From Gemmataceae bacterium (GTDB taxonomy: Bacteria; Planctomycetota; Planctomycetia; Gemmatales; Gemmataceae), in assembly GCA_019748295.1 (NCBI GenBank), contig JAIEPT010000053.1, positions 1 through 64,000 of the forward strand: DNA of 64,000 nt, given 5' to 3'. Shown piece after piece: positions 1-64,000 of this stretch (positions within the stretch are counted from its first letter, which is position 1; every line of letters starts with the position of its first letter). The position numbers and the translations under genes were made by a program. The notes below the pieces were generated by a model, which worked only from the letters and a program-made list of their open reading frames with translations, searched no databases and was not told the DNA's origin.

Positions 1-23
1 CCGGCTAGAATGACCAAGCTGCC

Positions 24-68
24 GGGTGGGATTCGCACCCACTGAAAACCAGCGCCTTTGCACGGCGC
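24..68. other. Two tandem short hairpins
   Basis: Two adjacent stem-loops lie just before the first gene. The first (24-40) pairs GGGTG with CACCC around a 7-base loop, and the second (52-68) pairs GCGCC with GGCGC around TTTGCAC. They are separated by 11 A-rich bases. The arrangement resembles a structured end of a mobile element or a recombination site, but I cannot assign a family. It lies next to a decayed polymorphic-toxin locus, where cassette exchange is common. Confidence 0.45.
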
Positions 69-90
69 ACAACACGACAGGGCACTAACC

Positions 91-420
91 ATGATAACGA
101 GAAACGTGCGGCTGATCGACCAGTCCCGAACGGTCCTTGCAACGGCCCAAGTCGCCGACGAGGGGGATCACTACGGTGGAACGATCAACCTCCGGCTGAC
201 CCCCGCAAACCTTCGTGCCTTGTTCGACGAGTTCGAGGAGATTGTCAACGGGCAGATGTTCGTCTTCCTCGATGACATCCAGGAGAAGATCGGCGCGTTG
301 CCCATCAAGGCCGTCTTCGACGACGAGTCCGAGGTCTACGTCAAGGATTTGCAAGTCTTCCCGAGTACCGGCGATGTTTCCTTTAAGCTCGTCGGCGTCC
401 CGTCCCATGTAGCGCGATAG
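91..420 (+). CDS. Small hypothetical protein, possible immunity protein
   Basis: Encodes 109 residues starting MITRNVRLID. An upstream in-frame start at 58 would add 11 residues translated from the hairpin region and is less likely. The protein is acidic and soluble, with no signal peptide or membrane segment. Its predicted mix of beta strands and one amphipathic helix (around residues 40-60) resembles the small immunity proteins found behind polymorphic toxins. Support for that role is contextual: a toxin fragment with a HINT-type junction lies 330 bases downstream on the same strand, and the window edge cuts off whatever precedes this gene. I recognise no family. An unrelated small cytosolic protein is equally possible. 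Confidence 0.6.
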   Translation: MITRNVRLIDQSRTVLATAQVADEGDHYGGTINLRLTPANLRALFDEFEEIVNGQMFVFLDDIQEKIGALPIKAVFDDESEVYVKDLQVFPSTGDVSFKLVGVPSHVAR

Positions 421-447
421 GCCGCCCCAGGAACTTCCTCGGGCGGC
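421..447. terminator. Hairpin directly after the first gene
   Basis: The palindrome starts on the base after the stop codon. GCCGCCC pairs with GGGCGGC, and an inner AGGAA pairs with TTCCT. No T-run follows, so it is a terminator-like or mRNA-stabilising hairpin rather than a canonical intrinsic terminator. A related hairpin built on CCCAAGG/CCTTGGG occurs around 648-669. Confidence 0.45.
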
Positions 448-752
448 GACTTGTCCCGCGGGTGATTGAACGCTGCTCGGCGCACACCTTCCGCGGCGAC
501 TCGTGGAGCCGTGTTTTTTCCATTCTCTCCTCGGCTCTTTCCGGGCGTTGTTTCGGCGGAATCGTCGCGGTTAGGCGTCCACGATTTCGCCCTCGGGCTT
601 GACCGTCAGCACTTCGCCGCCGGGCATCGCCAGCGTCTGCAGGGCCGCCCAAGGAACTTCCCTTGGGGGCCGACGTTCCGAACATACGTCGATGAACGTT
701 AAGTGGCATCCTGCAAGCGGCTTACGAAAACACAATCGCAGAGGAGTCCAGG
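448..752. other. Spacer without a convincing gene
   Basis: No complete gene is supported. On the minus strand, about 33 codons ending in TAA at 571-573 read like the natural C-terminus of a protein (ending KPEGEIVDA), but upstream the frame runs into unrelated sequence. It may be the stump of a deleted gene. A hairpin related to the one at 421-447 lies near 648-669. Confidence 0.3.
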
Positions 753-1199
753 ATGGTCGATTGGCGGTGGCCCTGGTATGGGGCGGTGGTAGGTGGCTCG
801 GCGCGGACCCCGACCGCAGCCCTGCAAAGGCCCGGGCTGATCGAGGTCTTCGGCATCGAGGTCGAGTACTTCCACAACTACTTCGTCGGCCGTGGCCCCA
901 ACGCCATGCTCGTCCACAACGGGCCGGGGGACTGCATCCCGAAACCTGTGCTGGCCGATCATGAGGCAGCGGGAGGCCACCTGATTGCGCGGCACGTCGG
1001 CAGGACTGACGCGCAGTTGGCAGCACGGCTCGCAGCGGAGCGGCGAATCTCCGGAGCTTCGACCTTCACCGACTTGGCTGCGGCTGACCGAGGCGTTGCG
1101 GCCAACGAAGGCGCGATCCGTTCGTGGCTGGCCGGCAGTTCCAGCAGGACGGTCGTAGAACACACACTGCCAGGTCCTGTTGGGCGCACCTTGACGCGG

Positions 1200-1235
1200 G
1201 GTGCCACGGGTGCCACGGGTGCCACGCATGGCACG
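1200..1235 (+). repeat. Triplicated GGTGCCACG motif
   Basis: Three direct copies of GGTGCCACG are followed by CATGGCAC, which can pair with GTGCCA. The repeat coincides with the point where similarity of the toxin fragment to its family stops, so it probably marks a rearrangement or slippage breakpoint. Confidence 0.6.
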
Positions 1236-1307
1236 CCAACCGTCTGTTTTGCGGTTCAAAGTACTCCACGTCGGCTACCGCTCGCCGAGGGGGGAGCTGG
1301 TAGCCTC

Positions 1308-1370
1308 TGCACTAACCCGAAGCGTCAGCGAGGTACGACTGTGGCCTCGCTGACGCTTCGGGTTGGTGCA
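1308..1370. repeat. Palindromic repeat family A, copy 1
   Basis: Arms of 26 bases (1308-1333 and 1345-1370) carry CCCGAAGCGTCAGCGAGG and its complement around an 11-base loop. The same element recurs at 49684-49740 and, diverged, at 54697-54765. Confidence 0.85.
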
Positions 1371-1797
1371 GGAGATAGGGTCTGTTTCGCTCAGCGGTCG
1401 TTGCGAAATCCATGAGTCGATTCCAAAAGATAGGGGGCCCGCCTATTCTTCTCAATGGAAGATCGCAAATCAACGGGCTTGATCGAACACGGCTCAAATT
1501 GCGGGCAATTGCAAGGCGTGCACAGATTACCACCACGCGAATCGAAGCGGCACAATCGTTTCAGCCGCATCTTGCGGTTGAGTCAGCATTTCCTGCCCGA
1601 ACGGAAATGTCGGCCCCAGTCCCGCATTTTTCCTTGTTTTCGGCATGGGATGCCTTTCAAGGCGTGAGAAAAGGCGGGTAAGATCGTCCTTGTCGTCAGT
1701 CTCCCCGTGGCTTGCGGTCACGGCGGCGGATGCCGCGGACTCGCCCGCCGAGACGCCGAAAAACACGCAACGTTTTCCGAGAAACGAGCCAACCACG
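1371..1797. other. Leader region of the moxR operon
   Basis: No gene is supported in these 427 bases. An in-frame extension of moxR back to 1645 exists but encodes nothing MoxR-like. The region probably holds the operon promoter. I could not identify a convincing -35/-10 pair. Confidence 0.4.
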
Positions 1798-2910
1798 ATG
1801 AGCGACGAAGTTTTTGTTCCCGAGATCGTCGAAGAGGCCCCCGCCCCTGCTCGTTCGGTTCCCGCCGGACTTGCGGAAGCCGACATGCATGCCGTGCAGA
1901 AGTTGAAATCCGCGTTCCAAAACATCAAGTCGCAGCTCGCCCAGGTCATCGTGGGCCAGGACAAGGTGATCGAGGAACTGCTGATCGCCATGTTCAGCAA
2001 GGGGCATGTCATCCTCGAAGGCGTCCCGGGCCTTGCGAAGACCCTCATGATCGCGACCCTCGCCAAGGGCCTGAACCTCGCCTTCAGCCGAATCCAGTTC
2101 ACGCCTGACTTGATGCCTTCCGACATCACCGGCACCGAAGTCATCGAGGAAAACCGCTCGACCGGCGGCCGCGAGTTCAAGTTCATCCAGGGCCCGCTCT
2201 TCGCGAACGTCATCCTCGCGGACGAAATCAACCGCACGCCGCCGAAGACGCAGGCCGCCCTCCTCGAAGCCATGCAGGAACGCCAGGTCACGGTTGGCCG
2301 AGTGCGGCACAAGCTGTCCGATCCGTTCTTCGTGCTCGCCACGCAGAACCCGATCGAGCAGGAAGGCACTTACCCGCTGCCGGAAGCCCAGCAAGACCGA
2401 TTCATGTTCAAGGTCTTCGTGAAGTATCCGTCGTTCAACGAAGAATTCGAAATCGCTCGGCGCACGACGTCGATCCAGAAGGAAGACATCAAGCCGGTGC
2501 TGTCGGGCGAACAGATTCTCGAGTTGCAACAGCTGGTCCGCAAGGTGCCGGTCACCGATCATGTGATCCGCTACACGCTCGCCCTGGTTCGTCAGACGCG
2601 CATCAGCGAACCGGGCATCCCCAAGTTCTGCAAGGAATGGCTGTCGTGGGGAGCCGGTCCTCGTGCCGTTCAGAACCTCATCCTCGGCGGCAAAGCTCGT
2701 GCGCTGCTCTATGGCCGCACGCATGTGCAGACCGAGGACATCCAGGCCCTGGCCCATCCGGTCCTTCGCCATCGTCTGCTCACCAACTTCTCCGCCGCTT
2801 CGGAAGGGATCAACACCGACACGGTCATCGACCGCCTGGTGCAGGAGACGCCGAGCAAGGACAGCGAGCTGACCCGCGACGAACGCTTCAAGCGCATCTT
2901 CGCAAGCTAA
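1798..2910 (+). CDS. moxR: MoxR-family AAA+ ATPase
   Basis: A 370-residue MoxR-type AAA+ ATPase, a group that acts as chaperone-like ATPases working with von Willebrand (VWA) partner proteins. Walker A is GVPGLAKT at 75-82, Walker B is VILADE at 138-143, and the sensor region [18 protein letters not shown] with an arginine-rich C-terminal lid follows. The start at 1798 gives the usual MoxR length; an upstream start at 1645 adds unrelated sequence. The gene leads a same-strand run with a DUF58 protein, two BatA/VWA proteins and a DUF4175-like protein, the typical MoxR neighbourhood. The substrate of the system is unknown. The spacer to the next gene is occupied by a palindromic repeat. Confidence 0.95.
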
Positions 2911-2920
2911 GCAGCAATCC

Positions 2921-3000
2921 AAGCCCAGGGGCGACCGTAGGGAGCTCCTGGGTTCAGTCTGCCGCAACCCAGGAGCTCGCTACGCTCGCCCCTGGGCTTT
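2921..3000. repeat. Palindromic repeat family C, copy 1
   Basis: Arms of about 35 bases contain AAGCCCAGGGGCGA and its complement, facing each other around an 11-base loop, in the spacer between moxR and the DUF58 gene. Further copies lie at 24390-24468 and 57949-58070, and a related long form at 13885-14117. Confidence 0.9.
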
Positions 3001-3033
3001 GACCCAACCTAACGAACAGCCTGAGGCATTCTC

Positions 3034-3969
3034 GTGGCCAAGAAGGTTCCGAAGGTCCCGGACGATCCGAGGCGGTTTCTTGATCCGGGGACGATCGCCC
3101 GCATCTCGCAACTCGATCTTCGGGCGAAGCAGATCGTCGAAGGCTTCATCTCCGGCATGCATCGCAGCCCGTTCTTCGGGCATTCGATCGAGTTCGTGCA
3201 GCATCGCGACTACACGGCCGGCGACGACATCCGCCATCTCGACTGGAAAGTCTGGTCGAAAACGGATCGCTACGTGATCAAGCAGTACGAGGAAGAAACC
3301 AACCTCCGCTGCCATCTGGTGGTCGATGTTTCCAACTCGATGCACTACGGCAATGGGCCGCTCAACAAGTACGAGTACGCGTCCACCATCGCCGCCTGTC
3401 TCAGCTACATGATTCTGCGCCAGCAGGATTCGGCCGGCATCATGACGTTCGACTCGGATGTGCGGCAGGTGATCCCGTCGCGCAGCCAGCAGACGCACAT
3501 CGACACGATCGTGAAGGCGCTTCACGTAAGCAGGCCCCGCGACAAGACGGACATCGAGAAGATCCTGAAGCGGGTGGCGGAAAACGCGCCCAGCCGCGGC
3601 ATGATCATCATCGTGTCCGACCTGCTGTGCGACCGCGAGCCGCTCTTCCGCGGACTTGACATGCTGGCCCACGGCAGGCACGACATTCTGATCTTCCATG
3701 TGCTCGATTCGGAAGAGATGACCTTCCCCTTCGCCGGCACGACGAAATTCGAAGGCATGGAAGACCTGGACGAGATCGTCTGCGACCCGCGCGCCTTGCG
3801 GGACGGCTATCTCGAAGCCCTCGAAGAGTATCTGGTGGAAGTGCGCCGCGGCTGCGCTCGCCGGGGCATCGACTACCAACTGATTCATACTCAGGAACAC
3901 ATCGACGCGGTGCTGTCGAAATTCTTGCACCACCGCGAAGCCCTGTTCCGCTCGTCCGCCAAGCGCTAG
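3034..3969 (+). CDS. DUF58 domain protein with VWA-like fold
   Basis: A 311-residue protein starting at GTG. The DUF58 signature is clear: the conserved block HRDYTAGDDIRHLDWKVW around residues 57-74 is followed by a VWA metal-binding motif, DVSNSM, at 98-103. DUF58 proteins are the usual direct partners of MoxR ATPases. There is no signal peptide or transmembrane segment, so it is probably cytosolic and may touch the membrane partners encoded next. It lies 123 bases after moxR, with a family C palindrome between them. It is likely part of the same transcript as the four neighbouring genes. Confidence 0.93.
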   Translation: MAKKVPKVPDDPRRFLDPGTIARISQLDLRAKQIVEGFISGMHRSPFFGHSIEFVQHRDYTAGDDIRHLDWKVWSKTDRYVIKQYEEETNLRCHLVVDVSNSMHYGNGPLNKYEYASTIAACLSYMILRQQDSAGIMTFDSDVRQVIPSRSQQTHIDTIVKALHVSRPRDKTDIEKILKRVAENAPSRGMIIIVSDLLCDREPLFRGLDMLAHGRHDILIFHVLDSEEMTFPFAGTTKFEGMEDLDEIVCDPRALRDGYLEALEEYLVEVRRGCARRGIDYQLIHTQEHIDAVLSKFLHHREALFRSSAKR

Positions 3970-3980
3970 GACAAGTATTC

Positions 3981-4127
3981 CTCCCCTCGCCCACCGGGAG
4001 AGCCGGGAAAGGGGCTGGGGGTGAGGGCGCACGACTTGACCCTGAGCCGATAAGCACCCTCACCCCAACCCTCTCCCAAAGGGAGAGGGAGTTAGTGTCG
4101 AGCCTCTCTCAAAGGGAGAGGGAGTTA
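3981..4127. repeat. Palindromic repeat family B, copy 1
   Basis: Composed of CTCACCCC and CCTCTCCC blocks and their complements (GGGGTGAGG, GGGAGAGGG), folding into a long imperfect hairpin with a duplicated end (AAAGGGAGAGGGAGTTAG twice, 4078-4128). It fills the spacer between the DUF58 and BatA genes. Related copies are at 7015-7160, 19643-19769 and 26194-26335. Confidence 0.88.
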
Positions 4128-4147
4128 GAGTCGAGGATCGATCTGCC

Positions 4148-7006
4148 ATGCTCGATATGTTCGTGAATCCTGGATATTTGGCGGTCGCGGCCGGCCTGGT
4201 CAGCGTGCCGATCATCATCCATCTGATCAACCGCATGCGCTTCAAGCGGCTCCGCTGGGCCGCCATGGAGTTCCTGCTCAAAGCCCAGAAAAAGACGCGG
4301 AAACGGCTCATCATCGAGCAGCTTCTGCTTTTGCTCATGCGCTGCATGCTGATCGGCCTCATCGGCCTGCTCGCCCTTCGCTTCGTCGGCCTCGGGTGGG
4401 CTGGCATGGGGGGCAAGAAGGGCATCCATGTCATCCTTCTCGACGATTCGCTGAGCATGACGGATCGCTGGACCGACAAGGAAAAGAACGAAGCACGCAA
4501 CAGCTTCCAGTTCGCACGGGATGAGTTGATTCGTCAAAAGATTCTTAAGGGCATCCTGCAGAACAATGCAGGCGAATCGGTCATTTTGCTGCCGATGAGC
4601 CAGCTCGTCATGGACGCTGATTTTCAGCCGAAGCTGCACGATAAGATCGTGGACCCTGCCAAGTTCAAGGAACTTGATGAAGAGATCGCAGCATTGAAGC
4701 CAACCAAGCTGAACGTCGAAGTTCTTCCTGCTCTCAAGAAAACGAAGGCACTGCTTGCGGAGTACACGAAAGAGCGAGCGACGCTGCACATCCTGAGCGA
4801 CTTCCGCAGCAAGGACTGGGGCCTGCCCGAAGCGGAACCTGTTCACCAGATCCTGAGGGAAATGGGCGGCAAAGGCAAAGACCTCAAGATCATGATGGTC
4901 GACACCGCCCACCCATTCCGCAAACGCGAAGACAAGGCCACCCCCACCGCCCACGACAACATCGGCATCACCGACCTGCGCCCCGGCACCCGCGTTGCGG
5001 GCAAGAACATGCCCGTGCAATTCACGGCCACGCTGACCAACCACAGCAGCCGTCAGGCCGACTTTCATCTGGGCGTCTTCGACGACAACACCGGCCGCGA
5101 AATGCTCGAAGTGGACTTCAACCCGCCGATGCCCGCCAAGATCGAGCCGAACAGCACGCTGATGGTGACGTTCGAGATTCGCTTCAACCCAGCCGTGAAG
5201 GCGGGCGAACCCTACTTCGCTCAAGTAACCGCGAGCCTCAAGGGCCTTGAAGGAGACGGGCTCGACGAAGACAACTCCCGGCAAGCAGCCGTCGAAATCC
5301 GGGAAAAGGTTCCTGTCCTCGTCATCGACGGCGAAAACGCCCGAGGCCGTAACGATATCGACAAGGATTCGTTCTTCATCCGCACCGCAATGATCTCCGT
5401 CCCCGGCGGCAGCTACGACCTGGTCTTCGGCGACGAGTTGGGCGGCGGCATCGCCGTCAAGGCGCTCGAACGGAGCGACTTGCAGCAGTATCCCACGATC
5501 TTCATGCTCAACGTCCGCGAGCTGAACGAAAAGCAGCAGTCGAACCTCGAAGCCTATGTCCGCGAAGGAGGCGGGGTCTGCTGGTTCATGGGTCCGCTCG
5601 CCAACAGCCGTTTCTTCAACAAGCTGCACAAGGAAGGCAAAGGCATCTTCCCGGCGCCGATCCGCGATGCCTACACGCCTGGCCCGACGGAAGAGCCCCG
5701 CAAAATTGAGTACACCGGTTACGACCAGGTGATGTTGCGGGACGACAACTTCAAGGATCTGGAATCGTTCCCTGTCTTCGGCGGCGTGTTCAAAGACAAA
5801 GATCCGAAGAACCGGGCCGTCCTCAAGGATCTGCCCATCAAGCGATTTTGGCAGGTGCCGCGCTCGCAGTGGAATCCCGAACAAGGCAAAGTGTTCGAGC
5901 TGGCGACGTTGCCCAACGAATCGTCGATCAACAACTTCCAGGCGACGACCCTCGACCTCGTCCGCACTCGGCTCAACAAGATTCTCGAAGCGGAGGGCTT
6001 TGCCGAATACCGTAGGGCGTTCGAGCGTCACCGCACCTCGATCGAGTCGCTTGTGGCCCCTGGCTCCGAAAAGAAGGCGTATCAGCTCGCCCCTGCCCTC
6101 GATGCGATGCTCAAGGACACGGGAAAGTTAGAGAAAGACAAGGAAGGTAAAGATAAGGGCTACGCCAAGGACTTCCCGAATCTCAGCGAGTTTTGGGCGA
6201 AGTCCGAACCCAAGATCGCGACGCTGAAGAAGGACATCGAACGGCTCCGCGACGAAGTCCGCTTCGGCGATCCCCTGATCATCGCTGCCGACCACGGCAA
6301 GGGGCGAGTCCTCGCGGTCATGACCACGGCCGGCAAGGATTGGAACGACTGGGCAGGCGGTTCGACCGCGACGTTTATCTACCAACCCTTCATTTGGGAA
6401 ACGCAAAACTGGCTTTCGAGCCCCGGCAGCGACGGCATCTTGACTGTCGGTTCGCCCGTCTCAATTGTTATGGACAGCGAGCCCTTCAAGGGAAAAACAC
6501 TGAAGATCAATCGCACCTATTTCAAGCCAGTCCCCGGCAAAGCATCGGAGACGGTAGCCGAAGGGGACAAGTTCGCGGTCGAGACGAAGGGGACGCTTCA
6601 CTTCGACTTCGCCAAGAACCGCGAGCCCGGCCTCTACGTGTCGCTGCTGAAGGCGGACGAAGACCCGAAATCGCTTGCGAGCTACGGCCATGTGTTCAAC
6701 GTGAACGCCTCGCACGAAGGATCGCTCAGCCGTGTCGATCGCGATACGATCGAGAAGAACCTGATCGGCGACAAGAACAGCCAGCAAGGCGAGACGCAGA
6801 GCCAGATCATCTTCGATGGCCCGGGGGTGAAGGCGGAGGACCTGGTGGTCCGCAAGACCGACGTCTCGGAATCGCCGTGGTTCTTCCTGCTGTTCATGGG
6901 GCTCCTGGTGGCCGAGCAAGCGCTCGCCGTGCACCTGAGCTTCCACCTAGCCGGAAAAGAAAGCGACGCCCTGCGTCAGCTCGGTCAGCCGCGCGCCGCG
7001 GCCTAA
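4148..7006 (+). CDS. BatA/VWA domain membrane protein
   Basis: A 952-residue membrane protein. Residues 1-80 form the BatA N-terminal domain: a hydrophobic helix (8-27), the basic loop LINRMRFKRLRWAAMEFL, and a second helix (55-78). A VWA domain follows with DDSLS (99-103) as the metal-binding motif. Further on, a segment like EGGGVCWFMGP suggests a glutamine-amidotransferase-like (flavodoxin-type) fold of the kind found in such proteins. One transmembrane helix lies near residues 915-940. The middle part would be periplasmic. It sits between the DUF58 gene and a second VWA membrane protein, so it probably forms a membrane complex with them under MoxR control. The process served is unknown. 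Confidence 0.88.
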   Translation: MLDMFVNPGYLAVAAGLVSVPIIIHLINRMRFKRLRWAAMEFLLKAQKKTRKRLIIEQLLLLLMRCMLIGLIGLLALRFVGLGWAGMGGKKGIHVILLDDSLSMTDRWTDKEKNEARNSFQFARDELIRQKILKGILQNNAGESVILLPMSQLVMDADFQPKLHDKIVDPAKFKELDEEIAALKPTKLNVEVLPALKKTKALLAEYTKERATLHILSDFRSKDWGLPEAEPVHQILREMGGKGKDLKIMMVDTAHPFRKREDKATPTAHDNIGITDLRPGTRVAGKNMPVQFTATLTNHSSRQADFHLGVFDDNTGREMLEVDFNPPMPAKIEPNSTLMVTFEIRFNPAVKAGEPYFAQVTASLKGLEGDGLDEDNSRQAAVEIREKVPVLVIDGENARGRNDIDKDSFFIRTAMISVPGGSYDLVFGDELGGGIAVKALERSDLQQYPTIFMLNVRELNEKQQSNLEAYVREGGGVCWFMGPLANSRFFNKLHKEGKGIFPAPIRDAYTPGPTEEPRKIEYTGYDQVMLRDDNFKDLESFPVFGGVFKDKDPKNRAVLKDLPIKRFWQVPRSQWNPEQGKVFELATLPNESSINNFQATTLDLVRTRLNKILEAEGFAEYRRAFERHRTSIESLVAPGSEKKAYQLAPALDAMLKDTGKLEKDKEGKDKGYAKDFPNLSEFWAKSEPKIATLKKDIERLRDEVRFGDPLIIAADHGKGRVLAVMTTAGKDWNDWAGGSTATFIYQPFIWETQNWLSSPGSDGILTVGSPVSIVMDSEPFKGKTLKINRTYFKPVPGKASETVAEGDKFAVETKGTLHFDFAKNREPGLYVSLLKADEDPKSLASYGHVFNVNASHEGSLSRVDRDTIEKNLIGDKNSQQGETQSQIIFDGPGVKAEDLVVRKTDVSESPWFFLLFMGLLVAEQALAVHLSFHLAGKESDALRQLGQPRAAA

Positions 7007-7014
7007 TGCTCTTG

Positions 7015-7160
7015 CTCCCCTCTCCCCTTTGGGGAGAGGGGCTGGGGGTGAGGGGCGACACCGTGCTGACGCTTGTTGATATGGTTTGGCGAAAGACACG
7101 CGTCAGCACGCTTTAACCCCTCACCCCCGACCCCTCTCCCCAAAGGGGAGAGGGGAGAAG
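7015..7160. repeat. Palindromic repeat family B, copy 2
   Basis: Outer arms CTCCCCTCTCCCC and its complement, then CTGGGGGTGAGGGG and its complement, and an inner dyad CGTGCTGACGC/GCGTCAGCACG form one nested hairpin. It occupies nearly the whole spacer between the two large VWA genes. Confidence 0.9.
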
Positions 7161-7185
7161 ACGACGACATCAACGAGGTTGGACC

Positions 7186-10100
7186 GTGAACGAACAGATT
7201 CCTCAACAGCAAGCGGCCGAGTTCATTTGGCGCCGCTTTCAGGACGTTCCGGGGGCATGGATCACCCTGGTTCCCGTCGCGTTCGCGCTGATGGTGATCG
7301 GGCTCATGGTCCTCTTGCGCCGCGAACATCGCTTTCGCGGCTTGCTCATCCCGACCATCGTCGTCGTCGTTCTCGGCGCCGCGTATCTCCTCGCTGGACG
7401 TGCGTTCTTCCTGCGTCTGTTCTCGTGGTGGTACGTGCTGGTTCCGATGCTCGGCATCGGTCTCTTCTATGTCGGCATGATGTATTTCAAGGATGCGAAG
7501 TCGATTCACCCCGGATGGGCGAGCTTCCTCGGCATCCTCCGCTGTGCGGTCTATGCGATTCTCGCCGTCGTCTTCCTTCTGCCTGGCTGCCAAAACTTCG
7601 AAGTCACCGAGTATCCCGCGAAGACGCTGTTCCTCTTCGACGTTTCAGGAAGCATGGCGACGAAGGACGATGTGCCGGCCCCCGGCCAGGATCCGTCCAC
7701 GATTCTCAGCCGCCAGGAAAAAGTAATCCAGGCCCTCACAAGCACCGAAGGGCCGAACGGAGCGAAGAAGACCGCGTTCCTCGATCGCTTCACGCAGAAG
7801 GCGCCCATCTGGGGCTACCGCTTCGGGCCGTTCCTCGACGAAAGCGACATCCGCGCCATCGCCGAAAGCCGGCCGATGAAGGGGGAGGACCTTACGCCGT
7901 GGCTTTTGCTCGACAAGACCAAGGCCCCGCTCCCCGCGAACCTCGAGGAGGGCAAGAAGGAAGAAGCAATCGCAAAGATTGCCGACCATTACGAAGCCCT
8001 GAAGTCGCGCACGAACATCGGCGGTTCAGTGCTTCAGGCTCTGAAGGTCGAATCGAACAGCTATCTGCAAGCGGTCGTGCTCATCGGCGACGGCCAAAGC
8101 AATCTGGGCAGCGATGAGGCAGTTCGCGAATTGCTGACGCGCGTCAACAATCGCCGCCAGCCGGTGCCGCTCTTCACCGTCGGCGTGGGCGCCTATCGCC
8201 AGCCGGCCGAGATCCGCATCGACGATTTGCAGGCCCCCGAACTCGTTCGGCCCGACGACAAGTTCCCGATCCGCGTCCCCATCGTCGGCGCCGGCCTCGA
8301 CAACGAAGAGGTCGAAGTCACGCTCGAAGCGACGCGCGTCAAGGACATCAGCGGCCAGCCGACCAAGGGCGAGCAGACGTTCGTCCTCCCCGCCAAGCGC
8401 GGCAAATTCCAAGGGGCGGGGGAGTATCCGCAGGACACCGTCGAGTTTGAGATCGACGTTCAAGAACTGAAGAAGATCAAGGCGGCCGACGATGCCGAAG
8501 GCGTGCTCGAAGGCACGTGGCGCTTCGTCGCCAAGACGCCGCGGCATGCCCGCGAGGCGTTCGCCAAGCCGTTCCACGTCAGCGATCCGCCGACCGATGT
8601 GGTGCTGCAGAAGAAGAAGCTCCGCGTGCTCCTGTTCGCGGGGACGCCGAGCCACGAGTACCAGTTCGTCCGCACTGCCCTCAACCGCGAAGCGAACGAG
8701 AAACGGCTCGAACTTTCGGTCTACCTGCAGAGCGGCAAGGAAGACAACGTCGAGCAGGAAGTGGAGGCCGAGCGCCTGCTCCCCAGGTTCCCGAACCGCG
8801 TCGGCCCGAACGATCCCTCCGAAAAACACCTAAGCCTGACGGACTACGACGTCATCATCTCGTTCGACGCCGATTGGACCGCCCTCGACTCGGCCACGCT
8901 CAAGACGGTGAAGGATTGGGTGAGCAACTACGCCGGCGGCATCGTGTTCGTCGCCGGCCCCGTTCACACCTTCCACCTTGCTCGCCCCGCCGGGGCCGAT
9001 ATTTCGTCGATCCTGTCCATCTTCCCCGTGATCCTCACGGATAGCCGACTGCATGGGCTGGGCATTGGCCACGACGCCTCGCGTCCCTACACGCTCGATT
9101 TCTCGGGCGCTGCCAAGATGTTCGACTTCCTCAAGCTGGATGAAGCAGGCGACTCGCCCACCGCGGGCTGGGACACGTTCTTCTGGGGCAAGAGCGGCAA
9201 AGCCGAAGGAGCCGACGCCCGCCCGCTCCGCGGCTTCTTCTCCTACTACCCGGTTTCCAAGCTGAAGCCCGATTCGCAGGTCATTGCGACCTTCAACGGC
9301 CCAACCGCTTCGCGCATCAACGATGGCCGCGATCCGCAGCCCTACATGGTGGGCATGCGTGTCGGCAGCGGCAAAACCGTCTACATCGGCTCGGCCGAAA
9401 CCTGGCGGCTTCGCCAGTTCAAAGACGGCTTTCACGAACGCTTCTGGATCAAGCTTTCACGCTACGCCTCGGCAGGAGCCACGCAGCAGAAAAAGTACGG
9501 CCGCATCCTGATCGCCCGCAACGAAGTGGCCGGCCGATCGGTGGCGTTCGAGGCTCAGATCAAGGGCCCCGACCTGCTCCCGCTCAACAAGGACTTCAAG
9601 CCGACCGTGATCGTGAAACGGCTCGACAAGGAAGGCGAAGGACTCAAGCCGCAGAGCTTCGACATCAAGGCGAAGGCGACCTCGGCCGATTGGCAGGGTT
9701 GGTTCCAGAGCAACAGCTTCCGACCCAAAGAGCCGGGCGAATACGAGTATCGGATTCAAGTCCCCGGCACCACCGAGGTGCTGACCGCTCGCCAGACCGT
9801 GCGTCGGCCGAACCCGGAACTGGACAACGTGCGCAACAACTTCGACTTCCTGCATCTGATCGCCAGCGACGCGGAACCGACCCTAAAATCGCTCGATCCT
9901 GCCGTCCGCAAGGACATCCTCAAGGTGTTGCAGCCGGCGTCGGCCAGCGAGCAAAACAACGCCTCGACGCAGCCCGCTCGCTTGTTCTTCCGGCTCGATC
10001 AGATCGAAACGATCCTGCAATGCCTCGACAAAGTGCAGCCGCGCCGCGAGAGCATCAAGGGCCGGCCCGAGGACCTTTGGGATTCAGGCTTCAAGCCGGA

Positions 10101-10371
10101 TTGGAACGTCTCGTCGTTCCACCTCGCCTGGATCTTCCCGCTGGCGCTCGGCCTGCTCGGCTTCGCGATTCTGTGGTTCCTGAGCCAGCCCGTGGGCGGT
10201 TCGCTGTTCCTCGCTGGGTTCGGCATCGTTTCGGTCGCGGTGGTGATGTCGCACCTGTTGTTCGGCATCGATTGGCCGATCATCCCGGTCCACTTCGCCC
10301 ACATCGTGGTCGTGGTGACCCTGCTGCTCGGCGCCGAATGGCTGACGCGCAAACTGCTGAAATTGGCGTGA
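7186..10371 (+). CDS. VWA domain membrane protein, multi-pass
   Basis: A 1061-residue protein with a GTG start. Four predicted transmembrane helices lie near residues 24-44, 52-70, 80-100 and 115-134. A VWA domain follows with D152VSGS as metal-binding motif. The large middle region includes a stretch around 490-700 with a ThuA/glutamine-amidotransferase-like look (DYDVIISFDADWT, then GGIVFVAGP). Three more helices lie in the last 90 residues. Topology suggests a membrane anchor at both ends and a long periplasmic or cytosolic core. It follows the BatA protein and precedes the DUF4175-like protein, all in the MoxR operon. The exact role is not known. Confidence 0.87.
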   Translation: MNEQIPQQQAAEFIWRRFQDVPGAWITLVPVAFALMVIGLMVLLRREHRFRGLLIPTIVVVVLGAAYLLAGRAFFLRLFSWWYVLVPMLGIGLFYVGMMYFKDAKSIHPGWASFLGILRCAVYAILAVVFLLPGCQNFEVTEYPAKTLFLFDVSGSMATKDDVPAPGQDPSTILSRQEKVIQALTSTEGPNGAKKTAFLDRFTQKAPIWGYRFGPFLDESDIRAIAESRPMKGEDLTPWLLLDKTKAPLPANLEEGKKEEAIAKIADHYEALKSRTNIGGSVLQALKVESNSYLQAVVLIGDGQSNLGSDEAVRELLTRVNNRRQPVPLFTVGVGAYRQPAEIRIDDLQAPELVRPDDKFPIRVPIVGAGLDNEEVEVTLEATRVKDISGQPTKGEQTFVLPAKRGKFQGAGEYPQDTVEFEIDVQELKKIKAADDAEGVLEGTWRFVAKTPRHAREAFAKPFHVSDPPTDVVLQKKKLRVLLFAGTPSHEYQFVRTALNREANEKRLELSVYLQSGKEDNVEQEVEAERLLPRFPNRVGPNDPSEKHLSLTDYDVIISFDADWTALDSATLKTVKDWVSNYAGGIVFVAGPVHTFHLARPAGADISSILSIFPVILTDSRLHGLGIGHDASRPYTLDFSGAAKMFDFLKLDEAGDSPTAGWDTFFWGKSGKAEGADARPLRGFFSYYPVSKLKPDSQVIATFNGPTASRINDGRDPQPYMVGMRVGSGKTVYIGSAETWRLRQFKDGFHERFWIKLSRYASAGATQQKKYGRILIARNEVAGRSVAFEAQIKGPDLLPLNKDFKPTVIVKRLDKEGEGLKPQSFDIKAKATSADWQGWFQSNSFRPKEPGEYEYRIQVPGTTEVLTARQTVRRPNPELDNVRNNFDFLHLIASDAEPTLKSLDPAVRKDILKVLQPASASEQNNASTQPARLFFRLDQIETILQCLDKVQPRRESIKGRPEDLWDSGFKPDWNVSSFHLAWIFPLALGLLGFAILWFLSQPVGGSLFLAGFGIVSVAVVMSHLLFGIDWPIIPVHFAHIVVVVTLLLGAEWLTRKLLKLA

Positions 10372-10397
10372 TTCCGCATTGGTTGGATGATGAATTT

Positions 10398-10487
10398 GGT
10401 TAGCCGCGACGCGCAGCGGAGCGCGGACTGGACGACAAGCGATCGCGTGGCAATCTGTCCGCGCTCCCTTGCAGGTCGCGGCTAACC
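10398..10487. repeat. Palindromic repeat family F, copy 1
   Basis: Arms of 30 bases starting GGTTAGCCGCGACG and ending with its complement surround a 30-base loop. It fills the spacer before the last gene of the operon. A second copy is at 49017-49105. Confidence 0.88.
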
Positions 10488-10515
10488 ACGACAGAAGAAG
10501 ATTGAGGATCGAATC

Positions 10516-13500
10516 ATGGCGACGGCACCAACGACTCTTTCGACGCGCATTCGGCATCCGCTGCAGGCGGTGCGCGGCTACATTCGCTCGTATGTGCTGC
10601 AAGAAGGGATCGCCCTCGGCATCATCTACCTCGCTGCCGCGTTTTGGCTCGGCCTGATCCTCGATTACGGCCTGTTCCTGCTGTTCCACTACGACTGGAT
10701 CCTCGAACTCAACTTCATGGACGAAGCGGGGCAGGCGTCGCTCGCCGTCCGCATCGTGCTGCTTCTGCTCGCCGCGAGCGGGCTGGCGATGATGCTCCAT
10801 CGCAAAGTCGTTCGCCGCATGTTCACGGAGTTCAGCGATCAGGCGGTGGCGCTTGTTCTCGAACGCCGATTCCCGCGCGACCTCGGCGATCGATTGATCA
10901 CGGCGGTCGAGTTGGCGAACCCGGACATGGGGCCGAAGCTTGGCTACTCGTCCGCCTTCATCTCGCAGACGATCAGCGACGCCCACGAACGTGTGAGCCG
11001 GCTGCCGGTGTCCCGCGTCTTCGATTGGGTTCGCCTGCGCTGGCTTTGGACCTACGCGGTCCTGATGACGGCGGGCGTGTTCCTCGTCGTGTCCGCCGTC
11101 AGCATCGCCTTCTCGATGTGGTTCGGCTGGATCGATTCGCCGGGCGACCACTTCGGCAAGTTCTTCCAGACCTCCACGATCTGGAGCGAGCGGAACCTGC
11201 TCCTGCAAAACTCCTACTGGCATCGCAACAGCTTGATCGAGCTCGTCCGCTTCCAGGACAGCGAAAATCACCCGGGCGAGATGCGCATCGGCCGCGACGA
11301 AGCTCGGCCGGACGTGACCGTTCGCGCCGTCAAGTGGGCCGTGGCCGACCGCAGCGTCGTGGGCGGCTGGCGCTCGCTAAAGGTGAGCGAACTGTCGAAC
11401 TACCTCCCCGCAGAGACGCTCGCCGGCCTGAAAACGCCGAGCAACTCGAAGGCCTGGGTCATCGATCTCGACGAACTGGATCGCAGCATCCCCAACGGCG
11501 TGCTTCCCGCAGGCTGGCATGGCAAGACCAGCGGCGAGATTCGCGAAGCCATCGCCAAGGACGAACGAATCCGCCAGGAAATCACGCAAGCAAAGGCGAA
11601 TGCAGCCGTCGAATCGATGCTCGACTGGAAGCAGTGGACCGTCGATCGGCTCGAACTGCAAATGGATGATGTTCGCGTCCTTCAAGAGCTGAGCGAGAAG
11701 GAAGCAGCCGAGTTCCGGCTGGTGCTCGAGCAACTTGCGGATGTGACGTCGCAAACGTCGATGAGCCGCAGCATCCGCAAGCTGGAGATTCCGAAAGAGG
11801 TCCACTCCGTCTTCCGCGGCGAGCAGACGAAGAGCGAAACAACGACGAAGATGTCGAGCGACAACAAGTTCATCCTGCCGCTGAAGGATTTGACCGAGTC
11901 GTCCACGTTCCACGTCCGCGGCAACGACGCGTTCACGCCGACCCGCTCGATCGTGCTCGCTCCGCCGCCGGTCGTCGTCAAGATGTTCGCGGACAAGGAA
12001 GAGCCCGCGTACATTTACTACCGCGTGCAGGGCAACCAAGTCGCCCTCAAGGGAAAACGGCAGATCTTCAAGGACTTCGAGGTTTCCGTCACCGGCGACC
12101 TCACGACCATCGACGTGCCCTTCGGCGCCAGCCTGGTCATCACCGGCAAGGTGGATCGCAAGATCAAGGAAACGATGCTGGTGAAGCTCGACACCACCGG
12201 CATGAAGGACGCCCAAACCGGCGCCCCGGGCGTCTTCGTGCGGGATGCCGACGGCAAGGGCTTCCGCGCCGAGTTCCCTCGCGTGGAAAAACACCTACCG
12301 CTGATCGTGAACTTTTTCGACGAGGACAACGTCCGCGGCGAACGCCGCATTCGCATTCGCCCGATCGACGATCAGCCTCCCGAAGTGCTGGTCTTCGAAC
12401 CGAGTGCGGAGCTTCGCAAGCCGAAGTTCCAGGATCCGAACAAGGCGATCGGCATCCCCTCGGACGGCTTGCTGATTACTCCCGATGCGGTCATTCCGTT
12501 CAACGGCGTGATTCGGGACGATATCGGCCTGACGCGCGGCGATTGGGCGATCGAACTGGAACAAGCCGAGTTCGAGCTGGCTTCCAAATCGAGCATCGGC
12601 AAGAAGGAGACGAAGGAACCCGTCGCCAACGTGCCGATGGTCGGAAACTCCCGCACTCGCCGAGCCGTCGTCGCGAGCGGCCTGCTTCGCATCAGCCCCA
12701 CCCTGCCCTACGGCGCCGCCGTCGAATCCGCATGGACCGCTCGGCTGCTCGAACTCGAAGCGAAGCGAGGCGGCCTCGAAGAGACGACGCCGATCCTGGG
12801 TGTTGCTCAGCGGTTGCAAGGCGTGACCGAGATGCCGATCAACCAGATCGAAGAGATGCTCGTCGGCAAGGCGCCCAAGGAAAAGCCTCACTTGAAGGAA
12901 TACAACTTTCACGGCGACGAAGTCTTCGATCTCCGCAAGCATCTGCCCAAGCTCAAGGCTCGCGATGCGACCCGCGAAGCACAGCTTCACTACATCCTGA
13001 AGCTGTCGATCCTCGCCGCGGACAACAACGTGGAAACCGGGCCGGGCATCGGCCGCAGCAAGACCCCGGTGACGTTCCTTATCGTCACGGAGAACGAGTT
13101 GCTCGCTCAAATCGCGATGGAAGAGGAATTGCTTCGCGAAAAGCTGGAAAAGCAGCACCAGAAAATGAAGACCGCCCTGATCACTCTCGACGATCAGATC
13201 GTCAAGCTCTCGACCTCCGGCGACCCTTCGCTCGTCTTGATCCGCATCGACGAAATCCGCAAGGCAGTGCTTGACGCGACCTCCGGCACCCGTGAGGTGC
13301 ATCAGGGGTCAGCGAAAATTCTGCGCGAGTTGGAAATCAACCGCGCCCGCGTCGAAAAGCAATCCGAAATGCGGAACAAGATCGTCTTGCCGCTCGAAGA
13401 ACTGGTGAACCCCACGATCGGCCACTTCGCCGACGTCGATGGTTCGGTGCAGAAGCTCTACGAGAAGCTGGACGAGGACGTCAACGCCAAGCGAACGGAA

Positions 13501-13740
13501 TCCACCCGCGACCAACACGGCACGATGGCCCGCACGACGAAGAAGCAGATGGAAGAGTTGCTCCAAGCGATGGACCGCATCCTCGCGGCCATGGAAGAAG
13601 GGATCGTCTTCAGCAAGCTTCTCGAAATCGCGATCCAGCAGGAAAGGGACCAACGCGATGCCGCGAAATTGCTCGCGGAAGAACGACGCGTGCAAGAAGA
13701 GATCCTCCTGCAAGATCTGTTTGGCCCGAAGAAGAAGTAG
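10516..13740 (+). CDS. DUF4175-like large membrane coiled-coil protein
   Basis: A 1074-residue protein with three N-terminal hydrophobic helices (about residues 32-58, 78-96 and 172-198), a long soluble region of beta-rich character, and a charged, helical C-terminus from about residue 860 (EEELLREKLEKQHQKMK, later QQERDQRDAAKLLAEERR) that looks like coiled coil. The start of the soluble part, with FSDQAVALVLERRFPRDLGDRL, resembles the DUF4175 group of membrane proteins found beside MoxR/VWA genes. It is the last gene of the run and is followed 22 bases later by a strong intrinsic terminator. Assignment to DUF4175 is a judgement from architecture. The function is unknown. Confidence 0.8.
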   Translation: MATAPTTLSTRIRHPLQAVRGYIRSYVLQEGIALGIIYLAAAFWLGLILDYGLFLLFHYDWILELNFMDEAGQASLAVRIVLLLLAASGLAMMLHRKVVRRMFTEFSDQAVALVLERRFPRDLGDRLITAVELANPDMGPKLGYSSAFISQTISDAHERVSRLPVSRVFDWVRLRWLWTYAVLMTAGVFLVVSAVSIAFSMWFGWIDSPGDHFGKFFQTSTIWSERNLLLQNSYWHRNSLIELVRFQDSENHPGEMRIGRDEARPDVTVRAVKWAVADRSVVGGWRSLKVSELSNYLPAETLAGLKTPSNSKAWVIDLDELDRSIPNGVLPAGWHGKTSGEIREAIAKDERIRQEITQAKANAAVESMLDWKQWTVDRLELQMDDVRVLQELSEKEAAEFRLVLEQLADVTSQTSMSRSIRKLEIPKEVHSVFRGEQTKSETTTKMSSDNKFILPLKDLTESSTFHVRGNDAFTPTRSIVLAPPPVVVKMFADKEEPAYIYYRVQGNQVALKGKRQIFKDFEVSVTGDLTTIDVPFGASLVITGKVDRKIKETMLVKLDTTGMKDAQTGAPGVFVRDADGKGFRAEFPRVEKHLPLIVNFFDEDNVRGERRIRIRPIDDQPPEVLVFEPSAELRKPKFQDPNKAIGIPSDGLLITPDAVIPFNGVIRDDIGLTRGDWAIELEQAEFELASKSSIGKKETKEPVANVPMVGNSRTRRAVVASGLLRISPTLPYGAAVESAWTARLLELEAKRGGLEETTPILGVAQRLQGVTEMPINQIEEMLVGKAPKEKPHLKEYNFHGDEVFDLRKHLPKLKARDATREAQLHYILKLSILAADNNVETGPGIGRSKTPVTFLIVTENELLAQIAMEEELLREKLEKQHQKMKTALITLDDQIVKLSTSGDPSLVLIRIDEIRKAVLDATSGTREVHQGSAKILRELEINRARVEKQSEMRNKIVLPLEELVNPTIGHFADVDGSVQKLYEKLDEDVNAKRTESTRDQHGTMARTTKKQMEELLQAMDRILAAMEEGIVFSKLLEIAIQQERDQRDAAKLLAEERRVQEEILLQDLFGPKKK

Positions 13741-13762
13741 ATCGGGATCGAAGTCGAACAAC

Positions 13763-13799
13763 GGCCTCCGCCATGAAGTGTTCAGGGCGGAGGCCTTTT
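13763..13799 (+). terminator. Intrinsic terminator of the moxR operon
   Basis: A perfect 10-bp stem, GGCCTCCGCC (13763-13772) with GGCGGAGGCC (13786-13795), is followed by TTTTC. It lies 22 bases after the stop of the DUF4175-like gene. This is one of the two clearest intrinsic terminators in the window. Confidence 0.9.
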
Positions 13800-13884
13800 C
13801 GTTTCGCATTCGTCCCTCGCGAAATGGAAACGTACAACTCCACTGCGGTGAGTTTTTCGGTTCCAAGAAAACGGCAACGCACCG

Positions 13885-14117
13885 CTCTTTACGCCAAAGG
13901 CGTTACAGCGCACAGCCCAGGGTTGCGAGCGCAGCGAGCTACCCTGGGTTCAACGGCAATTAGTAGGCCGAGGTACCCCGAAGGGGTTCGAGCAACACGT
14001 TGCTATCTGCGGTTCCAACCCCTTTGGGGTAGTCCGGTTCTCTTCTTGCGTGACCCAGGGTAGCTCGCTGCGCTCGCAACCCTGGGCTGTGCGCTGTAAC
14101 GCCGTTGGCGTAAAGAG
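13885..14117. repeat. Long fold-back element with 65-base arms
   Basis: The left arm (13885-13949) and right arm (14053-14117) are complementary over 65 bases with a single mismatch. They contain the family C-like core CCCAGGGTTGCGAGCGCAGC. Between the arms is a second dyad, ACCCCGAAGGGGTT with AACCCCTTTGGGGT. No open frame of note lies inside. The near-perfect arms suggest a recent origin or active homogenisation. Confidence 0.92.
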
Positions 14118-14200
14118 ATCGCGGCCATGGGTTTTGATGTGCTGCAACGATCCTGGCTCACCCTCACAGTGCATCGTCTCCATGGATGATGTTGGAACGA

Positions 14201-14914
14201 ATGATGGACTCATCGCTGCAAGTTTTGTTCGAAGACAACCACTGCCTGGTGGTCGCCAAACCCGCGCCTCTGCTCACGCAGGGCCCTCCCGGCGTTCCAA
14301 ACCTGGAAGCGATGGCGAAGGATTATTTGCGCAACAAATACGGCAAGAAGGGGAACGTCTACCTCGGCGTTCCGCATCGCCTTGATCGGCCCGTGTCCGG
14401 CGTCATCGCGTTTGCTCGCAGCACGAAGGCGGCGCAGCGGCTTGCGGAACAATTTCGCGAGCGGACGATCAAGAAGGTGTACTGGGGAGTCGTGGAAGGC
14501 TCGCTGGAGCCAAGCGAAGGGCTTTGGGAGAATTGGCTCCGCAAGCAGCGAGAACAGGCCCGCTCGGAACCGGCGGAACCGAATGCGGAGGGGGCGAAGC
14601 GTGCGGTGTTGCGCTATCGCGTCTTGCAATCGTGCGAGGGCGGATCGCTGATGGAGTTTTTGCCGGAAACGGGACGCATGCACCAGATTCGGTTGCAGGC
14701 GTCGCTTCACGGCGTGCCGATTCGCGGCGATGTGATCTATGGTTCGAACTTGCCGTTCGGCCCCGCCGCCGAGCAGCCGCGCGATCGGGTGATCGCGCTG
14801 CACGCTCGCAGCTTGACGTTTCTGCACCCAATCCGGTTCGAACCGATCGAAATCGTCGCACCCTTGCCGGAGATTTGGCATTCGCTGGGAATCAGCGTCG
14901 ATTCGCCTGAATGA
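14201..14914 (+). CDS. RluA-family RNA pseudouridine synthase
   Basis: About 237 residues. The catalytic motif HRLDRPVSG, with the nucleophilic aspartate at residue 62, identifies the RluA family, which isomerises uridine to pseudouridine in rRNA or tRNA. Later blocks ETGRMHQIRLQASLHGVPI and HARSLTFLHP fit the same fold. There is no S4 domain, so it is a short RluA-type enzyme, and the target RNA cannot be told from sequence. The start at 14201 has GGAA closely upstream; starts at 14186 and 14204 are alternatives. Its 3' end overlaps the convergent HEAT-repeat gene by 23 bases. Confidence 0.9.
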   Translation: MMDSSLQVLFEDNHCLVVAKPAPLLTQGPPGVPNLEAMAKDYLRNKYGKKGNVYLGVPHRLDRPVSGVIAFARSTKAAQRLAEQFRERTIKKVYWGVVEGSLEPSEGLWENWLRKQREQARSEPAEPNAEGAKRAVLRYRVLQSCEGGSLMEFLPETGRMHQIRLQASLHGVPIRGDVIYGSNLPFGPAAEQPRDRVIALHARSLTFLHPIRFEPIEIVAPLPEIWHSLGISVDSPE

Positions 14915-15572
14915 CTTCGGCCGCAAACTGGGCACTGCGGCGAACATCGCGATCGGCGTCAGCCTGGGCCGCATGGGTGAGCGCGGTAAGCGATCGGGGC
15001 GAGCCGATGAGTCCTAACGCCCGAGCGGCCGCATCGCGTACGGCGGGGCTGCGATCGCCGGCAAGCGTCGCGGTCAAAGGTTCCACCGCCCGTTCGGCAC
15101 GCATCCGTCCTAGCTCCATCACCGCGTCCATTCTTGCCTTTTCATCCGGATTGCCCAGATGCTGCAGCCATGTCTCAGCTGAGACTAAACGTGTCGGCGC
15201 CGGCTGCTCGACTCCTGCTTGAACGACGTTGGGTGCTGGGGCGTTTGATTGCAGCGGCGTCACGACCGGGCCCTGATAAGTCGGCGGTTCGGGCGACACC
15301 GGCGAGCTGTAACTGGGGACCACGACGGCGGAAGGACGCACGACCACGGCTGGCGGAGCCTCGTAGATGACGGCGGGCGGCGGAGCGTACATCGCGTAAG
15401 GCCGGTAGTAATAGGGATACGGGTGATAGTAGGGCCCGTGGTGTCCGCCCCATCCTGGTCCCACGTTGATGCCGACCGACCAGTGAACCGGACCGGCCTG
15501 GGCCAAGGGGGCCGCGGTCAGGGGGGCCGCGGCCAGGGCAAGAATGCTCGCGGTCAGCTGAAGCCTGTTCAT
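14892..15572 (-). CDS. Exported HEAT-repeat protein with Tyr/Pro-rich region
   Basis: A 226-residue protein. The N-terminus is a clear signal peptide (MNRLQLTASILALAAAPLTA, cleavage near AQA-G at residue 26). Residues 27-130 are low complexity: first His/Tyr/Pro/Gly rich (HHGPYYHPYPYYYRPY), then Pro/Val rich. Residues 135-226 form two to three HEAT repeats (RMDAVMELGRMRAERAVEPL, then SPAVRDAAARALGLIGSPRS). It probably acts outside the cytoplasm as a protein-binding module. Nothing more specific can be said. It is transcribed alone. Confidence 0.8.
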   Translation of the reverse strand: MNRLQLTASILALAAAPLTAAPLAQAGPVHWSVGINVGPGWGGHHGPYYHPYPYYYRPYAMYAPPPAVIYEAPPAVVVRPSAVVVPSYSSPVSPEPPTYQGPVVTPLQSNAPAPNVVQAGVEQPAPTRLVSAETWLQHLGNPDEKARMDAVMELGRMRAERAVEPLTATLAGDRSPAVRDAAARALGLIGSPRSLTALTHAAQADADRDVRRSAQFAAEVIQANRR

Positions 15573-16189
15573 GGTGAGCCTCGGAAAAAAGAAAACAGCA
15601 CCCGTGCGTTTATGCCATCTCTGAAAATGGCGTCAAGCCGGATCGACGGGCCAAGGCGGCGGAAAGACGCAATTCGCGCCGTCGCGTCCGTACTTGGAAA
15701 ACAGACGATCCGAGCCCCTCTGCCTTCGTTATCGGCACGCGCGGCGCTGGCCGATCATGCCGATTCGGAAAGCCGCGGGAGGGCGATTCTCAACGGGTGT
15801 CCACTGGCATTAGGGTCAGTTGCGGCGCATAATCGAACCTGTCCCGTCTCCTCAAGGCGCCACATCGGAGACGGGGCCGATCGGACATCACCTTACCCAG
15901 CGAAAGGCGGTGACGATGAGTTGATCGGCGTCAGCGGAGTCCAGGCAGGGCCACAGGGAGCGCGCGTTCGCGGCGACGGCAATCGCTCGAGTGCGTGCAG
16001 AAAAGCCAGGCCGCCTTCATCTGCTCGAAGGGGACTCCACGAAGGCTCCGCGGTCGCGTTTCGCGACGGCGCGAGTTACGCCGGCCCCGGCTCATTTCGC
16101 GCTTTTGTTCGACAAGGACAAGAGAGAACGCTTGAGAGAACCGTGCCGGGTCTCGGCAGTCAGGGTCGGGAAAACCCTGCATCAACCTC
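15573..16189. other. Gene-free stretch with possible structured RNA
   Basis: No coding region is supported over about 600 bases. A 9-bp stem (CCCGTCTCC 15843-15851 with GGAGACGGG 15867-15875) is followed by a second pairing of GCCGATC with GATCGGC flanking CATCACC/GGTGACGATG. A small GCCAT/ATGGC hairpin lies near 15613. On the minus strand these elements would lie upstream of the exported HEAT-repeat gene. Confidence 0.35.
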
Positions 16190-16240
16190 GGCGGCGTCGG
16201 CATGCAATCCCTGCTAGCCGACGCCGCCGATGCTGTTTTT
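16190..16240 (+). terminator. Terminator-like hairpin
   Basis: A 12-bp perfect stem, GGCGGCGTCGGC (16190-16201) with GCCGACGCCGCC (16217-16228), is followed by a T-run at 16236-16240. On the plus strand no gene precedes it, so it may be a relic. Confidence 0.55.
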
Positions 16241-16280
16241 CGTTCCCGTCTTTCAGATTGTTTCGAAACCGTGCGTGCAG

Positions 16281-16344
16281 GTCTTCCGCTCGCGGCTTAG
16301 CGACAACAGGGCTTTCTCCGAACGCCAAGCCGCAAGCGGAAGAC
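16281..16344. repeat. Palindromic repeat family D, core only
   Basis: GTCTTCCGCTCGCGGCTTAG and its complement around a 20-base loop. This is the inner core of the composite D elements seen at 27245, 38354, 39451 and 51638, here without the outer arms. It lies just past the 3' end of pdeM. Confidence 0.8.
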
Positions 16345-16364
16345 AGTGGTTTCGGCGCAAGTTC

Positions 16365-17030
16365 TTAGCGTCGCGTTCGTCCCAGCAATCGGCGCGGCCT
16401 GCGATTCGTGATCGAACCGATGGCGCCCATATCCTGCACCGCGTCGCCGTCGCATGCGTAAGCGCGGCAGCCGAACCAGCGCGGGTTGGAGGCGACGCTG
16501 CCCCCGGCGGCGTCCAGCGAGAATGCGGGCAGGACAATTCGCTTGGCGCTCGCCACAAAACAGGGAACGCGACGACCGCGAAGGGGCCAAGCGGGGTGAT
16601 GATGGCCCTGAATCACGGGACGCGAATCATCCGGTGCGTCGTGCGCGACGAGCCATTCGCCGAGTTCGACTCCGTCGGGAGCGAACGGCAATCGGTCTTC
16701 GTGCTTCCGCCAACCGCGGTCGTGATTGCCCGGAACGATTGCGCTAAGCGTTACGTCGATGGACAGAAGGAACGCCCGAAAACGCTCCGCAAGTTCGAGG
16801 TCCACGGCACGCTCGAACATGTCCCCCGCGACCACCAATCGATCGAACGCAAAGCGTTTTCGCGCATCCGCGATCGGCAGCCATGGGTCTGCCGTCGTGC
16901 CTGCGGGGATCGCATCACCGCAGCGTCTGCGGGCCTCGGCGTAGCCCAGGTGCAAATCGGCGGCGACGGCGGTTCGCGTCGTCAGATGCACGGCGAGGCG
17001 TTCGGGGAGCAGCATCCATTCGGCGTTCAT
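16365..17030 (-). CDS. pdeM: Ligase-associated DNA repair phosphoesterase PdeM
   Basis: A 221-residue calcineurin-type metallophosphoesterase. The metal-binding motifs are in order: DLHLGYAEARR (around residue 25), VVAGDMFE (about 66), VPGNHDRGW (about 98) and IQGHHHPAW (about 140). The short length and the fused-looking partnership with the Lhr-like helicase upstream fit PdeM, a nuclease of the ligase-associated DNA damage response set. The start codon overlaps the helicase stop by 4 bases (ATGA), so the two are translationally coupled. The ATP-dependent ligase and the exonuclease of the full set are not in the window. Confidence 0.88.
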   Translation of the reverse strand: MNAEWMLLPERLAVHLTTRTAVAADLHLGYAEARRRCGDAIPAGTTADPWLPIADARKRFAFDRLVVAGDMFERAVDLELAERFRAFLLSIDVTLSAIVPGNHDRGWRKHEDRLPFAPDGVELGEWLVAHDAPDDSRPVIQGHHHPAWPLRGRRVPCFVASAKRIVLPAFSLDAAGGSVASNPRWFGCRAYACDGDAVQDMGAIGSITNRRPRRLLGRTRR

Positions 17031-19549
17031 GCACGGGCCTCCGCCACGTCACGAGGTTGGGTCATGCCGGCGAGCCACGCTTCGGCAAAAGGCGACGAAT
17101 CGGCCAACCAGCGTTGACGTATCGCTAATTGCGGCATGCGACGCAGCCAGCGCAACGCCGTCGCCACATCGCAGACGTCGGTCGACGTTTCCCGGCGCGC
17201 CTGACGCACCAGCGGAAAATCGGGATCGACGGCTCGCACTTCCTCGAAGAGCCGGCGCTCTTCCCAATCGCGTCCGCCGACGACGCGTCGGCCGCCGATC
17301 GGATTGCGAAGCACCATGAGGCCGATCCGCGACACGGCCGCGAATCGCTCGCGAAGGAGCGGGTGATCTTCGAGCAACCGCCGAAGCTCCTCCTCGGCAT
17401 TCGTCGGATCGAGCAAGCGCGCCCAATCGAACGCATGCCGGCGCGGATCGCCATCCACGAAAAAGAGAAGACCCAGATCGACGACCAGCGTCTGCAATGT
17501 TCGATGCCCGTCACGCCGAAGCCGTTCGTCGACCAGTTGCAATATCGCTTCGATGGCGGGCCGAGGAAGCGGAAGGTGCATCGCGACTTCGGTCCCCATG
17601 CCGCGGTCCACCTGCTCGATGAGGACGGATCCCAGGTCCGGCACTTCGCTGACCGCTTCTTGCAACGCGAGGAATCGGGCAAGTTCCGCAGCGGCCGCAG
17701 GACCGAGCTCCGCTTCTGCGGAAAGCCAAGCCGTGAGCGACGCTTCGCCATGCCGCGCCGCCTCGGCCGCCTGGCTGCGAAACAGAAACAGCCGCTCCGC
17801 CAACTCCGGCGCCAGCGACATCGGCCCGCTCGTCCATGTCGGCGTTGCGGGGCCCACCATCGCCTCGCGAGCCAAGAATGTTCGCCCGCGGCGACTCTGA
17901 AACTCGAGGCAGCGGCCACCGAGCAGGAAACGATCTCCCTCTTGCAATCGCGATGCGAACACGTCGTCCAACTCGCCGATCAGCAACGTCGGCTCATCCT
18001 CGTTACGGACGATCCGCACCTGGCACGGCTGATCGTCGATGATCGTTCCCATGTTGCGCCGCATCAATCGCGCGACTGCGGGCGACGCAATGGAGAACGA
18101 GTCCGCGGACCAACGAAGGCGAGCCGGCAACCAGTCGGACCGTTCCGCCGATGCTCCACTCAGGTAGCGCAGGCAGGCATCGAAATCCTCTTCCGAAAGA
18201 TTCGCATACGGCCCCGCGCGACGCACCACCTCAAGGGCCTCCTCGCGCGTCCAGGGCCGTTCCATCGCCATGCCGACCAGATGTTGGCACAACACATCGA
18301 GCGGAGCTTCGGGGATGGCGAGCGATTCGAGCTGCCCCATGCGACTGCAAATCGCCGTCGCGGCCGATTCGAGCAACTCGCTCGGATGGGCGGCCAGCAC
18401 AAGGCCGCGCCGCGGCTCGCCGGGCGTTCGTCCCGAGCGGCCCACGCGTTGCAGAAGCCGGACGACGCTGCCGGGCGGATGGATGAAGATTACTTGCTGG
18501 ACCGACCCGATATCGATGCCCAGTTCCAAGCTGGCACTGCTGACCACTGCCCACAATTTCCCCTGCTTCATCAGCCGCTCGGTCTGCCGGCGAACCGCGG
18601 CCGAGAGCGACGAGTGGTGCGGCGCGATCAACTCCGCCTGCTCGGGATAGCGGCGTTTCAGCGCCCACACGATCCGTTCCGCCATGCTGCGAACGTTGGA
18701 AAAGATCAGCGTCGTCCGCCGTTGCGTCAGTTCCGGGTGCAGGCGATCGAGCAGCCGCCGCATGAAGCCTGCCTGCACATCGTCATCGCCCGGAGGGAGC
18801 GGTTCGATGGTCAGTTCCAGCGGAGTTTCGTCATCCGCTTGCGCGACGGTGCACGATCGCTGCGGGCCGACAAGGTAAACCGCGGCCCGTGCGAGCGGCA
18901 GGCAGGTCGCACTTAGGCCGATGCGTTGGGGCGGACTTTCCGCCATGGCTTCGAGGCGTTCGAGCGAGAGCGCCAGGTCCGCTCCTCGCTTGCTCACCGC
19001 GAGAGCATGCAACTCATCGATCACGACCCAACGCACGAACCGAAACAAGCCGATGGCCCGCGCATGGGTCAGCATCGTCGCCAGGCTTTCCGGCGTCGTC
19101 AGCAGAATGCGCGGCGGCTCGTCCCACATCTTGCGCCGCGCGCGATCGGAGGTATCGCCCGTGCGAACGCCGACCGAGATGTCGATCGCATCGAGCCCGT
19201 GAAGGTCCGCAACCTCGACGAGATGCCGTTTGAGATTCTTCTTCGCATCCCGCACCAACGCTTTGAGCGGCGCGACGTAAAGACAGGTTCCATGCCCGTC
19301 CCCCTCCGTCATCATGCGGGACAGGATCGGAGCGAAAGCCGCCAGCGTTTTGCCTTTGCCCGTCGGGGCTGCGAGCAGGACATGTTCGCCGCGAGCGACG
19401 GCAGGCCATGCGAAGCGCTGTGCAAGAGTCGGCTGCGGGAACGAGTGCGAAAACCAGGCGGCGATTTGCGGAGACAGCGAATCCAGCGCGGCGGACTGCG
19501 TCGCCGGCAGATGCAGATAACGAAGGGGGGCGGCAGCGTCCGATGCCAT
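17027..19549 (-). CDS. Ligase-associated DEXH-box (Lhr-like) helicase
   Basis: About 840 residues. Walker A is APTGKGKT at 61-68, the DEXH box reads VVIDELHAL, and the second RecA domain has QVIFIHPPGSVVRLLQRVGRSGRTPGEPRRG. The C-terminal half is the Lhr-type DNA-binding region. Proteins of this size next to PdeM belong to the ligase-associated DNA damage response helicases, 3'-5' DNA translocases. The open frame extends to 19798, but the extra residues are translated from a palindromic repeat, so the start is taken at 19549 (19573 is an alternative). It is the first gene of a two-gene operon with pdeM. Confidence 0.9.
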   Translation of the reverse strand: MASDAAAPLRYLHLPATQSAALDSLSPQIAAWFSHSFPQPTLAQRFAWPAVARGEHVLLAAPTGKGKTLAAFAPILSRMMTEGDGHGTCLYVAPLKALVRDAKKNLKRHLVEVADLHGLDAIDISVGVRTGDTSDRARRKMWDEPPRILLTTPESLATMLTHARAIGLFRFVRWVVIDELHALAVSKRGADLALSLERLEAMAESPPQRIGLSATCLPLARAAVYLVGPQRSCTVAQADDETPLELTIEPLPPGDDDVQAGFMRRLLDRLHPELTQRRTTLIFSNVRSMAERIVWALKRRYPEQAELIAPHHSSLSAAVRRQTERLMKQGKLWAVVSSASLELGIDIGSVQQVIFIHPPGSVVRLLQRVGRSGRTPGEPRRGLVLAAHPSELLESAATAICSRMGQLESLAIPEAPLDVLCQHLVGMAMERPWTREEALEVVRRAGPYANLSEEDFDACLRYLSGASAERSDWLPARLRWSADSFSIASPAVARLMRRNMGTIIDDQPCQVRIVRNEDEPTLLIGELDDVFASRLQEGDRFLLGGRCLEFQSRRGRTFLAREAMVGPATPTWTSGPMSLAPELAERLFLFRSQAAEAARHGEASLTAWLSAEAELGPAAAAELARFLALQEAVSEVPDLGSVLIEQVDRGMGTEVAMHLPLPRPAIEAILQLVDERLRRDGHRTLQTLVVDLGLLFFVDGDPRRHAFDWARLLDPTNAEEELRRLLEDHPLLRERFAAVSRIGLMVLRNPIGGRRVVGGRDWEERRLFEEVRAVDPDFPLVRQARRETSTDVCDVATALRWLRRMPQLAIRQRWLADSSPFAEAWLAGMTQPRDVAEARA

Positions 19550-19642
19550 GGCATTCCTTGCAACGCGGCCCATCGCCGCTGCGTATAGTTTACGCAACGC
19601 AAGTTCGTCCGTCTCAAACGTCTGCTTATGGATGGCGAGAAC

Positions 19643-19769
19643 TGCATTTCTCCCCTCTCCCTCCGGGAGAGCCGGGAGAGGGGCCGGGGGTGAGGGCGTG
19701 CGACGAAGCGTTGCACCACAAAAAGGCACCCTCACCCCAACCCTCTCCCGGGGGGAGAGGGAGAAATGC
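19643..19769. repeat. Palindromic repeat family B, copy 3
   Basis: Arms GCATTTCTCCCCTCTCCC and its complement, with inner GGGGGTGAGGG/CCCTCACCCC, form a nested hairpin in the divergent gap between the helicase and the lipase genes. Confidence 0.88.
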
Positions 19770-19834
19770 AAATGCCGCCAGCCCCTCGCTTGCGACATAG
19801 AATTCGGCTAACGCCGCTTTGTGAGTTCCTGCCT

Positions 19835-20608
19835 ATGATTCCTCGCCTGCGGGCGCCTATCGTCCTTGTTCATGGCCTGTTCGGTTTCGACCGGGTCAAG
19901 TTCGGCCATCTCACCCTCATGAGCTATTTCCCAGGCATTGCCGAGGGATTGGCGAATGCCGGCAACCACGTCCTCATCCCGGCTCTGAGCCCAACGGGCT
20001 CCATCGCCGATCGCGCGATGCAGCTCAAGCGATTCCTGCTCAGCTCCGACGTCGAAGGCCCGTACCACATCATCGCCCACAGCATGGGCGGGCTCGATAG
20101 CCGCTATATGATCTCGAAGCTCGGCATGGCGGAACACGTCATTTCCTTGACGACGCTAGGGACGCCGCATCGGGGATCGCCGTTCGCCGATTGGGCCGTG
20201 CGGAAAGTGGAACGCGTCGTCCGCCCCGCGCTGACGATGCTCGGCATTCCGTCCGAGGGCTTCTACGATTTGATGACGGAACGCTGTCGCCGATTCGACG
20301 AAGACACGCCCAATTGTCCCACCGTGCATTATCAATCGATCGGCGGCGCCTACGAGGCGTCCTTCCGCCGGCCCGAATGGCTGTTGCCGTTCCACATCGT
20401 TCACAGCGAAGAAGGGCCCAACGACGGCGTCGTGTCGCTGAAATCCGCCCAGTTCGGCGACTGGTTCGAAGCCTGGCCCGGCGACCACTTCAGCCTCGTC
20501 AACTGGTTCGGCGTCAACCACCCCGAACGCCCCATGAGCCGCAATCCGCTTGCGCGCTACCAGCACCTGCTGGAGCGCTTGCAGCAATTGCCATCGGAGC
20601 GAGAATAG
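19835..20608 (+). CDS. Alpha/beta-hydrolase lipase
   Basis: A 257-residue esterase/lipase of the triacylglycerol lipase type. The oxyanion strand APIVLVHGLFGFDR (7-20) and the nucleophile elbow AHSMGG with S83 are clear. GTPHRGSPFADW follows, and NDGVVSL plus the late GDHFSLVNW give likely Asp and His members of the triad. There is no signal peptide, so it may be cytosolic or exported by another route. The start at 19835 is chosen because upstream residues are non-conserved. Its stop codon touches the left inverted repeat of a transposase element. Confidence 0.88.
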   Translation: MIPRLRAPIVLVHGLFGFDRVKFGHLTLMSYFPGIAEGLANAGNHVLIPALSPTGSIADRAMQLKRFLLSSDVEGPYHIIAHSMGGLDSRYMISKLGMAEHVISLTTLGTPHRGSPFADWAVRKVERVVRPALTMLGIPSEGFYDLMTERCRRFDEDTPNCPTVHYQSIGGAYEASFRRPEWLLPFHIVHSEEGPNDGVVSLKSAQFGDWFEAWPGDHFSLVNWFGVNHPERPMSRNPLARYQHLLERLQQLPSERE

Positions 20609-20637
20609 AGTGGTCCTCACGCTCCGCGTGAGGTCAG
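20608..20637. repeat. Left 30-bp inverted repeat of the transposase element
   Basis: GAGTGGTCCTCACGCTCCGC and ten more bases, itself a small hairpin (CTCACG/CGTGAG). It is the exact reverse complement of 21382-21411. This is a REP-like sequence expected to be the substrate of the adjacent Y1 transposase. Confidence 0.9.
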
Positions 20638-20676
20638 GCGCGACTTGGTCAACTGACCCAAAAACATGAATCGTCC

Positions 20677-21338
20677 ATGAATCGCAACCCAATGCAATTC
20701 TTTGATCCGTCTGAATCCGTGTCGCTCATTGAACGCCGGTTACCCCACTGGTCGCAAGCCGGCGCCGTTGCATTCATCACTTGGCGAACATGGGATTCGT
20801 TGCCCGCGGCAGTCGTTGCACAGCGGCAGAACGATCGCAGCGATTGGCTTCGCAAGCACAGCATCGATCCGCAATCGGCTGACTGGAACGTGAAGCTGCA
20901 AAAGCTCGATGCGAACTTGCGATCGGAATTCGCCGCAATGCTTTCGGATCGGTGGAACGAGCATCTGGATGCTTGCCATGGAGCATGCCCGTTTCGCCGG
21001 TCTGATCTTTCAAGAATCGTCGGCGAGAGCCTTTTGCACTTTGACGGCGACCGATACGACATGACCGACTTCGTCGTCATGCCCAATCACGTGCACTTAA
21101 TGGCTGCTTTTCCAAACGAACAGGTCATGCTGGATCAGTGCGAGTCGTGGAAGCACTTTACCGCATCAAAGATCAATCGCCTACTTCAACGAAGGGTCGG
21201 TTTTGGCAGCAGGATGGGTTCGATCATCTGGTCAGGTCACAGGCACAGTTCGATTATTTACGGGAATACTTCGCCAAGAACCCGGAAAAAGCGATGCTGA
21301 AAGACGGCGAGTTTGTGACCTACTCAAAGTCGCTTTGA
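20677..21338 (+). pseudogene. REP-associated tyrosine transposase, frameshifted
   Basis: The first frame (from 20677) encodes the Y1-type transposase fold: AFITWRT at the start, then DFVVMPNHVHLMA with the HUH histidine pair, and ESWKHFTASKINRLLQ carrying the likely region of the catalytic tyrosine helix. At about 21187-21195 the reading must step back one base to continue with GRFWQQDGFDHLVRS and FDYLREYFAKNPEKA, the conserved C-terminus, ending at 21338. The first frame alone runs on into nonsense until 21300. This fits a one-base deletion. Sequence on both sides is otherwise well preserved, so the break is recent. Flanking 30-bp inverted repeats identify it as a RAYT/REP pair. Confidence 0.88.
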
Positions 21339-21381
21339 TTCTGACTGCATTGAGATTCGCGGGCTGCAGACGAAGTCGCCG

Positions 21382-21437
21382 CTGACCTCACGCGGAGCGT
21401 GAGGACCACTCTCATAGAGCGTGAGGACTACTCTCAC
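21382..21437. repeat. Right inverted repeat plus a degenerate extra copy
   Basis: 21382-21411 is the perfect complement of the left repeat. A second, partial copy (GAGCGTGAGGACTACTCTCA) follows at 21418-21437 and overlaps the stop codon of the convergent cytochrome gene. Confidence 0.85.
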
Positions 21438-24310
21438 TTCCTCAGATACTCAATCAAGTCCGCGAAATCGCGGGGCGGCAGTTCCTTCTCCATCCCCTCG
21501 GGCATCAGCGATTTGCCGGTGCTGGCGAGCGATTCGAGATCGGTTCGCAGAAGGTCATGCCGTTTGCCGTCGGCGGCGACGAGGGTGATGCTGTTGCCGG
21601 TCTCCTGGGCGAGGATGCCGGTCAGCGTTTTGCCGCTCTTGGTGACGGCGACGTAGTTGAGGTAGCGTGCTTCCACGGCACGGTTCGGATCGAGGATCGC
21701 GACCAAGAGCGCCTCGGGCGAGCGATCCTTGACCGACGCCAAATCCGGCCCCACATCCTGCCCCTTCCCGTCGAACTTGTGGCACACGGCACAATGCTTG
21801 GCGAAAATCTTCGCTCCGGAGGCCGAGTCTACCTTCTTGAATTGATGCAGCCAATAGTCGTTGACGACCTTCGCCCGATCCGCATCCGTCGCCGCCCCAA
21901 ACAGCTTCCGCGCCCGTTCCCGAATGGCACGCTCCGGATGATCCGTCAATTTCGTGCGGCGAATGCTGTCGATCTCCGCGGGGGCGATATGTTTGGAGTC
22001 AAGTTGGTCGAGTAAGATGCGGGTGGATAAGGGCGAAGAAAGCACATAGTCGAGAACCGTCGTTCGTCGTTTCGGACTGAGCACCTTCCAACTCCTGAAG
22101 ACCAAGATCGCTCGCGCCGGGTCGGCGGGCTGTGCAAGAGCCGTGACGGCGGCTTCCTGCAGCGCACCGGAATTTTGGGCGCCCAAGAAAGGCGCAATCA
22201 AGCGAATGTCGTCCACCGTATCTCCAAGCCCGTTGAGAAACTCGATGGCACGGATCCTCTTCGCTTCGGTGGCGGCTTCATCCTGGAGAATGGTGCGTGC
22301 TCGATCTGCAAGTGCCAAAACCTGGCTCACGATATTCGCGTCTTGCTTTCCGACAGCTTCCTTAAGCCAATCGACAGGCGACTTCGGGCCTTTGGGGAGG
22401 AGGGATGCAGCCGCGATGAGCGATGCCATTGCTTCTTCATCGGGCAAGTCCTTCTTGGACAACCGATGTGCGACGATGGCAAGCACGGGCTCAGGACCGA
22501 GACGAGCAGCGTATAGCATCACTGCCTGGGGAACCTCATCCGTTCTCTGCAGAAAGTTGGATAGAAAACGCGGTGCGGTGTTCGCATTCAACGAACTCAG
22601 GACCATGGCAACGAACTCCGCTTCTTTGCGGAACTTTGCCGTGGATTCGGCAAGCGATTCCATTGGGACGTGAATGCCCAATCGGCCGCACAGCGCCGCA
22701 GCTTGCTGACGTACCACCGGGCTGTCATCAAATAGCAAGCGGCCCACTTTGGAGGGCAAGGAGCCGATATCCCAGCGGGCGCGTCCCAAATCGAAGGTTG
22801 CGAGTGCCGCCTTGCGAACCTCTGGATACGGGTCGTCGAGGGCCTTCATAACGACCTCGGCCGAATCATCACCAAGCGGAAGAGCGGCGAGAGCGGCCAC
22901 CCGAACTTTGGGCTCTCGATGCTTTGCAAGCAGCGTTACGATCTTCGCTCGGCTGAGGGCACTGGGATACTCGGCGATCAGCCGAACCGCGTGATCGCGA
23001 ACCCACCCGCTCGGATGCGCTAAGGCTTCTTCCAAAAGACGTGAACGTGGTTCTACTAGCTGCGGCACTTCCCGAGGCGCATATTTGATTGGCCGCACAC
23101 GATAGATGCGGCCCTTGTCGTGCCCCGCCCTGATGTCCACTTTCTTCTGCCAGTCCTTCGGGATCCACTCCGGGTGCTCGATCACCTGGCGGTACATGTC
23201 GGCGATCCAGAGGCAGCCATCGGGGCCGAGGGCGACGGTTGTGGGGCGGAACCAGTTGTCGCTGGATGCCAAGAACTCCGATTCCTTTTCGTCCGCGGCC
23301 CGTCGGCTGGTGAAGGTGATTCCTTTGCGTTCCATGATTTCGCGGTGGATGAGGTTGTGCACGGGTTCGCAGACGAAACTGTTGCCGTAGAACTCGGGGC
23401 CGAAGAAGTCGTCGCGATAAATCATCGCGCTGCAGGCGGAGGTGAAATGGTTGAGCCCGGCCGGCGAATTGAATCGCGGTTGCGGCTTCGAGATCGGATA
23501 CACGCGCGAGGCGCCCGGCGTCGCCGATACGTCGATCTTCGCCGCCGGCGGGATGAGATACGGGTTGCGTCTCATGTAGTGCTCTTCGAGCACGAAGTGA
23601 TAGAGCGGATTTGTGTTGTTGCAGCCGAACCAGTTGCCGAAATCATCGCGGCAACGGCCGAACTGCGTCTGCCCGGTCGCGGTCTCGAACTCGCCCGTGT
23701 CCGGCTTCAGCCGAAAATCGCGACCGCGGATATCGACCTTTTTGCCGGTCTTCACCGACGTCACTTCGCCCCCCGAATCGCCGTTGGCTCCGTAGTACCA
23801 GCCGTCGAGGCCATAGACGAGCCCATTGACGCGATGCTGCTGATTCCCTGCCTTGAAGCCGGTGAAGAACACTTCCTTCTTGTCGGCTTTGCCGTCGCCA
23901 TCCGCGTCTTCGGCATAGAAGATGTCCGGGGCGCAGGTGACCAGCACGCCCTTCTTCCAAGGCGTGACGCCGGTGGGAAACGACAGCCCTTCCATGAAAA
24001 GGGTCGCCTTGTCGTAAGGCCCATCCGCCCGCGATTTCTCGAGAATCTTGATCCGCCCGCCCCCCTTCTTGTCGGGCGTCCCCAGCGGATAGTCCCCCAT
24101 TTCGACGACCCAAAACTTGCCGTCGGGCCCCCACGCGAAGGCGATCGGATCCTGCACCACCGGCTCATGGGCCATCAGCTCGACCACGAACCCCGGCCGA
24201 ACCTTGATGCACTTCAGCGAATCCTGCGGCGACTTGGGGCCATCGTCGAGCGGCTGACCGTTGGCGATGAGGGGGACGACGAGCGACACGAGAGCGAAGG
24301 CGAAACGCAT
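21434..24310 (-). CDS. Planctomycete dehydrogenase/HEAT/cytochrome c protein
   Basis: A 958-residue exported protein. A signal peptide (MRFAFALVSLVVPLIANG) precedes a beta-propeller of the planctomycete membrane-bound dehydrogenase type (VRPGFVVELMAHEPVVQDP, FWVVEMGDYP, ADGDGKADKKEVFFTGF). From about residue 500 there are HEAT-like repeats, and near the C-terminus a c-type heme site CAVCH at 840-844 with MPEGMEKELPP as candidate axial-ligand region. It is probably a periplasmic oxidoreductase acting on sugars or polysaccharide breakdown products. The start at 24310 is set by the signal peptide; the longer open frame reads through a palindrome. Confidence 0.88.
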   Translation of the reverse strand: MRFAFALVSLVVPLIANGQPLDDGPKSPQDSLKCIKVRPGFVVELMAHEPVVQDPIAFAWGPDGKFWVVEMGDYPLGTPDKKGGGRIKILEKSRADGPYDKATLFMEGLSFPTGVTPWKKGVLVTCAPDIFYAEDADGDGKADKKEVFFTGFKAGNQQHRVNGLVYGLDGWYYGANGDSGGEVTSVKTGKKVDIRGRDFRLKPDTGEFETATGQTQFGRCRDDFGNWFGCNNTNPLYHFVLEEHYMRRNPYLIPPAAKIDVSATPGASRVYPISKPQPRFNSPAGLNHFTSACSAMIYRDDFFGPEFYGNSFVCEPVHNLIHREIMERKGITFTSRRAADEKESEFLASSDNWFRPTTVALGPDGCLWIADMYRQVIEHPEWIPKDWQKKVDIRAGHDKGRIYRVRPIKYAPREVPQLVEPRSRLLEEALAHPSGWVRDHAVRLIAEYPSALSRAKIVTLLAKHREPKVRVAALAALPLGDDSAEVVMKALDDPYPEVRKAALATFDLGRARWDIGSLPSKVGRLLFDDSPVVRQQAAALCGRLGIHVPMESLAESTAKFRKEAEFVAMVLSSLNANTAPRFLSNFLQRTDEVPQAVMLYAARLGPEPVLAIVAHRLSKKDLPDEEAMASLIAAASLLPKGPKSPVDWLKEAVGKQDANIVSQVLALADRARTILQDEAATEAKRIRAIEFLNGLGDTVDDIRLIAPFLGAQNSGALQEAAVTALAQPADPARAILVFRSWKVLSPKRRTTVLDYVLSSPLSTRILLDQLDSKHIAPAEIDSIRRTKLTDHPERAIRERARKLFGAATDADRAKVVNDYWLHQFKKVDSASGAKIFAKHCAVCHKFDGKGQDVGPDLASVKDRSPEALLVAILDPNRAVEARYLNYVAVTKSGKTLTGILAQETGNSITLVAADGKRHDLLRTDLESLASTGKSLMPEGMEKELPPRDFADLIEYLRK

Positions 24311-24389
24311 GACGGGCTCCATGCGGGGAGATGGATGCGTTCGATGGTAGTCGAAGCGGGACGCGGCGCGAAGAGACAGGAGTGGTTTC

Positions 24390-24468
24390 AAGCCCAGGGG
24401 CGAGCGCAGCGAGCTCCTGGGTTCCGGACCGTGAACCCAGGAACTCGCTGCGCTCGCCCCTGGGCTTT
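24390..24468. repeat. Palindromic repeat family C, copy 2
   Basis: Near-perfect 35-base arms around an 8-base loop (AAGCCCAGGGGCGAGCGCAG at the left edge). It lies between the thioesterase stop and the cytochrome gene start. Confidence 0.9.
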
Positions 24469-24476
24469 GAGGGAAC

Positions 24477-24899
24477 TCATTTCCCATCCACGCGCGATTG
24501 CAGCAGCTTCCGGATCTCCTCGGGAATCTCCATCGATTCCATCTTCTGCTCCTCCGCCATCCGGCAACAGACCGCGGTCGAACGGCCAGTCGCGATCGGT
24601 TGGCCCGCGAGGGTGAATGCGAAGCGGTAGCTGATCGACTTGGAGCCGATGCGTTCGATGGCGACATCGATATCGACGACGTCGTCGAATCGCAGCGGAC
24701 GGATGTAATCGCAGCCGACGGAGACGCGCGGGAAGCCGATCGGCACCTCTTGATGGAGCAGCTTGACCGAGAGGCCGAGCGAGCGGAGAAACTCGACCTC
24801 GGCGAATTCCATGTAGCGGAAATAGTTCGCGAAGTGGACGATGCCGACCATGTCCGTGTCGCAGAAATCGACGCGGCGGCTGCAGCGGAAAGGGGTCAT
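24477..24899 (-). CDS. YbgC-like acyl-CoA thioesterase
   Basis: A 140-residue hot-dog fold thioesterase. The 4-hydroxybenzoyl-CoA thioesterase motif reads FCDTDMVGIVHFANYFRYME, with the catalytic aspartate at about residue 16. The rest (VGCDYIRPLRFDDVVDIDV) fits the family. It hydrolyses acyl-CoA, and the substrate is not predictable. The start codon overlaps the stop of the upstream glycosyltransferase by 4 bases (ATGA), so it is the last gene of a three-gene run: dedA-like, glycosyltransferase, thioesterase. Confidence 0.9.
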   Translation of the reverse strand: MTPFRCSRRVDFCDTDMVGIVHFANYFRYMEFAEVEFLRSLGLSVKLLHQEVPIGFPRVSVGCDYIRPLRFDDVVDIDVAIERIGSKSISYRFAFTLAGQPIATGRSTAVCCRMAEEQKMESMEIPEEIRKLLQSRVDGK

Positions 24900-26182
24900 G
24901 TCACGTACCTCCGATAAATCGCCAGCGTCGCCTCGGCCATGGCGGCGGCGTTGAACTTCGTTTCCGCTGCTTCTCGTCCGCGCCGGCCCATCGCCTTCGC
25001 CTTCTCGGAGTCGCGAGCCAATTCGAGCCAACCGCGAGCGAGGGCATTGGGGTTGTTGTTTTCGACGATCAATCCGCCGCCGCCGAGTTCGGTCAGCTCG
25101 GGAAAGGATCCATGCCGCGGCTGCACCGTCGGCACTCCGTTGGCCCAGGCTTCGAGCACGTAAAGCCCCTTCGGTTCGCGGAACACTGCGGGAACCGACA
25201 GCACATCCAGGCTGTGCAAAAAGCGAACCTTCGAGGCATGGTCCGGCGAATCGACATGTTCGACTTCGTTCGCCAATCCTGCTTCCTTCAGCTTCGCCAT
25301 CTGCTCGTTGAAGTACTGCTTCTGATTTTCGCCCAACCAGCCGGACATCCGCAACCGTGAAGGGGGGGACGACGCATCCGCCCGATAGCGGAGGTAGGCA
25401 TCGATCAACACATGGAAACCCTTCTCGTGAGCGATGCGGGCGAAGTAGCCGATGGTGAAGGGGCGATCCGGCCGGGCCGCGGGGACGCTGTAGCCCTTGA
25501 GATTGATGCCGGGATAGACGACCTCCATCTTCTGCCGATCGATGCCCAGGTAGCCGGCCATGTAGTCCGCGTAATCACGGCTGGTGGAGACGAAACCGTC
25601 GATCGACTTGCAGTTTTCGCGGATCAGTTCGAGCGATCGCATGCGGTCCTTTTCGGGCAGCATGTCGAGGAAGACGTCGTCCCCTTGCAGCATGGCGAGA
25701 ATGGGAACGCCGAGCGCATCCTTGATGGCAGGGATCATTCCCGAGAGGAGCACATTGGTGAAGTGCAAGATCTGCGGCTTCGCTTCGTCCTTCAGAAAGG
25801 CGACGAGCTTCTCGATCTCCTTCTTCTGATGGCCATGCGTCCCTTCGAGCATGGAGATGGTGAGGTCGCCAAGCTGATCCGCCCGCGTCTTGACGGCGAA
25901 CCGCGAGATCCAACGCAGGAGGCGGGGAAAATCGAGCAAGCGATCCAGGAACCAGGGCGTCTTGCGGAAAAGGGACGACTTCTGCTGCAGGTAGACATTG
26001 ATGCCGCCGAAGAACACCCGGCTCTGCGAGACGTCCGCTTCGTCGGTGCGGATCGGCGTGTAAGTGGGAATCAGCAGAGCGTCATGCCCAAGGCCGACGA
26101 GCGCGGCTGCTAGCGTGTTGTCATGCATGCAACTGCCGCAATACATCCCCGCAGCGCCGGCAGTGACGTACGAAATCCTCAT
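24896..26182 (-). CDS. Glycosyltransferase, GT4-like
   Basis: A 428-residue GT-B glycosyltransferase. The N-terminal Rossmann half begins MRISYVTAGAAGMYCGSCMHDNTL. The C-terminal donor-binding half includes FTIGYFARIAHEKGFHVLIDA (about 230-250) and FREPKGLYVLEAWANGVPTV with the conserved EX7E-type acidic pair region. It probably transfers a sugar from an activated donor to a cell-envelope acceptor. The start at 26182 overlaps the upstream dedA stop by 4 bases. A longer open frame exists but is only the repeat-rich dedA tail read in another frame. Confidence 0.9.
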   Translation of the reverse strand: MRISYVTAGAAGMYCGSCMHDNTLAAALVGLGHDALLIPTYTPIRTDEADVSQSRVFFGGINVYLQQKSSLFRKTPWFLDRLLDFPRLLRWISRFAVKTRADQLGDLTISMLEGTHGHQKKEIEKLVAFLKDEAKPQILHFTNVLLSGMIPAIKDALGVPILAMLQGDDVFLDMLPEKDRMRSLELIRENCKSIDGFVSTSRDYADYMAGYLGIDRQKMEVVYPGINLKGYSVPAARPDRPFTIGYFARIAHEKGFHVLIDAYLRYRADASSPPSRLRMSGWLGENQKQYFNEQMAKLKEAGLANEVEHVDSPDHASKVRFLHSLDVLSVPAVFREPKGLYVLEAWANGVPTVQPRHGSFPELTELGGGGLIVENNNPNALARGWLELARDSEKAKAMGRRGREAAETKFNAAAMAEATLAIYRRYVT

Positions 26183-27171
26183 GGCGTGTCTGGCTCCCCT
26201 CGCCCCAACGGGGTAAGGGGCTGCGAATCCGACTCCCCTCGCCCCTTGGGGGAGAGGGGCGAGGGGGGAAGCGGGGTCAGCCCCTCTCCCCCAAGCGGCG
26301 AGGGGGGAAGAGGAGCCAACCTCTCTCCCCCCTGGGTAGACGGCGGCGAAGACAGCTTGTGGCGGATGGCCCCGATGATGATCGGCAAAATGGAAACGAA
26401 CACGACGATCAGGATCACTTTCTCCAGATGATCCTGTACCTCGAAATGTTCCCCAAAGATCGGCCGCAGCAACGGCTGAATCACGCTCGGCAGGTAGTAG
26501 CCGAAGACCGTGAGGCTCACGACCCAGCCGATGCCGCCGATGATGTTGAACATCAAAAATCGGCGATATTCCATCCGGCCCACGCCCGCCACGACGGGGG
26601 CGAAGGTGCGGACGATGGGGACGAAGCGGGCCATGATGATCGTTTTGCCGCCGTGCTTTTCGTAAAAGGCCTGGGCTTTCAGCAAGTGGTCCTTGTGGAA
26701 GAAGAGCGAGTTCTCGCGATTGAAGATGCGTGGCCCCGTTTTCCATCCGATCGAATAGCCGACGCTGTCGCCGACGACGGCGGAGATGCACAGGGTGAGC
26801 AGCAAGAGGGGCAGATTCCAGTTGCCGACGTCCGGTGACGCGATAAATCCGACGGTGACGAGCAGCGAATCGCCTGGCAAACAGAATCCGATGAGCAGGC
26901 CCGTTTCGACGAAAACGATCAGGTTGACCGCGATGAACGCCGGCACAATGAACTCGGGCCGTTTCAACACGTTCAGCAGCTTGCGGCTATCGAAGAGGCT
27001 GGTGAAAAGCTGATACCAGAAGCCGTCTTCGGAAGCCGGCTCGACGGCATTGGGCGCCGACACCTGCGGTTCGTCCGCATGCACGGACGCAAGAGCGGCC
27101 CACGCGAACCAGACGAGTGCGGTCCAAAGGAGGATTCGCATCCAGCGAGCTTGTCGGTTCGTTCGATCCAT
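26179..27171 (-). CDS. DedA-family membrane protein with repeat-encoded tail
   Basis: About 330 residues. An N-terminal hydrophobic segment ending in SVHADEP may be a signal peptide or first helix. The DedA/SNARE-associated core follows: VETGLLIGFCLPGDSLLVTVGF, MARFVPIVRTFAPVVAGVGRM, and further helices to AIRHKL. DedA proteins are implicated in polyprenyl-phosphate and lipid flipping and in envelope homeostasis. The last 57 residues (PPSPLGGEG, LPPSPLSPKGRG and similar) are translated from a family B palindrome, so the tail is repeat-derived. The stop overlaps the glycosyltransferase start. The start is uncertain: 27171, 27141 and 27198 are all possible, and 27171 has an AGGA upstream. Confidence 0.87.
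   Translation of the reverse strand: MDRTNRQARWMRILLWTALVWFAWAALASVHADEPQVSAPNAVEPASEDGFWYQLFTSLFDSRKLLNVLKRPEFIVPAFIAVNLIVFVETGLLIGFCLPGDSLLVTVGFIASPDVGNWNLPLLLLTLCISAVVGDSVGYSIGWKTGPRIFNRENSLFFHKDHLLKAQAFYEKHGGKTIIMARFVPIVRTFAPVVAGVGRMEYRRFLMFNIIGGIGWVVSLTVFGYYLPSVIQPLLRPIFGEHFEVQDHLEKVILIVVFVSILPIIIGAIRHKLSSPPSTQGGERLAPLPPSPLGGEGLTPLPPSPLSPKGRGESDSQPLTPLGRGEPDTP
26194..26335. repeat. Palindromic repeat family B, copy 4, inside dedA
   Basis: CTCCCCTCGCCCC and GGGGGAGAGGGGCGAGGGG blocks alternate on both strands. The whole element is read through in frame as the C-terminal tail of the DedA protein. Confidence 0.88.
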
Positions 27172-27244
27172 GAAGACGCGATCCTGGAGCGGTTCCATGC
27201 GCAATTTTCGCCGCTTCGGCAGTGTATCAGCGAACATTGTGTTT

Positions 27245-27445
27245 TGTAGGGAACGCCTCCGTGGCGTTCCGCCTGAATGAACACGTACAACCCATTCGCC
27301 GATTTCCGCGATCACCGCTTGCGGCTTAGCGCGATCCGGATTATTTATGCGAACGCTAAGCCGCAAGCGGGGGAGTCGGTCAGGGATTACCAACAATCGG
27401 ACGCGCGTCCAGTCCGGCGGAACGCCACGGAGGGCGTTCCCTACA
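27245..27445. repeat. Composite palindrome family D, copy 1
   Basis: Outer arms (TGTAGGGAACGCCTCCGTGG 27245-27264 onward, complement ending 27445) enclose an inner hairpin, CCGCTTGCGGCTTAGCG (27315-27331) with its complement (27354-27370). It fills the gap between the TPR and dedA genes. Confidence 0.88.
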
Positions 27446-27502
27446 GAACGCGACGTCACGGCATAGGCTGTCGATGAATGCTGCGTCCATCTGCAAACCG
27501 CG

Positions 27503-29569
27503 CTAATCGGGGGGAGTGCCGCCGAAGGCTTTGGCTGCCTTGGCGAAATCCCCCTGGCGGCGGTACGCTTCGCCCCAGACTTGGAGCAGTTCTTTGCGGT
27601 TCGGCGCATCTGGGCCCAGTTGGCGGCAGCGGCGGATGCAATCGTCGAGTTGATCGCGCTCAAGATCCATTTGCGCCAGTTGCCACACGGCCTGTCGTTT
27701 CCACGGATCGGTCGCCGAGGCTTCGAGCATCTCGAAGTCTTTCGCCGCGTCCTCTTTCTTGCTGAGTTGCAAGAGCGCTTCGCCGCGGGCATAGCGGAGC
27801 GGATCGACGATGGGGCCCTTGGCGGACCCGAGCGTCGTTTCCGTGATCGGCAACGCTTCCAGCGGCAGGTTCATATCGAGGAAAGCACGTGCCTGCAGAT
27901 ACCGGCCCCAACGGCCCAAGATGGGCTCATCGCCCTGCGCCTTTGCCGTCTCATACAGGTCACGGCTCTCGCGGCGGCCCATCCCTTTCGCTTTCGCGGC
28001 TCGATACTGCGTTAGCGCGTTCAGAAACGCGTAGGCACGCTCGAATTCGTTTTTGCGAAGAAGCGGACGCTGTGCGGCGAGCAGACGCTGCGCGGCTCCT
28101 GGCTCTTCAAGCGCCAAATGGGCGGAAACCGCGAGCAACGTAGCCCGCGGCAGCAGCGGCGAACCGACGGACAAACCTTGAGCGCGCCGCAGGTGACGGG
28201 CTGCGGCGGCGGCGTCCCCTTCTTCAAGAAACGTCTGGCCGATCCGCAGATAAGCTTGCGCCGTCGCATCGTTTCCGGGCGCCAGGTCGATCGCTTGAAA
28301 CAAATGCCGACGTGCCGCGACGAGATTGCCTTCGTCGAATCGCATGGCAGCTAAACCGAAGTGCCCAGGAACGGACCACGTGGAAAACGGCCGCTCCGCG
28401 ACGAGTCGCTTCAGCCAGATTTCCGCATCCGCGGGCTTGTTGCGATGAATCGCAAGGTCCGCCAAGCGTAAGGTCGCCAAGCCGGCGCCGGGATGGTCCG
28501 GGTCGCTTCGCAACACCGCTTGCAACATGCGGTCTGCGAACGCCTCACGATGGTGAGCCGCGTCGCTGGCCGACAACTCTTCGGGATTCCGCAGCCGTAA
28601 GAGTTCCTTCTCGACGACGCACGTGATTTCGAGGGCATCGGCGGCGCTCTGGGCCAGTTCGGCAGAGGTCCATTGATTCACGTGGATCGTCAGTTCCCGT
28701 TCAGCGGCGCGGGCCTTCGCCTTCTCCGACCATTCCGTTTTCCATCCGCTCGCCTTGGCGATTGCTTCCACTATTTCGACCGCGTTTTTCTTGGCCAAGC
28801 TGGCCGACTTCACGCTCGGCTCTTTGCCCTCCGCGGTCTGGATCTCGAGGTGCTCCGCCGCTTTTTTCGCCTCGGTCTTGGAAGGTGCAAACGGGGGCAG
28901 TTCGTCCGCGTAGCGATACGCCGCAAAGATGCGATCGGCGTCGAAGGCGTCGCCCAGACCGGAGCGATCGCTTGCAGGCAATTGCTCCGCCGCCAAGGCG
29001 AAGGCGGCGAGCACCCGGGCGTCCTGGCGAAACAGCGGCGGAGTGCCGCGATCCTGCTCGTCGAGCACCAATGTCTGGACCAGATTGCGAGCCTCGGCGT
29101 ATCGCTTCTCGCGGAAGAGGATACGAGCATGCCCGAGCAGGATGGCAGGACGCAACGTCTCCGCCCCGTCCTCGTTTCCAGCTTGCCGATAGGCGGCGAT
29201 CGTCAGTTCGTTCTTTCCGAGGATTTCCTGACAAAGCCCGGCCCGATAGTGCAAGTGGGCGGCCCGAAGCTTGCGGCCATCCGGCTTCAGCGTCCTCAGC
29301 AGATCGAGCGCCTGCACCGGCGAACCCGCGAGCAGCAGCCGATCCGCTTTCTTGCGTAGATCGAGTGGACTGAGCCCCGCTTCGGGCGTCTCGAAATGGC
29401 CAGGCTCTTCTTTCTTCTCTTCGGGTTTCGGCTTCGGCCTGAAGACCTTGCCCAAACCAAGTCCGACTCCGAAAAGGACGAGCAAAACCGCGACCGGAAT
29501 CAACCGGCGCAGCATTCCACGACGCCGGGGCGCGGCGCTTGACGCATGCTCCGGTGTCCCGGTGTCCAT
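27503..29569 (-). CDS. Membrane-anchored TPR protein
   Basis: About 688 residues. A cytosolic basic N-terminus and one transmembrane helix (22-41, RLIPVAVLLVLFGVGLGLGK) are followed by a Lys/Glu/Pro linker and then helical repeats to the end. Typical TPR units are visible (ATAQAYLRIGQTFLEEGDAAAAARHL, in pieces; RKELLQVWGEAYRRQGDFAKAAKAF). It probably sits in the periplasm as a scaffold. Start choice: ATG at 29569 has GGAG 9 bases upstream; a GTG at 29602 is the alternative. It has no close operon partner: a repeat D element separates it from the dedA gene, and a FlgM-like gene is divergent. Confidence 0.83.
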   Translation of the reverse strand: MDTGTPEHASSAAPRRRGMLRRLIPVAVLLVLFGVGLGLGKVFRPKPKPEEKKEEPGHFETPEAGLSPLDLRKKADRLLLAGSPVQALDLLRTLKPDGRKLRAAHLHYRAGLCQEILGKNELTIAAYRQAGNEDGAETLRPAILLGHARILFREKRYAEARNLVQTLVLDEQDRGTPPLFRQDARVLAAFALAAEQLPASDRSGLGDAFDADRIFAAYRYADELPPFAPSKTEAKKAAEHLEIQTAEGKEPSVKSASLAKKNAVEIVEAIAKASGWKTEWSEKAKARAAERELTIHVNQWTSAELAQSAADALEITCVVEKELLRLRNPEELSASDAAHHREAFADRMLQAVLRSDPDHPGAGLATLRLADLAIHRNKPADAEIWLKRLVAERPFSTWSVPGHFGLAAMRFDEGNLVAARRHLFQAIDLAPGNDATAQAYLRIGQTFLEEGDAAAAARHLRRAQGLSVGSPLLPRATLLAVSAHLALEEPGAAQRLLAAQRPLLRKNEFERAYAFLNALTQYRAAKAKGMGRRESRDLYETAKAQGDEPILGRWGRYLQARAFLDMNLPLEALPITETTLGSAKGPIVDPLRYARGEALLQLSKKEDAAKDFEMLEASATDPWKRQAVWQLAQMDLERDQLDDCIRRCRQLGPDAPNRKELLQVWGEAYRRQGDFAKAAKAFGGTPPD

Positions 29570-29726
29570 CGTCGCGACTCCGAAAAGTCTTCCCAATCGC
29601 ACTCTCTTCCGCGTCTTTTATCGACTTTTTGCCGGAAAGTTCTTGAAACCGGCTTTCGATCCGCATGTCGCACCGAAGAACTTCGATGTAGACGGTGCGG
29701 GACTTCCCCCGCGGGAGGATCGGACG

Positions 29727-30023
29727 ATGCAAATCAACGAAGTAGGCCTGTCATCCAAGGCCATCGACCCGCGTCCCGACGTGCAGACCGCCTCCGCCAA
29801 TACCAACGCCGCCGCGAACGCGGGCAACACCCCCGCGGCCGCCCAGGTTACCGCATTCGTCCTGTCCCCCGAGATTCGCCGTTGGCTGAACATGCTGCGG
29901 GACCAGCCCGAAGTGCGAGCCGACGCGATCAAGAAAGCCGCCGAGAAGCTGGCCCAAGGGCTTTACAATCGGCCGGAAGTGGCGGGCCAGTTGGCCGACG
30001 CGATGCTCAATGCGATTGATTGA
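29727..30023 (+). CDS. FlgM-like anti-sigma factor candidate
   Basis: A 98-residue protein with GGGAGGA upstream. The first 45 residues are Asn/Ala/Pro-rich and probably disordered. The C-terminal half (RRWLNMLRDQPEVRADAIKK, then AEKLAQGLYNRPEVAGQLAD) follows the pattern of the C-terminal helices of FlgM, the anti-sigma-28 factor of flagellar regulation. No flagellar gene lies nearby. The match is by pattern only, so FlgM-like is a proposal. Its last 17 bases overlap the 3' end of the convergent methyltransferase gene. Confidence 0.6.
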   Translation: MQINEVGLSSKAIDPRPDVQTASANTNAAANAGNTPAAAQVTAFVLSPEIRRWLNMLRDQPEVRADAIKKAAEKLAQGLYNRPEVAGQLADAMLNAID

Positions 30024-31221
30024 TGAGGCTCTGAAAAGCCGCTCCGAGAAGCGATTCCAAGTACGGCGTCTCCCGCCAAAAATCGCGCATCGCGCGATAT
30101 TCCGCAACGGCATTCGGATCGCCGACCCGCCCGGTCCGCACGGCGCGGATCAGTAGATTTCGCGCCGTATGCTCCTGGCTGACGAATTCGACGATCTCCG
30201 CCCGATACCCCATGATCCGCAGAATCGCGGCTCGAAACGCATCCGTGGCGAGGTCCGCCATGCGTTCGCGCAGAATGCCGTGGCGGAGAATCGGTTTCAG
30301 CGGCACAGCCGGGCCTTCGGCGGCGATGCGTTCGTTGAAATGGTGATGGCAACAGGGCACGCTGAGAAGCAGTTTCGCCTCGCTGCGGATGGCTCGCGCG
30401 ATCGCGTCGTCGGTTGCCGTGTCGCATGCGTGCAACGCAACCACCACATCCGGCTTCGCGTCGAACGCTTCGATCGGCCCGCACGCGAACTCGAGGCCTT
30501 CGGCATTCAGCGACTTTGATCGCTCGATGCTTTTCCGAATCACCTCATCGTTGACGTCCACACCCAGGATCTTCGCCGGCAGGTGCAGCACTTCGCCGAG
30601 ATAATGGTGGGCGGCGAGCGTGAGATAGCTGGCGCCGCAGCCGCAATCCATGAGGACGATCTCGCGACCCAACGACCCAAGGCCGGCGTCCTCGAGCACA
30701 TGAGAGAGTTGCTTGAGGAACTCGTTGATCTGCGCGAACTTGCCGCGCATGCTGGCGCGGATCTTCCCCTCGCCGGTCATGATCCCCATCGTTTGCAGCA
30801 GTCGATCCGCACGCCCTTCGGGCAAAAGCAGGTTTTTCTCTCGATTGTGCGAAAGCTCGACGCCGTCTTCTGCAACCGCCTTGCCGCGGCCGACGATCGC
30901 TTTCCCCTTTTTGGTGATCCGCACATCGAGAGTTTCGCGAGCCGTCGAAACATGCACCGCGGAGAAGCCGGCCGCCAACACCTCATCGAGGCGGATTTCC
31001 GCCTCTTCGCCCGCGGCGTTTTTCGTGACGTCTTTGCGTTCGTCGAAATAGGAGAACTGAAGCTGCACCTGGTCGCGGACCGAGACGGGCCTGACCACCA
31101 CGCGTTTCCAAAGAGAACCGTTGCCGCGAACGATTCCGCCGAACGTCGCTCGCCGAAAGTCCGGGCCGCGAATCGCCGCGCGGATTTCTTCCCGCCATTC
31201 GCCTCGCTCCGAATCCGTCAT
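30007..31221 (-). CDS. SAM-dependent methyltransferase (METTL/TRM13-like)
   Basis: A 404-residue protein. The SAM-binding motif I is LMDCGCGASYLTLAAHHYL. ILGVDVNDEVIRKS gives the acidic residue after beta-2, DVVVALHACDTATDDAI the motif IV region, and SVPCCHHHF a cysteine/histidine cluster also seen in Methyltransf_32-type and TRM13-like RNA methyltransferases. The N-terminal 150 residues (KNLLLPEGRADRLLQTMGIM near their end) are probably a substrate-binding extension. RNA or protein may be the substrate. The C-terminus is charged and specific to this group. The gene is not part of an evident operon. Confidence 0.82.
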   Translation of the reverse strand: MTDSERGEWREEIRAAIRGPDFRRATFGGIVRGNGSLWKRVVVRPVSVRDQVQLQFSYFDERKDVTKNAAGEEAEIRLDEVLAAGFSAVHVSTARETLDVRITKKGKAIVGRGKAVAEDGVELSHNREKNLLLPEGRADRLLQTMGIMTGEGKIRASMRGKFAQINEFLKQLSHVLEDAGLGSLGREIVLMDCGCGASYLTLAAHHYLGEVLHLPAKILGVDVNDEVIRKSIERSKSLNAEGLEFACGPIEAFDAKPDVVVALHACDTATDDAIARAIRSEAKLLLSVPCCHHHFNERIAAEGPAVPLKPILRHGILRERMADLATDAFRAAILRIMGYRAEIVEFVSQEHTARNLLIRAVRTGRVGDPNAVAEYRAMRDFWRETPYLESLLGAAFQSLINQSH

Positions 31222-31252
31222 CCGTCTTCCTTGCTGTCGCGGACCTCATGGG

Positions 31253-31735
31253 TCAGCTCTTTTTCTGGACCTGGATTTCCAAATCGTTGATGACCCACTC
31301 CCCTTCAACCTTGTCGATCAGCATCGTCACATTGACCTTGCGCTGCGGGGACGCTTGCTCGCGGCCCGTGAAATAGAACTCGTATTTCGCGGCCGTCTGT
31401 TGCGATTTGCGCAAGCGATAGTCGCGGCAATCCGACGATTCATACCGATTCGTCAGTTAGCTCGCGTCATGAATCATCATCTCGAACATATCGCGCGGCA
31501 TCTTCTTGCGAAATTCAGGCGACATGGAATTGTAGAGCTTCGTGGTGCGATCTTGCTCCAGGTCGAGGATCCATTCCTTCCCGATTTCCATCAGCCTATG
31601 TTCATCCGCTTCGGGCGAAGCCGCTTCGGGGTGAACAACGGGCAAAAGGTTCGGCAATTTCAGGTCCGCGAAGTTCACGTTCAGACCTTGGCCCGGCTGA
31701 TTCACGTGTGCGATCGAGATTGCGAAGGCGCTCAA
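31253..31735 (-). pseudogene. Small NTF2-like protein interrupted by an in-frame stop
   Basis: A frame on the minus strand encodes MEIGKEWILDLEQDRTTKLY, a region ending MFEMMIHDAS, then TAA at 31457-31459, and continues in the same frame with LTNRYESSDCRDYRLRKSQQ to QVQKKS and a TGA at 31253-31255. The two halves together look like one coherent protein with a DUF3887/DUF4864-like (NTF2-like) pattern: an N-terminal helical part, then beta strands such as AKYEFYFTGRE and GEWVINDLEIQV. The first possible start codons are non-ATG (TTG 31735, GTG 31705), or ATG at 31591. Both the start and the middle appear damaged. Confidence 0.6.
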
Positions 31736-32352
31736 TCGCCGAATCCTAGGCGAGCATTACGATGCCCTCATCGAGCAGCGTGTGGAAGGCCCTGAACCGG
31801 ACGTGTTTGCCGTTGAGACCGAACACGGGCCAACCGAGAACGTGCAGACCTCGGTGTTGACGCCGCCCCAGACGTCTATTTCCCTGAAACTGAAGTCCGA
31901 TTCTTCCTGGTATGTCGCAAAGGCGAACCGCATCGCTATTCGGCATCATCTCGGCAATGTCGTCGCGATTGTCGAAATCGTGTCGCCCGGAAACAAGGAT
32001 TTCAAGAACGCGATCGCCTCGTTCGTCCGAAAGGCGCTTGAGTTCCTGCGTAACGGAATCCACCTTTTGGTCATTGATCTTTTTCCGCCGTCGCGTCGCG
32101 ATCCCCAAGGTATCCACCAAGTGATTTGGGACGAGTTCGAAGACGGCAGGGCGATTCCGTCTGGCAAACGATTGACGCTGGCAAGCTATGAGGCTGTGCC
32201 TGAAGTATCCGCCTTCATCGAACCTGTCGCAGTCGCTGCCTGACATGCCCCTTTTTCTCGCGCCCGGCGAACATGGGCTCGTGCCGCTCGAAATGACCTA
32301 CCAAGCGACTTGGCAAGAACTGCCGCGACCTATTCGGACCATGGTGAGTTGA
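31701..32352 (+). pseudogene. DUF4058-like remnant, truncated and frameshifted
   Basis: Frame 1 gives IEIAKALNRRILGEHYDALI, then VVAIVEIVSPGNKDFKNA and HLLVIDLFPPSRRDPQGIH, matching DUF4058-type proteins of planctomycetes and cyanobacteria. It reaches a stop at 32243. The conserved end (LPDMPLFLAPGEHGLVPLEM, then TYQATWQELPRPIRT) continues in the +1 frame to a TGA at 32350-32352, so one base appears to have been inserted near 32230. The usual N-terminal 30-40 residues are also lost. Function of the intact family is unknown. Confidence 0.7.
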
Positions 32353-32401
32353 GCGGTTCCATTCCCCTTGATGCGACTTCGTCCTACAATGCCCATGTCC
32401 G

Positions 32402-32424
32402 TTATTGAAACTCCGTCTCAATAA
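32402..32424. promoter_or_regulatory. Fur-box-like operator upstream of feoB
   Basis: TTATTGAAAC, three bases, GTCTCAATAA: a dyad with 9 of 10 paired positions, ending 13 bases before the feoB start. The centre, TTGAAACTCCGTCTCAA, resembles the TTGAGAAT-N-ATTCTCAA type of Fur box. Binding by Fur or another iron-responsive regulator is inferred from the position and from the gene controlled. Confidence 0.55.
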
Positions 32425-32437
32425 GAAATCCCGCCTC

Positions 32438-34702
32438 ATGGTTGCCCTGCGAACCTTTTCGGTCGCCCTTGTCGGAAATCCCAACACCGGCAAAACGACC
32501 CTGTTCAACGCCCTTGCCGGCATGAATCAGCGCGTCGGCAATTATCCCGGCGTCACCGTCGAGACCAAGCGCGGCAAATGCCGCAGCGGCGACGTGACCT
32601 TCGACGTCATCGATTTGCCGGGCACCTACAGTCTCGCCCCCCGCAGCCCCGATGAAATGGTGGCCGTCGAAGTCATCCTCGGCCAGAAGGCGGAAGAACC
32701 GCGGCCCGATGCCGTCGTCGCAATCGTCGATGCGTCGAATCTCGACCGCAACTTGTATCTCGTCACCCAAGTGATGGAAGTCGGCCTGCCGGTCATCGTC
32801 GCCCTCAACATGGCCGATGTGGCCGAGGCTCAGGGCATTCGCATCGACATCCCGCAGCTCTCGCGACGGCTCGGGCTGCCTGTCATTCCCATCCAGGCGA
32901 ACAAAAGCAAAGGACTGGAAGAGTTGAAGCGGGCCATGGCCGCTGCGATGGAAATGACCCCGCCGACGCACGGCCCGCATTTCCCGGAAGCTTTCGACCG
33001 CGAGGCCGAAACCCTGCGCGACCGGCTCTCGGGCAACGCCCCGATCTTCCTCGCTCGCCGATTGCTGCTGGACGTCGGCGGGCAGATGGAGATATCGGCG
33101 GCAGCCCTCCATGGCGACGCCATCGTCGAAGAGGTGCGCGCTGCCCGACAACGCCTGAGCCAGGCCGGCTGCCCCATCCCCGCGATCGAGGCACGCACTC
33201 GCTACGCATGGATTCGGCAGGCGACCGCGCCTTGCATCCAACGCCCCAAGCAACGGGCCATCACTTTCACGGACCAACTCGACAAGGCGCTGACGCATCG
33301 CTTCCTGGGCACGTTCATCTTTCTCGCGATCATGTTCCTTGTGTTTCAGGCGATCTACGCGTGGGCCGAGCCATTCAAAGACCGGATCGTGGCGGGGCAG
33401 AAATGGATCGGAGAACTCGTCCAATCCAACATGGAACCCGGCCCGCTGCGGAGTCTGCTCAGCCAAGGCGTGGTCGAAGGGGTCGGCAGCGTCGTCGTCT
33501 TTTTGCCGCAGATCCTGCTGTTGTTCGCCGTCATCGCCTTTCTCGAAGATTGCGGCTACATGGCCCGAGCCGCCTTCCTGATGGATCGACTCATGTCGCG
33601 GGCGGGACTCAACGGCAAGTCGTTCATCCCGCTGCTCTCCTCCATGGCGTGTGCCGTTCCCGGCATCATGGCGGCACGGGTGATCGAGAATCGCCGCGAT
33701 CGATTCGCGACCATCATGGTGGCGCCCTTGATGAGTTGCTCCGCTCGGCTCCCCGTGTACATCCTCCTCGCGGGCGCCTTCCTTGGCGGTTACGGTTCAT
33801 GGGCCCCCGCCCTGGCCATTTTCCTCATGTATTGCCTCGGGCTCGTCGTCGCTCCACTGATGGCTCTGCTTTTGAAAAGAACATTGCTCCGCGGCGAAAC
33901 GCCCGCTTTCGTCATGGAGATGCCGCTCTACAAATTGCCTTCGATCCGTGCAATTGCATGGCGTTCGTTCGAGGCAGGCTGGATGTTCGTTCGCCGGGCG
34001 GGCACGATCATTCTCGCCACGATGATCCTCATCTGGGCGATGCTCTACTTCCCGACCATCGGCTCCGACGGAACCGACTACGCGAAGGAAACCGCCGCCC
34101 TGGAGGCGCAGCTCAAGGAACCGCGTGACGAGATCGAAAAGACCCAAGAGAAGATCGAGCGCGGCCAAATGGAAAACGCGGACGTAACGGCTTTGGAGGG
34201 CTTGCTCGAAGAACGAAAAAAGGCCATCGAACCGGACGAAGCGAAGCTCAACCATCTGCTGCAGGAGTGGAAGGGGAACAGCATCCTGGGACGGATGGGC
34301 CGGGCGATCGAACCCGCCGTGCGACCGCTGGGCTGGGATTGGCGGATCGCCATGTCCGCCCTTGCGAGTTTCCCCGCTCGCGAAGTCATGGTCGGCACGC
34401 TCGGCATCGTCTTCGATCAGGGGGAAGGCGATGCGGGGAGCGACGACTACCAGCGCTCGCTCGGCGACGCGCTCCGCGAAGCGACCTGGCCTAACGAACC
34501 CGAGCGGAAGCTGTTCACGATTCCGACCGCCCTTTCGATCATGGTCTTCTTCGCCCTCTGCTGCCAGTGCGTCTCCACGCTGGCGGTCATCCGGCGCGAG
34601 ACCGCAAGCTGGACCTGGCCGGCATTTACCTTCGCCTACATGACCGTGCTCGCTTACGTGGGCGCCTTGGCCACCTACCAGATCGGCCGATTGTTTCTGT
34701 AG
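32438..34702 (+). CDS. feoB: Ferrous iron transporter FeoB
   Basis: A 754-residue FeoB. The N-terminal GTPase domain has G1 GNPNTGKT (13-20), G3 DLPG (59-62) and G4 ALNMAD, followed by the GDI region and the membrane part with the two Gate repeats (AVIAFLEDCGYMARAAFLMD; MACAVPGIMAARVIENRRDR). It imports Fe2+ across the inner membrane. A charged stretch of about 65 residues (546-612, KETAALEAQLKEPRDEIEKT at its start) is inserted before GRMGRAIEPAVRPLGWDWR and should form a coiled coil. The ATG at 32438 is chosen; a TTG at 32405 would lie inside the putative operator. No feoA is visible nearby. Confidence 0.95.
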   Translation: MVALRTFSVALVGNPNTGKTTLFNALAGMNQRVGNYPGVTVETKRGKCRSGDVTFDVIDLPGTYSLAPRSPDEMVAVEVILGQKAEEPRPDAVVAIVDASNLDRNLYLVTQVMEVGLPVIVALNMADVAEAQGIRIDIPQLSRRLGLPVIPIQANKSKGLEELKRAMAAAMEMTPPTHGPHFPEAFDREAETLRDRLSGNAPIFLARRLLLDVGGQMEISAAALHGDAIVEEVRAARQRLSQAGCPIPAIEARTRYAWIRQATAPCIQRPKQRAITFTDQLDKALTHRFLGTFIFLAIMFLVFQAIYAWAEPFKDRIVAGQKWIGELVQSNMEPGPLRSLLSQGVVEGVGSVVVFLPQILLLFAVIAFLEDCGYMARAAFLMDRLMSRAGLNGKSFIPLLSSMACAVPGIMAARVIENRRDRFATIMVAPLMSCSARLPVYILLAGAFLGGYGSWAPALAIFLMYCLGLVVAPLMALLLKRTLLRGETPAFVMEMPLYKLPSIRAIAWRSFEAGWMFVRRAGTIILATMILIWAMLYFPTIGSDGTDYAKETAALEAQLKEPRDEIEKTQEKIERGQMENADVTALEGLLEERKKAIEPDEAKLNHLLQEWKGNSILGRMGRAIEPAVRPLGWDWRIAMSALASFPAREVMVGTLGIVFDQGEGDAGSDDYQRSLGDALREATWPNEPERKLFTIPTALSIMVFFALCCQCVSTLAVIRRETASWTWPAFTFAYMTVLAYVGALATYQIGRLFL

Positions 34703-34713
34703 TCGGTGATTCA

Positions 34714-34902
34714 ATGACTTTGCAAACCAGCGCGGTTCTGATCGTCGTCGCCTTCGCCATCGTCTACCTGACCTGGCGCGGCTGGCGCACGTTTCGGCCC
34801 AACTCCTCCGGGTGCGGCGGATCATGTGCCTGCCCCTCAGCCGCCGTCCCGCGTGAACAGACGCTTAGCCTCTCGACCTCACGATTGGAAAAGAAGGCGT
34901 AA
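34714..34902 (+). CDS. FeoB-associated Cys-rich membrane protein
   Basis: A 62-residue protein with one N-terminal transmembrane helix (6-22) and a short cysteine motif, GCGGSCACP (C34, C38, C40), after a basic turn. This matches the FeoB-associated Cys-rich family, often encoded directly behind feoB and thought to handle iron at the membrane. It starts 11 bases after the feoB stop, so the two are cotranscribed. An intrinsic terminator follows about 110 bases downstream. Confidence 0.85.
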   Translation: MTLQTSAVLIVVAFAIVYLTWRGWRTFRPNSSGCGGSCACPSAAVPREQTLSLSTSRLEKKA

Positions 34903-35008
34903 CCCGACCTTGGACCCGTTCGAGCCGCGATTAGGCCGTGTTTTTTCTTGATCGAATCCGCGGATAGGCTACTCTGGATTTGTCTGATCTGCCTCTTCTC
35001 TGTTCCGG

Positions 35009-35048
35009 CCCCGCTGGTCTTTCCTCGGAGAGTCCCAGCGGGGTTTTT
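35009..35048 (+). terminator. Intrinsic terminator of the feoB operon
   Basis: Stem CCCCGCTGG (35009-35017) with CCAGCGGGG (35035-35043), loop of 17 bases, then five T residues. Confidence 0.88.
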
Positions 35049-35078
35049 CCTTGCGCGGATGGCGAGCATCGGCTTTGC

Positions 35079-35218
35079 GGCGAGCAGCCGCTGTTAGGCG
35101 GCTGGTAGAGCGCACGCAGAAGTCTCGTCATGCTCAGACGGGTCTTGAGCATTGACCGGTCTGTCGACAAGAGACTTCTGCCTGCGCTCTACCAGCCGCC
35201 TGACAGCGGCTGCTCGCC
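35079..35218. repeat. Palindromic repeat family E, copy 1
   Basis: Outer arms GGCGAGCAGCCGCTGTTAGG and further bases with their complement, plus an inner dyad around CAGAAGTCTC/GAGACTTCTG. It lies between the feoB terminator and the 3' end of the cupredoxin-cytochrome gene. A second copy is at 59144-59277. Confidence 0.88.
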
Positions 35219-35234
35219 ACGCGGCAACGGGGTT

Positions 35235-38200
35235 TCACTCCACAATCAGCTCGCCGTTCATGACCATCCAGTGGCCAGGAAACGTGCACAGGAAGGGATA
35301 CCGCCCAGGCTGGCGCGGCGCCTGAAAATGAACCGTCGCCGCAGCCTGCGGATCGACGACGTCGGCATACACGAGCACGTCTTCGCTTTTCGGCACATAG
35401 CTTCGCGCAACCGCGTCGGGATCCCCGATCAGCAGATTCCCAAGTTCGCCGACGGTTTTCAGAGTCCCCGGCTTGATCAGCACCCAATTGTGCGGCACCA
35501 CGTCGGGGTTCTTGAAGGTGAGCCGAAGGGCTTCCCCCGCTTTGGCGTGAAGAATCGGCGTGGCGAAGGTCAGGTTCTTTCCCGCTTCGACCTGAACGGC
35601 CCGAGCATCGGCGATCGGTTTCTGCCACGGGTTCGGCTCTCGCTTCGCTGCCGACGCGAGGTCTTTGAGAATGGGATGGGCCGCAATCGGGTGGGTTCGT
35701 TCCTGGTAGTTGGGCAACTCGCGGAACGGTTCGCCGAGTTTGTGGACCGTGACGAACAGGTCACGCGTTTGATCCTTCGCGATGCCGACTTGCAGATGCA
35801 ACTGGTTCACCGGCTGCAAATCGGGCATCTCGAAAAACAGCGTCTTGCCATCCGCAAGCAAATGCACCGACGCGATCGGGACGGGATCATGCCCCGGCAT
35901 CCCGTAATGGCTCGGCGAAAACTCGCGTGACCCATAACCGGCGCTGTAGCGGTAGTTCCAACTCTGCGCGAAGTGATTTCCCGCCTTCTCGACGAACGAT
36001 CGGTCAAGCGGAGCGGTGAACTCGACCAGAACGCCATTGCGATGGACATGAAACCGCTTGGGCAACTGCACCGCATCGCCGGTGCAGCGCACGCGCTGGA
36101 AGCAACCGTCTTCGGCCGCGTACGTCCCCCAACCCGCCATGCCGCTGACATAGAGTTGCCCATCCGCGGGACTGAACCGTCCGCGATGCACGCCGGACCG
36201 GAAGTCGCCCGCCAGGGGAACGACGGCGCCCTGAGCTTGCCCGTCCACCTCATCGCGAAGCAGCAGAAAATGACTGGCGGCGCCGAACGACAGATGAACG
36301 CGCTGGCCTTGCAGCGGACCCCATTTCGCGCTGGAAACGTAAACCTGCCCGCCGCTCGAATTGTCGAGCCCGCGCGGCAAATAGACGAGCGGCAACTCCG
36401 GCGGTTTGCCCCCTTGCGGGCCGCCGTATCCGAAGTGCGGCCGGCGTTTGCCCTTCGCCTGCGTCTCGCAAATCATCGACGACGGCGTCCACTCCCCCTC
36501 GGAACACGGAACCGTAAGAAGGCCGTCCGGCGTCAATCCGAGGCCATCGGGATTGCGGAAGCCGTTCGCGAGAACCTCGGCCTTCCTGCCGTCCGGCGAA
36601 ATCCGCACGAGGCCCTGATTGCCGGAGGCGGTATAGAACGCGCCCGCTGCATCGCGTTCGAGCCCGCAGATGTAGTCGTGCCCGGCCGGTGAAGTGGCGA
36701 ACGCGTTCGAGAAGCACTCGTAGAAATCCGTTTCGCCATCGCCATTGAAATCGACGAGCCGAGTGATTTGATCACGTCCAAGGACGCAGATCGACTTCTC
36801 GGCAATCACCAAGCCCAACGCGTGATGGAGGCCAGACGCAATGCGGCGCCAGCGGACATTCTCCAGCGTTGCATCCAAACCCTCGACCCGCCAGACGTCT
36901 CCTTCCATCGTGCAAAGGGCGGCCGAGCCATCCGGGAAAAAGTCGTGGCCACCGATGTGCATCAATGCGTTCCATGGGTTCTTCGTCGGCAGTTCGATCG
37001 AATCCACCGCGTAGGGCCGGCCCGCTCCGAGCGAACCGCGCGTGGCCAGCACCTGCGGCCATTGGGCCTTGCCCCCCTTCGTGAGATAAGCGAGCGAATG
37101 CTTGTCCGCCGGGGCGACTTCGCGGATGAACTTGCCGTTCTCCACCCAAGGGGCGTCGAGCATTTCCACGTCGCCGAGGCGATAGGCGAACACCGTCCGC
37201 TTGCTGTGCCGATAGAAGCCGCGGTAGACGAATGGCTGCGAAAGTTTCGGCTTTTCCGGCGTCGGGAGCAGTTCGCCGTCGGGACGCAGCCCCTCGATAA
37301 AGCCGAATCGTCGATCGGAGAAGCGGACGAACCCGCCCTTCCAGAGTGCCTCGAACTGCAGCGTGTCCGGATTGAAGCAAGCCGCCATTTCGCCGTTTTC
37401 GCCGAGGCGCACGCACACGGCCCTTGCGACGGTGAGATTGCCGGATCGAAAGACGCCGGCCTGCACGGAGCCGAGGTCGGACTGGTTCCAGCGATCGTCT
37501 TTCCAGACGTTGTCGTTTTGGTTGCCCCAATGCCCGTACTTGCCGCCGTCCAATCCAGGCCATTCAGGCAACAGCAACGGCAACGGCTTCTTGCCGCGGA
37601 AGTGCATCGCTTCGCGCGTGTAGAAATCGTAAACGCGGTCGCGGTTCACGCGATGCTTCGCGTTCGGCCAATCCTCGGGCCGCAACGGCTCTCGGCTGTA
37701 CTCGAACTTCACCGGCTCATGCGAGAGATGGTGCAGCCCTTCCGTCTTGCCGAGTTCGAGAAGGTAGCGAATCAGATCGCGGCGTTGCTCGACCGTCATC
37801 GGAGCCGTCAGTCCCTCGGGCATGAGCGATCCGATGCTGCGTTGCTCCTCGATCTCTTTCTTGGCGATCCGATGCATCTTCCCGGCTGCATCTTTAAGGA
37901 CGATTTCGGTCGCGGTGTCGTCCCGAACGATGCCCTGAATGATCCGCCCTTTGCTGTCCTCGATGGCGATCGCGTTGAACCCGTCCTTCACGGTACGGTT
38001 CGGCCAAAACACGCCTTCGACGACCGCTTCCGGCGGATTGCAGGTTCCCGCCAACGTCAGATTCGGCCCCACCTCGCCGCCATGCTTGCCGACCACATGG
38101 CACGCCATGCAAGCGGAGGTATGAGCACCGAAGACGATCGCTCCTCGCCGGGCGTCGCCATGCTTCATGGCATCGGCGATCATCGCTTGGATGAGGTCGG

Positions 38201-38318
38201 CGCTGTAAGGGATCTTGCCGCTGCCGTCGAACTTCAGAGCGAACGGACTCGCGGGCGGCGATTGGGCCCACGCACCGCCCACAAACGACAGGAAACCAAG
38301 AGCAACGAGCCAACGCAT
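35235..38318 (-). CDS. Cytochrome c/dehydrogenase fused to an azurin-like domain
   Basis: A 1027-residue exported protein. Signal peptide MRWLVALGFLSFVGGAWA. The first domain is a c-type cytochrome with C70MACH74 and SLMPEGLTAPMT as possible Met-ligand region. The middle 700 residues form a planctomycete dehydrogenase beta-propeller (FFPDGSAALCTMEGDVWRVE; GFRNPDGLGLTPDGLLTVPC). The C-terminal 110 residues are a cupredoxin: H943 in PHNWVL, then C1011, H1016 and M1020, the spacing of the azurin copper site. Together this suggests an electron path from a substrate site through heme to a copper carrier, all in one periplasmic polypeptide. The substrate is unknown; sugars or polysaccharide products are plausible. 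A TIM-barrel isomerase gene lies upstream on the same strand. Confidence 0.9.
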   Translation of the reverse strand: MRWLVALGFLSFVGGAWAQSPPASPFALKFDGSGKIPYSADLIQAMIADAMKHGDARRGAIVFGAHTSACMACHVVGKHGGEVGPNLTLAGTCNPPEAVVEGVFWPNRTVKDGFNAIAIEDSKGRIIQGIVRDDTATEIVLKDAAGKMHRIAKKEIEEQRSIGSLMPEGLTAPMTVEQRRDLIRYLLELGKTEGLHHLSHEPVKFEYSREPLRPEDWPNAKHRVNRDRVYDFYTREAMHFRGKKPLPLLLPEWPGLDGGKYGHWGNQNDNVWKDDRWNQSDLGSVQAGVFRSGNLTVARAVCVRLGENGEMAACFNPDTLQFEALWKGGFVRFSDRRFGFIEGLRPDGELLPTPEKPKLSQPFVYRGFYRHSKRTVFAYRLGDVEMLDAPWVENGKFIREVAPADKHSLAYLTKGGKAQWPQVLATRGSLGAGRPYAVDSIELPTKNPWNALMHIGGHDFFPDGSAALCTMEGDVWRVEGLDATLENVRWRRIASGLHHALGLVIAEKSICVLGRDQITRLVDFNGDGETDFYECFSNAFATSPAGHDYICGLERDAAGAFYTASGNQGLVRISPDGRKAEVLANGFRNPDGLGLTPDGLLTVPCSEGEWTPSSMICETQAKGKRRPHFGYGGPQGGKPPELPLVYLPRGLDNSSGGQVYVSSAKWGPLQGQRVHLSFGAASHFLLLRDEVDGQAQGAVVPLAGDFRSGVHRGRFSPADGQLYVSGMAGWGTYAAEDGCFQRVRCTGDAVQLPKRFHVHRNGVLVEFTAPLDRSFVEKAGNHFAQSWNYRYSAGYGSREFSPSHYGMPGHDPVPIASVHLLADGKTLFFEMPDLQPVNQLHLQVGIAKDQTRDLFVTVHKLGEPFRELPNYQERTHPIAAHPILKDLASAAKREPNPWQKPIADARAVQVEAGKNLTFATPILHAKAGEALRLTFKNPDVVPHNWVLIKPGTLKTVGELGNLLIGDPDAVARSYVPKSEDVLVYADVVDPQAAATVHFQAPRQPGRYPFLCTFPGHWMVMNGELIVE

Positions 38319-38353
38319 GGGACGTCTCGAACCAAGGTGGAACCGTCATCGCC

Positions 38354-38475
38354 TGTAGGGAACGCCCTCCGTGGCGTTCCGCGGGACCGGGCGCGCAGAG
38401 CGCCGATACTCCCGTTTCGCGATCACCGCTTGCGGCTTCGCGATCCGCAGCGTCTGATCGCTAAGCCGCAAGCGG
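38354..38475. repeat. Composite palindrome family D, half element
   Basis: The left outer arm (TGTAGGGAACGCCCTCCGTG and further) and the inner hairpin CCGCTTGCGGCTT / GCTAAGCCGCAAGCGG are present, but the right outer arm is missing. It lies between two same-strand genes. Confidence 0.75.
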
Positions 38476-38509
38476 AAGACGTGGATGGATCACGTCCCGC
38501 GGCGCATTG

Positions 38510-39406
38510 CTAATTTTTGTACGTGCGGAATCGCGGACGTGGGCCAGGATGCTTTCCATCGAGTTGCGGCAGCAACCAATCGAGGCCATCGAGATTGTCC
38601 TGCAAACGCTGCTCGACATCGTCCCCCGTGTGGCCGATGATGCCGATTGGGCCGCGGTAGCCGGAGGCTTGAATGGTTTTCAGCATCGCGAGATCATGTT
38701 CGCCCACGCCCAGCGGCAGAATCTTCTTCCCCTTCTTGTCGCCATCGGTCGTCATGCCGTTGAGATTGAGGCACAGCAGATAGGGGCGCATGGCCGCGAG
38801 GGCCTTGTCGAAATCGGCAATGCGGTCGTGGGCATGGTGCAGGTTGTAGACGATGCCGACATGCTCCGCCTTGTGCTGGTCGCGGAGCAGCTTGCACATG
38901 GCAACCAAGTTTTCCGGTTCGCCGTTCCAGCCGCCGTGGTTGTAGAGCCCAAGTTTGCAGCCCATCTTGCCCGTGCGTTCCACGAGCGGCAGCATCTGCT
39001 TGACGGCCGCGGCGACGCGATCTTCGTTGGTCTTGCCCACCGGCGAGGGGGCGATTTGCCAAATCTGCGGATGCAGGTCGTGCTTCGCGAACAACTCGAA
39101 CGCCTTCTCATGCGTCGACCAGAATGCGAAGTACTCGATATCGTGCTTCTTGTACTCGTGAATCTCTTGCTCGAACGTCGGCACATGGCTGTCCCGCCAA
39201 TCGTAAGCGACTTTGCCGAAGCCCAGTTTTTTCACCATCTCCGCCCGCTGCACCGGAGTTCGATTCTTGCTGTCGAACGGCACGATGCACCAGGCGACGA
39301 GATTGTCTCGCGAATAAAGCTTCGCGGCAGGCAATGGTTCCTGCGCGAAGCCGATCGGCGCCAGCAGGAAGACGAACAAGCCAGAGAGGGGAATTGATTT
39401 GGTCAT
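38510..39406 (-). CDS. Exported TIM-barrel sugar isomerase/epimerase-like protein
   Basis: A 298-residue protein with a signal peptide (MTKSIPLSGLFVFLLAPIGFA). The body fits the AP-endonuclease-2/xylose-isomerase TIM barrel: KLGFGKVAYDWRDSHVPTFE, CKLGLYNHGGWNGEPENLVA, VGIVYNLHHAHDR and GPIGIIGHTGDDVEQRL supply the expected acidic and histidine metal ligands. Planctomycetes carry many exported members next to dehydrogenases of the kind encoded just downstream. The specific reaction is unknown. Confidence 0.85.
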   Translation of the reverse strand: MTKSIPLSGLFVFLLAPIGFAQEPLPAAKLYSRDNLVAWCIVPFDSKNRTPVQRAEMVKKLGFGKVAYDWRDSHVPTFEQEIHEYKKHDIEYFAFWSTHEKAFELFAKHDLHPQIWQIAPSPVGKTNEDRVAAAVKQMLPLVERTGKMGCKLGLYNHGGWNGEPENLVAMCKLLRDQHKAEHVGIVYNLHHAHDRIADFDKALAAMRPYLLCLNLNGMTTDGDKKGKKILPLGVGEHDLAMLKTIQASGYRGPIGIIGHTGDDVEQRLQDNLDGLDWLLPQLDGKHPGPRPRFRTYKN

Positions 39407-39450
39407 GTTCGTTCTTGAGTGACGATAATCTCGCGGAAAGCGTGACCCGC

Positions 39451-39666
39451 TGTAGGGAACGCCCTCCGTGGCGTTCCGCCGAACTGCACGCGTCCGAAGG
39501 CATGCGTTCCCATTCAATCGTCGGCCTTCCGCTTGCGGCTTAGCGTTCCTGCGTCCCCTTCGGCTCGCTAAGCCGCAAGCGGAATACGGACGCCCGAACG
39601 TGGGACTACTTCCCTCGGACGCGTCCAGTTCGGCGGAACGCCGCGGAGGGCGTTCCCTACAGAACG
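39451..39666. repeat. Composite palindrome family D, copy 3
   Basis: Complete form: outer arms TGTAGGGAACGCCCTCCGTG... and complement, a middle dyad GGACGCGTCCAGTTCGGCGG facing CCGAACTGCACGCGTCC, and the inner hairpin TTCCGCTTGCGGCTTAGCG with its complement. Confidence 0.9.
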
Positions 39667-39678
39667 CGGCGATCTCGC

Positions 39679-41016
39679 TTAGATTTCGTCGAGCCGTTCA
39701 TTCGAGTCGCCGAAGCGATCGAGACGGACGCCAGCCTTGTCCATCATCGACAGATAAAGGCTGCACATCTTGCGGTTCGGCTTGTTGAGGAAGTCATGCA
39801 CTCGGCCCGTGCGAATCTGCCCGCCCCCGCGGCCCAGCATGACCACGGGCAGTTGATGGTTCTCGTGGTTGCCGGTCATCATGCTCGACAGATAGAGGAT
39901 CATCGAATTGTCCAGCAGCGTACGGCCGCCTTCGTTGATCTTGTCGAGCTTCTCGGCGACATAGGCGACTTGTTGCGCGAAGAACTGATTCACGCGGAGC
40001 CAATCGCCGTTGTTCGTATGCGACAGCAGATGGTGGATCATGTAGTCGATCCGCTGCATCGGGCGATCGGAGGCCAGATTCGGGAAGCGGAGCGACGAAT
40101 GGTCGTTGTTGAGCTTCAGCGTGCAGACGCGCGTCGTATCGGTTTGGAATGCGAGGACAAGGATGTCGCACATGAGCCGCATGTGCTGGTCGATGTCCTG
40201 CGGAATGCCGTCGGCGGGGCGCGGGATGTTGGGTTGCGTGAGCGTGGGCCGCCAACCCTGAAGCCGGCCCGCCTGCCCTGCCCGATCAATGCGCTGTTCC
40301 ACTTCGCGGACGGATGACAGGTATTCATCAAGCCGGCGCTGATCCGCCCGGCTCACGCCGCCGCGAAGGCTGCGGGCATCTTCGAGGACGGCATCGAGCA
40401 CGCTCCGGTCGGCGCGGCCCACATCGTCGCGGAAGAGGCGGTCGAACGCGAGCGCGGGATACAGTTCCAACGGCGTCGGCGTGGTCGAACTGCTCCACGA
40501 GATATGGGAGCTGTAGACCATCGAGTAATTCTTGTGGATCGCTGCAATCGAGGGCTCGCAGCCAAGCACGAGGCTCGAAACCTTCGTCTGATCTTTGAGC
40601 CGATCAGCCACGACCTGATCGCAACTGACGCCGGAGCGGATCTCGCCGCCGGGGGCGAGATGGGCGCCGTTCAGGAGGTTGCCGGTCTGGCAGCTATGAA
40701 TGCCGCCGATGAGCGCCTCCTGGTTGTAGAGCCCCTTCAGGAACACCATCTTTTCGCGAAAGGGAGCGAGCGGCTCGAGCACTTTGCCGAGCTGCATCTG
40801 CGCCCCTTCGCCGCGTGCCCACCATTCCTGCGAATGAAAGCCATTGCCGCTGAAGAGGACCGCGAACCGCACCGGCGGCTCCGAGGAACGCGTGGCGGTC
40901 GAAGTCGGGGCATCGCCCCAAACCGGCAGCGACTCAAGCCAGGGTAGCGCCATGCTGACGCCGATGCCCTTCAGGAAGGATCGGCGAGAAAGCGGGTGCG
41001 CAATTTTTCGTGTCAT
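39679..41016 (-). CDS. DUF1552 exported protein
   Basis: A 445-residue DUF1552 protein. The N-terminus is a twin-arginine signal (SRRSFLKGIG at residues 10-19). Characteristic blocks follow: AVLFSGNGFHSQEWWARGEG, LKGLYNQEALIGGIHSCQTG, SMVYSSHISWSS and YLSSMMTGNHENHQLPVVML. DUF1552 proteins are usually encoded beside the DUF1587/1592/1588/1585 cytochromes, as here, although a toxin-antitoxin pair lies between. The biochemical role of the pair is not established. It starts 14 bases after the toxin stop, so it is probably cotranscribed with it. Confidence 0.93.
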   Translation of the reverse strand: MTRKIAHPLSRRSFLKGIGVSMALPWLESLPVWGDAPTSTATRSSEPPVRFAVLFSGNGFHSQEWWARGEGAQMQLGKVLEPLAPFREKMVFLKGLYNQEALIGGIHSCQTGNLLNGAHLAPGGEIRSGVSCDQVVADRLKDQTKVSSLVLGCEPSIAAIHKNYSMVYSSHISWSSSTTPTPLELYPALAFDRLFRDDVGRADRSVLDAVLEDARSLRGGVSRADQRRLDEYLSSVREVEQRIDRAGQAGRLQGWRPTLTQPNIPRPADGIPQDIDQHMRLMCDILVLAFQTDTTRVCTLKLNNDHSSLRFPNLASDRPMQRIDYMIHHLLSHTNNGDWLRVNQFFAQQVAYVAEKLDKINEGGRTLLDNSMILYLSSMMTGNHENHQLPVVMLGRGGGQIRTGRVHDFLNKPNRKMCSLYLSMMDKAGVRLDRFGDSNERLDEI

Positions 41017-41030
41017 AGCTCATCCTAAAA

Positions 41031-41390
41031 TCAGTTGTCCGACAGTTTCCGGACACGCACTTTCGAGACGGTTGCCACAATGAAGTGGCCAGGGATGTTC
41101 GCTTCGACGATCGACCAGATCTCTTCAAGCTTGGCCCGGACGGGTGGCGTCCTGCAATCCGGCAATCGGAGAAGCAATACGCCGTACTTCGCCAAATCGT
41201 GCCGAAACACCAACTCTCCGAAATCCTTGTCGCACGTGATTAGAAGGCGATCTTCCAAATCAGCGCGATGTGCCCAACTTTCGTCGTCGGCGCCTCTTTG
41301 GACCTCTACAGCATGAAGCACATCATGGCCTTGATCCCGCAACCAGCGCACTACGCCTTTCGCAACGTTTTCATCGGCAAGGATCTTCAT
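41031..41390 (-). CDS. DUF5615 PIN-like toxin
   Basis: A 119-residue PIN-like protein. The N-terminal MKILADEN (D6) and the ITCDKDFGELVF motif (D54, D56) give the acidic metal-binding cluster typical of DUF5615, a PIN-related RNase family. It follows a DUF433 gene with a 9-base gap, the standard antitoxin-toxin order. The ATG at 41390 is chosen; a TTG lies two codons upstream. An RNase toxin role is inferred from the family. Confidence 0.88.
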   Translation of the reverse strand: MKILADENVAKGVVRWLRDQGHDVLHAVEVQRGADDESWAHRADLEDRLLITCDKDFGELVFRHDLAKYGVLLLRLPDCRTPPVRAKLEEIWSIVEANIPGHFIVATVSKVRVRKLSDN

Positions 41391-41399
41391 TTTCAACGT

Positions 41400-41630
41400 C
41401 TAGGCGTAAATGGATTCGTCCATGCCAACGACTGCGGCTCCATATAGGAGCGCGGCTCGTATATGCTCCGGCTTCAAGGAAGGAAATTCTTCCAGCATTT
41501 CTGTTTCGCTTACCCCAGCACCAAGCTGTTGAAGGATGAACTCGACAGTTAGCCGCGTTCCCTTTGCAACCGGTTTGCCGCACATGACGCCTGGCTTCTC
41601 TTCGATGTAGTCTTGCCAGCGAATCTTCAT
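41400..41630 (-). CDS. DUF433 antitoxin
   Basis: A 76-residue DUF433 protein. The signature GVMCGKPVAKGTRLTVEFIL and the following helices (ETEMLEEFPSLKPEHIRAAL) form the helix-turn-helix-like fold of this antitoxin family. It lies 44 bases after the stop of the DUF1592-family gene, on the same strand. AGGA is 9 bases before the ATG. It should neutralise the DUF5615 protein and may repress its own transcription. Confidence 0.88.
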   Translation of the reverse strand: MKIRWQDYIEEKPGVMCGKPVAKGTRLTVEFILQQLGAGVSETEMLEEFPSLKPEHIRAALLYGAAVVGMDESIYA

Positions 41631-41674
41631 TGTTATTTTCCTCAACGTCGCCTACGGCTCCGCGCCAAACGGCG

Positions 41675-44600
41675 TCAGTCCTCGTGGTCCGCGCCGCGGA
41701 TCTTGCGGAACTGGGGGCTGCGGACGATCGTCAGCACGGCGGCGGAAACTCGGCCTTCCTGCTTGTTGAGTGCCGCCGCCATTTCGTCGATCAGGGCCGT
41801 GTCGGAAAGCGTCGTCCCTCGTCCTAGAGCATACCCGAGAAGACGCTGGCAGAATAGGCGGACGATCACGTCTTTCTTCTTCGTCATGAGGTAATCACGC
41901 AAGCCGTCGATGCCTTCGAAGGTCGTGCCGTCGCGGAGCTTCGCCTTGGCGTCGATCGGCAAACCTCCCGCCTCAGCGGTCCGCATACGACCGATCGGGT
42001 CGAACTTTTCGAACGCGAAGCCGAAGGGGTCGATGCGGACGTGACAGGAAGCACATGATGCGTCGTTGACATGGCGTTCGACCATTTGCCGCGTGGTCAG
42101 CTTGTCCGTGCCGCCTTCCACATCGGGGAGGATCGGCACATTGGCGGGCGGGCGCGGCAACTTTTCGCCGAGCAGCGTCTCGACGACCCAGTTGCCGCGT
42201 AGGACCGGACTCGTGCGTGACGCGCCGGATTGCTTGGCATGGACGCTGGCCATCGCCAGGATGCCGCCGCGGCCCTGTTTGCGGATGCCGTCCACCTTAC
42301 GCCATTGGCTGCCGGCAACGCCTGGGATGCCATAGTGTTTGGCGAGGCTTTCGTTGAGGAACGCGTAATCGGCCTCCAGCACGTTAGCGACCGGCCGATC
42401 TTCCGCGAACAGGTCCTGGAAGAAGAGGATCGCTTCCTCGTAGATGTCTTTTCGCAGCTTGGCATCGAACGTGGGAAAAAGTTTTTCGTTCTTCTCCTTC
42501 AGTTCATCGATCCCGCGAACATGGATCCACTGCGTTCCGAATTCGATGGCGAGCGAACGCGTTTTCCGGTCCTTGAGCATCCGCTGCGTTTGCGCTTCGA
42601 GCGTCTTCGGGTCGCTCAGCTTTCCCGCCGTTGCAAGGGTGCGAAGCTCGTCGTCGGGCATGCTGGACCAGAGGAAGTAGCTGAGCCGGCTGGCGAGTTC
42701 TTGATCGCTGATCGCGGCGGGTTCCTTCCCCTGGGGCGCTCGCTCAATGCGGAAGAGAAACGCGGGGGAAACGAGAACCCGAGCCAGCACGCCGCGGAAC
42801 GCTTCGTCATGAGCCGCCCCCTTCTTCGAGATGGTGGCGTAAAGCGTACGGAGTTCGGCCTTCTCTTTCTCCGCAAGCGGTCGGCGGTACGCTTTCTCGG
42901 CGAAAGCGAGCAACGCATCAAGATGCTTCGGAATCGCCGCCGCTTCCTCCTGCTGAAATTCGTCCGCCCGATTCTTGAACTGCGGCTTGCGGTCGATGAA
43001 GAACTGCTGAAACGCCTTGGGCGTATCCTGCGTCGTGAATCCCATGAATTGGGGCAAGTAATCGTATTCCGCAACCGGTTGCCGACTGATGAATCGCTGC
43101 TCCTTCCAAAGGCCGTCGAGTTCCCTAGTCTGTTCTTCGTTCAAAAACATGCGAATGAGCGGTTCGTCCTCGCGATGGAACATCTTGAGCGTGACGACTT
43201 CGTCCGTCGGCACTACTTGCGGGAAGCTGGCGAACAGCGGGAAGACTTTGCGGAACTCGGCATGGCCGGCGACGAGTCGCTTGTACGCTGGGTTCTCGGA
43301 CGAACCCAGCAGCGGTCCATCCCAACGTGTGGCAGCATCCGGAGCGTTCGTGGCGGCTCGCACGCGGACCAAGCGATTGCCCGCCTCGCCCGGGAGGCGA
43401 GCATCGACGACGAACTCGCGGCCGACGAAGAGCGCCGCAGGAAGACGGACTTCGACGGTCGCATCGCTCGATGCGGCGAGACTGTCGCGTTCCGGTTCCG
43501 CGAAGCGATCCTTCGGCAGACCAAAGGCCGCGTTGGTGGTATGCTTCGCGATCTTCGCGACTTCGATGCCGGCAAAGAGCGGGCTGTCGACCGCGACCAG
43601 ACGATCGTAGAGCGGACGGTCCGCATCCTTCTCGCTCGGCCGAGGGCCGCTTAACACTTTCGCGACATCCTTGGCCAACGCGTCTGCCTCGGCTTTGCGT
43701 TCCGGACTCGCGGCAGCCGTACGCCACCGTCCAAGGATGGAATTCGGAGGAATCGTTGCGGCCTTAGGCGCGACGCCTGCCTTTGCGGAGGGGCCGCGAA
43801 CGAATTGCCACACCTCGGCATTCCCGTGTTTGTCGGCATGCGGATTGGCGGCTTGGATGTCGCTGGAGACGTCTTTGCCGAGGTCCCACACGCGATTCGG
43901 GTTCCCCTCGTCGGCGATGGTCAGCCAGATTTCGGTCATGTCGCAGGTATGTTCGCCATCGCGCGGATCGACGGCGAGAACAACAAGGTCCCCCTTCGCC
44001 ACCTTGAGCGAACGCGGCGGAACCTTCACGTCTTTCCCCAGATCGAGCGAACCTTCGCCGAGCAGCGTGGCGCGATCGCCGGCGCGGTGTTCGAGCCGCC
44101 AAGCTACGCCGTTGCCGCAGGCAGGGTGGGCATGGAAGACGCGGGCATCGATCCGCACGGTCCCATCGATCGGGCTCTTCCATGCGACGGCGACGAACTC
44201 CTGCGGAGTCGGATGAACGCCGACGGTCCAACCCGAAACACGACCCGGAATCTGCAACGTTTTGTCGGAACTGTTCGCGAGCACGACCGGCAGATCGACG
44301 CCCTTCTTCACCCAACCGAGGATCGGCGGATGATTTGGGTTCGGCCCCGTCTTCTGATCGAGCAACGTAAGCGGAGCGGCCTTGCGCGCGGACGCAACGG
44401 CGCCAAAGGAAGTCGGCAGATCGAGCAATTTGACCCATTGTCGAAGAAACGCGGTATCCAGACCTTGCTCGGCCGCGATCGCGTCGGGCGAGTTTTTTCC
44501 GCCGGCAAGTTGAGACACCGCAGCCAGATACTTCGCGGCATCGATGAATGCCGTTCGATGGTCCACCTCGAAGGAAGGGCCGAAATCCGCGTAGTCGCGC

Positions 44601-45820
44601 AACAGCAACGTCGGCTTGCCGGCGCCCTCGAAACGAGGCCGATGCCAAACGATCGGCCCCGGCTTGCCGAACTCTCGGGCAGCGAGATGAAGGACGACTT
44701 CGGATTGCCCTGGCGCCGGCTTGACGGCCACTCGAAGAGGAGCCGACGAAACCGCGGGCGAATCGAAGGCGTATTGTCGGGTCAGACTTTCCTGATAACC
44801 AGTGCCCGGCGCCGCTCCCCAACTCGCACGGATGTAGTTGCCGACGCCGGATGTTTTCCACAGTTCGTTCTGCCAAGCGATCACGTAGGCTGCGAGTGCG
44901 GCTGCGTCTTTTTCGGATGAACCACGCCACTTCGCGCGGATCGAATCGAGCGGCTCCGAAGGCGTTGCGTCGTTCAGCGTCCGCCAAAGAATGCCGAGAT
45001 ACTTCGCGTTCAACTTCTCTTTGGCCGCCGCTTCCTCGAATTTGCCTGCTGCGAGCAATTCCTTATGACGAAGCGTCGCCTGCAGGTACGGCAGCACCGT
45101 CAGTTTGCCGTCCGCTGGCGCGAGTCCGCTGTAGAACTTGCGAAGCTTTGCGGTTCCTTCGTCCGTCCAATCGCGCCGCGTTGTGGAGGGCGAAAAGCGG
45201 ATGCCGTCCGGCAACAGCACCGCATGATCGGCAATGTCTTTCGCGACGCTCATGTACTTGGAAAACAGGGCCGGTGAGATGTCGCTCAGCGATTCGGCCG
45301 CATTCGTGAAACCTTCGCCCCCCGCGCCGTCGGCGGGAAACTCGCGCGTCGGCTTGAGATCGACGCCGGTGAGATCGCGGATGGTGCAGTCGTACTCCGC
45401 GTTGCTGAGCCGGCGGAGCGGAACGCGACCCGGATCGCCGACGCGTGCTTTCGCCTCGGCTTCGAGGAAGCGATGCACCCAATCGAGCAGTTGCTTCTTC
45501 TGCGCTTCCGTCGGCTGCGGCTTCCCCTTGGGCGGCATCTCGCCGGTTTCGATCTGCTCGATCATTCCTTGCCAGGGCTTCACATCCTTGCGCAGGTCGC
45601 CGAGCGCGGCAAAGCGCTGGAGGTCGAGACTTCCCTTCTTTGCTTTGGTCGAATGGCAGTCGAGGCAGTATTGCTTGAGCAGCGGTTGCACGACCTTGGC
45701 GAACTCGGCCGAGCGATCGGCGGAGGCCGGCGGCTCCTGGGCTCCAACCAGCCAGGCGACGCAAAGAACCATGAACGGCAGCGAAACAACGCTGAGCCAG
45801 CGGAGAGAGAAGGCCTGCAT
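41675..45820 (-). CDS. DUF1587/DUF1592/DUF1588/DUF1585 exported cytochrome
   Basis: A 1381-residue exported protein. After a signal peptide (to about AQEPP), a planctomycete cytochrome domain carries C52LDCH56. DUF1587 follows (VPLRRLSNAEYDCTIRDLTG). Then comes an insert of about 500 residues containing a CBM-like jelly-roll (PPILGWVKKGVDLPVVLANS; HAHPACGNGVAWRLEHRAG). The C-terminal half holds DUF1595/DUF1592 (FLLYFL-type helices in SRLSYFLWSSMPDDELRTLA), DUF1588 with a second CASCH motif (CASCHVRIDPFGFAFEKFDP), and DUF1585 (RLFCQRLLGYALGRGTTLSD). Such proteins usually run to about 800 residues without the insert. Role unknown; polymer degradation linked to electron transfer is a common proposal. 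Partner: the DUF1552 gene, two genes downstream. Confidence 0.9.
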   Translation of the reverse strand: MQAFSLRWLSVVSLPFMVLCVAWLVGAQEPPASADRSAEFAKVVQPLLKQYCLDCHSTKAKKGSLDLQRFAALGDLRKDVKPWQGMIEQIETGEMPPKGKPQPTEAQKKQLLDWVHRFLEAEAKARVGDPGRVPLRRLSNAEYDCTIRDLTGVDLKPTREFPADGAGGEGFTNAAESLSDISPALFSKYMSVAKDIADHAVLLPDGIRFSPSTTRRDWTDEGTAKLRKFYSGLAPADGKLTVLPYLQATLRHKELLAAGKFEEAAAKEKLNAKYLGILWRTLNDATPSEPLDSIRAKWRGSSEKDAAALAAYVIAWQNELWKTSGVGNYIRASWGAAPGTGYQESLTRQYAFDSPAVSSAPLRVAVKPAPGQSEVVLHLAAREFGKPGPIVWHRPRFEGAGKPTLLLRDYADFGPSFEVDHRTAFIDAAKYLAAVSQLAGGKNSPDAIAAEQGLDTAFLRQWVKLLDLPTSFGAVASARKAAPLTLLDQKTGPNPNHPPILGWVKKGVDLPVVLANSSDKTLQIPGRVSGWTVGVHPTPQEFVAVAWKSPIDGTVRIDARVFHAHPACGNGVAWRLEHRAGDRATLLGEGSLDLGKDVKVPPRSLKVAKGDLVVLAVDPRDGEHTCDMTEIWLTIADEGNPNRVWDLGKDVSSDIQAANPHADKHGNAEVWQFVRGPSAKAGVAPKAATIPPNSILGRWRTAAASPERKAEADALAKDVAKVLSGPRPSEKDADRPLYDRLVAVDSPLFAGIEVAKIAKHTTNAAFGLPKDRFAEPERDSLAASSDATVEVRLPAALFVGREFVVDARLPGEAGNRLVRVRAATNAPDAATRWDGPLLGSSENPAYKRLVAGHAEFRKVFPLFASFPQVVPTDEVVTLKMFHREDEPLIRMFLNEEQTRELDGLWKEQRFISRQPVAEYDYLPQFMGFTTQDTPKAFQQFFIDRKPQFKNRADEFQQEEAAAIPKHLDALLAFAEKAYRRPLAEKEKAELRTLYATISKKGAAHDEAFRGVLARVLVSPAFLFRIERAPQGKEPAAISDQELASRLSYFLWSSMPDDELRTLATAGKLSDPKTLEAQTQRMLKDRKTRSLAIEFGTQWIHVRGIDELKEKNEKLFPTFDAKLRKDIYEEAILFFQDLFAEDRPVANVLEADYAFLNESLAKHYGIPGVAGSQWRKVDGIRKQGRGGILAMASVHAKQSGASRTSPVLRGNWVVETLLGEKLPRPPANVPILPDVEGGTDKLTTRQMVERHVNDASCASCHVRIDPFGFAFEKFDPIGRMRTAEAGGLPIDAKAKLRDGTTFEGIDGLRDYLMTKKKDVIVRLFCQRLLGYALGRGTTLSDTALIDEMAAALNKQEGRVSAAVLTIVRSPQFRKIRGADHED

Positions 45821-45952
45821 CCGGTAGGACCTCGATGGCGATGGCGCGAAACGCGCTCAAGGCGGGATGCAGTGAGAATAGCGGATATCCTCGGACTTCG
45901 CACCGAAAAAACCGGCTCGCTTCCCATGCGGTTCAAGCCGGGCGAAGCGTGG

Positions 45953-46336
45953 TCAACGACGTGGGGCTCCCGTCGCCTTCTCGGCGTCCGTCGGCCAAAT
46001 CCAGCGGTCCGCGTAAATCCAGATGATGCGCGAGTAGCGAGCGACTGCCGGGGCGAAGGGAGCGAAGAGCACAATCGCGCCGAGCACGATCCAGCTCAAA
46101 TCGACCTCGGGCCAAATGAAACTGCCGGCGAGAGTGAGGAGCCCCATGAGGACGCTGGCGAGGGCGTAGCTGACGTACATGGAGCCGACGAAGTAACCGA
46201 CTTCGCGGGCGAACACTTCGCCGCATTGCGGGCAGGCGTCGTGCATGTCCATGCCGCGGCGATAGATTGGGCCGATGCGGCACTGAGGGCATCTTTGCAG
46301 GAGGATATCGCGAATGGAGCGGAAGAAGCGGAGCAT
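45953..46336 (-). CDS. DUF983 membrane protein
   Basis: A 127-residue DUF983 protein. A zinc-ribbon-like N-terminus (RCPQCRIGPIYRRGMDMHDA followed by CPQCGEVF) precedes two transmembrane helices (YFVGSMYVSYALASVLMGLL; LSWIVLGAIVLFAPFAPAVA). The function is unknown. The ATG at 46336 is chosen; a GTG at 46348 would add four residues. Confidence 0.88.
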   Translation of the reverse strand: MLRFFRSIRDILLQRCPQCRIGPIYRRGMDMHDACPQCGEVFAREVGYFVGSMYVSYALASVLMGLLTLAGSFIWPEVDLSWIVLGAIVLFAPFAPAVARYSRIIWIYADRWIWPTDAEKATGAPRR

Positions 46337-46438
46337 GGCGGGCCCCACAAGCGGACGCCAGGAGACGTCTTTATGCCATTGTATGCGAGCCGGATTAGCC
46401 TTAACGCGGCTTCTACATGAGTCTGATTGAACCGGTCA

Positions 46439-46840
46439 TCAGGATCGGTTCTCAAGCCGAGCAAATGCAACGATCCATGGAATGGCAACGACAACGCCAA
46501 AGGCGAGAGAAATAAACGCCCACTGAACGAATCGCAAGAGTGTCCGCTCGCGAAAAGGCATCCGAATAGCAATGATAATGAGCAGAGTAGCCGCCAAAAA
46601 GGCCCCTATCATCCACCAGACGATAACGCCGGCAAACCAAGGCTCGATAGCGACAAGAACATCGACAGGGGACAGGAGCGACGGGGGAGCTTTTGTGGGG
46701 CTGGGAATGCTTGACACAGGCCGGGATGGATTCGCGGCGTCCGATGGGAGTTGGGACGACAGAAACCATGAAAAAAGCAATAGCGGCGCGAAACTGCCGA
46801 TGATTGTCGCCAAACAACGCGTAAGGCGCAATTTCCACAT
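46439..46840 (-). CDS. Small hypothetical membrane protein
   Basis: A 133-residue protein with about three predicted transmembrane helices: residues 10-28, 68-92 and 103-126, the last two joined by MPFRERTLLRF. A Pro/Ser-rich loop (about 30-58) lies between the first two. No family recognised. The codon use and GC content look slightly lower than those of the neighbours. It is a plausible real gene because of the clear membrane pattern and the absence of a competing frame. Confidence 0.6.
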   Translation of the reverse strand: MWKLRLTRCLATIIGSFAPLLLFSWFLSSQLPSDAANPSRPVSSIPSPTKAPPSLLSPVDVLVAIEPWFAGVIVWWMIGAFLAATLLIIIAIRMPFRERTLLRFVQWAFISLAFGVVVAIPWIVAFARLENRS

Positions 46841-46903
46841 AATGACGCAATTTCCTTGTAAACACTTCGCGGAGAGATCCGTTGTCGCGAAACGCCAAAG
46901 CGG

Positions 46904-47746
46904 TCACTTCGCGAGGATGGTGATGCCGTAGCGGTCGGCGAGTTGGACGACTTCCTTCTCGTCGATGATGATCGTCTTGTCCGCTTCGACGGCAAGGACG
47001 ACGCCGCCGGAGGTCTTCATGTTCTCGATCGTTTTGACGCCGATGGTGGGGACGTCGAAACGCATGTCTTGCTGCGGCTTCGCGACCTTCACGACGGTAA
47101 ATCCGCCGCGGGGGCAGAGCGTGCCGGCGCGGAGGATGGCCTGATCCGTTCCTTCGATCGCCTCGACGGCGAGGACGGCCTTCTCCTTCACCATCACGCT
47201 TTGGCCGACGTCGAGCCGGCCCATTTCCTTCGCGAGCATCCAGCCGAAATCGATGTCTTCCGACTCGGCGGTCGAGGGGGCCCGTCGCGTATGCAATCCA
47301 GCTTTCACGAGCAACTCCGGACAGAAATCCAGGGCCGAGGCGAAATCGAGCCCGTCCATTCTGAATTCTTCGATCACTCCCAGGAGAATCGAGTCGTCCT
47401 TATTGTCCCGCCGAGTGCGGCGAAACCAGAAGCGGATCATTCGCCAATCGGGCAGAAGACGAAGCCACCGCATTGGGGTGTTCATCTTTACCTTGTGAAC
47501 CTTGCCCGCCATCACGACCTGCTTGCAACCCGCCTTCTTGAAGCACCGGATCATCCGGCCCAACTTGGCGAGGCCCGCCCAGTGAAATCGGTCCACCAGC
47601 GGAACAAGGTCCGGCGACGCTTCGTCATGGATGCCGACGCAAACGACGGGCAACCCGAGCTGCTTTGCTTTTTCCGCGAATGCGATCGGGAAACGCCCGC
47701 CGCCCGCGAGCAATCCGATCGGTGGTGGTTTGGACTGGATAGACAT
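46904..47746 (-). CDS. lpxI: UDP-2,3-diacylglucosamine pyrophosphatase LpxI
   Basis: A 280-residue LpxI (formerly DUF1009). Key blocks: PIGLLAGGGRFPIAFAEKAK at the start, GLAKLGRMIRCFKKAGCKQV, DDSILLGVIEEF, and in the C-terminal domain VKEKAVLAVEAIEGTDQAIL and FTVVKVAKPQQDMRFDVPTI. It hydrolyses UDP-2,3-diacylglucosamine to lipid X in lipid A synthesis, using a mechanism different from LpxH. It is on the same strand as lpxD, with about 145 bases between them that hold an AT-rich repeat. Confidence 0.93.
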   Translation of the reverse strand: MSIQSKPPPIGLLAGGGRFPIAFAEKAKQLGLPVVCVGIHDEASPDLVPLVDRFHWAGLAKLGRMIRCFKKAGCKQVVMAGKVHKVKMNTPMRWLRLLPDWRMIRFWFRRTRRDNKDDSILLGVIEEFRMDGLDFASALDFCPELLVKAGLHTRRAPSTAESEDIDFGWMLAKEMGRLDVGQSVMVKEKAVLAVEAIEGTDQAILRAGTLCPRGGFTVVKVAKPQQDMRFDVPTIGVKTIENMKTSGGVVLAVEADKTIIIDEKEVVQLADRYGITILAK

Positions 47747-47751
47747 AGGTA

Positions 47752-47885
47752 AATTTCAAATTGCAAATTTCAGATTGCAAATTGATCGGAGATTCCTGTT
47801 TGCAGCATTGCTCGGTTTTCGGCCCATTCCTCAATTTGCAATCTGAAATTTGCAATTTGCAATTTGCAATTTGCAATTTGAAATT
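47752..47885. repeat. AT-rich iterated TTTGCAA inverted repeat
   Basis: Short units (ATTTGCA) are iterated: the left arm contains CAAATTTCAGATTGCAAATT, and its complement recurs on the right, followed by four or more extra TTTGCAA copies (47852-47880). The AT-rich composition is unusual here. The element lies in the lpxD-lpxI spacer. Confidence 0.85.
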
Positions 47886-47890
47886 CGGGC

Positions 47891-48946
47891 TTACCCCTCT
47901 TCCTTTTCGATGTCCATGCCAAGCTGTTGCTTGATCTTGCGGATGTCTTTCCGCATCTCAGGAAGTTTCTCTAGGCTTATCAAAATGCGTTTTTGATCGC
48001 GCTCGGGCGTTGCCGGAGCGCCAAGGGTGCGTTGGCCGGCGGGGATGTCCTTTGTCACGCCCGCCTTGGCGCCGATCACGGCCTTCTCGCCGATATGCAC
48101 ATGGTCAGTGATGCCGACCTGCCCCGCGATGACCACATAGTCGCCCGTGCTGCTGGAGCCGGCGATGCCCATCTGGCTGATGAGCAGGTTGTGTTTGCCG
48201 ATGTTGCAGTTGTGGGCGATCTGCACGAGGTTGTCGATCTTGGTCCCTTCGCCGATGCGGGTCGCCTGAAAGGCGCCGCGGTCGATCGTCGTGCAGGAGC
48301 CGATTTCGACGTCGTTGCCGACTTCGACGGCGCCCAATTGGGCGACCTTCACATGCTTGCCGTTTCGAAATCGGTATCCGAAACCATCAGCGCCGAGAAC
48401 GGTATTTGCATGAACGATGACGCGGTCGCCGAGGACGACGCCTTCATACAGGACGGCGTTCGGATAGATGACGACGTCGTCACCCAGCTTGCAATTCGGC
48501 CCAATCACGGCGCCCGGATGAATGCGGCAACGAGCCCCGACGATGCAATGCTCGCCAATGGCCGCGAACGGCCCAATGCTCGGATCAGCGCCGACTTGGG
48601 CGGAAGGATGAACGGCCGCGCGGGGGTCGATCCCCATGGGTGTCAGTTCCGGTTTGTTCTGCAGTTTCTTGACGATGGCGACGAAAGCGGCGAGCGGGTC
48701 TTTCGCCTGGATCAGCGTCCTGCCTTCAATGGGAATGTTCGGCGAGACGACGATGACGGATGCTTGAGAGGCGAGGAGTTGGGGAAGGTATTTGTCGTGT
48801 TCCAGAAAGGAGATGTCCCCTTCCCGAGCCTCCGCCAGCGTGCGGGCATGAAGGACGAGGCGTTCGCCGTCGCCGACGACCTGTCCTTGAACCAGGTCCG
48901 CCAATTGCCGAACGGTGAAGCTCACTGGATTCCCTTCTCCTGTCAT
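47891..48946 (-). CDS. lpxD: UDP-3-O-acylglucosamine N-acyltransferase LpxD
   Basis: A 351-residue LpxD. An N-terminal uridine-binding domain (FTVRQLADLVQG; SFLEHDKYLPQL) leads into the left-handed parallel beta-helix of hexapeptide repeats (IGPFAAIGEHCIVGARCRIH and onward). The catalytic histidine is H245 in DNLVQIAHNCNIG. A C-terminal helix (MRKDIRKIKQQLG) follows. It adds the second acyl chain to UDP-3-O-acylglucosamine in lipid A synthesis. It is upstream of lpxI on the same strand. Other lpx genes are not in the window. Confidence 0.94.
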   Translation of the reverse strand: MTGEGNPVSFTVRQLADLVQGQVVGDGERLVLHARTLAEAREGDISFLEHDKYLPQLLASQASVIVVSPNIPIEGRTLIQAKDPLAAFVAIVKKLQNKPELTPMGIDPRAAVHPSAQVGADPSIGPFAAIGEHCIVGARCRIHPGAVIGPNCKLGDDVVIYPNAVLYEGVVLGDRVIVHANTVLGADGFGYRFRNGKHVKVAQLGAVEVGNDVEIGSCTTIDRGAFQATRIGEGTKIDNLVQIAHNCNIGKHNLLISQMGIAGSSSTGDYVVIAGQVGITDHVHIGEKAVIGAKAGVTKDIPAGQRTLGAPATPERDQKRILISLEKLPEMRKDIRKIKQQLGMDIEKEEG

Positions 48947-49016
48947 TCGTCGCCGTGGCGGATATTAGACAAATCAGGCAAACGGAGCAAGCGAAGTTGG
49001 CTCCGCCACGCCGCCG

Positions 49017-49105
49017 GTTAGCCGCGACGCACAGCGGAGCGCGGACTTGGCGTCTCGCGATTGCGCGGCACGCAGTCCGCGCTCCGCGGCGCGGCGCGGC
49101 TAACC
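49017..49105. repeat. Palindromic repeat family F, copy 2
   Basis: GGTTAGCCGCGACGCACAGC and further bases face their complement (ending GCGCGGCTAACC) between the lpxD start and the FTR-like gene's stop. Confidence 0.87.
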
Positions 49106-49109
49106 GACT

Positions 49110-49514
49110 TCACTTCGCCAAGTCGCGTGATTCCCGTCCCTTGTCCGGCGTGGGGTCTTTGACGACGCCATACACCTGGCGCCCTTCGTGGTCCTCGGGC
49201 AGATACTCGGTGATCGGCATCCCCTCGGGCGTGACGAACAGCAGGCAGTGGCAATACTTCCACTGCTTCATCTCATCGCACGCGCAGATCCAACGCCGGC
49301 CATGCTCGCGAAGCTCCGCTTCCTTGTCCGGATAGAAATTGCACGGACAGAGCGGTCGGCCGCATTCTTCGGTGTTCGCCGCAAGACCAAGGACGACGGC
49401 CTTGGTGACTTCGGCGTCCGGATGGCCGACGGTACCACTCTTCTCCCAATACTTCTCGACGTAGCGGCGCATCTTCTCGATCGTTGCTTGCTGCGGTTCG
49501 GGGCGCTTCGCCAT
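49110..49514 (-). CDS. Ferredoxin:thioredoxin reductase catalytic-chain-like protein
   Basis: A 134-residue protein with the full cysteine pattern of the FTR catalytic subunit: C56PC58, C77AC79 and C88HC90, plus C51. In the known enzyme four of these bind a [4Fe-4S] cluster and two form the active disulfide. Spacing between the second and third pairs is as in cyanobacterial FTR, and between the first and second it is two residues longer. FTR reduces thioredoxin with electrons from ferredoxin. A separate variable subunit is not seen. Start from the ATG at 49514. Confidence 0.87.
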   Translation of the reverse strand: MAKRPEPQQATIEKMRRYVEKYWEKSGTVGHPDAEVTKAVVLGLAANTEECGRPLCPCNFYPDKEAELREHGRRWICACDEMKQWKYCHCLLFVTPEGMPITEYLPEDHEGRQVYGVVKDPTPDKGRESRDLAK

Positions 49515-49683
49515 GGGGGCGGTCCTTGCTCAAAAGTCACGTGTCGGCGGTGCTGTTATTGTGCGAAGCGAAGGAACGCGCGGCGAGCAAGTCCGACGGC
49601 GATTCCCCTTCGTTCCGATCCCTCTCCCTTTGGGAGGATCGTGCACCTTCGACTTAAGTCCTCTTGAAAATAGGCTTCTCAAA

Positions 49684-49740
49684 CCAACCCGAAGCGTCAG
49701 CGAGGGAAGGCTTTGACCTCGCTGACGCTTCGGGTTAGTG
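49684..49740. repeat. Palindromic repeat family A, copy 2
   Basis: ACCCGAAGCGTCAGCGAGG and its complement around a short loop, in the gap before the TolC-type gene. Same element as at 1308-1370. Confidence 0.87.
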
Positions 49741-49868
49741 CAAAAACTCCCGCACCTCAATGCCCCCGCAAAGTCGGCACGCGCGGCATTTCCGGTCAAC
49801 TTTCGCCATCCTTCCAACCGATTGAGGGGAAGTCGAACGCGAGTCTTCGCACCGGAGATGGCGGCCCC

Positions 49869-51608
49869 ATGGATCGAGAACGCCCAGTTCGGTTCGCCTC
49901 TTTGCGTCGCTGGGCATGTGCCGCGGCGTTCTGGGCGGGTACGGCGTCAGGCCAGGAACCGACGATTCTGCCTGCGCTGGTCGTCCCTTCGACTCAACCT
50001 GCGCCTCCCATCTTTACCCCGTTGCCCCTTCCGCCGTCGCAACCGCGGCTTGGAATGAAAGCGATCGTAGAGACTTCCGAACCCGATACGCCCCCGATGC
50101 AACCGCAAACGCTGCCCGAACCGAAAACCGTGACGTCCAACCCAGGCACGCCCACGTATCTGGTGCCGCCGACCATTGTTCCTCGCCCCATTCCCAATCC
50201 GCGAATTCAGGGCCCGGTGGACGCCAAGCCAGTGTCGAGGCCGATCCATCGCCCGCTGGGCGCCTCGCAACCTCCCGCCATGCGGCCCGTGGCCGATCCG
50301 GTTCCCGCGACGGGGCTTTCGCTTGACCTGGTGCTAGGCCTGGCCCGCGATCGCAACGGCCAAATTCGGCTGGCTCGCGAAAAGCTGCAGGAAGCCCAGG
50401 CCCAACACGAGTTGAACACCTCGCGCTGGCTGCCGGACATCCTGGTCGGCCCCAGCTTCTACCGCCACGACGGCGGCATTCAGGACTTCCAGGGCAACCT
50501 GCTGCAATCGAACTTCGGCTCCGTATTCGCCGGGGCGGAAGTCCGCAGCAAGCTCGACTGGCGCGAAGGTCAATTCCGCCGGCTCGAATCGGAACGCCAG
50601 GTCCACCAGCGCCGCGGCGACTTGACCCAAGTCGCCAGCGACAAGCTGCTGGATGCCGCAACCACCTACATCGACCTGCTCGCCGCCCGCACGGCCGAGG
50701 TCGCGAGTTGGCAGATGGAGAAACGGCTCGAAGAACTGCTGGACCAGGCGACGAAGCTCGCCGAGGTCGATCCGGGCGTTCGCATCGAGGCGATTCGCGT
50801 CGAGTCCGAACTCGGCGCTCAGCGGTTGTTCGTCCGCAAGTTCCGCGAAGGAACCCGCAGCGCGGCTTCGAAGGTCCTTTACCTCGTCGGTTCCGATCCG
50901 ACGGGAGAGGTTGCGATTCTCGATCGCCAACTCACGCAGATCGGTCTCGTCGATATTCAGCAACCTTTGCAAGCGATGATCGAACAAGCGCAGCGCAACG
51001 GTCCCGGCGTGCAAGAACTGCACAAAATGCTCACCGTCATCGAATCGACGCGGGCGAAAGTCGGCGGGCCAGGCCGATATCTGCCAAGCCTCGAGATCGT
51101 CGCGGCGGAAGGCGGCTTTGGCGCCGGGCCTGGGACGAATCTTAATTGGGCAAACCGCTTCGACCTGGGCATGAACTTCCGCTGGAACTTGACCGACCTG
51201 CGCAACGCCCATCACCATCAACGGCTCGCCGAGTCCAAGGTGGAACAGGCTCGCCTGAGCTACCAGGACCTCCGCGCGAAGCTGACGTTGGGCGTGCAGG
51301 AAGCGTATGAAACGATGCACAGTTCGCTCGAGCAAATGGACATTGCCGGCAAGCAGATCCACCATGCCGAAGAGACGCTTCGGCTCAGCGAGGAGCGGCT
51401 CAAGATGAACATCAAGGGGCGTTCGCCGAGCGAGGTGCTGCTGGCCCACCGCGCTCTCTTCGGCGCTCGCATGAGCTATCTCAATGCGTTGCGCGACTAC
51501 GACAAGGCGCAGGTTCGGCTGTTCGTGCTGCTAGGAGCGGGCTGCGACACTTGTCGGCAGGAAGTCCCGGCCCCTGCGGCGAGTGAATACATGCTTTTCG
51601 ATCGTTAA
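49869..51608 (+). CDS. TolC-family outer-membrane protein
   Basis: A 579-residue protein. A signal peptide (ending about TASGQEP, residue 28) is followed by a Pro-rich linker (30-150), then the TolC/outer-membrane efflux repeat region: SLDLVLGLARDRNGQIRLAR, later LTLGVQEAYETMHSSLEQMD and AEETLRLSEERLKMNIKGRS. These coiled helices pair to form the periplasmic tunnel. The pro-rich linker is longer than usual for the family. No inner-membrane pump or adaptor gene lies adjacent, so the transporter it serves is unknown. The start at 49869 is set by the signal peptide. Confidence 0.87.
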   Translation: MDRERPVRFASLRRWACAAAFWAGTASGQEPTILPALVVPSTQPAPPIFTPLPLPPSQPRLGMKAIVETSEPDTPPMQPQTLPEPKTVTSNPGTPTYLVPPTIVPRPIPNPRIQGPVDAKPVSRPIHRPLGASQPPAMRPVADPVPATGLSLDLVLGLARDRNGQIRLAREKLQEAQAQHELNTSRWLPDILVGPSFYRHDGGIQDFQGNLLQSNFGSVFAGAEVRSKLDWREGQFRRLESERQVHQRRGDLTQVASDKLLDAATTYIDLLAARTAEVASWQMEKRLEELLDQATKLAEVDPGVRIEAIRVESELGAQRLFVRKFREGTRSAASKVLYLVGSDPTGEVAILDRQLTQIGLVDIQQPLQAMIEQAQRNGPGVQELHKMLTVIESTRAKVGGPGRYLPSLEIVAAEGGFGAGPGTNLNWANRFDLGMNFRWNLTDLRNAHHHQRLAESKVEQARLSYQDLRAKLTLGVQEAYETMHSSLEQMDIAGKQIHHAEETLRLSEERLKMNIKGRSPSEVLLAHRALFGARMSYLNALRDYDKAQVRLFVLLGAGCDTCRQEVPAPAASEYMLFDR

Positions 51609-51637
51609 ACCACTCTAGACCGATTCGCAGATTGCTC

Positions 51638-51851
51638 TGTAGGGAACGCCCTCCGTGGCGTTCCGCCGAACTGGACGCGTCCGAACGACGAAATCCTGTT
51701 TGCAATCGCCGGTCTTCCGCTTGCGGCTTAGCGTTCGCACAAAACCTCGGCTCGCTAAGCCGCAAGCGGGACACAGGCGCCCGAATGTGGGACGACTCCC
51801 TCGGACGCGTCCAGGCCGGCGGAACGCCGCGGAGGGCGGTCCCTGCAAAAC
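51638..51851. repeat. Composite palindrome family D, copy 4
   Basis: Complete form with outer arms TGTAGGGAACGCCCTCCGTG... and complement, middle CTGGACGCGTCC, and the inner hairpin TTCCGCTTGCGGCTTAGCG. It separates two convergent genes. Confidence 0.9.
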
Positions 51852-51895
51852 GCGACGTTGGTCGCCATTTCCATCCGCAAACTGCTATAAGCAAA

Positions 51896-53140
51896 TCACC
51901 AGATGAACAGCGCTTGCAGCGCGAGGTAAGGTCCGGCGCCGACATCGATGCGGTCCTGGCGGCGGTCGCTGTAGTCGCGGCCCTGGAAGTAGTAGCGGTC
52001 GAAAGCGTATCCCGCCTGAAGATCGAATCCGAAGTGGGCGCTCAGAAACAGCCGCGTCCCGGCGCTAAGCCGCATTTCGTAGTACTGCAGCTTGTCGAAG
52101 TAACTCGCGCGATTGGCGAGGAAGTAGCTCTCATTGTCCCATTCGTAAGCCGCATACGCTCGCAACGGCAATGCGATCATGTATTGCACTTGTGCCCGCA
52201 CCGTGCGAATAGGGACATAGGAGAAATCGAGCGTCAGCCGCTCTTCCGGCTTCCACATGACGGTGAACGGCAAGCCGATCGATGCGTGGAAGTTTTCGGA
52301 CGGACGATACAGATACGCGATCGAAGGGAGCGGGTAGTTGACCGGCGAGAGGTTGTTGTAAAGCAAGGCAAACAGCCACGCGTCGTTCGTGCCTTGCCTT
52401 GGAATCGCGAGGTAGCCGTTCACCGCGAAGTACCACTCGCGGTACGAATAGAACGGCCTGTCCGCGACCGAACCCGTCACCACATTGCCCCCCGCGATCC
52501 AGCCGTTGTCGAAGCGATGGCGATAACCTAGCCCGAAGCGAAAGTCCCACAGCTGGTGCGGAAGCTCCCGGTTGCTGTCCGGCAACAGCACGTTGGTGTT
52601 GTAAAAGCTCTCGTTGCGAAACTGAATCGACCCGGCGATTTCGTCGTTCTCCGCCTCCATGATCGGAAACAGGACATTGAAGGCATTGCGAACGAACGCG
52701 AGATCGCTGGGTTGGCCCGAAACCGCGGCCGGGGGACGCCAGGAAAGTTCGTAGTTTCCGACCACCGGAAAATTGCCGAACTCCGGATTGACGAGCAGTG
52801 CGATGAGGCCGTTGTACTGCCGGCTCGATTTCGGCTGCGGGCTTCGCGGCGTCGGCATCGCGTCGCCGGTGGGTTTGAGGACGCTCGGCACATCGATATT
52901 CAGCTGCGGCACCCCCGAAGGACGCGTCGGCAACGTGAAATCCGAAACGGGGGCGGGCGGCGGAATATCCGCAGGCGGAGGAGGTGGCGGCGGAACGACG
53001 GTGTCGCCAGGGCCCGGCGTGCCCAGAGGCTGCACGGCAGGCGATTGAGCGTACGCGCGAGTCGGCCCCGGCAAACCGAAACAGGCCGCCAGGGCGATCG
53101 TTAAAACAAATCGAAGGATCGAAATGGCCGGCCTCCGCAT
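51896..53140 (-). CDS. Outer-membrane beta-barrel protein (DUF6268-like)
   Basis: A 414-residue exported protein. Signal peptide to about YAQSP (residue 33), then a Pro-rich region with PPPPPPPADIPPPAP, then from about residue 110 alternating aromatic/polar strands (WRPPAAVSG; HQLWDFRFGLGYRHRF; REWYFAVNGYLAI; NFHASIGLPFTVMWKP) ending in LALQALFIW, a C-terminal aromatic signature of outer-membrane barrels. It is probably an outer-membrane porin-like barrel with a periplasmic Pro-rich linker. No specific substrate can be inferred. Confidence 0.8.
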   Translation of the reverse strand: MRRPAISILRFVLTIALAACFGLPGPTRAYAQSPAVQPLGTPGPGDTVVPPPPPPPADIPPPAPVSDFTLPTRPSGVPQLNIDVPSVLKPTGDAMPTPRSPQPKSSRQYNGLIALLVNPEFGNFPVVGNYELSWRPPAAVSGQPSDLAFVRNAFNVLFPIMEAENDEIAGSIQFRNESFYNTNVLLPDSNRELPHQLWDFRFGLGYRHRFDNGWIAGGNVVTGSVADRPFYSYREWYFAVNGYLAIPRQGTNDAWLFALLYNNLSPVNYPLPSIAYLYRPSENFHASIGLPFTVMWKPEERLTLDFSYVPIRTVRAQVQYMIALPLRAYAAYEWDNESYFLANRASYFDKLQYYEMRLSAGTRLFLSAHFGFDLQAGYAFDRYYFQGRDYSDRRQDRIDVGAGPYLALQALFIW

Positions 53141-53204
53141 GAACTCGGGCCGGTCATAGCGTTTACGGCAAACTGAAGCAAGGCGAAGGCGAATCAGTCA
53201 GAAG

Positions 53205-53295
53205 CCCCCGATCGGAGATCGGAGAATGAACATCGGAGATTGCCGGATTGGTGTTCTCATTCTTTATGCTCCGATCTCCGATCCTCATTCTCCCA
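53205..53295. repeat. Inverted repeat with GATCGGAG arms
   Basis: GATCGGAGATCGGAG on the left faces CTCCGATCTCCGATC on the right, with additional AGAATGA/TCATTCT pairing. It lies in the divergent gap before the peroxiredoxin gene. Confidence 0.75.
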
Positions 53296-53359
53296 TCTGC
53301 TCCCTTACCCCGAATCTTCGCCTCGACCGCCCTTTCGATTGCTTTGCCCTTGATCTGCT

Positions 53360-53373
53360 CTCCTATAAATAGA
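53360..53373 (+). promoter_or_regulatory. Candidate -10 element of the peroxiredoxin gene
   Basis: TATAAAT at 53364-53370 sits within an imperfect dyad, CCTATAAATAGAGG, about 50 bases before the gene start. A good -35 at the right distance is not evident, so this is only a candidate. Confidence 0.35.
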
Positions 53374-53417
53374 GGAAAGCAACTTCATTCCTCGCACTGC
53401 ACCCTGAAAGGCGAACC

Positions 53418-53945
53418 ATGCTCACCGTCGGCGATCGTTTCCCCGAATTCAACGTTGATGCTTGCGTCGGCAACGGCAAGGACGGCTTCACGAAGATCCA
53501 CAACAAGTCATACGAAGGCAAGTGGATCTGCTACTTCTTCTATCCCAAGGACTTCACCTTCATCTGCCCGACGGAAATCGTCGAGTTCGGCAAGAAACTG
53601 AAGGAATTCCGCGACCGCGATTGCGAAGTCCTCGGCGGCAGCACCGACAACGAGTTCAGCCACCAGGCTTGGCGCAACGCTCATCCCGACCTCAAGGATC
53701 TCCCTTACCCGCTCATCGCCGCCACGAAGCTGGCGTTCGATCTCGGCATCGTCGATCCCAACGCCCACGCCTGCCTGCGTGCCACGTTCCTTGTCGATCC
53801 AAGCGGCGTGATCCAATATTCCTGCGCCCACCCGCTATCGGTCGGCCGCAGCATCCCGGAAGTGCTCCGCACGCTCGACGCCATCCAGAGCGATGAGCTG
53901 TGCCCCTGCAACTGGACCGCGGGTCAGGCGACGATCAAGGTGTAG
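53418..53945 (+). CDS. ahpC: Peroxiredoxin AhpC, mycobacterial-type
   Basis: A 175-residue 2-Cys peroxiredoxin. The peroxidatic site is FYPKDFTFICPTE with C50. The C-terminal DELCPCNW (C162, C164) matches the paired resolving cysteines of mycobacterial-type AhpC. It reduces peroxides in the cytoplasm, and AhpD encoded next recycles it. The two genes are separated by a palindromic repeat of about 150 bases. Confidence 0.93.
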   Translation: MLTVGDRFPEFNVDACVGNGKDGFTKIHNKSYEGKWICYFFYPKDFTFICPTEIVEFGKKLKEFRDRDCEVLGGSTDNEFSHQAWRNAHPDLKDLPYPLIAATKLAFDLGIVDPNAHACLRATFLVDPSGVIQYSCAHPLSVGRSIPEVLRTLDAIQSDELCPCNWTAGQATIKV

Positions 53946-53991
53946 GTGGCTGTCGGCAAGAATATCGTTTCTGACCGTCTCAGTAGTTTGT

Positions 53992-54044
53992 CGCTTGCGG
54001 CTTAGCGAGATCAGGGTTTGACCGGAACGCTAAGCCGCAAGCGG
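53992..54044. repeat. Palindromic repeat family D, core only
   Basis: CGCTTGCGGCTTAGCG (53992-54007) with its complement (54028-54044) between ahpC and ahpD. Confidence 0.85.
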
Positions 54045-54095
54045 AAGACAGGTCTCCACTGCTCGATTGGCCCACAGCCAACTCGGAGTTTTTCA

Positions 54096-54632
54096 ATGGC
54101 AACCGTTTCCATGCCGCAAGTCGATACGCTTCGCGATACGTTCAGCGAACCCGCCAAGGATTTGAAACTGAACCTCGGATCGATCGCTTCCAGCGAAGTG
54201 CTGGAGGCGGGACAGATCTGGGGCATCGCGCTCGCCTCCGCGTTCTACATCGGCGAGCCTCGGCTTACCAGCGCCCTGATCGCCGACGCCCACAACGACG
54301 GCATCAGCGAAGGGATGCTCGAAGACGCGAAGGCGGCGGCCACCCTCATGGGGATGAACACCGTCTACTACCGTTTCCGCCATCTCGTCGGCAAGGAAAG
54401 CTACACCAAGAAGCCGGCCCGCCTCCGCATGCAGTGGATGGGGAAGCCGAAGACGAACAAGGCGACCTTCGAGCTGATGAGCCTCGCCATCGCCGCCATC
54501 GCGGGCTGCGAAAACTGCATCAAGGCGCATGAGGCGAGCGTTCAGCAACATGGGCTGACGGAAGAACACGTGCATGACGCCGTCCGCATCGCTGCGGTGC
54601 TGCAAGGCTCCGCGGTAGCGCTGCGGGTGTGA
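54096..54632 (+). CDS. ahpD: Alkylhydroperoxidase AhpD
   Basis: A 178-residue AhpD-type carboxymuconolactone decarboxylase fold protein. The catalytic motif is GCENCIKAHE with C138, C141 and H145, and the proton-relay glutamate should be E126 in ATFELMSLAIAAI. It acts as the disulfide reductase/adaptor for AhpC. GGAG lies just upstream of the ATG at 54096; longer starts read through the repeat and are rejected. Confidence 0.92.
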   Translation: MATVSMPQVDTLRDTFSEPAKDLKLNLGSIASSEVLEAGQIWGIALASAFYIGEPRLTSALIADAHNDGISEGMLEDAKAAATLMGMNTVYYRFRHLVGKESYTKKPARLRMQWMGKPKTNKATFELMSLAIAAIAGCENCIKAHEASVQQHGLTEEHVHDAVRIAAVLQGSAVALRV

Positions 54633-54696
54633 GCCGAAGGCGATTGAAAAGTCGAAATCGCTTTGGCGTTTCGGAACAACGAGGTGAGGGAGCTTC

Positions 54697-54765
54697 TGCA
54701 CTAACCCGAAGCGTAAGTAAGCGAGGTCAAAGTTTCCCTCGCTTACGTTACGCTTCGCGCTAGTG
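54697..54765. repeat. Palindromic repeat family A, diverged copy 3
   Basis: CTAACCCGAAGCGTAAGTAA with its complement on the right, and a duplicated AAGTAAG not seen in the other copies. It lies between ahpD and the convergent coiled-coil gene. Confidence 0.8.
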
Positions 54766-54794
54766 GAAGATGCCCGCTAAATGCGCGCTTGCTG

Positions 54795-55550
54795 CTAGAT
54801 CTTTTTCTTGTTCTTGAACTGATCCTGCCGAGCTTGATTCAGCCGATCAAGCGTCGCTTTGAGCCGCTCGTAGCGCTCGGTGAAGAGGCGGGCCTCTTCC
54901 AACGCGCCGGCCCAGATCGGCTGCAAATACTCGCGTTCGAAGCGGATCGCTTCCTGGATCTTCGCCTCCTCGTCCAGCAACTGGTAGATGCCGGGCTTCT
55001 CGGCGGTTCCCTTCAGCTTCTCGTCGATAGATGCATTCTTCGCGATCTGGCTTTGAATGTCCTTCGTCAGTTCTTCCAGCTTCGTCTTGCTCTCCGCCAT
55101 CTCGGCAAAGAGCTTGTCCTGCGATTTGTCGATGCCGTCGATCGGCTGGCTCAGCACCGGCTTGCCGAGTTGCTTGCCGGGCATGTCGGTGACGATGCCG
55201 GTGTCCTTCACCTCGAAGGTTTTGATTTCGATCGGGTCTTTGGCGGTTCGCAGTCGTTCGAGTTCTTTGCGATAAAACTCGTGATTTTCGGGATACTTGT
55301 TGGTCGCCTCGAACCACGCATCTTGAGCCGGCTTGATCGGGGCGACGACCACATCCTTCGCTCGCAGAACCGAGTAGTAGGCGGCCACGCGCTGATCGAT
55401 TTCGGATGGGACGTAGAAGCTCAGATCCTTCCGCGGCTCCTTCCAGCCGATGTCGTAGAACTTGAGAAACAGCCCCGCCGCCCACGTCATCAAAAGCACG
55501 CAGATGACGACGTGGATCAGAATCAGCGTTTTGCCAAGCTTGTTCATCAT
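54795..55550 (-). CDS. Coiled-coil membrane protein, partner of the upstream gene
   Basis: A 251-residue protein with one N-terminal transmembrane helix (8-28, LILIHVVICVLLMTWAAGLF) and a predominantly helical, charged extracytoplasmic part: ESKTKLEELTKDIQSQIAKN and RYERLKATLDRLNQARQDQF. Its start (ATG) overlaps the stop of the upstream gene by 4 bases, so the two are translationally coupled. No family recognised. The pairing and matched topology suggest a two-protein envelope complex. It ends with the basic tail KNKKKI. Confidence 0.78.
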   Translation of the reverse strand: MMNKLGKTLILIHVVICVLLMTWAAGLFLKFYDIGWKEPRKDLSFYVPSEIDQRVAAYYSVLRAKDVVVAPIKPAQDAWFEATNKYPENHEFYRKELERLRTAKDPIEIKTFEVKDTGIVTDMPGKQLGKPVLSQPIDGIDKSQDKLFAEMAESKTKLEELTKDIQSQIAKNASIDEKLKGTAEKPGIYQLLDEEAKIQEAIRFEREYLQPIWAGALEEARLFTERYERLKATLDRLNQARQDQFKNKKKI

Positions 55551-57058
55551 GGGGAGGTTGCTCCCTTCAAGCCTTCGGCCGCCCGGAGCTGGGCTTCGAG
55601 GGCGAAGTTCTTCTCGGCCGCTTCGGAAAGTTCGAGTTGAGCCTGGAAGAGTTGCTTCTGGAACTCTCGCAACTCTTCCGCCTGCTTGCCCGACTTTTCG
55701 CGGGCCGACAGCAGCTTCTTGACGGCGTCTTCGAGATACTCGGCCCGGTCGATGTACGTTTTCTTCGCCTGATCGAGTTGCGACTCGAGAATCTTCAGAC
55801 GTTCCTCGTCCTGCTTGGATTGGATCGTCAGATTGCGAATACGCTGGATCTCGATGTCTTGCAGCCCCGCAAACCCCTGGGTGCGATCCGGGTTTCCCTT
55901 GTAGGTAATATCGTACCCCTCGCGATCGACATGGATCGCTTCGATTGCTTGCTTCTCCAGCTTGGGGAACGTCTTCGAGAATTCCTGACAAGCGATCACA
56001 AAGTCGGCCAGGCCGCTGACCGCCTGGGCCCGATCCATCCCCTTCGGGTAGAGGAGCGATCCGTCCGGTTTTCGGACGTTGGCGGCGTCGACGAACACGA
56101 ACGCGATCTGCTGGCGTTTGTCGATCGACCAACGTTCCTTCCCTTCGTAGGCTTCGCCGAAATACGCCTTGCCGAAATGCTTGTCGCTCTTGGCCGCATC
56201 GAGGCGAAGCTTGACGCGGTCTTCGAGATTCGCCAACGGCAGGTTGTCGAGATCGCCCGTCTTGTTGACGGTGAAGCCCGCGAGTTCGCCGGGGCGGAAC
56301 AGTTCGAGCGGCGCGAGGAAATCGCGATACAGCTTGCGGCGAACCGCCTCGGTCAACATCGCATCAAGATTGGCGGCGGGGGCGTCGGCGACCTTTTTGG
56401 CGGTCGAACGAATCTGCATGATGTTCGTGGAAAGCGGCAGCAGGATCTTGCCCAGAGCATCGCGCTTCTCGGCTTCCGTCTTCTTGGCGGTCGCATAATC
56501 CTGAGCTGCGTCGAAGACGGCCTTGGGGAACGTTTCCTTGAACTTTTCGACCGCTGCTTCAAGCGTGGCCACCGGTTCGCCGGCATCGCCGAAGTGATCT
56601 TTCAGAACGTCTTCGCTGAGCTGCTCTATCCGGATCGGCGTCCGCATCGCCTGCTCGATGGCCTGGAAATCGCCCGAGAGATTGCCGCCGCGAGCTTTGA
56701 ACGCTTCCTTCAGCATTTCGGACGAAAGGCGAGGCCGCGTTTGGGTGAGGACGCCGGCGGAGAGGCCATCCCCCTTCGCGTCGTCGTCGCTGGGCAGGCC
56801 CTGGACTTTCAAGTCGTGGAGCAAGCCGACATAGGACCAGGTTTGACGGACCTGGTAGTCCATCATCAGCAGGTAGGCAAACGCGAGGGCAGCCGCCACG
56901 TTGAGAAACGCCAAGACGATCGTGAGCTTCGGCGTTTTGGGCCGAGGCGCATCGTCGTCGTCGCGGCCAACGTCGTCCGCGACTTCCTCTTCCTCGGCAA
57001 CGTCTTCGTCGTCGAGGCGGTCGTCGTCATCGTCGTCTGTTTTTTTTCGTCGGGCCAT
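55547..57058 (-). CDS. Acidic-tailed coiled-coil membrane protein
   Basis: A 503-residue protein. The first 36 residues are extremely acidic after a short basic start (KKTDDDDDDRLDDEDVAEEE and on). One transmembrane helix follows (44-66, KLTIVLAFLNVAAALAFAY). The rest is extracytoplasmic, with a middle mixed region and a long C-terminal coiled coil (QSKQDEERLKILESQLDQAK; EKSGKQAEELREFQKQLFQA). No family recognised. It is the first gene of a translationally coupled pair, and a cytosolic polyacidic tail could bind a basic partner such as a nucleoid or ribosomal protein. Start at 57058. Confidence 0.8.
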   Translation of the reverse strand: MARRKKTDDDDDDRLDDEDVAEEEEVADDVGRDDDDAPRPKTPKLTIVLAFLNVAAALAFAYLLMMDYQVRQTWSYVGLLHDLKVQGLPSDDDAKGDGLSAGVLTQTRPRLSSEMLKEAFKARGGNLSGDFQAIEQAMRTPIRIEQLSEDVLKDHFGDAGEPVATLEAAVEKFKETFPKAVFDAAQDYATAKKTEAEKRDALGKILLPLSTNIMQIRSTAKKVADAPAANLDAMLTEAVRRKLYRDFLAPLELFRPGELAGFTVNKTGDLDNLPLANLEDRVKLRLDAAKSDKHFGKAYFGEAYEGKERWSIDKRQQIAFVFVDAANVRKPDGSLLYPKGMDRAQAVSGLADFVIACQEFSKTFPKLEKQAIEAIHVDREGYDITYKGNPDRTQGFAGLQDIEIQRIRNLTIQSKQDEERLKILESQLDQAKKTYIDRAEYLEDAVKKLLSAREKSGKQAEELREFQKQLFQAQLELSEAAEKNFALEAQLRAAEGLKGATSP

Positions 57059-57313
57059 GCCAGACCTCAAGCGGAGAACCGCGAGATGCGATCATTCTTG
57101 ATTGTTGCGGATGCAGCAAGGGAATCCAAGAGATTTGGCGATCCCGCAACCCGGAATCCAAGATTTTGGCCGGAAAACGCCGGTTTTTCCTCATGAACGG
57201 AGCGACGCCAAGGATGAACGAGGAAGAATGAAGGATGAAATAAATACAACACACCCCAAATGCCGAAGCGGTCGGCTGTCTTTTTTCCTCCTTCCTCCTT
57301 CATCCTTCCACCT

Positions 57314-57946
57314 ATGTCCTTTTCTGCCGTACTTTTCGATTTTGACGGCACCCTTGCCGACAGCTACGACGCGATCGCGGCGAGCGTGAACCATGTGCGC
57401 GAAACGCGGGGGTTGCCTCCGCTTGCGGTGGATGAGGTCAAATGGCACGTTGGCCGGGGGCCGGAATACTTGCTCCAACGCACGGTCCCGAGCGGCGAAT
57501 TCGCCGTCGATTTTCCCGTTTATCGGCAACACCACCCCAAGGTCATGGTCCCGCTCACGCGCCTATTGCCCGGCGCCCGCAGTGCCTTGGAATCGCTGCA
57601 CGCATCGAAACGCCGCATCGGCCTGTGCAGCAACAAGCCGCGTATCTTTTCGCAGGAGCTGCTGAAGCACCTCGACATTGCACCGTTCTTCGACGTGGTC
57701 ATCGGCCCTGAAGATGTGCCGAACCCTAAGCCCGCGCCCGACATGTTGAAGACGGCGATCGCTCGTTTGAATCTTGCGAAAGAGGAAACGCTCTACGTGG
57801 GCGACATGGTGGTGGACGTTCAAACCGCCCGCGGAGCCGGCGTCACGGTGTGGATCGTGACCACGGGATCGGACGAACTCGCGACCATCGAAGCGGCGAA
57901 ACCCGATCGGATTTTGACGAGCCTGGAAGAGCTGACGCGACTCTGA
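57314..57946 (+). CDS. HAD-family phosphatase (Gph-like)
   Basis: A 210-residue HAD hydrolase: motif I is DFDGT (D9, D11), motif II CSNKPR, and the late motifs PNPKPAPDMLKTAI and YVGDMVVDVQTARGAGV. A four-helix cap (type C1) lies between. It resembles phosphoglycolate phosphatases, but the substrate is unproven. The start at 57314 is the first ATG before conserved sequence. It is convergent with a GNAT gene, and a 120-base palindrome separates them. Confidence 0.9.
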   Translation: MSFSAVLFDFDGTLADSYDAIAASVNHVRETRGLPPLAVDEVKWHVGRGPEYLLQRTVPSGEFAVDFPVYRQHHPKVMVPLTRLLPGARSALESLHASKRRIGLCSNKPRIFSQELLKHLDIAPFFDVVIGPEDVPNPKPAPDMLKTAIARLNLAKEETLYVGDMVVDVQTARGAGVTVWIVTTGSDELATIEAAKPDRILTSLEELTRL

Positions 57947-57948
57947 GA

Positions 57949-58070
57949 GACGTTCCCCAAGCCCAGGGGCGAGCGCCGCGAGCTCCTGGGTTCAGAGTGT
58001 CGGAAGAGCGATACGTTCGCGGTCTGGAACCCAGGAGCTCGCTACGTTCGCCCCTGGGCTTGGGAACGTC
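57949..58070. repeat. Palindromic repeat family C, long copy between convergent genes
   Basis: Arms of about 45 bases (GACGTTCCCCAAGCCCAGGG at the left edge, complement at the right) fill the gap between two stop codons almost exactly. It could terminate transcription from either side. Confidence 0.9.
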
Positions 58071-58515
58071 ACATGGGGTGACGTTCCATCACGAGGTAAC
58101 TTGTCCAATCCAACCCGAGCGATTGATACGTCGCATGTGCCCTGGTGTTCTCCTTCTCCACATACAATCGCACGCCGATGACGCCTTCCGCGAGGGCCAG
58201 TTGCCGCACGTGGTCGAACAGCCCCCGGAAGACGCCCTTGCGACGATGGTCGAGCGTCACGTAGACGCTTTGAATCCACCAGAACCAGCCGTTGCGCCAG
58301 TCGCTCCATTCGTAAGTAATCAGCATTTGGCCCACGACACGACCGCCGTGTTCGGCCAGGAAATAGCGGCCCTTGTGCGGATCAGCCAGCGCCGCCGCCA
58401 CGCCAGGTCTCAGCTTTGCGGGATCAAGCGTTTTGCCTTCGCTCTCCTCGGCCAAAGCGGCATTGAAGTCCACGATCATCTCAAGGTCGGCCTCGCTGGC
58501 GGTACGGATGAGCAT
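58069..58515 (-). CDS. GNAT-family N-acetyltransferase
   Basis: A 148-residue GNAT. Motif A reads VYVTLDHRRKGVFRGLFDHV with the acetyl-CoA loop RRKGVF. The N-terminal MLIRTASEADLEMIVDFNAA and C-terminal KENTRAHATYQSLGLD fit the family. The substrate is unknown. It is divergent from apt with about 100 bases between, where a 17-base palindrome lies. Confidence 0.9.
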   Translation of the reverse strand: MLIRTASEADLEMIVDFNAALAEESEGKTLDPAKLRPGVAAALADPHKGRYFLAEHGGRVVGQMLITYEWSDWRNGWFWWIQSVYVTLDHRRKGVFRGLFDHVRQLALAEGVIGVRLYVEKENTRAHATYQSLGLDWTSYLVMERHPM

Positions 58516-58565
58516 GTTGATTTGCCCTCGTCTTTTCCTAAGTTTCCAGTGGGTTCTCGATTTTC

Positions 58566-58582
58566 GGTTTTCGGCGAAAACC
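58566..58582. promoter_or_regulatory. Palindrome upstream of apt
   Basis: GGTTTTCG-G-CGAAAACC, a perfect 8-base dyad around one base, 34 bases before the apt start and between divergent genes. It may be an operator for apt or for the GNAT gene. Confidence 0.4.
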
Positions 58583-58616
58583 AAAGTGCTGAGGCCAAAA
58601 ACCCACGGATCGAATC

Positions 58617-59129
58617 ATGGACCTCAAGCAATATATCCGAGACATCCCTGACTTCCCGAAGCCGGGGATCATGTTCAAGGATATCACGCCCCTGCTCTCG
58701 CATCCCGCCGCTTTCCAAGCGTCGCTCCGGATGTTCGCCGAACATTATCAACATCGCAAGCTGGACGCGATTGCGGCGGCGGAAGCGCGCGGCTTCCTCT
58801 TCGCCGCGCCGCTTGCCGTGGCGCTCAACCTGCCGCTGGTGCCGCTCCGCAAGCCGGGCAAGCTGCCCTATCGCACGCATAGCTTGCAGTACGACCTCGA
58901 GTACGGCTCGGCCGAACTGCATGTGCATATCGACGGATTCAAAGAGGGCGATCGCGTCCTCATGATCGACGATTTGCTGGCCACGGGCGGCACGATGCGG
59001 GCCGGCTGCCAGCTCGTCGAAAAGGCTGGGGCGATCGTCGATTCGTGCGCGGTCGCGGTGGAATTGGCGTTCCTCAAAGGGCGCGAACATTTGAAGCCGT
59101 ACGACGTCTTCAGTTTGGTTTCGTACTAG
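58617..59129 (+). CDS. apt: Adenine phosphoribosyltransferase
   Basis: A 170-residue Apt. IRDIPDFPKPGIMFKDITPL opens the protein, EARGFLFAAPLA follows, and the PRPP-binding motif is VLMIDDLLATGGTM. It makes AMP from adenine and PRPP in purine salvage. Length and order fit well. The following hisI gene also uses a PRPP-derived substrate, but the two are separated by a repeat. Confidence 0.95.
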   Translation: MDLKQYIRDIPDFPKPGIMFKDITPLLSHPAAFQASLRMFAEHYQHRKLDAIAAAEARGFLFAAPLAVALNLPLVPLRKPGKLPYRTHSLQYDLEYGSAELHVHIDGFKEGDRVLMIDDLLATGGTMRAGCQLVEKAGAIVDSCAVAVELAFLKGREHLKPYDVFSLVSY

Positions 59130-59143
59130 GCGAATTGTTCGGA

Positions 59144-59277
59144 GGCGAGCAGCCGCTGTTAGGCGGCTGGTAGTTCGACCTTGCAAGTCTCGTCACGCAA
59201 GTGCGGAGACGTTGCGGGAGGAATTTACGAGACTCGCAAGAGGCGACTTACCAGCCGCCTAACAGCGGCTGCTCGCC
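59144..59277. repeat. Palindromic repeat family E, copy 2
   Basis: GGCGAGCAGCCGCTGTTAGG ... and complement ending GCTGCTCGCC. The inner loop differs from copy 1 at 35079. It lies between apt and hisI. Confidence 0.88.
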
Positions 59278-59308
59278 AAGCAGTGCTCACCGACTGCGGG
59301 AGATTCCC

Positions 59309-59680
59309 ATGCTCGATTTCGACAAAGCCGGCGGGCTTGTTTCCGCCATCGCACAGGACGCGGATTCCGGCGTCGTCCTCATGATCGCGTGGATGAACCG
59401 CGAAGCGTTCGAGGAGACGGTGCGGACGAAGCGGGCCGTCTATTTCAGCCGCAGCCGCAGCAAGCTTTGGCGCAAGGGCGAAGAATCGGGCAACGTGCAG
59501 GAAGTGAAGGAAATCTTCGTCGATTGCGACAACGACGCGGTGCTGCTGAAAGTGAAGCAAATCGGCGGAGCGGCTTGCCACGAAGGCTATCAGAGCTGCT
59601 TCTTCCGCAAACTGGAAGACGGCAACCTCACGCCCGTCGGCGAACGCGTGTTCGATCCCAAGCAGGTGTACAAGAAATGA
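59309..59680 (+). CDS. hisI: Phosphoribosyl-AMP cyclohydrolase HisI
   Basis: A 123-residue HisI without the HisE domain. [47 protein letters not shown] and [13 protein letters not shown] give the Zn and Mg sites. It opens the ring of phosphoribosyl-AMP in histidine synthesis. The stop overlaps the hisG start by 4 bases (ATGA). The start at 59309 has GGGAGA upstream. HisE must be encoded elsewhere. Confidence 0.95.
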
Positions 59681-60552
59681 CGCAGCAAATTCGCCTGGGC
59701 ATTCCCGCAGGGAGTCTTCAGGAGGCGACCGGCGAACTCTTCCGCAAGGCGGGCTTCAAGCTCGCCTTCCAGAGCCGCAGCTACTACCCGGCCATCGACG
59801 ACCCGGAAATCCACTGCACGCTGATCCGCGCCCAGGAGATGGCCCGCTACGTGCAAGACGGCTCGCTCGATTGCGGCCTCACCGGCCATGATTGGGTTCT
59901 TGAAAACGAGGCCAAGGTCGTCGAGTTGGCGGAACTCGTCTTCAGCAAGGTGAGCCGTCGGCCCGTGCGCTGGGTGCTCGCGGTGCCGAACGATTCGCCG
60001 ATCAAGACGGTCCACGACCTGCAGGGCAAACGCATCGCGACCGAAGTCGTCAACATGACTCGGCGCTGGCTCGCATCGCACGGCGTCACCGCTCAGGTCG
60101 AGTTCAGCTGGGGGGCGACCGAAGTGAAGCCGCCCCGCCTTGCCGACGCGATCGTCGATGTAACCGAAACCGGCAGCTCGCTTCGGGCGAACAATCTCCG
60201 CATCGTCGCGGAATTGATGACGAGCACGACTCGGTTCATCGCCAACGAGAAGGCCTACGCGGAGCCGTGGAAGAAGCAGAAGATGGACGATCTGGTCCTG
60301 ATGCTGCAAGGTGCGATGGCCGCGGAGGGGAAGGTCGGCCTGATGATGAACGTGAGCCGGGACGATTTGAAAGCCGTCCTCTCCATTTTGCCCGCGTTGC
60401 AGAATCCGACGATCTCGGGACTTTCGGACGACCATTGGGTCGCGGTCAACACGATCCTCGATGAAGACACCGTTCGCCACATCATTCCGAAACTCAAGGC
60501 GGCCGGCGCCAAGGGGATTGTCGAGTATCCGCTGAACAAGATCATCGCGTAG
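59677..60552 (+). CDS. hisG: ATP phosphoribosyltransferase HisG, long form
   Basis: A 291-residue HisG with the C-terminal regulatory domain. [27 protein letters not shown] and the PRPP-binding segment [18 protein letters not shown] are clear. It commits ATP and PRPP to histidine synthesis and should be feedback-inhibited by histidine via the C-terminal part ([17 protein letters not shown]-like region at 230-250). It is coupled to hisI. The rest of the his pathway is not in the window. Confidence 0.95.
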
Positions 60553-60712
60553 ATCTTCCGCTCGCGGCTTAGCTTCGAACTTGTTTCGAAACCGTAATCG
60601 GAACTGGCCGAGGACTGGGAGGCCTCGCCCTCCCGGTCCCCTGCCAGGTTTTGAAATTACCTCCTTGCAATTGAACGCCACAGAGGGAGTTACCTACTGA
60701 TTTCTCGATCGT

Positions 60713-61765
60713 TCACAGCAATGAGATGCGTTTGCCCGCCAGCATGCCGCAGGCGCCGTCGATGTCTTGGCCGCCGCTGTAACGGCGGACCACCGGCATG
60801 CCGAGTTCCGCGGTCAACGCGTCGCGGAATGTGTTCAGTTCTTCCTCGGTCGGCCTGCGGAAACCGCCAACCGAACCGTTGACGTCGATCAAATCCAAAA
60901 CGATCGGAAGCCCGCGCGTGAGTTCCGCGAGCTGGCGGGCATCTTCGGGTCGCGTGTTGACGCCGCCGAGCAGCGTCCAGGCGAGCACCATGCGTTTGCC
61001 GGTCGCTTCATAACGTTCGCGGAGCGCGGCCATCAACTCGGGCAACGGATGCGTGTGCTCGATCGGCAGCAGTTGCTTGCGCTTTTCGGAGTCGGCCGAC
61101 GTCAATGAAACAACAAGGCGATAGGGCCGGTGTTCCTCGGTGAAACGTCGGATCATCGGCACGACGCCGACGGTGGAGATCGTGATCGCTTTCGCATCGA
61201 TCGCCATGCCGCATGGTTCGCACAGGATCGCCGCCGCCCGCATCACCCGATCGTAGTTCAGGAACGGTTCCCCCATGCCCATGAAGACGACGCCGCGAAC
61301 GGGATGCTCGCTGTCTGCCTGGACTTGCAGCACCTGATCGACGATTTCCCACGGCTGCAGATTGCGCTGAAACCCGAGCTTCGCCGTCGCACAGAACGTA
61401 CATCCGAGGGCACAGCCCGCTTGCGAGCTGACGCAGACGATGTACTTGCGGTCGCCCGGCCTATGCATCAGCGGAATGCGAATGGCTTCGAACGGCTCCG
61501 GGCCATCCCCCTGGAAAAGGTACTTGGCGAAACCATCCGCGGGCGAAACGGATCGCTCGAGCAGTTTCAGACGCGGGAAGCGAGCTTGTCGCCTGACTTC
61601 GTCCAACACGCGGCGCGGCACTTCCGGAAGTTGCGCCGGCACATCGGGACTGCGGCGTTGAAAGATCGCCGCCTGCAATCGCCGGGCGAATTTCGGCGAA
61701 AGGCCGATGCCGCCGAATTGGGCGTGCAGTTCGTCCGACGTGCAATCCTTGAGCACAAGAGCCAT
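60713..61765 (-). CDS. rlmN: 23S rRNA adenine-C2 methyltransferase RlmN
   Basis: A 350-residue radical-SAM methyltransferase. CALGCTFCATAK holds the [4Fe-4S] ligands C118, C122 and C125. The methyl-carrying and mechanism cysteines correspond to C111 (CVSSQ) and C339 (GACGML). It also has the RlmN VVFMGMGEPFLNYD motif. It methylates A2503 in 23S rRNA and may also modify tRNA. The start at 61765 is chosen; 61774 is possible. A family G palindrome lies just upstream. Confidence 0.93.
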   Translation of the reverse strand: MALVLKDCTSDELHAQFGGIGLSPKFARRLQAAIFQRRSPDVPAQLPEVPRRVLDEVRRQARFPRLKLLERSVSPADGFAKYLFQGDGPEPFEAIRIPLMHRPGDRKYIVCVSSQAGCALGCTFCATAKLGFQRNLQPWEIVDQVLQVQADSEHPVRGVVFMGMGEPFLNYDRVMRAAAILCEPCGMAIDAKAITISTVGVVPMIRRFTEEHRPYRLVVSLTSADSEKRKQLLPIEHTHPLPELMAALRERYEATGKRMVLAWTLLGGVNTRPEDARQLAELTRGLPIVLDLIDVNGSVGGFRRPTEEELNTFRDALTAELGMPVVRRYSGGQDIDGACGMLAGKRISLL

Positions 61766-61780
61766 GCGATGCATTCTATG

Positions 61781-61872
61781 TAGCCCTCTCGCTCCGCGAG
61801 AGGTAAGCGGCAGCGAGCCATGCAACGGCAAGGCATCCATCCGCTATCCTCTCGCGGAGCGAGAGGGCTACC
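61781..61872. repeat. Palindromic repeat family G
   Basis: TAGCCCTCTCGCTCCGCGAG and its complement (ending GAGCGAGAGGGCTA) around an inner loop. Similar in style to the REP at 20608 but with a different core. It lies between rlmN and larB, both on the minus strand. Confidence 0.88.
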
Positions 61873-61876
61873 TTGG

Positions 61877-62632
61877 CTACGCCGTCCTTCGCGCGATCAG
61901 GGCGGCGACGTAGCCGGCTTTGAAACCGCTGTCGATGTTCACCACCACGACGTTCGCCGAACACGCATTGAGCATCGTCAGCAGCGGGGCCACGCCGTGG
62001 AACGCGGCCCCGTAGCCCACGCTCGTCGGCACCGCGATCACGGGACAATCGACCAGGCCGCCGACGACGCTTGGCAACGCCCCGTCCATGCCGGCGCAGA
62101 CGATGATCGCATCCGCGTTCACGAACTCCGCATGATGCCGCAACAGCCGATGGATGCCGGCCACGCCCACATCCGCGATCCGTTGCGTTTCGCAGCCGAG
62201 CGCCATCGCCGTCACCACGGCTTCCTGAGCCACGGGCAAATCGCTGGTCCCCGCAGTCAGCACGACGACGCGTCCCTTCGGCGGCGCGGGCGGCTTTACC
62301 GGCAACCAAAAGGTGCGGGCCAGCCGATCCTGTTGAGCGTTCGGAAATCGCTCCGCAAGGTGCGCCGCCTGTTCATCCGAGACTCGCGTGGCCAGGCAAT
62401 CCTGCCCCGCTTCGATGAGCCGACGGACGACGCCCTCTACCCACTCGGCCGTTTTTCCCTGGCTGAAGATCACCTCGGGAAAGCCGCAGCGGTCGCGGCG
62501 ATGGAGGTCCACATGAGCGAAGCCGAGGTCGGCGACGGCGGGAGCGTTCAGCTTCCCGAGAGCGGCGTCGATGGCCACCTTTCCCGCTTGCACTTGTTCC
62601 AGCAGTTCACGCAGATCGCCGGGTTCCAACAT
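61877..62632 (-). CDS. larB: Nickel-pincer cofactor carboxylase LarB
   Basis: A 251-residue LarB. The C-terminal half has the PurE-like AIR-carboxylase fold: VVVLTAGTSDLPVAQEAVVT, GVAGIHRLLRHHAEFVNADA and PVIAVPTSVGYGAAFHG. LarB carboxylates and hydrolyses nicotinic acid adenine dinucleotide, the first step to the nickel-pincer nucleotide of lactate racemase and relatives. LarC and LarE are not visible in the window. Confidence 0.9.
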   Translation of the reverse strand: MLEPGDLRELLEQVQAGKVAIDAALGKLNAPAVADLGFAHVDLHRRDRCGFPEVIFSQGKTAEWVEGVVRRLIEAGQDCLATRVSDEQAAHLAERFPNAQQDRLARTFWLPVKPPAPPKGRVVVLTAGTSDLPVAQEAVVTAMALGCETQRIADVGVAGIHRLLRHHAEFVNADAIIVCAGMDGALPSVVGGLVDCPVIAVPTSVGYGAAFHGVAPLLTMLNACSANVVVVNIDSGFKAGYVAALIARRTA

Positions 62633-62877
62633 GTTGATACCAGCCTGGGCGAAATAGGGGTTTGAGGCTTGCCCGTTTCGGACGGCAGCGGTTCGAATCT
62701 TGAGGAAAAATCGATTTCGCCGCCGAAGTTTTCAAGTTTCGGCTTTGCGCAACCGATTCATTCGATACAGCCGACATTCTATGAGGGCTATCGGCTCTCA
62801 GCTTTCGGCCGTCAGCGGCGATCCGTCGCTCGCTGGAGCCGGGTGCAGACAGACGAAAGCTAGTTGGGGAGGCGAGC
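62633..62877. other. Divergent gap without a gene
   Basis: No gene or clear palindrome. Contains promoter space for larB and the rightmost gene. A GGTTCGAATC at 62690 is not part of a tRNA. Confidence 0.4.
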
Positions 62878-64000
62878 ATGACGACGGCAGGCGCACTCTT
62901 GACGACGATCCTTGGGCTGACGCTCGGCCAGGCTCCGCAAACGCCCAACGACGTCTTCTTCACGAACCAGCGCAACCACTCCGTGCCGGTCAACGTCCCC
63001 GCTGCGGCGCGGGCCGAGATCCGCGAACTGCGCCTTTTCGCATCCCGCGATCAGGGCACCTCGTGGCAGCAAGTCGCAGTCATCGGACCGGACAAGAATG
63101 CCTTCGCCTTCTACGCGCCGACCGACGGCTCCTACTGGCTTCGCGTCGCCACCGTGAATCAAAAGAATCAGCAGCAACCGGAAAACCTCTACGAAGGACC
63201 GCCCAACATCAAGATGGCGATCGACAGCATGAAGCCGCTGATCCGACTCGGCTTGCCGACGCGTCAGGGGAATGACGTCGTCGTCTCGTGGGAATTGCAG
63301 GAAGATCATCCGGAATGGTCGACCTTTCAGATCGAATATCAAGCGAAGGATGCCGCGAATCCGTTTTGGACGAAGGTCAACGCGAACCCCGGTCTAACCG
63401 GAAACGCGCGATTCACTCCGCCCACGCAAGGTCCGGTCGTCGTGCGGCTGCAACTGCGCGATATGGCCGGCAACTCGCAAATCGCGTCCGCGGAATTGGG
63501 GGGCACCCAGGCCGCGGCCGCCGCGCCCATTCAGGGCGGGTTGATGTCCGCACAGTTCACGCCCAGCGCACCATCGCCGTTCCCGGCTCCACCGGCTCCG
63601 ATGGGATTGACCGGCAACGAGGCTTCGCCGAGCCTGAATGGCCCCGCGAATGCGACGCCCACGCCGGGCGGCAGTCTGCCTCTGCCTCCTGCTCCGAACG
63701 CTGGCGGATTGCCCGGCGCTCCGATGGTTGTGCAGACGCCGTTCGTCGAACCGAAAACCTTCCCGCCCGCGGCTCAGGCCGAGATCCCGCCGCCGCTGTC
63801 GCCTAAAGCGAATCCGCCGCTCCCTGCGTCGCAAAATCAGCCGCTTCCTCCCATCGCCCAGCCGAAGCCGCCGATCGCTCCGCCCGCGTTCGCCGAAGAC
63901 CCGCTGCCGCCGCGCGTGCCCAATCCAGGTCCGCCGCCGGGAGTCGTCGAGCCGGCCGAGGAAACCAAGATCATCGCCCGCACGGATGGCCCCGTTCAGA
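62878..64000 (+). CDS. Exported Pro-rich protein, partial at window end
   Basis: The open frame runs off the right edge, at least 374 residues. GGGAGG lies 5 bases before the ATG. A short signal-like N-terminus (MTTAGALLTTILGLTLG, then QAPQ) precedes a beta-sandwich-like domain (RLFASRDQGTSWQQVAVIG; DGSYWLRVATVNQKNQQQP; LQLRDMAGNSQIASAELG) to about residue 210, then a long low-complexity Pro/Ala/Gly region (SPFPAPPAPMGL; PLPPIAQPKPPIAPPAF). The first part has the look of a planctomycete domain that compares measured and expected physical terms. No family recognised. The C-terminus is not visible. Confidence 0.75.
   Translation, partial: MTTAGALLTTILGLTLGQAPQTPNDVFFTNQRNHSVPVNVPAAARAEIRELRLFASRDQGTSWQQVAVIGPDKNAFAFYAPTDGSYWLRVATVNQKNQQQPENLYEGPPNIKMAIDSMKPLIRLGLPTRQGNDVVVSWELQEDHPEWSTFQIEYQAKDAANPFWTKVNANPGLTGNARFTPPTQGPVVVRLQLRDMAGNSQIASAELGGTQAAAAAPIQGGLMSAQFTPSAPSPFPAPPAPMGLTGNEASPSLNGPANATPTPGGSLPLPPAPNAGGLPGAPMVVQTPFVEPKTFPPAAQAEIPPPLSPKANPPLPASQNQPLPPIAQPKPPIAPPAFAEDPLPPRVPNPGPPPGVVEPAEETKIIARTDGPVQ

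Follow-up and report, generated by a model that had tools for sequence, protein, structure and literature searches.

The questions raised by this locus are what the last 57 residues of a DedA-like membrane protein are made of, and how its reading frame came to run to the start codon of the next gene. The locus lies in the window, by which we mean the whole 64,000-nucleotide stretch of Gemmataceae DNA that was analyzed; the genome is a fragmented MAG of 6.47 Mb in 399 contigs, and the closest named matches to the protein are from Planctomycetia and Gemmataceae MAGs. The gene (26179 to 27198, minus strand) has 339 codons and a TGA stop at 26181 to 26179. Residues 107 to 234 match the VTT domain, PF09335, at 67.1 bits against a Pfam gathering cutoff of 33.9. 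Residues 89 to 282 match NF008102, "DedA family protein", at 173.2 bits, which is below the curated equivalog cutoff of 236, so the protein is filed only as DedA/VTT-like. A 40-sequence alignment and an AlphaFold2 model place the part that has relatives at residues 1 to 282 (26353 to 27198, minus strand), with the last predicted helix at residues 254 to 283. The conserved domain ends near residue 282, and residues 283 to 339 (26182 to 26352, minus strand) form a tail beyond it that is predicted to be unstructured, with pLDDT of 49 to 60 from residue 291 on. The open frame suggests that the tail is translated, and its predicted tryptic peptides are LAPLPPSPLGGEGLTPLPPSPLSPK and GESDSQPLTPLGR. 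Codon use in the tail is repeat-like, at −0.33 bits per codon versus +0.52 for the DedA core. Because the added segment is predicted to be unstructured and has this codon use, it is probably young and tolerated.

The earlier note had read the last 57 residues as a palindromic repeat translated in frame, and other copies in the same genome bear this out. A blastn search of 26150 to 26380 against 68 other loci of the genome plus the rest of the window gives 93 matches spread over 44 subject sequences, and together they span 26187 to 26350. At least 5 matches cover 26189 to 26343, and coverage is zero at the conserved DedA codons and at the glycosyltransferase ATG on the other side. Of the 57 tail codons, some 51 to 54 match the repeat, the first few having little or no repeat support. 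A genome-wide search with 26170 to 26360 adds up to at least 74 matches, with 40 of 179 first-look candidates scored. The DNA under the tail is an array of degenerate REP-like palindromic units (26187 to 26350) rather than one palindrome, and it includes a 39-nt direct repeat in tandem at 26255 to 26332, 82% identical, of repeat family D14. Folded as RNA, 26179 to 26352 reaches −103.5 kcal/mol (z = −3.76), better than all 200 shuffles. The commonest hairpin loops of the repeat are CAAAG/CCAAG and GGA, and the tail units resemble the CAAAG/CCAAG type. An Rfam search of the window returned no match at the gathering score. Another palindromic family in the window, CTGTAGGGAACGCC...GGCGTTCC, resembles a GTAG-tagged REP and lies at 27243 to 27455, 38353 to 38401, 39450 to 39671, and 51637 to 51857.

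What sort of repeat this is can be asked from its abundance and its placement. The hairpin core, CCCTCTCCC-N(0-14)-GGGAGAGGG, has 554 exact copies in the 6.47-Mb genome versus 4 for the control pattern read backwards, giving a short palindromic stem-loop at high copy number, as is characteristic of REPs. At least one core occurs in 59 of 95 genomes of the family, this one included. The 95 counts span 0 to 554; the window's genome is far in front, and G075 comes next at 217; the count in the window's genome is a lineage-specific expansion. For placement, genes were called by a codon-model gene caller. In the window plus 20 stretches of 20 kb (464 kb, coding fraction 0.79), 36 of 39 clusters lie outside called genes, and in a second unbiased 400 kb (coding fraction 0.81), all 36 do. 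Hence the repeats avoid genes, being mostly outside them despite these coding fractions. Among the 33 clusters flanked by a gene on either side, the median distance is about 37 nt to gene 3' ends (38 distances) and about 160 nt to gene 5' ends (28 distances), so that the family is, again in the manner of REPs, mostly extragenic and beside gene 3' ends.

Stem-end tags were judged by eye in the 50 copies listed whose loops are CAAAG or GGA. The CAAAG type continues with GAGCAAGA/GAGCCAGA and has no tag, and many GGA-type copies have GGTAGAC about a base beyond the stem. The genome has 13 Y1_Tnp matches in 12 regions, a few of them cut by contig ends; cores occur in 3 of these regions, and no transposase adjoins the repeat in the 12 regions fetched. 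No RAYT directly flanked by the repeat was seen there, the nearest core being more than 1 kb from a Y1_Tnp match. The most likely description is that of an extragenic REP settling near gene ends.

The next point of interest is what DedA looks like in relatives. DedA ends 11 to 51 residues after position 282 at the 24 loci that the search for relatives gave, which belong to the same family with one exception, and at 51 further loci it ends −10 to 38 residues after that position. The 57 residues here are the longest DedA tail when set against all 75 relative loci, none of which has the hairpin core in the last 90 coding bases. The sole match of the relatives to the window tail is 19 nt in L024, with E = 0.008 over 75 queries, which is chance level. 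The earlier note had proposed that a mobile-type repeat became coding, and the comparison supports it: the 75 relatives have neither this tail nor the repeat under it, no relative showed such a tail lacking repeat similarity, and other genes of this genome carry in-frame copies that relatives lack, as described below. The genomes returned by the relative searches included none of the same genus, which is why an empty site at the dedA junction was not seen. In another genus, DedA of G029 (L013 and L040 are one gene) has an in-frame repeat copy in its N-terminal linker, with 44 nt at 91% identity to copies of the window's genome; judged from these sequences, DedA is decorated at different sites in two genera.

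The explanation we prefer, and as a whole consider quite probable, is that dedA lost its stop and its frame now reads a repeat array up to the next ATG, with the tail as a by-product. A REP-like array, of a family mostly extragenic near 3' ends, fills the gap that separates dedA from the glycosyltransferase gene and presumably arrived by insertion. In this lineage dedA would have lost its own short tail and the stop just after the last helix, so that the DedA frame now runs through the array to the first in-frame stop, on the ATG of the next gene. The tail would then be a tolerated, unstructured by-product, close to neutral, rather than an evolved function.

The gene met at that ATG is a group 1 glycosyltransferase (24896 to 26182, minus strand; PF00534), and its start codon is supported by relatives whose alignments begin at residue 1. 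As the earlier note had it, the DedA stop overlaps this start by 4 bases, minus-strand 26182 to 26179 reading ATGA. Its further claim, that the repeat became coding without breaking translational coupling, is not supported, in that no relative examined has DedA beside the glycosyltransferase and the overlap is of an ordinary kind. An NTGA at the upstream stop, with the next called gene within 60 bases, is found in 30 of 202 codirectional neighbor pairs; the ATGA overlap needs no special cause. An orthologous glycosyltransferase stands beside DedA at none of 78 relative DedA loci (of the 75 with a placed stop, 4 have less than 600 bases downstream), and DedA appears in the fetched flank of none of 29 relative glycosyltransferase loci (two with less than 600 bases upstream). 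Since the two genes are adjacent in no relative examined, no ancestral coupling is shown that could have survived, and a preserved ancestral dedA coupling was rejected. L058 has a partial glycosyltransferase match, 32% identical and on the other strand, near its DedA. Going by gene order in relatives, the old pair is instead the glycosyltransferase and a 4HBT-type thioesterase (24477 to 24899, minus strand; PF13279), which overlap at another ATGA here and are neighbors at 15 of the 29 relative loci. In L090, L096, L097, L101, L105, L113, and others, the gene just upstream of the glycosyltransferase has, by eye, an FFLPEP-like end and is not dedA.

A pair of genes that is together in no relative examined also invites the reading that the junction is a rearrangement scar, in which a dedA shortened at its 3' end was joined, through recombination or a deletion at a repeat copy, to a repeat that already lay upstream of the glycosyltransferase, the repeat still being translated. 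The usual DedA tail is missing, as this would have it, and the copies are numerous enough for recombination; nothing direct speaks against it, although Mfd and a FadB-like enzyme show clean in-frame gain of a copy in this genome. We regard such a scar as possible but somewhat doubtful. It differs from loss of the stop into an inserted array in route only.

Whichever the route, it may be asked how much of the fit at the junction is to be expected by chance. Four of the six frames are free of stops through 26187 to 26350. Of 576 frames over 165-nt stretches centered on the repeat, 194 (34%) are open, versus 258 of 900 (29%) in core-free intergenic stretches and 1722 of 3780 (46%) at random positions, so the repeat is not specially open for coding. 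Because the share of open frames is ordinary and four of six are open here, reading through a copy is unremarkable, and readthrough in the one frame of three that matches is bound to end at the glycosyltransferase, whose first bases are ATGA. Chance does not account for the repeat or for the way it fits between dedA and the glycosyltransferase gene. Upstream of its own ATG the glycosyltransferase frame stays open as well, across the repeat and into dedA, giving a 631-codon ORF at 24896 to 26791 on the minus strand.

These expectations bear on whether the tail has been put to use. A stable hairpin could hide the glycosyltransferase start until ribosomes translating dedA open it, so that the downstream gene would depend on dedA translation. 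The −103.5 kcal/mol fold, better than all 200 shuffles, would suit this, as would the position of the DedA stop on the start codon and a glycosyltransferase with no conserved upstream neighbor of its own. Still, once there is readthrough, chance would give this frame and overlap in about one frame of three; the codon use of the tail is not adapted; the conserved overlap is with the thioesterase; and the dependence is read from sequence. Hence, we think it very unlikely that the hairpin has been recruited in this way, and we continue with the tail as a by-product of readthrough.

Other genes hold copies of the repeat as well. In the unbiased stretches and window, 3 of 75 clusters overlap called genes, namely those of DedA, Mfd (L177), and an N-terminus that is doubtful (L182); copies in frame are rare. 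A further 40 stretches were picked for their copies, and so give no rate; there, 7 of 59 clusters overlap called genes, two in a TIGR03936 gene (L129) and one each in a FadB-like gene (L154), YgiQ (L165), purL (L155), a gene of L147, and L136. The FadB-like enzyme, YgiQ, and the TIGR03936 protein are clear in-frame cases. The L147 gene overlapping its cluster has no NCBIfam match, and the L136 cluster lies upstream of a LigA match and is probably not part of the real gene. An initial, crude codon model had produced repeat-coding ORFs in L132, L139, and L145, on the minus strand of L147, L151, and L155, and on the plus strand of L136, all of which were dropped by the second gene caller. The site is empty in 16 of 17 aligned relative genes for Mfd, the exception being G003, and for the FadB-like enzyme it is empty in all 18 rows, which represent 15 distinct genes. 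In G003 (loci L207 and L186), Mfd has an unlike insert of its own, some 40 residues long, in the loop that carries the insert in the Mfd of the window's genome. The YgiQ site is variable among relatives, and the G003 YgiQ has a palindromic repeat pair in frame. Mfd and the FadB-like enzyme thus provide what defines a palindromic coding element, in-frame copies in unrelated conserved genes that are absent from the orthologues. By eye, the intragenic copies seem to favor two of the three core frames, in cases too few to make a claim.

The purL case is of a different kind. At about 1950 to 2120 of L155 (G000:C306), a three-unit array is flanked by protein halves in different frames, so the frame is not always kept; this may reflect an assembly error, a broken gene, or recoding. 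Error in assembling or sequencing a repeat-rich MAG might equally be proposed for dedA, as having removed the true stop or shifted the frame, and the 399 contigs of the assembly and the purL halves lend it some color. Yet with four of six frames open through the array no single error is needed, the junction is well inside a 64.9-kb contig, and the Mfd and FadB-like cases are independent of the junction, so that we consider error at dedA very unlikely. With the stop lost and the array read through as the preferred account, one broader proposal can be stated. It is that a GC-rich REP-like family of the Gemmataceae repeatedly settles in housekeeping proteins, in their variable loops and at their ends (Mfd, YgiQ, the FadB-like enzyme, DedA at two different sites in two genera, probably the TIGR03936 protein), and so would be a running source of disordered segments, and that the hairpin at the dedA junction has also made the glycosyltransferase depend on dedA translation. 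Taken jointly, this is unlikely.

Both C-terminal extension by small repeats and palindromes in frame are already published, for RU-1, REPs, and Rickettsia palindromic elements (RPE). The literature matches listed, judged by title and the start of the abstract, include no report of this repeat in Gemmataceae proteins. A close parallel, with related cases in enterobacteria, is RU-1 at the 3' end of the amidase gene ECA3499, where, in the portion of the report available, the repeat is described as removing the normal stop and adding residues beyond the conserved domain, with orthologues lacking it (Delihas 2007, PMC2759123). As there, a small mobile-type repeat at a gene 3' end would have removed the stop and extended the protein past its domain. 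The likeness is one of description, and the repeat and the phylum are different; moreover, the ECA3499 chain ends inside the repeat after 35 residues, whereas the one here runs to the start of the next gene (PMC2759123, as excerpted). REPs are reported from Planctomycetes, and the available text on the GTAG/CGTC super-families has REPs inside genes, among which repair genes are numerous, with some REPs where the coding region ends and clusters that code for 43 to 82 residues (PMC3733652). Unlike those, the sub-family nearest this tail seems, by eye, to lack a GTAG or CGTC tag where the stem ends in the listed copies. RPE, of about 100 to 150 bp, are likewise palindromic elements inserted in frame in unrelated genes, according to the available parts of two reports (PMC10969869, PMC3767692). 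Nearly half of the first reported RPEs are placed in ORFs by those parts, in contrast to the 3 of 75 clusters overlapping called genes here, one of them doubtful.

The DedA tail and its companions give a comparative example, from an environmental phylum, of small palindromic repeats supplying new coding sequence to conserved proteins. Mfd, the FadB-like enzyme, and DedA allow genera with an occupied site to be set beside genera with an empty one. Annotators should also be warned that a disordered segment in a planctomycete protein, PSPLGGEG or SPKGRGE for instance, can be a translated repeat.
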